Virus record (IMG/VR): IMGVR_UViG_3300046004_001002 | Span: 1 to 24,212 of that record | DNA length: 24,212 bases | Strand: one strand, 5' to 3' | From: a virus | Shown: one piece after another, positions 1 through 24,212 of the stretch | Numbering within the stretch: the first letter of the stretch is position 1 | Layout of the letters: each line of letters opens with the position of its first letter | Position numbers and translations under genes: made by a program | The notes under the pieces: model-generated | Databases searched by the model: none | What the model saw: the letters and a program-made list of their open reading frames with translations, nothing else | Told to the model about the DNA's origin: nothing

Positions 1-960
1 GAAAGAATTAACGAGATGCACCCGTGGAAGGTGTGGATGCGTAACGGCACAAACCCCGGCGCACCTGCTATTCGTGCGATTGATTTGCCGAGCCACTTGA
101 ATGAGTTGTTCCAGTTGGTGCAGTTGTTTGAAACCAATTCGGACGAGGTGACGGCCATACCCCGCTACATGACGGGCGAGAATGCTACCGCAGGCGCAGC
201 AGGCACGGCTAGCGGTATGTCTATGCTGATGGGTGCAGCCAACATTGTTATCAAGGATTTGATTACGAGTTGGGACGAGGGCATTACCCGCCCATTCTTG
301 CAAGCCTTGTACCGCTGGAATATGCAGTTTCACCATGACCCAAGTATCAAGGGCGACTTTGATGTGAAGGCACGCGGTACGGCTTCGCTGGTTGCCAAAG
401 AGGTGCGAGCGCAGCAGTTGAACAACTTTGCACAGATGGTGGCTAACCCGATGGATGCGCCTTACGTGAAGCGCGACAAGTTGTTGATGCAGCGTGCCGA
501 AGCTAACGAGCTTTCTGACGTTATCAAGACCGAGGAAGAAATGCAGGCAGAGCAGAACAACCCGCAAGCGCAGCAAGAGCAGCAGCAGGCGATGCAGGCG
601 CAACAGGCCATGCAGCAGGCGCAACTCGCAGAGATGCAAGCCAAGGTTCAAAAGCTAGGCGCAGATGCAGAGCGTATTTTGGCGCAGGCAGAACTAGCCA
701 GAGCGCAGACGGTGAGTGCCAATGTGGAATCGGTGTACGCGGCTATGCAGGCAGGCGGCGTGGCTACAGAGCGCCCATTGGTGGCACCCGCAGGCGATGA
801 GGTACTGCGTAGCGCAGGCTGGAAGGATGCAACACCAGCCCAGACGGTAGGCAGTATCCCCAATGAAACACAGTTGCCAGCAGGTCAGCAGTCAATGAAT
901 CCTAAGCAATCGCCCATGCAGGGTGTGCGTAGCGGTATTGAGACTGCGAGGATTGAATGA
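1..960 (+). CDS. Portal protein, C-terminal part (5' end outside the window)
   Basis: The reading frame is open from the first base, so the gene starts upstream. The visible ~319 residues fit the C-terminal portion of a phage portal (head-tail connector) protein, the dodecameric ring through which DNA is packaged and ejected. Supporting points are the segment AIPRYMTGEN followed by a Gly/Ala/Met-rich stretch, then DEGITRPFLQALYRWNMQF and the helical region VAKEVRAQQLNNFAQM, which resemble the stem and crown parts of podovirus portals. Residues from about 185 on are a long Gln/Ala/Glu-rich coiled-coil-like helix, common in portal C-termini (barrel). It sits first in a portal-scaffold-capsid order, which supports the call. 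It overlaps the next gene by ATGA. The catalytic packaging partner (terminase) must lie upstream. The family assignment is recall-based. Confidence 0.8.
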   Translation, partial: ERINEMHPWKVWMRNGTNPGAPAIRAIDLPSHLNELFQLVQLFETNSDEVTAIPRYMTGENATAGAAGTASGMSMLMGAANIVIKDLITSWDEGITRPFLQALYRWNMQFHHDPSIKGDFDVKARGTASLVAKEVRAQQLNNFAQMVANPMDAPYVKRDKLLMQRAEANELSDVIKTEEEMQAEQNNPQAQQEQQQAMQAQQAMQQAQLAEMQAKVQKLGADAERILAQAELARAQTVSANVESVYAAMQAGGVATERPLVAPAGDEVLRSAGWKDATPAQTVGSIPNETQLPAGQQSMNPKQSPMQGVRSGIETARIE

Positions 961-1202
961 GCGATGTGATGCGAACACAAGAGGCTATTGAGGCTTCTAC
1001 CGCTTTGGTGCGCGCCTATGCAGGCTCGGATGTAGGCAAGGCTGTATGCGCCATGTTGCAGGCTTTAGTAGTTGCGTACAAAGATGAACTGATGAACGTC
1101 AAGCCTGACCAGCTTATCCGACTGCAAACACTGGTACTGCAAACCGAAGCAATCTACGGCATTGTGTCTGGCGATAAGCAGCACGGCACAGCCCAACTTT
1201 AG
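957..1202 (+). CDS. Small hypothetical head-region protein
   Basis: An 81-residue, largely helical protein starting at the ATG of an ATGA overlap with the portal stop, so translation is probably coupled to the portal. It begins MSDVMRTQEAIEASTALV and contains a long amphipathic helical stretch with no cysteine pair, membrane segment or recognisable motif. I do not recognise the family. Its place between portal and scaffold suggests a virion or assembly accessory protein, but nothing in the sequence fixes a function. Confidence 0.75.
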   Translation: MSDVMRTQEAIEASTALVRAYAGSDVGKAVCAMLQALVVAYKDELMNVKPDQLIRLQTLVLQTEAIYGIVSGDKQHGTAQL

Positions 1203-1208
1203 GCTTAT

Positions 1209-1595
1209 ATGGCAACTAGCATTACAGACAAATTGAAGGACGGCGAGTATTTGAATGCTTGGCGGCAGTTCAAGGATGAGAACCCTAAAACGTACTCTGC
1301 TATTGGCTTGGCGCCAGTTACAGGGCAGCTTGCAGCAATTCCAGATTACGCAGAAGCCATGCAGCGCGGCTCAAAGGCTGACAGCATGATGGCGGCAGCA
1401 TCCTTTTTGCCCGGCGTTAAGGCGGGTCGGATGCTGTTAGGCGCTAAGAGCGTTGCTACTGCGGCGCGAGCAGGGGAGAAGGTAGCAAAGTTCGACCAAG
1501 TAAAAGAAGCCGTTACAAAACAAGTGGACGACATGACCACTAAACCTACGCTATCTAGCTCCAACGATTACGAAAAAGCGTGGAGCGAGAGTTGA
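1209..1595 (+). CDS. Putative capsid-associated protein with scaffold-like terminal peptides
   Basis: A 128-residue protein 6 nt after the previous gene. The middle (about residues 31-75) is Ala/Gly/Met-rich and hydrophobic, reminiscent of short internal or assembly proteins found beside phage portals. The ends are the notable part. Residues 13-23 read EYLNAWRQFKD and the last residues include NDYEKAWSES. Both resemble the very C-terminus of the scaffold gene that follows (DYADAWNEFKD). In scaffolds of the P22 type the C-terminal helices bind coat protein (known), so this protein may also dock on the capsid lattice (inference). It is followed by a terminator at 1649-1670. The function is otherwise unknown; a decoration, plug or scaffold cofactor role are all possible. 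Confidence 0.75.
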   Translation: MATSITDKLKDGEYLNAWRQFKDENPKTYSAIGLAPVTGQLAAIPDYAEAMQRGSKADSMMAAASFLPGVKAGRMLLGAKSVATAARAGEKVAKFDQVKEAVTKQVDDMTTKPTLSSSNDYEKAWSES

Positions 1596-1625
1596 TTTCT
1601 AACCCCTTGGAAACAAGGACAGTTG

Positions 1626-1641
1626 GCCTGTTAGTTCAGGC
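1626..1641 (+). other. Small hairpin between genes
   Basis: GCCTG and CAGGC form a perfect 5-bp stem around a 6-nt loop, just upstream of the terminator at 1649-1670. It may stabilise the mRNA 3' end or assist termination. No T-run follows it, so it is not a terminator by itself. Confidence 0.4.
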
Positions 1642-1648
1642 GACACAG

Positions 1649-1670
1649 CCCACCTAGCGTGGGTTTTTTT
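1649..1670 (+). terminator. Rho-independent terminator
   Basis: CCCAC pairs with GTGGG around a 5-nt loop and is followed directly by seven Ts (1664-1670). It lies between the third gene and the scaffold. The stem is short but G/C-rich and the U-tract is strong. It would reduce read-through from the portal unit into the scaffold, or define a 3' end that is partly bypassed. Confidence 0.7.
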
Positions 1671-1689
1671 ATGCCTGAAAGGAAATGCA

Positions 1690-2562
1690 ATGAAAACTAC
1701 CCCTAACCAAATGCAGCAAGACGAGCAAGACTTCGGTGCAGCTTATGACGAAGATATGCCGCAACCCGTGGAGCAATCCGAAGATGAGGCGTTTGGATTA
1801 ACTCCACCCGCTGCATCCGAGGAAGATGACTACCCCAACAGTCCAGAGGAAGCCATGCTTGCCGAGGACGATGCTGCCGAAATGATGGCAGATGCAGTAG
1901 CGGAACCCGTGGCAGAACCAGCGGCAGAACCCGACTCTGCGAAAGAGGTTCAGCGGCTGAAGTCTTGGGAGGGTCGATTGAAGGCTATGGAAGCGCAGCT
2001 TAAAAGCAGCAAGGCTGGCACATCAATTGATGCACCCAGTGATAACGATGGTGACGAGTCTGCCGCACCTAGCAGCCTGAAAGACGCACTAAGCGCACTG
2101 GCCGCTGACTTTGGCGAGGACTTTACCAAGCTGTTGCTTGCCGTGATTGATGCCAAGGTAGGCCAAGCCAATGAAACCGTAGCGCAGTCGGTGGATGAAA
2201 TTATCAACGACATCGTGGATACCAAGGCGAAGGCGCATTTTGAGTCAATCGCTGACAAGCATCCCGACTTCATGGATATTGCAGATAGCCCAGAGTTCGG
2301 CGCTTTCCTTGCCGCGCAAGAAGATGCAGCCAAAGCGCAGCAGATTGTTGATGGCGGCAGTTCACGCGAGATTGTCGCTTTGCTGGATGCCTTCAAGGCT
2401 ACCCAGACCGAAGCACCAGAACAAGCGCCGCAACAAGCTGAACAGCCTGACGATGGCAGCATGGATGCAGCCGAGGGCGTTCGCTCTACAGGGATGCGCC
2501 TGCCTATGCAACCCGCAGCAAGTTCGGACTATGCCGACGCATGGAATGAATTTAAAGATTAA
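1690..2562 (+). CDS. Capsid scaffolding protein
   Basis: A 290-residue, very acidic protein that fits a phage scaffold: residues 1-75 are rich in Asp/Glu, Pro and Ala; 80-110 contain a helix (EVQRLKSWEGRLKAMEAQLK) of coiled-coil character; 130-230 are helical; and the end is a Gln/Ala/Pro-rich linker followed by a conserved-looking C-terminal peptide, SSDYADAWNEFKD. Scaffolds guide capsid-protein assembly and leave before or during packaging, usually binding coat through their C-terminus (known for P22). The start is the ATG at 1690, with AGGA upstream at a good distance. It lies directly before the capsid gene, the usual order. The C-terminal peptide recurs in the gene at 1209. The call is from composition, position and length, not a catalytic motif. 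Confidence 0.8.
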   Translation: MKTTPNQMQQDEQDFGAAYDEDMPQPVEQSEDEAFGLTPPAASEEDDYPNSPEEAMLAEDDAAEMMADAVAEPVAEPAAEPDSAKEVQRLKSWEGRLKAMEAQLKSSKAGTSIDAPSDNDGDESAAPSSLKDALSALAADFGEDFTKLLLAVIDAKVGQANETVAQSVDEIINDIVDTKAKAHFESIADKHPDFMDIADSPEFGAFLAAQEDAAKAQQIVDGGSSREIVALLDAFKATQTEAPEQAPQQAEQPDDGSMDAAEGVRSTGMRLPMQPAASSDYADAWNEFKD

Positions 2563-2814
2563 CGACTACCGAGGACGGTAAATACCTGCCTCACAGCCGC
2601 TTGCCTAGTGGCGGTTATCACTAGGCATTTTGGAGCAAGACAGCGAAACCAAGACGCGCAGACGCTAGTTATCGGAGATACGCTTTAGTGCGCCTCCACA
2701 CGTTAACTAAATGCAGTTTGCATACGGCAGCGGCAGTAGTGTGGTCAGGCTTCTTTTTAGTTATTCGTTCGGCAGGAATGCCGAGTGTGGATTGAAACTT
2801 TAAGGAAACTTATC
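2563..2814 (+). other. 252-nt non-coding leader upstream of the major capsid gene
   Basis: This is the largest gene-free stretch in the window. It begins with the terminator at 2602-2631 and then holds several small inverted repeats: GGAG/CTCC with inner CGC/GCG (2674-2697, imperfect), ATGCA/TGCAT (2711-2723) and TCGGCA/TGCCGA with a GGAA loop (2769-2784). I found no convincing sigma-70 promoter pair by eye and no ORF that looks real. A separate promoter or a stabilising structured 5' UTR for the highly expressed capsid gene would fit the position, but this is inference. Confidence 0.45.
2602..2631 (+). terminator. Rho-independent terminator after the scaffold gene
   Basis: TGCCTAGTG and CACTAGGCA form a perfect 9-bp stem with an 8-nt loop, followed by four Ts. 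The strong stem but short T-run suggests an attenuating rather than absolute terminator between scaffold and capsid genes. Confidence 0.7.
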
Positions 2815-3798
2815 ATGTCACAGACAAACTTCGGGGACATTTCCCCACGTACCGCCGCCTATGCAGCTAAAAAATTGCTGAAACGCGGCCTTCCCTTCTT
2901 GGTTCTGGAGAAATTCGGACAAGCCGTAACTTTGCCTGCTTTCAATAGCAAGGTGATTAAGTTCCGTCGCTTTACCGCATTGCCCACTACCCCCACCACC
3001 TTAACCGAGGGCGTAACTCCCGGCGGTCAGGTGTTGTCCACCACGGACATTACCGCTACTCTGAGCCAGTACGGTGATCGCGCCACAATTACCGATGTGA
3101 TTATGGACACCCATGAAGACCCCGTTTTGAATGAAGCGGTGGAATTGTTGGGCGAGCAGGCCGCACAGATGATCGAGAAAATGCGCTTTGGCGTATTGAA
3201 GTCGGGCACCAGCGTAGGCTACGCAAATGGCGCAATGCGCAGCGATGTGAATTCACCGCTAACCCTTGCAGCACAGCAGCGTGCCGTTCGTAATCTGAAG
3301 CGCCAGAATGCGCGTCCGATTACCTCCATCGTTACTTCTTCGGCGAAGTACGATACCGCTGCCGTTGCCCCCGGCTTTGTGGGTTTGATTCACCCCGATC
3401 TGGAAGGCGATGTTCGCGCTATGACCGGCTTTACCCCCGCTGAAAAGTACGGCACTTTGACCCCTTGGGAAAATGAACTGGGTAAGGTCAACGATGTGCG
3501 CTACCTGACCAGCACCGTCTTTGAGCCTTGGGTTAATGCTGGCGGCGCAGTAGGCGCGATGTTGTCCACCGCTGGCAGCAATGCCGATGTGTACCCCGTC
3601 CTGTACTTGGCACGCGATGCTTTCGGCATTGTGGCGCTCAAAGGCCAGTACGCCATCACTCCGATGATTACCAACCCCAAGCCTAGCGATTCCGATCCTT
3701 TGGCTCAGCGTGGTCACGCAGCTTGGAAAACCATGCAAACTTGCGTGATTCTCCAAGATTTGTTTATGACCCGCATTGAGGTTAGCGCCACCGCCTAA
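2815..3798 (+). CDS. Major capsid protein, N4-gp56 type
   Basis: A 327-residue protein that forms the capsid shell. I recognise the N4-gp56 major capsid family (HK97-like fold) from a string of segments in order: FGDISPRTAAYAAKKLLKRG near the start, FLVLEKFGQAVTLP, KVIKFRRFTALPTTPTTLTE, SQYGDRATITDV, DTHEDPVLNEA, the E-loop-like region FGVLKSGTSVGYANGA, the late segment DVRYLTSTVFEPWVNAGGA, and DVYPVLYLARDAFG. The ATG at 2815 is chosen because TAAGGAAA lies just upstream. An in-frame GTG at 2785 exists but would put the ribosome site inside the coding region and adds residues not typical of the family. The gene is set between a structured leader and a triple hairpin, consistent with its own highly abundant transcript. 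Confidence 0.93.
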   Translation: MSQTNFGDISPRTAAYAAKKLLKRGLPFLVLEKFGQAVTLPAFNSKVIKFRRFTALPTTPTTLTEGVTPGGQVLSTTDITATLSQYGDRATITDVIMDTHEDPVLNEAVELLGEQAAQMIEKMRFGVLKSGTSVGYANGAMRSDVNSPLTLAAQQRAVRNLKRQNARPITSIVTSSAKYDTAAVAPGFVGLIHPDLEGDVRAMTGFTPAEKYGTLTPWENELGKVNDVRYLTSTVFEPWVNAGGAVGAMLSTAGSNADVYPVLYLARDAFGIVALKGQYAITPMITNPKPSDSDPLAQRGHAAWKTMQTCVILQDLFMTRIEVSATA

Positions 3799-3803
3799 GC
3801 GAG

Positions 3804-3824
3804 CGTAGGGCGATCTGCCCTACG
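3804..3824 (+). other. Strong hairpin downstream of capsid gene
   Basis: CGTAGGGC and GCCCTACG form a perfect 8-bp stem with a 5-nt loop, starting 6 nt after the capsid stop codon. No T-run follows immediately, so it probably protects the mRNA 3' end rather than terminating alone. It is the first of three consecutive hairpins. Confidence 0.6.
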
Positions 3825-3838
3825 ACTCCCTGACTTTT

Positions 3839-3860
3839 GCCCCTTCATTGGGGCTTTTTT
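3839..3860 (+). terminator. Rho-independent terminator, copy 1 of a tandem pair
   Basis: GCCCC and GGGGC form a 5-bp all-G/C stem around TTCATT, followed by six Ts. The same unit is repeated 28 nt further on at 3867-3887. Confidence 0.85.
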
Positions 3861-3866
3861 ATTTAT

Positions 3867-3887
3867 GCCCCTTCATTGGGGCTTTTT
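3867..3887 (+). terminator. Rho-independent terminator, copy 2 of a tandem pair
   Basis: A 21-nt exact repeat of the previous terminator (stem GCCCC/GGGGC, loop TTCATT, five Ts), separated from it by 6-7 nt of A/T. Duplicated terminators raise overall termination efficiency. Here they close the capsid transcript just before the next gene's ribosome site. Confidence 0.85.
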
Positions 3888-3904
3888 CATTTGTGAGGCA
3901 CAAA

Positions 3905-4240
3905 ATGTCCGATTCCCAAGTTACTACTCTCGACGAAGCGCCCGCTGTCATATCGCCTAAAGTGAAGGCTAAGGCCGTTGTCGTTTCCAAGCCTGACGCG
4001 GATGGTAAAAATTACTTCAATGTGTTGATTCACCAGACTGGTGATGATTCGCAGTCCAACATTGTTGAGGTTAGCGTAGATGGCTACTTGACGCGCATCC
4101 CGCGTGGTATCCCTTGCCGCATTTCAGAGACTGTTCTCCATGTTTTACAGAACGCGGTTGTTACCTCTTACAAAAAGATTGGTGACGATGTGACGGAGGT
4201 GAATATCCCCCGCTTCCCGTTCTCTGTTTCGCCTGCCTAA
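3905..4240 (+). CDS. Small capsid-region protein, function unknown
   Basis: A 111-residue protein starting at ATG 3905, where GAGG lies 6 nt upstream. A longer in-frame TTG start at 3848 is rejected because it would lie inside the terminators. The first ~25 residues are disordered and acidic. Residues 25-105 look like a compact alpha/beta unit with KNYFNVLIHQT, then VEVSVDGYLTRIPRG, then a helix SETVLHVLQNAVV, and an end IPRFPFSV. The 'vsVnG..yrIPrG..v.v...v..vL.nA' pattern is common in small phage proteins encoded after the capsid gene that are thought to sit at the neck or on the capsid. No membrane segment or catalytic motif is seen. Confidence 0.75.
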   Translation: MSDSQVTTLDEAPAVISPKVKAKAVVVSKPDADGKNYFNVLIHQTGDDSQSNIVEVSVDGYLTRIPRGIPCRISETVLHVLQNAVVTSYKKIGDDVTEVNIPRFPFSVSPA

Positions 4241-4253
4241 ACGGTAATCCGAT

Positions 4254-4895
4254 ATGACGCCAGATGAATTCCATCCGTATATCAGGGTTGATGCACTAGA
4301 TTGCCCTGACCCTGTTATCAATTCTGCCGTCATATCGGCTTCTATTGAATTTTGTCGGGATACGCTTTCGTGGACGGAGATGCAGGACTATCTGCCTCTG
4401 GTCAATGGCGTGGCCGACTATGAGATTGATGCGCCTGCCAATTCAAGAGTTATTCAGGTCATGGATATTTGGCTGAATAGTTCACGCATTGAACCCGTTA
4501 CGCTGAAAGACTTGCAAAGGCTAATGCCTAACTGGTCAGTAGCAACAGCTAGCGCACCAAGTTACTTCACCTCCGCAGTTGAACGCGGGGCGATTCGTCT
4601 GTTCCCACGGCCTATGAATGTTGATGGGCAGAGACTTACTGCCCGCATTGCCTTGGTGCCTACCGCTAAAGCCACTACATTGCCTGATTTTTTGGGCTTG
4701 CATTACTTTGAGGTGATTGCCAGCGGGGCTAAGGCGCGGCTGATGATGATGCCAAGCACTAGCTGGTTTAACGCTGCGTTGGCGATGACGCATAGGCAGT
4801 TGTTTGCCGATGGCGTGGTTAGCGCACGCATAGCAGAACTGCACGACCGTACGCCTAGCACGGTGTCGGTTCCTTACCGCAAATTCGGTTTTTGA
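4254..4895 (+). CDS. Head-tail adaptor-like protein
   Basis: A 213-residue protein 13 nt after the previous stop. It opens PDEFHPYIRVDALDCPDPVI, continues with helices (SASIEFCRDTLSWTEMQDYLPL), then a beta-rich part (VADYEIDAPANSRVIQVMDIWLNS), and a second helical part (SGAKARLMMMPSTSWFN). This helix-strand-helix plan matches the adaptor proteins that bind below the portal in podoviruses and some other phages (the DUF6682/phage adaptor type). It pairs with the next gene, which has the same plan, as often seen for adaptor and nozzle-side partners. The sequence identity of the family is recalled, not computed. Confidence 0.65.
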   Translation: MTPDEFHPYIRVDALDCPDPVINSAVISASIEFCRDTLSWTEMQDYLPLVNGVADYEIDAPANSRVIQVMDIWLNSSRIEPVTLKDLQRLMPNWSVATASAPSYFTSAVERGAIRLFPRPMNVDGQRLTARIALVPTAKATTLPDFLGLHYFEVIASGAKARLMMMPSTSWFNAALAMTHRQLFADGVVSARIAELHDRTPSTVSVPYRKFGF

Positions 4896-4914
4896 TTTTT
4901 TCAGGGAGTAACCC

Positions 4915-5598
4915 ATGTCTATATCGGCTCAATCCGTAGTTCGCCGCGTTGTTGAAACGCTGCAAGATAAGACCTCTATCCGCTGGCCGGTGGCAGAGCT
5001 TGTGCGCTACCTGAATGACGGGCAGCGTGAGATTGCGCTTTACCGCCCTGATTCGATGGTGACAAACGCAACTGTAGAGCTAGACCCCGCAAATTCCAAG
5101 CAGTCTATCCCTGCCAATGGCTCTAAGTTGATTGAGGTGATTCGCAATACCGATGGCACAAAGCGGTCGATTCGGCTGACTAGCCGTAGTATTTTGGATT
5201 CGCAGTCGCCCGAGTGGCATTCATTCCCAAATCCGACGAATGAGATTCACCACTATATGTTTGATGCGCGTGACCCCAAGACGTTCTATGTCTACCCGCC
5301 TGCGGGCGATGCGTGCAGCGTAGAGTTGGTGTACTCCAGCTTGCCTACCGATATTCAAGAGCCTGCTGACGATGCGCGGTATACCGCTGTTGTCGGCAAT
5401 GTGAGCGTGCCTGACATTTACGGCAATATTTTGCAGGACTACATTCTGTACCGCGCCTACACCAAGGATAGCGATTATGCGGGCAACGGTGCCAGAGCGC
5501 AGGCGCACTATGCTGCGTTTGCGGCGGCTCTGGGTATCGAGATTAAATCAACCATTGCGGTGTCGCCTACGACTGCCGCAGCTACCGCGCAAGCGTAA
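4915..5598 (+). CDS. Phage adaptor protein, DUF6682-like
   Basis: A 227-residue protein with a good ribosome site (GGGAG) before ATG 4915. The start VVRRVVETLQDKTSIRWPVAELVRYLNDGQREIALYRPD is highly typical of DUF6682-type head-tail adaptor proteins. Next come a beta-rich middle (SIPANGSKLIEVIRN, FYVYPPAGDACSVELVYSSLP) and a helical end containing DIYGNILQDYILYRAYTKD. Such proteins form a ring between portal and tail. The last ~25 residues are Ala/Thr-rich and probably flexible. It is the last clear head/neck gene before the fibre region. Confidence 0.75.
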   Translation: MSISAQSVVRRVVETLQDKTSIRWPVAELVRYLNDGQREIALYRPDSMVTNATVELDPANSKQSIPANGSKLIEVIRNTDGTKRSIRLTSRSILDSQSPEWHSFPNPTNEIHHYMFDARDPKTFYVYPPAGDACSVELVYSSLPTDIQEPADDARYTAVVGNVSVPDIYGNILQDYILYRAYTKDSDYAGNGARAQAHYAAFAAALGIEIKSTIAVSPTTAAATAQA

Positions 5599-5610
5599 GA
5601 GGGAATAGCC

Positions 5611-6507
5611 ATGACGTTTCAAACTTGTGCTGTCACTTGTCGCTTGATAACCCAAGATGGTTCCGCGTTAAGCGGGGTGACGGTTAGCGCCACTTTAAGC
5701 CGTACTGTCGCTGGCAATGGCTTTTTGGTTCCTACGCTGGTGTCAGCGGTTACAGACGTTGACGGGCTAGCGATACTCGACCTTTGGCCTAATGCGCTAG
5801 ATGCAAACCCTTCTTATTACCGCATCAAGATGGAAGTGACGGGGCGCAATCCAAGTTATGCGCGAGCCTTTGTGCCTGATCTGGAAACCGTCGAGTTGCA
5901 TGAGATTGCAACGATGTATGCAACAGGTGCCGCAGCACAGCCAGCAGCAACCATAGCAGGGGCGCAGGGTGAAGTGGGCGCACGCGGCGCACAAGGGGTA
6001 ATGGGTATTCAAGGGATTCAGGGGATTGAAGGCCCCATTGGTCGCGCTGGGCCAAGAGGTGTTGCTGGGCCAAGAGGCACACAGGGCGACCGAGGGATGC
6101 AGGGTGCATCAGGCCCCACTGGCCCGATGGGGCAAGTTCTTACGGTTAATGGCACTGTTGTGACTGGCCCGCAAGGTCAACAAGGCGAACGGGGCGAGAG
6201 GGGCGACACGGGCAATCAGGGCGACCAAGGCTATGAAGGCCCCAGAGGCGAGCAAGGTGAAAGAGGTATCCAAGGTATCCAAGGTATCCGAGGTCAGCAA
6301 GGGATTCAAGGACTGCAAGGGCGCGTCATTAAAGTTGGCGGCGGCGTGGTTACGGGGCCGAAGGGCGATAAGGGTGATGCTGGTGAGACGGGCGCTGATA
6401 CAGCCGCCGCACTGGAAGAAATCACTGTCCAGATGGAGTCCATTCAACAGGTGCTAGACATGATTCTTGGTGGCAGCGGTTCTGGGCCGGAGAGGGTGAT
6501 GCAATGA
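5611..6507 (+). CDS. Collagen-like fibre protein 1
   Basis: A 298-residue protein with ribosome site GAGGGA upstream. Residues 1-105 form a beta-rich N-terminal domain with TCAVTC at the start and DLWPNAL near residue 57. The same domain starts the fibres at 7325 and 12006. Residues ~118-262 are Gly-X-Y triplets (collagen-like, probably a homotrimeric triple helix) with many GIQGIQG and GERGERG units. The helix is interrupted twice by a similar non-collagen block, at residues 174-189 and 237-252. The last 35 residues form a short helix (LEEITVQMESIQQVLDMIL) that could trimerise the fibre. Collagen-like phage proteins are known as tail or head fibres. Whether this one is attached by its N-domain to tail or capsid is not visible. 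It overlaps the next gene by ATGA. Confidence 0.85.
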   Translation: MTFQTCAVTCRLITQDGSALSGVTVSATLSRTVAGNGFLVPTLVSAVTDVDGLAILDLWPNALDANPSYYRIKMEVTGRNPSYARAFVPDLETVELHEIATMYATGAAAQPAATIAGAQGEVGARGAQGVMGIQGIQGIEGPIGRAGPRGVAGPRGTQGDRGMQGASGPTGPMGQVLTVNGTVVTGPQGQQGERGERGDTGNQGDQGYEGPRGEQGERGIQGIQGIRGQQGIQGLQGRVIKVGGGVVTGPKGDKGDAGETGADTAAALEEITVQMESIQQVLDMILGGSGSGPERVMQ

Positions 6508-7130
6508 TAATAAATGAGGGTGTACGACCCCCGCAAGGTGCATCTTGGGGTCAGAATTTGGCAATGAGCTTGTACCAACTGTACCAAGGCAAACAGCGGC
6601 TTTGTGATGCACTGGTAGAAATTGGTATCAATGTAGCAGGCGTGCCTTTAGAGGGGTACGCAGACCTCATTCGCAACCATCGTTTTACCCCGCCTCCTAT
6701 TCCACTCAGCCGCAGCGCTAGGGTTGCCTTGTCGGATGCGAACCTAATGCAAGACGGGACGTACACACAAGACTACCTTCTGGATATGCCCTACGCAGAA
6801 GATTCCTATTGGGCTGTTATGGCGACGCAAGATAGCAATGACCCAAACATGACGCGGATACTAGGGCAGCTATTCCTAGTGAACGATGTAAATGAAGTGG
6901 TTAGGGAGTTTGATACCTTGGCTTGGTTTGCAAGCGCACCCGCGCAGAGTGGACTCCAACCATTTAAACCGATTGCCGATGCAGGCTTGTTTGAGCCGAT
7001 TGTCCCTTATAGCCAGTTCATTATCAGGGCAGTATGGAATAACGCCGACGGACGGGAGATTGCAAACGGGGCTATGGCGATGGTTTTGATTCTCATGCGT
7101 AGCGAAGTGGATGCGCCACCAGCAGTTTAA
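6504..7130 (+). CDS. Fibre-associated virion protein with helix motif and beta domain
   Basis: A 208-residue protein translationally coupled to fibre 1. Residues ~16-59 are helical and end in the motif LCDALVEIGINVAGVPLEGYADLI, shortened here to its key residues: hydrophobic helix, then G41, G46-V-P, Y52-A-D and I56. The same motif forms most of three short neighbours (7142, 8076, 11656). Residues ~70-203 are beta-rich with aromatic residues (DSYWAVMATQDS, FDTLAWFASAP, FIIRAVWNNADGREI) and may be a small receptor-binding or adaptor head. No enzyme motif is seen. The protein is most likely a fibre tip or a fibre attachment partner, by context only. Confidence 0.65.
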   Translation: MIINEGVRPPQGASWGQNLAMSLYQLYQGKQRLCDALVEIGINVAGVPLEGYADLIRNHRFTPPPIPLSRSARVALSDANLMQDGTYTQDYLLDMPYAEDSYWAVMATQDSNDPNMTRILGQLFLVNDVNEVVREFDTLAWFASAPAQSGLQPFKPIADAGLFEPIVPYSQFIIRAVWNNADGREIANGAMAMVLILMRSEVDAPPAV

Positions 7131-7141
7131 CGAAAGACTTT

Positions 7142-7321
7142 ATGACTACTGAAATAGACAGCAAACTAGAGAGCATTCGGCAAGCTGTGAATGACATACG
7201 CGCTGCCATCATTGCACGCGGGGTAGATATGGGCGGGATGCCTTTTAGTCTTTGGTATCGGGCGGTAGCAGACCTGCCGCAAGCATCCAGTTCTAAAACG
7301 CCAGCAGGCAAACAGGTGTAA
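7142..7321 (+). CDS. Short helix-motif protein (59 aa)
   Basis: A 59-residue ORF with ATG at 7142 and TAA at 7319-7321, filling exactly the space between its neighbours (11 nt after one, 3 nt before the next). It reads MTTEIDSKLESIRQAVNDIR and then AAIIARGVDMGGMPFSLWYR, followed by AVADLPQAS. The central part matches the motif 'I..AI...G..l.GvpF..Y..vi' of the genes at 6504, 8076 and 11656. The packing and the motif argue that it is a real gene. It is probably a small structural or assembly partner of the adjacent collagen-like fibre. Confidence 0.7.
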   Translation: MTTEIDSKLESIRQAVNDIRAAIIARGVDMGGMPFSLWYRAVADLPQASSSKTPAGKQV

Positions 7322-7324
7322 CCC

Positions 7325-8068
7325 ATGTTGCAGACTTGTAAAGTTATTTGTATTGCTTTCGAGCCAGACGGAAGCCGTGTAGCGGGTGCGGTTTTTTCCG
7401 CTAAGTTAAATCGGTCGGTCGTCTATCAAGGGCTAGTCCTTGCTGATGAGATTGCGGCAACTGCCAACGAAGAAGGCGTTGCTACGCTGAACCTATGGCC
7501 GAACGCGCTTAGCAAGGAAAACACTTTCTACGAAGTACGCATTGATGTGGCGGGTCGCGCTCCTACGTTTGGGCGGGTTTACGTGCCTAACGTAGATACG
7601 GTTGAGCTTCACACCATTGCGGAAATTACAGGTGCCACTGGCGCTACGGGTATACAGGGCTTTCGTGGCGCAATCGGCCCAGCGGGGCCAATAGGCCCCA
7701 TCGGGCCACAAGGCTCTCGCGGTGAACTTGGTGCGGTCGGCAAGTCAGGTAGGGACGGAATAAACGGGACGGATGGTATCGACGGTCAGCAGGGCATAGA
7801 AGGCCCGATGGGGCCGCCTGGCCCACTGGGGGCTACAGGCCCACGCGGCGAAGTTACAACCCTTGACGGCGTAACTCTGACAGGGCCAATTGGCCCGAGG
7901 GGGCCTATGGGGCCGAGGGGCTACTCTGGCGACAGGGGGTTGATGGGCGCAACGGGGCCGCAAGGCGAGTCGGGGCACGATACGCAGCTTGCATTGCAGG
8001 CCATGTACACAGACCAAGGGCACCTTATGACCACTGTTACTGCGGCGCTGCGAGAAATCCTAAAGTGA
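7325..8068 (+). CDS. Collagen-like fibre protein 2
   Basis: A 247-residue paralogue of fibre 1. Residues 1-100 are the shared N-terminal domain (TCKVIC at the start, LNLWPNAL at 55-62, VYVPNVDTVELHTIAEI at its end). Residues 103-217 are Gly-X-Y triplets, richer in Pro than fibre 1 (GPIGPIGPQG, GPMGPPGPLG). One non-collagen interruption at residues 175-190 resembles the two interruptions of fibre 1. The C-terminus is a short helix (TVTAALREILK). The stop is followed within 8 nt by the small gene at 8076, repeating the fibre-plus-small-helical-protein arrangement of fibre 1. Confidence 0.85.
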   Translation: MLQTCKVICIAFEPDGSRVAGAVFSAKLNRSVVYQGLVLADEIAATANEEGVATLNLWPNALSKENTFYEVRIDVAGRAPTFGRVYVPNVDTVELHTIAEITGATGATGIQGFRGAIGPAGPIGPIGPQGSRGELGAVGKSGRDGINGTDGIDGQQGIEGPMGPPGPLGATGPRGEVTTLDGVTLTGPIGPRGPMGPRGYSGDRGLMGATGPQGESGHDTQLALQAMYTDQGHLMTTVTAALREILK

Positions 8069-8075
8069 GCATGGT

Positions 8076-8222
8076 ATGGATATAGCAAAAGCACTAACTG
8101 ACCTGCGGGATATTAAGCGGGCACTACGGCGCGTTTTGGAAATCAAGACAGGGCAGAGCCTTAAAGGGGTGCCATTCTCGAAGTACGCAGATGTGATTCG
8201 CACGCTGCAAAAGACAAACTAA
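8076..8222 (+). CDS. Short helix-motif protein (48 aa)
   Basis: A 48-residue ORF with ATG at 8076 and TAA at 8220-8222. Almost the whole protein is the motif also seen at 6504, 7142 and 11656: a helix LRDIKRALRRVLEIKTG followed by LKGVPFSKYADVIRTL. It fits the gap between fibre 2 and the next gene with no wasted space. Motifs of this kind (helix, Gly, Gly-x-Pro-Phe, Tyr-Ala-x-x-Ile) are common in phage tail proteins, often at an N-terminus. Here it stands alone. A role as fibre assembly or capping peptide is inference. Confidence 0.7.
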   Translation: MDIAKALTDLRDIKRALRRVLEIKTGQSLKGVPFSKYADVIRTLQKTN

Positions 8223-8233
8223 AAGGACTTACT

Positions 8234-9511
8234 ATGACAACCGTTAGATACTTCACAAACCTTATGCGCGGAGCGCCGAAGCTTACAAACAAAACGGGCT
8301 GCATGACGGAGCTACTGGATGCGTGCCTTGTTAATGGGTTTGATATTAACGTCGCAAGCACACTAACCTACGCCGAGGGGGTTGCTACTTTTACCGTTCC
8401 AGCGGGGCACGCCTACCAAATATACCAAGTGCTTCGGATTGAGGGTGCAACGGACGCTGCCTATAACGGGGATGTTCGGGTTATCAGCACAACGACAACG
8501 ACCTTTACCTATGCAATGAGTACCCCGACTGAATCTACCGCCGCTGGCGTGCGGATTACGGCAAAGGTAGCGCCCTTGGGGTTTAAGCTCGAATTCAGTT
8601 CCGGTGATAAGCGGGCGTACCGAAGCGAAAATGTACTAAGCAAGAAAATCTACCTGCGCGTTGATGACGGGTTAGCGCCGGGGTATAACCCCGCTTTCGC
8701 AAAGAAGGCGAAGGTCGGTATGGCACAGTCTATGTCTGACGTAAATACCGCCTCTGGCGCACAGGCACCGTTTGACCCGCTAAGCCCCAGAAAGAACTGG
8801 GAGCCAAGCGGAGAGGGTGCAGCTATCTATGACGGCTGGTACAAGTGGTACTACGCCAAGTGGCCTTACCCGCATAACTATTGGAATGACACAGGGACAA
8901 TTCAAGAATACAACCGTCCTTGGGTGCTGGTGGGCGATGACCGTGGGTTTTACTTGTTCAATGAATACGGCAATTCTAATGGGTGGGGTGGGCGTTTAGG
9001 CTACTGTTTTACCGATTTTGAGAGCTACCGACAAAACGACCCATTTAATACGCTGCTTGCAGCCACCGATCAGTTCTACCCTGCTAACCACTCTTGGGAT
9101 TGCCGTCCCGATAGGCATAACTGGTTTAACCGTTCACTGGACTATACTGGCAAGATTTTGTTGCGCGACCATACGCTGATAGGCGGCAATCAGTCGGCGG
9201 GGTTTGCACCTTTGAACACCAATAACGGGCAAACCATTAGCGGCAGGGCAACGGGCATTCCGTTTCCTAATCCAGTGGATTACTCACTCATCCTCCATCC
9301 CGTGCATCTAATGCAGGGGAATTCTAAAGGGCTGCGCGGCAAAATGCCCGGCTTGATGTGGGTGCATAACGACCAGCCGCTAGAGGATTTAGAGGTGGTT
9401 GAGAATGTTGTCGGCTATGCGGGGCGTAAGTTCTTGATGGTCAAGATGTCGTACCAAGACGAGATTAACACCTCAACAATGGCGATGGATATAACTGGCC
9501 CGTGGTGGTAG
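8234..9511 (+). CDS. Tail-associated virion protein
   Basis: A 425-residue protein with an AAGGA ribosome site before ATG 8234. The first ~110 residues (MTTVRYFTNLMRGAPKLTN, then LLDACLVNGFD, then Ig-like strands with VATFTVPAGHAYQIYQVLRI) form a start I have seen in virion proteins of phages and Mu-like prophages of proteobacteria. The middle (GVYR-type SENVLSKKIYLRVDDG, MSDVNTASG) and the Trp/Tyr/His-rich later half (WYKWYYAKWPYPHNYW, DRGFYLFNEYGN) suggest a sugar- or surface-binding beta structure. The end is DITGPWW. No hydrolase motif is evident. It forms a likely unit with the LamG protein that starts 3 nt after it. Confidence 0.65.
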   Translation: MTTVRYFTNLMRGAPKLTNKTGCMTELLDACLVNGFDINVASTLTYAEGVATFTVPAGHAYQIYQVLRIEGATDAAYNGDVRVISTTTTTFTYAMSTPTESTAAGVRITAKVAPLGFKLEFSSGDKRAYRSENVLSKKIYLRVDDGLAPGYNPAFAKKAKVGMAQSMSDVNTASGAQAPFDPLSPRKNWEPSGEGAAIYDGWYKWYYAKWPYPHNYWNDTGTIQEYNRPWVLVGDDRGFYLFNEYGNSNGWGGRLGYCFTDFESYRQNDPFNTLLAATDQFYPANHSWDCRPDRHNWFNRSLDYTGKILLRDHTLIGGNQSAGFAPLNTNNGQTISGRATGIPFPNPVDYSLILHPVHLMQGNSKGLRGKMPGLMWVHNDQPLEDLEVVENVVGYAGRKFLMVKMSYQDEINTSTMAMDITGPWW

Positions 9512-9514
9512 GCG

Positions 9515-11371
9515 ATGGCTGACGAGTACATCGACGGCGTAGTTTCGCTGGTTCATTTTGACGGCGTTGATGGGGATACCTCCTGCATTGACGCTGCCAC
9601 AGGGGCGATATGGAAGTCTGCGGGCGCTGCCGCAATAAGCTCGGAGATCATGCCGGAGATCAGCTTGGTGGCTGCCGAAAATTGGTGGACTGCTGCACCC
9701 AATTTAGCACCCGTTGCCGCATGGGATGCTTCGCGGGTTGATGGCGCTCAATTGCTAGATGGTGTGGGCAATAACCACATTACGGCAACTTCGCCCTTGA
9801 CCATAGGGCAAGATTCTTGGGTGAAAAGTGTTGCGGGGAATAGTAATCCGATGGCACTGACCACGGCGATCCCCATGCCGGTGACTGGTGTGGTTGCTGG
9901 TTTTTGGTCGCCTAAGCGTAGTAACGTACTGCTAAGTCACGCCCTCGGCAGTACCAGCGGGTACGCGCTACATATTTCGACCGATAGAAGGTGGTATTCA
10001 ACCAACGGCTCAGGCGCTAGCTACGGCCTTTACGGCTATGTTGGAGTGCGTTATTTTGTAGCAATGGTCATGCGCGGGTCAGACTCGATTCTGTATGTAA
10101 ACGGCGATCTGGTGGGCACGCCTTTGAGCAGCAGTTACACCATGAATCAAATTGGACAAGTTGGCTATGGCGGCAACGGTAACGAGCACAACCTTGATGC
10201 CGATGAATATTTACACGCGCTAGGTGTTTGGACAGGCGAAGCCACCCAAGCTGACGTTAGGGCAATTGAGGCGGCGGCTCGATCCGCACTATGGCAGCCT
10301 AGTTTGGCAAAATCACGCTTCGGCGGCGCTTCGTTTATCAGGGGCGCTCCGGGGGGCAGGCTTAGTACGCAGGATGCGCCAGACCTCAACATGGAGGGGT
10401 ACGACTTCACTGTAGAGCTTTGGTTTTACCCGTTGAACCTTTGGGATTGGTCAATACTTGTGACCAAGACGGGTAGCGAAAACAGCGGCTTTACGCTAGG
10501 GTTTATGGGTAATGGGGCTTTGCACGCCTCTTGTAGCAGTAGCAGCAGCGGGTTTGCGGGGATTCCTAACAGCGTTGTAATAAACGCATGGAGCCACATT
10601 GCCCTGACGCGCAGCGGGAACACTGCCAGACTGTTTTTGAACGGGGTTTTGAAACACGTTTGGTCGGACGGTACATACCTGAAAAACAAGATGCCCGTGA
10701 TAGTTGGCGATGCGGGTGCAATCGGTACGCAGTTTGAGGGCTACATTGATGAGCTTCGGATAACCAAAGGGGTGTGTAGGTACTACAGCGATTTCACAGT
10801 ACCCGATACCGCCTTTGATGACCCGCTGGAGTATCGTGCAACCCCGCCATTAACTGCGCGGTCAGCCATGCTTGTGACGGGGCGCAGGGAAGCGGCGATA
10901 CCTGAGCACGCAAATGCGACTGTTTTTGTGGTGAAAAAACTAAGCGCCGAATTGGGGCGACTATCTTCTGGCGTGCCGCAGTATTTGCAAAACGGGCTTG
11001 CCACCGCACTCAAATTAAATCTCGGGCGATTTGCGCACTCGCCACCGCATCACTGGGGATTGGGCTTGCCTGCCCCACATCGTTTTGCGGGTCTTGAAAT
11101 AGGCAGAAGCGACAGGGTTAATGGCGGCGGCGGGCGAATCATGGGGCGATTGCTGGAGCGCGGAGTCCCGCAGAAGCCGATGCAGCGCGAGTTAAAGCTA
11201 CTCGACGAGGTTACGGGCGTTGTTATAGCAACTACGTGGAGCAGGCATGACACTGGGGAGTACCAGTTTAACAATATTGACCTGCGGCGGTTGTTCACCG
11301 TTCTTGCGTATGACCACGCAGGCGTTTACAAGGCGGTCGTTGCCAGCGGGCAGCGGCCAACTACACTTTAA
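9515..11371 (+). CDS. LamG-domain tail/adhesin protein with nested LamG-type domain
   Basis: A 618-residue protein 3 nt after the previous stop. It carries concanavalin-A/LamG-type beta-sandwich domains, usually carbohydrate or surface binders. Residues 9-45 (VVSLVHFDGVDGDTSCIDAA, KSAGAAAISSEI) are the typical first strands of a phage LamG domain. Its expected continuation, FGGASFIRG followed by FTVELWFYP, WSHIALTRSG, ARLFLNGVL and IDELRITKGV, appears only from residue 269. Between them, residues ~53-260 form a second complete LamG-like unit (AAWDASRVDG, LYVNGDLVG, ending HALGVWTGEATQADVRAIEA). The C-terminal ~65 residues (ELKLLDEVTGVVIATTWSRH, VLAYDHAGVYKAVVA) are a small beta domain recurrent in phage virion proteins. 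It is probably an accessory receptor-binding protein. Confidence 0.8.
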   Translation: MADEYIDGVVSLVHFDGVDGDTSCIDAATGAIWKSAGAAAISSEIMPEISLVAAENWWTAAPNLAPVAAWDASRVDGAQLLDGVGNNHITATSPLTIGQDSWVKSVAGNSNPMALTTAIPMPVTGVVAGFWSPKRSNVLLSHALGSTSGYALHISTDRRWYSTNGSGASYGLYGYVGVRYFVAMVMRGSDSILYVNGDLVGTPLSSSYTMNQIGQVGYGGNGNEHNLDADEYLHALGVWTGEATQADVRAIEAAARSALWQPSLAKSRFGGASFIRGAPGGRLSTQDAPDLNMEGYDFTVELWFYPLNLWDWSILVTKTGSENSGFTLGFMGNGALHASCSSSSSGFAGIPNSVVINAWSHIALTRSGNTARLFLNGVLKHVWSDGTYLKNKMPVIVGDAGAIGTQFEGYIDELRITKGVCRYYSDFTVPDTAFDDPLEYRATPPLTARSAMLVTGRREAAIPEHANATVFVVKKLSAELGRLSSGVPQYLQNGLATALKLNLGRFAHSPPHHWGLGLPAPHRFAGLEIGRSDRVNGGGGRIMGRLLERGVPQKPMQRELKLLDEVTGVVIATTWSRHDTGEYQFNNIDLRRLFTVLAYDHAGVYKAVVASGQRPTTL

Positions 11372-11382
11372 AGGAGATAGTG

Positions 11383-11652
11383 ATGGCTGAAATTTTTACT
11401 TCATGGACAGTCGGGTATTCGGCGGGCATTGCAACTACGGAGGCGGTAATTAACGCCGATGGCAAGCCTATATGTCGCATGGTTGACCCCGGTGTAGATG
11501 GCGCTTTGGCGCTTGTTATTGCTGCGCCGGTCTTGCGCAAAACGCTTGCCGATATTGTTCAGTGCATTGTTCTTGGCAATGACCCCACTGAAAAGGGCGA
11601 AGATGGATTGAGCCTTGTTGCGCGGGCGAATTTGGTCTTGCGGAGCCTGTAA
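11383..11652 (+). CDS. Small virion-region protein, unknown function
   Basis: An 89-residue protein starting at ATG 11383, 6 nt after AAGGAG; a GTG 3 nt earlier is too close to that site. It begins MAEIFTSWTVGYSAGIATTE and contains an Ala/Val/Leu-rich stretch (DGALALVIAAPVLRKTLADI). This is not long or pure enough to be called a membrane segment with confidence. It belongs to the block 8234-11895, whose genes are spaced 3-11 nt apart. I do not recognise the family. Confidence 0.65.
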   Translation: MAEIFTSWTVGYSAGIATTEAVINADGKPICRMVDPGVDGALALVIAAPVLRKTLADIVQCIVLGNDPTEKGEDGLSLVARANLVLRSL

Positions 11653-11655
11653 GTT

Positions 11656-11895
11656 GTGGCTGATGACTTGGTTTTTTACGCTACCCAGACGGATGCGGAT
11701 CACAACCTTGTTTTCGGGCAGGTTGCTTGCGCCGATATTGCGCCGCTATATGCGCCGATGATGCAGGCGCTACAAAGGATGCTCGGGGCAAAGAACGGCA
11801 TTAAGGCGGCGATTGAAAGCCTCGGTATTGACTTAACAGGGGTTGCGTTTGCTGATTACGCAGAGGTAATTGATATGCGGGTTCTTAACGTGTAA
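11656..11895 (+). CDS. Small protein with C-terminal helix motif
   Basis: A 79-residue protein with a GTG start at 11656 (GGAG about 10 nt upstream), 3 nt after the previous stop. Residues 48-73 contain GIKAAIESLGIDLTGVAF and then ADYAEVI, the same motif that makes up the short proteins at 7142 and 8076 and lies in the N-terminal part of the gene at 6504. The first 45 residues look like a helical or mixed lead-in. As with the others, the motif gene sits immediately beside a collagen-like fibre gene (12006). Confidence 0.65.
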   Translation: MADDLVFYATQTDADHNLVFGQVACADIAPLYAPMMQALQRMLGAKNGIKAAIESLGIDLTGVAFADYAEVIDMRVLNV

Positions 11896-11917
11896 GCATG
11901 GCGTAAGAAAATAGTTG

Positions 11918-11945
11918 TTACTTTTCAAAAAGTAATCCAGTTTTT
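11918..11945 (+). promoter_or_regulatory. A/T-rich inverted repeat before the long fibre gene
   Basis: TTACTTTT and AAAAGTAA form a perfect 8-bp inverted repeat (11918-11935), with five Ts beginning 6 nt later (11941-11945). It lies in the 110-nt gap before the long fibre gene. It could be a weak terminator or a regulatory structure or binding site. The low G/C content and the offset T-run keep this uncertain. Confidence 0.4.
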
Positions 11946-11995
11946 ACCTTCCCAAGAAGGGTGTATTTAACGACCATTGGCGGCTATTACGTCAT

Positions 11996-12005
11996 GGAGT
12001 TAGAA
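11996..12005 (+). promoter_or_regulatory. Ribosome binding site that sets the start of the long fibre gene
   Basis: GGAG at 11996-11999 stands 6 nt before the ATG at 12006. The earlier in-frame ATG at 11994 and GTG at 11961 have no such site. The 12006 start also makes the N-terminus line up with the other two fibres (methionine, then one or two residues, then Thr-Cys-x-Val-x-Cys). Confidence 0.7.
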
Positions 12006-14066
<2,061 letters not shown>

Positions 14067-14067
14067 T

Positions 14068-14175
14068 ATGAAACAAGAACTTTACTACGCCAAAGCTATC
14101 ACCTTTGGCTTGCTGGCTATATGGATGCTGCTAGTTGGCATATTTACCGAAGTATTTATCCGCATTTTGTTTTAA
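14068..14175 (+). CDS. 35-residue single-TM peptide
   Basis: A short ORF whose ATG lies 1 nt after the fibre stop (TGATATG) and which ends at TAA 14173-14175. It reads MKQELYYAKAITFGLLAIWM and then LLVGIFTEVFIRILF. From residue ~10 to 35 it is one hydrophobic helix with a short charged N-terminus. It opens the lysis/envelope module and is followed 8 nt later by another membrane protein. It could be a small holin-type or accessory membrane peptide; the sequence alone does not decide. Confidence 0.6.
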   Translation: MKQELYYAKAITFGLLAIWMLLVGIFTEVFIRILF

Positions 14176-14183
14176 GGCTACTT

Positions 14184-14615
14184 ATGACTGATGAAACTAA
14201 AACTAATGACCTTGACCCGCTTGACCGCAGGAATAACGCCGGTGTGCAGTGGGTACGCGATGCCTTTATTGTGCAATCGGGAAAGATTGATACCTTGTCT
14301 GAAAAGGTAGATACCTTGGCCGGCACTTTTGTCAAAGCCTTGCCGGGCGGTGATATTAAAGGCCACCACGATGCACATATTGTTAGCGACCAGCGTGAGA
14401 TTGAACGTGTTAAGCGCGACAAAGAACGTGACGCTAAGGCTGCGGAGAGTAAGAAGTTCTGGACTGGCGTTAAGGAAGATGCCATGAAAAACGCACTCAG
14501 AGCAGCGGCGCTGTTTGTGATTGGCCTGCTGATTGTTGGTAGCCAAGCCAAGTTCAAAGAACTGGTCATGGTTGCTGTTGGTGGCAATACCCCAGCCGTA
14601 GAGGTGAAGAAATGA
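14184..14615 (+). CDS. C-terminally anchored membrane protein with helical body
   Basis: A 143-residue protein starting at ATG 14184 (AAGG 6 nt upstream). An in-frame start 63 nt earlier lies inside the preceding peptide gene and is rejected. Residues 35-50 and 65-90 are charged helices of coiled-coil type (REIERVKRDKERDAK), and residues 104-120 form a transmembrane helix (ALRAAALFVIGLLIVG), leaving about 20 residues on the far side. Phages often have such tail-anchored proteins near their lysis genes, where they may act as holin partners. No spanin-like lipobox is present. The assignment to the lysis module is by position. Confidence 0.65.
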   Translation: MTDETKTNDLDPLDRRNNAGVQWVRDAFIVQSGKIDTLSEKVDTLAGTFVKALPGGDIKGHHDAHIVSDQREIERVKRDKERDAKAAESKKFWTGVKEDAMKNALRAAALFVIGLLIVGSQAKFKELVMVAVGGNTPAVEVKK

Positions 14616-15052
14616 GCACCCGCGCACACTGGTTAATCCGCATTGGCGGCTGGTTTAGCTTTGTTTGCACCATGTTTCTTGCTGTGATTGTGTACATCAC
14701 GCTAGTGCGCGAGGTGCCGATTGAAGCTACCGACAGCGTGACCAGCATTACTAAACAAAACGGCGCGAATGTGCTAACCGAGAGCCGTGGTTTTGCAGGC
14801 TCAGACAACATCGAGTTGACCATTTATAGGACTTTATACAGACAAGGCAACCTGAGCCATGCCATAGCCATTGAGGGCGGCGTAGTGGTTAACCAAGCCG
14901 AAGACTACGTTGTGCTGCGGTCAATCATTCTGCCCCCGCATATCAGCGGCCAATGGTGCAGCAAAGCGGTAGTTTACTGGCGTCCGATGCTGTCATTGCG
15001 ACAACACAGCGTGGCCTTAACTGATCTATGTTTCGAGGTGCCCCATGATTAA
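14612..15052 (+). CDS. N-terminally anchored periplasmic-type protein, unknown
   Basis: A 146-residue protein whose ATG overlaps the previous stop (ATGA), so translation is probably coupled. Residues 8-31 form one transmembrane helix (LIRIGGWFSFVCTMFLAVIVYI) with a positive N-terminus, so the remaining ~115 residues probably lie in the periplasm. That part is beta-rich (SDNIELTIYRTLYR, AEDYVVLRSIILPPH) and has two cysteines near the end. Topology resembles an inner-membrane spanin, but it lacks the usual coiled coil, and no outer-membrane lipoprotein partner is visible. I do not recognise the family. Confidence 0.65.
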   Translation: MSTRAHWLIRIGGWFSFVCTMFLAVIVYITLVREVPIEATDSVTSITKQNGANVLTESRGFAGSDNIELTIYRTLYRQGNLSHAIAIEGGVVVNQAEDYVVLRSIILPPHISGQWCSKAVVYWRPMLSLRQHSVALTDLCFEVPHD

Positions 15053-15803
15053 GTACTTGCTTGCTTTATGCCTTGTGCTACCCGTACAAGCGCAAACGGT
15101 TCGGATTGTGACTGAGGATTTTCCACCGTTTCAGACCCTGCTAAACGGCAATATTCAAGGGCCGATGTACAGCGTGATGCGCAAGCTATGCGAGGAAGCC
15201 AACCTGCAATGCAAGTTTGATTTGCTACCTTGGAAAGAAGCGTACAAGCAAGCTGTAGACGGTGACGCTGATGTGATTTTCAGCATCTTGCTTGAAGTGC
15301 CAGAGCGTAGAGAGTTCTTCTATCTTTCACCTTCTATCGTCAACACTTCTTACAGCTTCTTTGTGACCAGCCGTAACCCTTGGATGTTCTCAGGGATGCA
15401 AAGCCTCGACAACATGATTATTGGCGCTTACGGCCCGAGTGGTACGTCCATCGTGGCGCAAGAGCTAGTGAGCCAACGTGCAGTTGCTGGCTTTGAACCG
15501 ACTAGCTTAATCATTGAGCCTAGCATTGTTGAGAGTTTCCATCAATTGATTATCGGCAAGTATGGCAAGACTGGTGCGGTAGTAGTTAACAAGGATGTGG
15601 GCTTGGCGCTACTCAAGCGACATTCGATTGTTGGCCCAAAAGTCGCTGGCGACATTAAGCAAATTACCTATGGCTTCGGTGTATCAAAGAAAGCCAAGCG
15701 CAGCGATACCTACGCTCGTTTAGTGGACGCTTTGCGGCGCTTGCAACTGCGCGGCGAGATATTAGACACCCTGCGTTTTTACGGATTAAAGGCTTCGCCA
15801 TGA
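15045..15803 (+). CDS. Secreted family-3 solute-binding-like protein
   Basis: A 252-residue protein with a clear signal peptide (residues 1-17, MIKYLLALCLVLPVQA then QT), so it should be exported to the periplasm. The mature part matches extracellular solute-binding proteins of family 3 (amino-acid ABC-transporter type): RIVTEDFPPFQ at the start, then YSVMRKLCEEANLQCKFDLLPW, then DGDADVIFSILLEVPERREF with FYLSPSIV, and a later lobe ending in RLVDALRRL. Such proteins bind small ligands between two lobes and usually deliver them to a permease; no permease is encoded here. The ATG at 15045 overlaps the previous gene by 8 nt with GAGGTG upstream, and the stop overlaps the hydrolase by ATGA. It is an unusual gene for a phage. 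The ligand is unknown. Confidence 0.8.
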   Translation: MIKYLLALCLVLPVQAQTVRIVTEDFPPFQTLLNGNIQGPMYSVMRKLCEEANLQCKFDLLPWKEAYKQAVDGDADVIFSILLEVPERREFFYLSPSIVNTSYSFFVTSRNPWMFSGMQSLDNMIIGAYGPSGTSIVAQELVSQRAVAGFEPTSLIIEPSIVESFHQLIIGKYGKTGAVVVNKDVGLALLKRHSIVGPKVAGDIKQITYGFGVSKKAKRSDTYARLVDALRRLQLRGEILDTLRFYGLKASP

Positions 15804-16738
15804 TCGACCACGTAAAGATGCGAGATTTGTCCAGCATTGCTGTAGAGGTGGTGGGCAAGGGCGAGCAAGTAGTTATCTTGATGCACGGAATTGGCGGCAG
15901 TAGCGCAATGTGGCTGCCTTTCGCTCACCAGCACAAGAAGGGCTACACCTTTGTTATTCCTAATTTGCGTGGGTTTGGCAAGTCAAGCACTACCAAGTTC
16001 AGCCATCCTGATGATGTGCTGCGGGACTATGCAGATGATCTGGAAATGCTGATTGACACCTATTCGCCCGACAACAAGGTTATCTTGGTTGGCTTGTCGA
16101 TGGGTGCCTACACCTGTATGCGCTACTTTAAAGACTATGGCAGCGACAAGGTAGCGAAGTATTTAAACATTGACCAAAGCCCCAAGGCGATTAACTCCGG
16201 CTCTTGGAAGCATGGCATTGGCGGCGAGCAGCACGCGGTTTTGTTTTGCGCATTCAAGGCGCTGATGAAATCGTTTGAAACAAAAGTAGGGTGCGCTTTT
16301 GCCGCGCTTGACCCTGACTTACAGGCTGGTTACATGGCTTGCATTGGAGACTTCTTCAGTCTGGCGTTTCATCGTGACTTTGAAGTGCGACTCATTGAAA
16401 AGCTGTTTAACAGCAAGCACCCAGTGTTCTTGCAGATTGCCAAGAGCCAGCGGTCTATGCACAGCCGTGTATGGCAAAGCTACTACAACTGTCTGAAGTC
16501 TTATGTGGAGCGTGATTACGACTTCCGCAAGACTATGGCAAAGCTGGATATTCCGATGACGCTGCACATTGGGCGGCACTCAAAGATGTACCCCGCAAGA
16601 GGGCAGTATTACATGGCACACCACGCACCGAAGTGCAAGGTTGTGGAGTTTGACGAGGCTCACGGCCTTATCTACACCGCACCCGTGAAGTTTTCAATTG
16701 AATTTTCCAAGTTCTTATCCAGCGAGGCTTCACCGTGA
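15800..16738 (+). CDS. Alpha/beta hydrolase (serine esterase/lipase type)
   Basis: A 312-residue protein with the alpha/beta-hydrolase plan: oxyanion-loop HGIGG at residues 29-33, NLRGFGKSS at 55-63, nucleophile elbow GLSMG with Ser100, and a catalytic-type His288 in EAHGL. The usual acid after the seventh strand is not seen (the loop reads HIGRHSKMYP), but Asp125 in YLNIDQSPKA, after the preceding strand, is a good replacement, as in some hydrolases. No signal peptide is present. The start overlaps the solute-binding gene (ATGA) and its stop overlaps the endolysin start (GTGA), so all three are probably translated together. The substrate is unknown: a lipid, ester-linked envelope component or small ester are all possible. 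In mycobacteriophages a hydrolase next to the endolysin (LysB) acts on the outer envelope. Confidence 0.85.
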   Translation: MIDHVKMRDLSSIAVEVVGKGEQVVILMHGIGGSSAMWLPFAHQHKKGYTFVIPNLRGFGKSSTTKFSHPDDVLRDYADDLEMLIDTYSPDNKVILVGLSMGAYTCMRYFKDYGSDKVAKYLNIDQSPKAINSGSWKHGIGGEQHAVLFCAFKALMKSFETKVGCAFAALDPDLQAGYMACIGDFFSLAFHRDFEVRLIEKLFNSKHPVFLQIAKSQRSMHSRVWQSYYNCLKSYVERDYDFRKTMAKLDIPMTLHIGRHSKMYPARGQYYMAHHAPKCKVVEFDEAHGLIYTAPVKFSIEFSKFLSSEASP

Positions 16739-17292
16739 GCAGTCCGGCGCTTCTGACTCAGCAAGAACTCGATGACCTTTTAGCCGAAGTATGCGGCAAC
16801 CCCACGGAGCAAACTATGAATTTCGATCAAGCATTTTCTAAACTTATTGAACATGAGGGCGGTTTTAGCAATCACCCTGATGACAAAGGCGGCGCAACCA
16901 TGTGGGGCGTGACTGAGCAAGTTGCGCGTCAGAACGGTTACATGGGCGCTATGCGTGACCTGACTATCGACTATGCCAAAGTGATTTATCAGAAGCTTTA
17001 CTGGGACGCTTGCCGCTGCGGGGAACTGCCTGAAGAAGTGCGCTTCTCCGTGTTTGATGCCGCTGTCAATAGCGGCACAGGTCGTGCAGTCAAGTGGCTA
17101 CAGCGTGCAGTGGGCGTTGTAGATGATGGTGTTATTGGCAGCTTTACATTGGCTGCGGCTCGTGTAGCGATTCCTGCCATTACGGCCACCCGCATCAACG
17201 GACTACGTTTGCTATTCATGACGAACCAGCCTAACTGGGGTGCGTTTGGCAAGGGTTGGGCACGGCGTATTGCAAGCAACTTGGGGGCCTGA
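16735..17292 (+). CDS. Endolysin, GH108-type muramidase
   Basis: A peptidoglycan-degrading lysis enzyme of the glycoside hydrolase 108 type. The hallmark is FSKLIEHEGGFSNHPDDKGG followed by TMWGVT, with the catalytic Glu in HEGG (Glu41 when counted from the GTG at 16735), then YWDACRCGELPEEVRFSVFDAAVN. The second half (AVKWLQRAVGVVDDGVIGSFT) is the usual small peptidoglycan-binding part of this family. Two starts are plausible. GTG 16735 (185 aa) overlaps the hydrolase stop with GAGG 7 nt upstream. ATG 16816 (158 aa) has GGAG 6 nt upstream and gives the family's usual beginning just before the motif. The extra 27 residues contain LLTQQELDDLL. No signal peptide, so a holin (17637) is needed for release. 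Confidence 0.88.
   Translation: MSSPALLTQQELDDLLAEVCGNPTEQTMNFDQAFSKLIEHEGGFSNHPDDKGGATMWGVTEQVARQNGYMGAMRDLTIDYAKVIYQKLYWDACRCGELPEEVRFSVFDAAVNSGTGRAVKWLQRAVGVVDDGVIGSFTLAAARVAIPAITATRINGLRLLFMTNQPNWGAFGKGWARRIASNLGA
16806..16815 (+). promoter_or_regulatory. Internal ribosome binding site for a shorter endolysin
   Basis: GGAG at 16806-16809 followed by a 6-nt spacer and ATG 16816, in the endolysin frame. It would give a 158-residue form starting MNFDQAFSKLI, the length usual for GH108 endolysins. Confidence 0.55.
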
Positions 17293-17294
17293 TT

Positions 17295-17462
17295 GTGAAA
17301 ACGCACAAGGTTGTTTTGATCGCCCGATGCACGTATGAGATTAAAGGTAAGGACTTCGATGACGCGTTAAACAAGGCGTTAGACGAACTTACGCAGGTTC
17401 TTATTGAAGGCGAGGATGAGCCGTTAAAGCGGCTTGCTATTGATGTTGTTTTAGGAATTTAA
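17295..17462 (+). CDS. Short protein, paralogue of its downstream neighbour
   Basis: A 55-residue protein starting at GTG 17295, with a G-run (17283-17287) as ribosome site and only 2 nt after the endolysin stop. It reads MKTHKVVLIARCTYEIKGKD, then a helix (FDDALNKALDELTQVL), then a strand (EPLKRLAIDVVLGI). The strand-helix-strand layout and several matched positions align with the next gene (HTIVIDAKLEFEVEA ... SPLKAVGFNV), so the two look like a tandem duplication. Function unknown. The position between endolysin and holin suggests a lysis accessory or simply a small conserved phage protein. Confidence 0.6.
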   Translation: MKTHKVVLIARCTYEIKGKDFDDALNKALDELTQVLIEGEDEPLKRLAIDVVLGI

Positions 17463-17633
17463 ATGGACAAGCACACGATTGTGATTGACGCAAAGCTGGA
17501 GTTTGAAGTCGAGGCTAACCATGAGGTTGTGGCTACGAGTCAAGCATTGATCTGGCTTTGTGATGCGCTGACCAAAGTGGGGGAATCCCCGCTCAAGGCA
17601 GTAGGTTTTAACGTTGGTGAAAAACAGGAGTAA
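17463..17633 (+). CDS. Short protein, paralogue of its upstream neighbour
   Basis: A 56-residue ORF with ATG directly abutting the previous stop (TAA then ATG at 17463) and TAA at 17631-17633, 3 nt before the holin start. It reads MDKHTIVIDAKLEFEVEANH, then a helix (TSQALIWLCDALTKVG), then SPLKAVGFNVGEKQE. Its layout follows the gene at 17295. The 3' end carries the CAGGAG ribosome site of the holin, so its translation may help expose that site. Confidence 0.65.
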   Translation: MDKHTIVIDAKLEFEVEANHEVVATSQALIWLCDALTKVGESPLKAVGFNVGEKQE

Positions 17634-17636
17634 ATC

Positions 17637-18155
17637 ATGGACTTATCATTTTTAAAGAACTTTGCACCCTTGATCGGGACTGCTTTGGGTGGCCCTCTAG
17701 GGGCTGCTGCGGCTACGTTTGTGGCTGACAAGCTGGGTATTGAAAACAAGACCGTGGAAGCCGTCTCTGCGGCGATCTCAGGCGCCAAGTTAAGCCCTGA
17801 CCAGATTGCCGGCATTCGTGCTGCGGAGATGGAATTTCAGAAGTTTTGTGAGCAGAACAAGATTGACATTGTTCGCATGAACCACGACAACACCAAGTCT
17901 GCACGCGATATGCAGATTGCGAACAAGAGCAAAACCCCCGAGATTTTGTCATTCGTTATTACGATTGGCTTCTTTGGCATCCTGAGTTATATGCTGACCA
18001 TGCAAGCACGACCCAGTGAAGCATTGCTCATCATGCTTGGCTCTTTGGGTACTGCTTGGGCTGCTGTCTGTAATTTCTGGTTTGGCTCTACTGCTGGCTC
18101 TGCCCGTAAGACTGATCTGCTGGCTCAATCCCCCGCACTGGAAAGCCAAAAATGA
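17637..18155 (+). CDS. Holin, GTA_holin_3TM-like
   Basis: A 172-residue protein that resembles the 'holin of three TMs' family first noted in gene transfer agents. The features are the N-terminal Gly/Ala-rich segment APLIGTALGGPLGAAAATFVADKLG (residues 10-34), a charged helical middle with KLSPDQIAGIRAAEMEFQKF, then two transmembrane helices (about 102-122 and 128-148, the second ending NFWFGSTAGSARK). Holins permeabilise the inner membrane at a set time so that the endolysin reaches the wall. ATG 17637 has CAGGAG 6 nt upstream. The stop overlaps the patatin start by ATGA. Confidence 0.82.
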   Translation: MDLSFLKNFAPLIGTALGGPLGAAAATFVADKLGIENKTVEAVSAAISGAKLSPDQIAGIRAAEMEFQKFCEQNKIDIVRMNHDNTKSARDMQIANKSKTPEILSFVITIGFFGILSYMLTMQARPSEALLIMLGSLGTAWAAVCNFWFGSTAGSARKTDLLAQSPALESQK

Positions 18156-19021
18156 ACAAAGTAGGTATTGTTCTTTCTGGCGGCGGTGCTAAGGGTGCCT
18201 TTGAGGTGGGCGCTCTTGAAGTGATATTGCGCCGAATCAATATGATGGGTGATGATCTTGTCGGTGTTTGTGGTACTTCAATTGGTGCCTTTAACGCTGC
18301 GTTTGTAGCTTCAGGGCAGTTCAAGGTCTTGAAAGATGCTTGGTTGAACTTCACCCCGCAGAACTGCCCCATGACCCAGTCAGGGATGCTTGGCCCAATC
18401 GGTACGCTGTTAACTCAAGGGCACGCTTACAAAGCAAAGCCCCTGTACGACTTTCTCAAAAAGAACCTCGACATGGATGCTTACCTTGGTTCTGATGTGA
18501 AGTGCATCAATACCTTTGTGCGCTTGGGTGATGGCGAGATGTACCACGGCGGTAACTTCGGCAAAACCAAGAAAGATGCTGACCGTGCCATCAAGGAAAT
18601 CATGGCAAGCATGGCGATTGTTCCTTGGCTGGATTCGGTGAAGATGGATGGCTTGGAATATGTAGATGGAGGCTTCCGTGACACTGTACCTGTCAAAAGC
18701 CTGATCGACCATTGCCCCGACCTTGACATTATTTACATCGTCAACTGCAACCCCGAGAAGCGTAAATGGGACGATGCCCTGTCTCAAGATGGTTTCGCTG
18801 GCTTGCTCCCACGGCTCAATTTCTTCTTCAACGATATTTTGTGGGACGAAAACAACCGCAGCGATATTGAAATTGGCAAGCTGAAGTTCTGGGGTAATAG
18901 TCAGAAATTCCGTCTGATTTTCCCTGAGCAGGTCGATCTAAGCACTGGCGTTTTTGATGGTGCGCTGATACGCCAAGCAATTAACCAAGGTGGCATTGTT
19001 GCCCGACTGGAAACTATATGA
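18152..19021 (+). CDS. Patatin-like phospholipase
   Basis: A 289-residue lipid acyl hydrolase with an intact Ser-Asp dyad: the glycine-rich oxyanion loop SGGGAKGAF (residues 9-17), nucleophile elbow GTSIG with Ser43, and the acid Asp172 in YVDGG. The length is close to a minimal patatin domain, with no signal peptide or membrane anchor. Bacterial patatins cleave acyl chains from phospholipids (known). Here the gene is coupled to the holin by ATGA and to the secreted nuclease by another ATGA, so a role during lysis, on membranes opened by the holin, is plausible. Other options are modification of the host membrane earlier in infection. Catalytic completeness makes decay unlikely. Confidence 0.9.
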   Translation: MNKVGIVLSGGGAKGAFEVGALEVILRRINMMGDDLVGVCGTSIGAFNAAFVASGQFKVLKDAWLNFTPQNCPMTQSGMLGPIGTLLTQGHAYKAKPLYDFLKKNLDMDAYLGSDVKCINTFVRLGDGEMYHGGNFGKTKKDADRAIKEIMASMAIVPWLDSVKMDGLEYVDGGFRDTVPVKSLIDHCPDLDIIYIVNCNPEKRKWDDALSQDGFAGLLPRLNFFFNDILWDENNRSDIEIGKLKFWGNSQKFRLIFPEQVDLSTGVFDGALIRQAINQGGIVARLETI

Positions 19022-19515
19022 ACAAAAAATCCCGTTTTTTGTACATGAGCCTTGTGTCATGTACAGTTTTTATGAGTTTTCAGTGCGCAGCCGCCAAGAT
19101 CACGGGGACGGTTACTGCGGTAACAGACGGGGACACCCTGAAGCTCACCGACGCAAAGAAGGTGGTTCACAAGATTCGTCTTGCGAGCATTGATGCGCCA
19201 GAGATTAAGCAGTTCTACGGCTACTCGTCAAAGAACTCTCTGTCGCAACTGACGCTCAACAAAAAGGTTAGCGCCCAGTGCACCACAGTAGATATGTACA
19301 AGCGCCAAATCTGCACTGTCTTTGCAGGCAAAGTAGATGTCAATTCGCTACAGGTAGAGCGCGGCATGGCTTGGGCTTATCTGCAATATGCCCCTAGAGG
19401 CACCCCGCTAAAGGGCATCCAAGACAAAGCGCGTGAATCACAGATCGGACTTTGGTCTGAGCTTAGCCCAGAACCCCCTTGGGATTTTCGACGTAACGTA
19501 AAGGATGCACCATGA
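19018..19515 (+). CDS. Secreted Staphylococcus-nuclease-like (SNase) protein
   Basis: A 165-residue protein with an N-terminal signal peptide (residues ~1-26, with a hydrophobic core and CAAA before KITG), so it is probably periplasmic. The mature part carries the SNase core: VTDGDTLKL (Asp37, Asp39), IRLASIDAPE (Arg54, Asp59, Glu62) and DMYKRQ (Asp92, Tyr94, Arg96), which correspond to the metal- and phosphate-binding residues of the Staphylococcus enzyme, plus the end motif GLWSE. These enzymes cut DNA and RNA with calcium (known). ATG overlaps the patatin stop (ATGA). Possible roles are cutting incoming phage DNA in the periplasm or host nucleic acid at lysis. Between this gene and the next are 66 nt with an 8-T run (19554-19561) but no clear stem. 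Confidence 0.88.
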   Translation: MNKKSRFLYMSLVSCTVFMSFQCAAAKITGTVTAVTDGDTLKLTDAKKVVHKIRLASIDAPEIKQFYGYSSKNSLSQLTLNKKVSAQCTTVDMYKRQICTVFAGKVDVNSLQVERGMAWAYLQYAPRGTPLKGIQDKARESQIGLWSELSPEPPWDFRRNVKDAP

Positions 19516-19581
19516 ACAGCGGCTGAACCAATCTTCTTCCTCACCCTCTCGCGTTTTTTTTAATGTTTTTGGAGTTTTAAA

Positions 19582-20715
19582 ATGTCAAATATTCTTATCA
19601 AGTACAGCACCGTTAACGAAACCCCTATCTCCCTTTACAAAGGTGAGTTAGCCTATTCCCAACTCAGCGGCAAGCTGTTCATCGGCGATAACATGGGTGT
19701 TCCCCAGCTTATTGGCGGCGCTGATCTGGTCGCCCGGTTTGGCGTAGCTGAAGGTGAAATTACCCAGTTAAAACTTGACGTTGATGCTGCGGAAGGCGAA
19801 ATTCAGACGCTGATTAACTCAGTTCTGGGTGCAGGCGGCGTAGTTGAGCGTCTAGGCGCTCTTGAAGGTGTCCGTGACGACCATGACGGCCGCATTACCA
19901 CCAACCTAAGCCGCATCAATGGCATTGACGACGCTTACAAAGCTGCTGATGCCGCATTGACTGGCGAGATTGCCCGTGTAGAGGGCGCTATTACTGCCCT
20001 GCAAACTCAGGTTGGCACTGGCTTAAGTGGTCGTGTTGATACGCTTGAAACCTCACAAGGCTTGCAAGACGGCCTTCTGCGTGATATTGACGCTAACCTC
20101 ACTGGCGTGGTTAATCTGCTGAACAGCGGCGACCCCACCTTTGGCAATTTGACCGTAACAGGTAAGCTGATTGTTAATGGCGGTGTTACCAGCATCGAGT
20201 CTACTGTTGTCACTATCAAAGACCCCGTTATCTCTTTGGGTGACGCTACCACTGCGGCCAATGATGGCATGGATCGTGGTGTCGAGTTTAAACACTTTGA
20301 CGCTGCATCAAATAGCATCAAGACCGGCTTCTTCGGTATGGACGCTTCGGACAACAAGTTCAAGTTCATTCCTGATGCGCTGATGAACTCGGGCGATAAC
20401 GTCTATGAAGGTCTTACTGGCGTTATCGTGGCTGACGTTGAAGGCTCTGCTCTCAAGCTGGCTGCTGAAGTAAAGATTGAACTATCGGGTGAAGCTTCTG
20501 GCTCGGTAATGTTTGACGGCTCCAAAGACGTAACCATCGCAGTAGCTGTGGCAGGCTCTAGCGAGGCTTACGCTGAGCAGTTAGTTCGTCGTGATGCAGC
20601 CGGTAACGCTAAGTTTGCGGTTATCGAAACCTCCGGGATTTCATTATTCAAAGGCGGTGCTGACTTCAACGGCAGAGAGCTGCTCAATGCCTTTATTGAC
20701 GGCGGTACGTTCTAA
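19582..20715 (+). CDS. Tail-fibre/virion structural protein with Mtd-type start
   Basis: A 377-residue protein with GGAG 7 nt before ATG 19582. Residues 1-45 (ILIKYSTVNETPISLYKGEL, then AYSQLSGKLFIGD) match the short N-terminal domain seen in the Bordetella phage major tropism determinant and many fibre proteins. Residues 50-180 are heptad-like helices (GEITQLKLDVDAAEGEIQTL and similar), probably a trimeric coiled-coil shaft. Residues 185-265 (GNLTVTGKLIVNGGVTSIES, TVVTIKDPVISLGD, DRGVEFKHFDAAS, GFFGMDASDNKFKFIPDA) match a domain I recall from structural proteins of cyanophages and other T4-like phages. The C-terminal part is a further beta region. No variable repeat or reverse transcriptase is visible. 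Confidence 0.75.
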   Translation: MSNILIKYSTVNETPISLYKGELAYSQLSGKLFIGDNMGVPQLIGGADLVARFGVAEGEITQLKLDVDAAEGEIQTLINSVLGAGGVVERLGALEGVRDDHDGRITTNLSRINGIDDAYKAADAALTGEIARVEGAITALQTQVGTGLSGRVDTLETSQGLQDGLLRDIDANLTGVVNLLNSGDPTFGNLTVTGKLIVNGGVTSIESTVVTIKDPVISLGDATTAANDGMDRGVEFKHFDAASNSIKTGFFGMDASDNKFKFIPDALMNSGDNVYEGLTGVIVADVEGSALKLAAEVKIELSGEASGSVMFDGSKDVTIAVAVAGSSEAYAEQLVRRDAAGNAKFAVIETSGISLFKGGADFNGRELLNAFIDGGTF

Positions 20716-20726
20716 CCAGTAGGACA

Positions 20727-20756
20727 AAGGGTAGGAACTCAATTCCTACCCTTCTT
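20727..20756 (+). terminator. Rho-independent terminator
   Basis: AAGGGTAGGAA and TTCCTACCCTT form a perfect 11-bp stem with a 5-nt loop, ending in a T-rich tract (52-56: ttctt). It closes the fibre transcript and ends only 4 nt before the next start codon. Confidence 0.75.
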
Positions 20757-20760
20757 AACT

Positions 20761-21018
20761 ATGACAAAAATCATCACAAAACATTCGTGCGTTGACGGCA
20801 AAGAACCCAAGAACTTGCTTCATGGGGAAATTGCTATCAATACCGCTGATGGTGTCTTGTTTTTCAAAGCACCCTCTGGGGAACTTCACAGAATTCATGC
20901 GAAGTCGCCAGAGGTTGCCCCAAATTTATTAGATCAGGTGAACCGCTACTTGCTGGCTTACCTGTTGATGTTCTGGCTTGCTGCTACGGCAGTGATGTTT
21001 ATTGGGGTTTTGGCATGA
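20761..21018 (+). CDS. Membrane-anchored small protein with fibre-type N-terminal domain
   Basis: An 85-residue protein. Residues 1-45 (KIITKHSCVDGKEPKNLLHG, then EIAINTADGVLFF) follow the N-terminal domain of the preceding fibre (19582): 'K.S.V....P..L..GE-A-....G-LF'. Residues 63-85 are one transmembrane helix (YLLAYLLMFWLAATAVMFIGV). So a domain normally used to attach a fibre is joined to a membrane anchor. The ATG at 20761 has no Shine-Dalgarno sequence. The only purine-rich stretch upstream, AAAGGG, is in the 5' arm of the terminator hairpin. The stop overlaps the next gene by ATGA. The function is unknown. Confidence 0.65.
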   Translation: MTKIITKHSCVDGKEPKNLLHGEIAINTADGVLFFKAPSGELHRIHAKSPEVAPNLLDQVNRYLLAYLLMFWLAATAVMFIGVLA

Positions 21019-22619
21019 AACTTACCTTGTCCGGCTTTCAGGGCGCTAACCGTGCGCTGCACCCAAAGCTTCTGCCCGAGGGCGTAGGGGTGGAGTCGTT
21101 CAACCAGAAGCCGGGACGGGGCGATTTGCGCCCGTGGAAAACCCCACTAACCGTAGCAACCGTGCCGCAGGATACTAAGTCGCTCTACCGCATGGGGCGC
21201 GATACTTTGGGTGATGCGCAATACTGGCTGAGTTGGCGCGATGTTGTCCATGTGTCGCAGGGTTTCGAGTCCGAAGATACCACCGAGCGTACTTACTACA
21301 CGGGTATCGGAACGCCCAAGGTGACAGACTCTACGCTGGCTTTGGCGGGGCAGCCGTACCCGATGGCTGCGCGGGAGTTGGGTGTTCCAAAGCCTACCAC
21401 TGCATTGCTATTTTCGCTGGTCGGCTCAGGCAGCGAAGCAATGGAGACTGTGTTCTACGTTTACACATTTGTCTCTGACTGGGGTTCTGAGGGCGCATCT
21501 AGCCCTGTAAGCGCGCAGGTAGAGAAGCAGCGAACGCAGGGGGCTGAGCTTACGGGCTTTGCCGTGCCGCCCGAAGGCAATTACGGCATCGACCGTATTC
21601 GGATTTACCGCACACAGACTGGCTCAGGCGGTGACGCTAACTTTTTCTTTCTCGCAGAGGTGCCAATTGGCACGCAATCGTTCACAGATGACGGTCGCAA
21701 TTTAGGCGAGGCACTGGCTACGGAGACTTGGACAATGCCGCCCGCAGACTTGAAGTGTCTAATCTCCCTTTGGAATGGGATGTTGGCGGGCATTAGCGGC
21801 ACATCTGTACGGTTTTGCGAGGCGTATGTCCCCTATGCATGGCCGCTTGCTTATGACGCTGTGCCGCCCGATGGCACGCCCGTAGCTCTTGGCGTGTTCG
21901 GCCAGAGCGTGCTGGTGCTGACCACGGGCAGGCCGATGTTGCTTAGTGGCTCGTCGCCCGAGTCGATGGATCAGCAGCCGCTTGAAATACCGCAAGGTTG
22001 TGTCGCTGCACGCTCGGTAGTGAGCATGGGTTCGGGCGTGGCGTGGTCTAGTAACGATGGGCTGTGCTGGTACGGCGGCGGCGGTGCGCGGATTATGACG
22101 GCGGGCATTATGACCCGCGAGGATTGGCAGAACCTTAAACCCGCTAGCGTGATTGGCTGTATGTATGAGGGCTTGTACTTCGGCAGCTATGACAACGGCT
22201 ATGGACGTAAGGGCTTCATGATTGACCCAAATAACCCGCAAGGCATTTACTTTCTGGATGTGGGTTTTGAGGCTATGCACTTCGATGAACTGCAAGACCA
22301 ACTGTATGTGGCGGCGGCGGGCGATGTGATGCGGTGGGACGCAGGGATACCGATGACGGCGACGTTTAAAAGCAAGGTGTTCCGCATTCCTTACCAGACG
22401 AATTTCTCATGCGCCGAGGTGGTGGCTGACAGCTACCCGCTGGAGGTTCAGGTGTTTGCTGACGGCAATCTGGCACACACGCAGACCGTAGAGGATAGAA
22501 GCCCGTTTCGCTTGCCTTCGGGCTTTATGGCGGCAGATTGGCAGTTTCAGCTAAAAACCAATAGTGCTGTACAGGGCATGGCGGTGGCTAACAACATGAG
22601 CGAATTGAGGGAAGTATGA
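21015..22619 (+). CDS. Large tail/stabilisation-type structural protein (gp10-like)
   Basis: A 534-residue beta-rich protein overlapping the preceding gene by ATGA. It begins MKLTLSGFQGANRALHPKLL, continues with strands typical of a beta-propeller or nozzle (SLYRMGRDTLGDAQYWLSWRD, then VFYVYTFVSDWGSEGASSPV, an Ig-like unit ending IRIYRTQTGSG), and later has LISLWNGMLAGISGTSVRF, VLTTGRPMLLSG, VAWSSNDGLCWYGGGGARIM and FMIDPNNPQGIYFLD. The plan resembles the tail hub or DNA-stabilisation proteins of short-tailed phages (P22 gp10 type), but sequence similarity is only inferred from the pattern. It is immediately upstream of the central-fibre gene (ATGA overlap), consistent with a tail assembly role. 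Confidence 0.6.
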   Translation: MKLTLSGFQGANRALHPKLLPEGVGVESFNQKPGRGDLRPWKTPLTVATVPQDTKSLYRMGRDTLGDAQYWLSWRDVVHVSQGFESEDTTERTYYTGIGTPKVTDSTLALAGQPYPMAARELGVPKPTTALLFSLVGSGSEAMETVFYVYTFVSDWGSEGASSPVSAQVEKQRTQGAELTGFAVPPEGNYGIDRIRIYRTQTGSGGDANFFFLAEVPIGTQSFTDDGRNLGEALATETWTMPPADLKCLISLWNGMLAGISGTSVRFCEAYVPYAWPLAYDAVPPDGTPVALGVFGQSVLVLTTGRPMLLSGSSPESMDQQPLEIPQGCVAARSVVSMGSGVAWSSNDGLCWYGGGGARIMTAGIMTREDWQNLKPASVIGCMYEGLYFGSYDNGYGRKGFMIDPNNPQGIYFLDVGFEAMHFDELQDQLYVAAAGDVMRWDAGIPMTATFKSKVFRIPYQTNFSCAEVVADSYPLEVQVFADGNLAHTQTVEDRSPFRLPSGFMAADWQFQLKTNSAVQGMAVANNMSELREV

Positions 22620-24212
22620 CCGACGCACGCAATGACTTGCCCAGTACCAATTCCAATAATTTTGAGCAGCGTGTACGGGAAACCTTGATGACCTACATGG
22701 GTCGGCAGGGAAACCCGATGGATCGCGGGATAACCATGCGCGACCTTTTGAAGTCTGGCATAGGGACATTACAAGATGGCTCTTTGATTTCAAAAGGTGG
22801 CGGGGTGGGCGGCTCTGGCGATGCTGGCGGCGGCGGTTCTACTTACGTTCCTGACCTAACTCCTGCACCGACACCCGCAGGGTTTAAAGTTCTTGCGGGA
22901 AACAATAACATTTTTATTGAGCACGATGACCCCGTATTTACAGCGGGTCACGGCTATTTGCGCACAGCGGTATATGGGAAGATTAAAGGCGAAGGAGAGC
23001 CGAACCCCGTATTTGCAGACGCGGTTAAGATTTCTGAGTTTAGTGGGTCGGTCTATGCGCTACCCTCTGAAGCGGCGACAACGTGGCATCTATGGATTAA
23101 GTGGCAAACGAATGATGGCGTACTTTCTGTCAATCCTGCTGGCGGCACTAACGGGCTTGTTGCAACAACTGGCGCAGATATAAGCCGCATCATTGCGGCG
23201 CTAGAGGGGTCAATTACCGCATCACACTTGCATTCCAGCTTGGGGCAGCGGGTTAATAAAATTGATGGGCCTTCGGCGCTTGCCGGCTCTGTGGCTGCAA
23301 GGGTTCTTGCGGAAGCAACTGCCCGCAAAAACAAAGACGATGACATTATTCGCAGGGCTGCGGAACTTAGCGCATCAACAGACAATAACGCAGCGGCGAT
23401 TATTGAAGAAGTGGAATTGCGCACTACCGCCGTTAGCGCAGAGGCGCTAAAAAGAACCATCTTGGCCGCAGAGGTTCGCAATAATGCCGTAACCAATAGC
23501 GCAGCACTGGAGGATTTAAGCCGTGTGCTTGTCGATAGCGACGAGGCGTTGGCGCAGCGGATTACCGCGCTATCGGCCAAAGCCAGTGCCGATCTAAGTG
23601 CTGCAATTACCATTGAAGCTACAACACGCGCCAACCGTGATTTCGCGCATAGCACGCTCATCAATATACTTCAAACGGAAGTGGCGGGGGTTAGCAACTC
23701 CCTGCAAGAAGAATCCACCGCAAGAGCAACTAAGGACGGGCAACTTTTCGCACAGTACAGCGTAAAGATAGACCAGAACGGCTATGTAAGTGGGTTTGGC
23801 TTGTCCAGCACGGGGGCGCAGGCAACCCCGTCTACGAGCGAGTTTGCCGTCCGTGCAGATAGGTTCTATATCGCTTCGCCAGAAGGCCCTGATGGGGTTG
23901 CGCCCACTATGCCATTCATAGTGCAAAGCACACCCACTGTAATTAACGGGACTAAGGTTCCAGTCGGGGTTTACATCAGTTCAGCATACATCAAAGACGG
24001 GCAAATAACCAACGCGAAAATAAATACCGCAGCCATTACGGATGCAAAAATTGCCAATTTGAGTGCTGCCAAACTAACTATTGGGGACGGCAAGGTAGGC
24101 GGCAATTTGCGAAGCGTCAACTACTCAAGCACAGCAGGGTGGCAAATAGAGCGTACAGGAAATGCCACTTTCAACAATGCCACGGTACGGGGGACGGTGT
24201 ACGCGAATGCTT
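22616..24212 (+). CDS. Central tail fibre/tip-like protein with J-type (DUF1983) region, 3' end outside the window
   Basis: The frame starts at ATG 22616 (ATGA overlap with the previous stop) and is open to the window end, giving 532 residues without a stop. Residues 10-60 (NNFEQRVRETLMTYMGRQGN, PMDRGITMRDLLKSGI) resemble an attachment segment seen in other phage virion proteins. A Gly/Ser linker follows, then a beta domain, then long helices with Ala-rich heptads (from ~200). From about residue 380 the protein has the pattern of the C-terminal part of lambda-type J proteins (DUF1983): AQYSVKIDQNGYVSGFGLSS, SEFAVRADRFYIASPEG, PFIVQ, then AYIKDGQITNAKINTAAI. It is probably the central fibre that contacts the receptor. 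The receptor-binding tip is beyond the window. Confidence 0.8.
   Translation, partial: MTDARNDLPSTNSNNFEQRVRETLMTYMGRQGNPMDRGITMRDLLKSGIGTLQDGSLISKGGGVGGSGDAGGGGSTYVPDLTPAPTPAGFKVLAGNNNIFIEHDDPVFTAGHGYLRTAVYGKIKGEGEPNPVFADAVKISEFSGSVYALPSEAATTWHLWIKWQTNDGVLSVNPAGGTNGLVATTGADISRIIAALEGSITASHLHSSLGQRVNKIDGPSALAGSVAARVLAEATARKNKDDDIIRRAAELSASTDNNAAAIIEEVELRTTAVSAEALKRTILAAEVRNNAVTNSAALEDLSRVLVDSDEALAQRITALSAKASADLSAAITIEATTRANRDFAHSTLINILQTEVAGVSNSLQEESTARATKDGQLFAQYSVKIDQNGYVSGFGLSSTGAQATPSTSEFAVRADRFYIASPEGPDGVAPTMPFIVQSTPTVINGTKVPVGVYISSAYIKDGQITNAKINTAAITDAKIANLSAAKLTIGDGKVGGNLRSVNYSSTAGWQIERTGNATFNNATVRGTVYANA

Follow-up and report, generated by a model that had tools for sequence, protein, structure and literature searches.

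How does a phage complete lysis of a Gram-negative host when no spanin genes are visible? This question is raised by a 24,212-base virus fragment (the window in the following, i.e., the whole stretch of DNA analysed), whose phage encodes an N4-gp56 family capsid protein and has a Gram-negative host, likely a free-living betaproteobacterium. In a survey of 677 phages, no spanin was found in 91 (about 13%; PMC6139136), and the way in which the outer membrane is breached by such phages has been called an open question (PMC12819732). For the window, the original prediction proposed that two lipolytic-type enzymes encoded in the lysis module, an alpha/beta hydrolase (ABH) and a patatin-like phospholipase, replace spanins by disrupting the outer membrane, in analogy to mycobacteriophage LysB. 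On balance, we consider it probable that this is a lysis module without Rz/Rz1-type spanins in which ABH and patatin are both accessory and do not form a conserved substitute for spanins, with the patatin being the more plausibly lysis-tied of the two.

Content of the module and its relatives

The features of the region are listed in Table 1. The module is placed between tail genes. Endolysin, holin-like gene, ABH and patatin are located as predicted, while the genes starting at 14184, 14612, 15045 and 19018 had gone unmentioned. The former three (the triad in the following) would form the conserved core of the module together with the GH108 endolysin, the GTA-related holin-like protein and the secreted nuclease.

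Table 1. Features of the lysis region and the tail gene used for comparison (window coordinates)
Feature	Position	Strand	Evidence and remarks
Single-TM protein, 35 aa	14068..14175	+	in relatives with GH108 version of module
Triad gene 1; coiled-coil-type long helix, C-terminal TM	14184..14615	+	36-61% identical in relatives aligned
Triad gene 2; 146 aa, N-terminal TM anchor and beta-sandwich	14612..15052	+	10 viral contigs with 59-90% identity
Triad gene 3; signal-peptide SBP_bac_3 protein (SBP)	15045..15803	+	PF00497 E 1.6e-11
ABH; accessory gene between SBP and endolysin	15800..16738	+	PF00561 E 1.6e-19
GH108 endolysin	16735..17292	+	PF05838 E 6.8e-28; phrog_315 endolysin 5.7e-49
Small acidic ORF	17256..17462	+	79% identical L012, 42% L147; relatives start near 17301
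Small acidic ORF, 56 aa, just 5' of holin	17463..17633	+	91% L002, 68% L012, 73% C121
Holin-like membrane protein	17637..18155	+	phrog_1544 E 3.4e-17; TM 103-121, 129-147
Patatin-like phospholipase	18152..19021	+	PF01734 E 2.6e-23; no signal peptide or TM seen
Signal-peptide staphylococcal-nuclease homolog	19018..19515	+	PF00565 E 9.3e-17
Tail protein (query for the sister-phage search)	21015..22619	+	26 viral loci at 46-74% identity

A DNA-level search of the phage collection with the window gave no match. The nearest relative is L002, whose capsid protein is 96% identical to that of the window. In total, 12 contigs carry the window's module, i.e., the window itself, G001 (31 kb), G018, G020, G021, G022, G023, four smaller ones and C121. 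The latter belongs to an Oxalobacteraceae MAG, is 63,055 bp long and carries a terminal repeat of 119 bp. Sequence repeats near the ends are also found in G018, G020 and G023. All GH108-group relatives belong to one clade, such that counts among them are not independent. The 35-aa protein at 14068 shows tblastn identities of 69% (L002), 59% (L154), 43% (L156) and 47% (C121), and the nuclease at 19018 is kept in L002, L012, L156, C121 and G023. In those GH108-type relatives that were looked at, this secreted SNase homolog (19018-19515) remains a neighbour of the holin. Aside from the module, three tail-region proteins of the window carry long collagen-like Gly-X-Y repeats (5611-6507, 7325-8068, 11961-14066).

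The reported GTGA (ABH-endolysin) and ATGA (holin-patatin) couplings exist. Still, four-base stop/start overlaps occur at most module junctions (14612, 15800, 16735, 18152, 19018), and the corresponding start is overlapped by the SBP gene in both L002 and L154. The couplings are therefore a general feature here and not specific to the hydrolases.

The GH108 endolysin is confirmed by its PF05838 profile match (97.5 bits vs. a cut-off of 21.2). The L002 endolysin start corresponds to ATG 16816 of the window, which has a GGAG ribosome site, and the 27 residues ahead of this ATG are a separate 51-aa ORF in L002. We also observed a conserved leader (LTxxELxxLLAE) ahead of the endolysin, covering 16735-16815 in the window and present in L154, L156, L157 and L002. 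It is fused to the endolysin in most relatives besides L002 and is possibly regulatory.

The GTA-type holin is only partly recovered as such: a phrog_1544 membrane protein is in place, but it has no direct match to Pfam GTA_holin_3TM (PF11351). The holin of an M15-endolysin group of relatives matches PF11351 (1.1e-8), and the C121 holin links this group with the window's. Homologs from phrog_1544 lie at most 1 kb from a GH108 or M15 endolysin gene in 50/84 other loci, Rhodoferax phage P26218 among them, and it is from this association with endolysin genes that we infer holin function for the 17637 protein. PF11351 cassettes and P26218 resemble the module in having a related holin by a GH108/M15 endolysin and no Rz/Rz1 seen nearby. 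They differ in that the window's holin is below Pfam detection and in that P26218 has neither triad nor lipase.

Search for spanins

Spanins were searched by pairing ORFs that encode an N-terminal TM helix with out-of-frame lipobox ORFs. Among the controls, the pairs of lambda, T7 and P22 are recovered, while LysB/LysC of P2 is missed. For comparison, 25 sister loci were found by means of the tail protein, 20 of which are usable, as they extend 1.2 kb or more in the upstream direction. Of these, 17/20 carry an Rz/Rz1 pair immediately before the shared tail gene, with the proline-rich Rz1 embedded inside the Rz gene. Embedded pairs just 5' of this gene are seen in L015-L038 and at L057:18703-19203; in L057, a 204-aa ORF that looks chitinase-like by eye (a lysin) stands between the pair and the tail gene.

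In the window, i.e., a 24-kb fragment, neither an Rz/Rz1-like pair nor a credible lipoprotein was found. The pair is present in 0/12 contigs with the window's module, which include the terminally repeated 63-kb C121, the completeness of most being uncertified. Permissive lipobox scans, covering both strands of C121, gave no credible candidate. The same holds for unimolecular spanins (lipobox and C-terminal TM in one protein), for which no credible lipobox ORF was found in the window or the triad genomes. PF03245 is matched only below the cut-off in the triad records searched. One such match (G016) was considered as a spanin and rejected, being below the cut-off and inside a 427-aa frame. We also considered disruptins, i.e., short cationic amphipathic peptides: the two small module ORFs screened (17256, 17463) are both acidic.

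The statement that no spanins are visible has therefore held up, since no pair is found in the window or its complete and near-complete relatives while the sister phages are positive. The search of fuller genomes that had been suggested now covers the 63-kb C121 and yields nothing credible. As far as the scan can detect spanins, their absence thus extends to the scale of genomes. Compared to Rz/Rz1 of lambda and the 17 sister phages, the same lysis step would be served, but triad phages have neither a lipoprotein nor an embedded pair.

In 84 other phrog_1544 holin-family loci, neither an Rz/Rz1 pair nor a credible lipoprotein is found nearby. We thus rejected the idea that only the triad goes along with a lack of spanins, as holin-family loci without the triad are also without Rz/Rz1. 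Based on the phrog_1544 loci L067-L146, a lack of spanins may be general for this type of holin.

The alpha/beta hydrolase and the patatin

The ABH active site had been taken to be intact. Ser100 and His288 are indeed present, but the position of the usual catalytic Asp after strand 7 is a Ser (IGRHSKMYP), as it is in the corresponding segment of a relative (IGRNSTLYP). Asp125 may act as the catalytic acid. A TM helix is predicted in neither ABH nor patatin. The ABH matches in Pfam, PHROGs and PDB are general alpha/beta hydrolases only, with no similarity to LysB/cutinase-type esterases, and a single-protein scan of viral contigs with ABH gave no match. Of the LysB analogy, there remains that a lipolytic enzyme gene adjoins the endolysin gene. 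ABH itself resembles haloperoxidase/strigolactone-esterase type hydrolases and has no LysB match, and the window phage's host would not be expected to have a mycolic outer membrane.

The ABH position varies among relatives. L002 lacks ABH; its SBP gene overlaps (GTGA) the 51-aa ORF, and the latter has an overlap with the start of the endolysin gene. L154 has a direct overlap between the stop of SBP and an endolysin leader, and in L147 a Dam methylase (7832-8272) follows SBP in the ABH slot, with the same ASP-stop ending at the junction as ABH. Given its absence from L002 and Dam in the same slot of L147, ABH looks like cargo in an apparently exchangeable SBP-endolysin slot. Because the slot is exchangeable, a lipase gene beside the endolysin is weak evidence of a lysis role.

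For the patatin, the predicted Ser43 and Asp172 were confirmed, i.e., the motifs GGGAKG (oxyanion), GTSIG (Ser43) and DGG (Asp172) are invariant in all three aligned phages. L012 has its patatin at the same location as the window, with 94% identity. The one of L002 (47% identical) lies between endolysin and holin, i.e., on the opposite side of the holin. Patatin is thus part of the lysis module in three phages and two positions, all from one phage clade. The gene-order comparison that had been suggested therefore gives a mixed picture: the patatin recurs in three lysis modules, but on opposite sides of the holin, and ABH is not conserved. Related phages with the enzymes in other positions, which had been named as speaking against the original prediction, are thus in part observed. 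Among distant phages, patatins are encoded beside an M15 endolysin (L065) and beside a weak NlpC/P60 match (L064); others have no lysis link (L062, RM378). No homolog of ABH or patatin is found in the 84 holin-family loci or the 25 sister loci.

For phage WO of Wolbachia, a lytic cassette has been proposed in which a patatin adjoins a holin-like gene. A relative has the homolog of this holin-like gene next to a gene for a GH108 lysozyme (PMC9203015). Window, L012 and L002 resemble this cassette in that a patatin is located by a holin-like gene and a tail module, with no spanins (PMC9203015; PMC3173496). They are unlike it in that the window's module has a GH108 endolysin, the triad and the nuclease, while the WO cassette has no canonical endolysin but an ankyrin protein; Pfam matches of the window's module include no ankyrin. 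The hosts also differ, i.e., Wolbachia vs. a likely free-living betaproteobacterium.

Taken together, its recurrence in modules, the endolysin neighbours elsewhere and the phage WO proposal make an auxiliary lysis role of the patatin plausible. It is best read as an auxiliary, putatively active phospholipase released with the endolysin, and its tie to lysis is more plausibly real than that of ABH. Once the holin opens, the cytosolic patatin would escape together with the endolysin and could hydrolyse membrane phospholipids, such that the outer membrane would be weakened after cleavage of the wall, in line with the phage WO proposal. Here, we infer enzymatic activity and timing as well as any action that patatin or triad may have on the outer membrane. 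A CBASS-type defence effector was rejected for the patatin, given only weak matches to CBASS phospholipase effectors.

Furthermore, a DUF676-type esterase (LIP2) is encoded 5' of the triad in L157:8660-9463, L154:8640-9461 and L156:5489-6289. As a third lysis lipase, it would have provided every GH108-type triad phage with some lipase. We dropped this idea and treat LIP2 as a probable tail enzyme, since its first 63 residues are common with an ORF among tail-fibre-like genes (G018:3408-3935). The latter ORF has a chaperone-like C-terminus, which suggests a modular tail-fibre enzyme.

The triad and competing explanations

The triad is more conserved than the two lipase-like genes. Its order is kept in ten other viral contigs (L147-L154, L156, L157) and in the MAG contig C121. 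In phages of the L149-L153 type, the triad is followed by the PF11351-matching holin and an M15 endolysin, and their structural proteins are unmatched to the window. The same triad with different holins, endolysins and structural genes indicates that it travels between lineages with lysis genes. The 14184 model consists of two long helices (12-52, 58-131; pTM 0.31), its TM being assigned by hydropathy. The 14612 model is a TM helix with a beta-sandwich (pLDDT 76.8), presumably periplasmic. This protein is 71% identical in C121, has the invariant cysteines 116 and 140 and matches no Pfam or NCBIfam family. Its fold search of solved structures gave only weak ApaG/RhoGDI-like beta-sandwich matches; beyond these, one uncharacterised phage relative was matched. 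The SBP protein is 72-87% identical among triad phages, while its matches in other genomes of the MAG's family reach only 20-34% identity, and it is therefore no recent host gene.

Joint replacement of spanins by both lipolytic enzymes is the least probable of the explanations we weighed. For it speak that both genes are in the lysis module, that the patatin motifs are intact and that no spanin was found, along with the LysB analogy and the phage WO proposal. However, L002 as the nearest relative has no ABH and L147 has Dam in the ABH slot, the triad phages G020, G021 and G022 have neither lipase by homology search and no Rz/Rz1 either, and the 84 other loci with this holin lack both enzymes as well as Rz/Rz1. 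Since relatives with neither lipase are also without Rz/Rz1, the spanin-less state is independent of the lipases, and the central claim of the original prediction is not supported. Spanins that are present but went unrecognised, due to an atypical lipobox, separated genes or a location outside the fragment, are hardly more probable. The scan does miss P2-type pairs, and 17256 and 17463 are uncharacterised small proteins, but the permissive both-strand scan of C121 and the below-cut-off PF03245 matches in the triad records searched argue against them.

More serious, though with a less than even chance, is that both hydrolases are ordinary moron genes (metabolism, anti-defence, surface change) unconnected to lysis. 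This would fit the exchange of Dam and ABH in one slot, the presumed tail enzyme LIP2 near the triad (L154, L156, L157) and the weak patatin similarity to CBASS phospholipase effectors, but not a patatin that stays inside the module in two positions in three phages and neighbours endolysin-type genes in two distant ones. With too few related phages, selection for lysis cannot be separated from cargo accumulation. The triad may have a role in lysis, superinfection exclusion or another process. That it acts across the periplasm as an outer-membrane-disrupting or envelope-sensing device in place of spanins is unlikely: it is kept together beside different holins and endolysins in all triad contigs, triad-free sister phages carry Rz/Rz1, and a periplasmic location or domain is predicted for two triad proteins. 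On the other hand, most holin-family phages have no triad and yet no Rz/Rz1, no outer-membrane anchor is seen, and superinfection exclusion suits the triad's anatomy equally well. We are equally doubtful that the triad represents a new kind of envelope module by which spanin-less phages complete lysis, with the patatin as an optional helper.

Our preferred reading remains the spanin-less module with accessory hydrolases. It comes with a clean contrast between two sets of sister phages that have related tails but of which only one carries Rz/Rz1, by which candidate substitutes become testable via standard lambda complementation.
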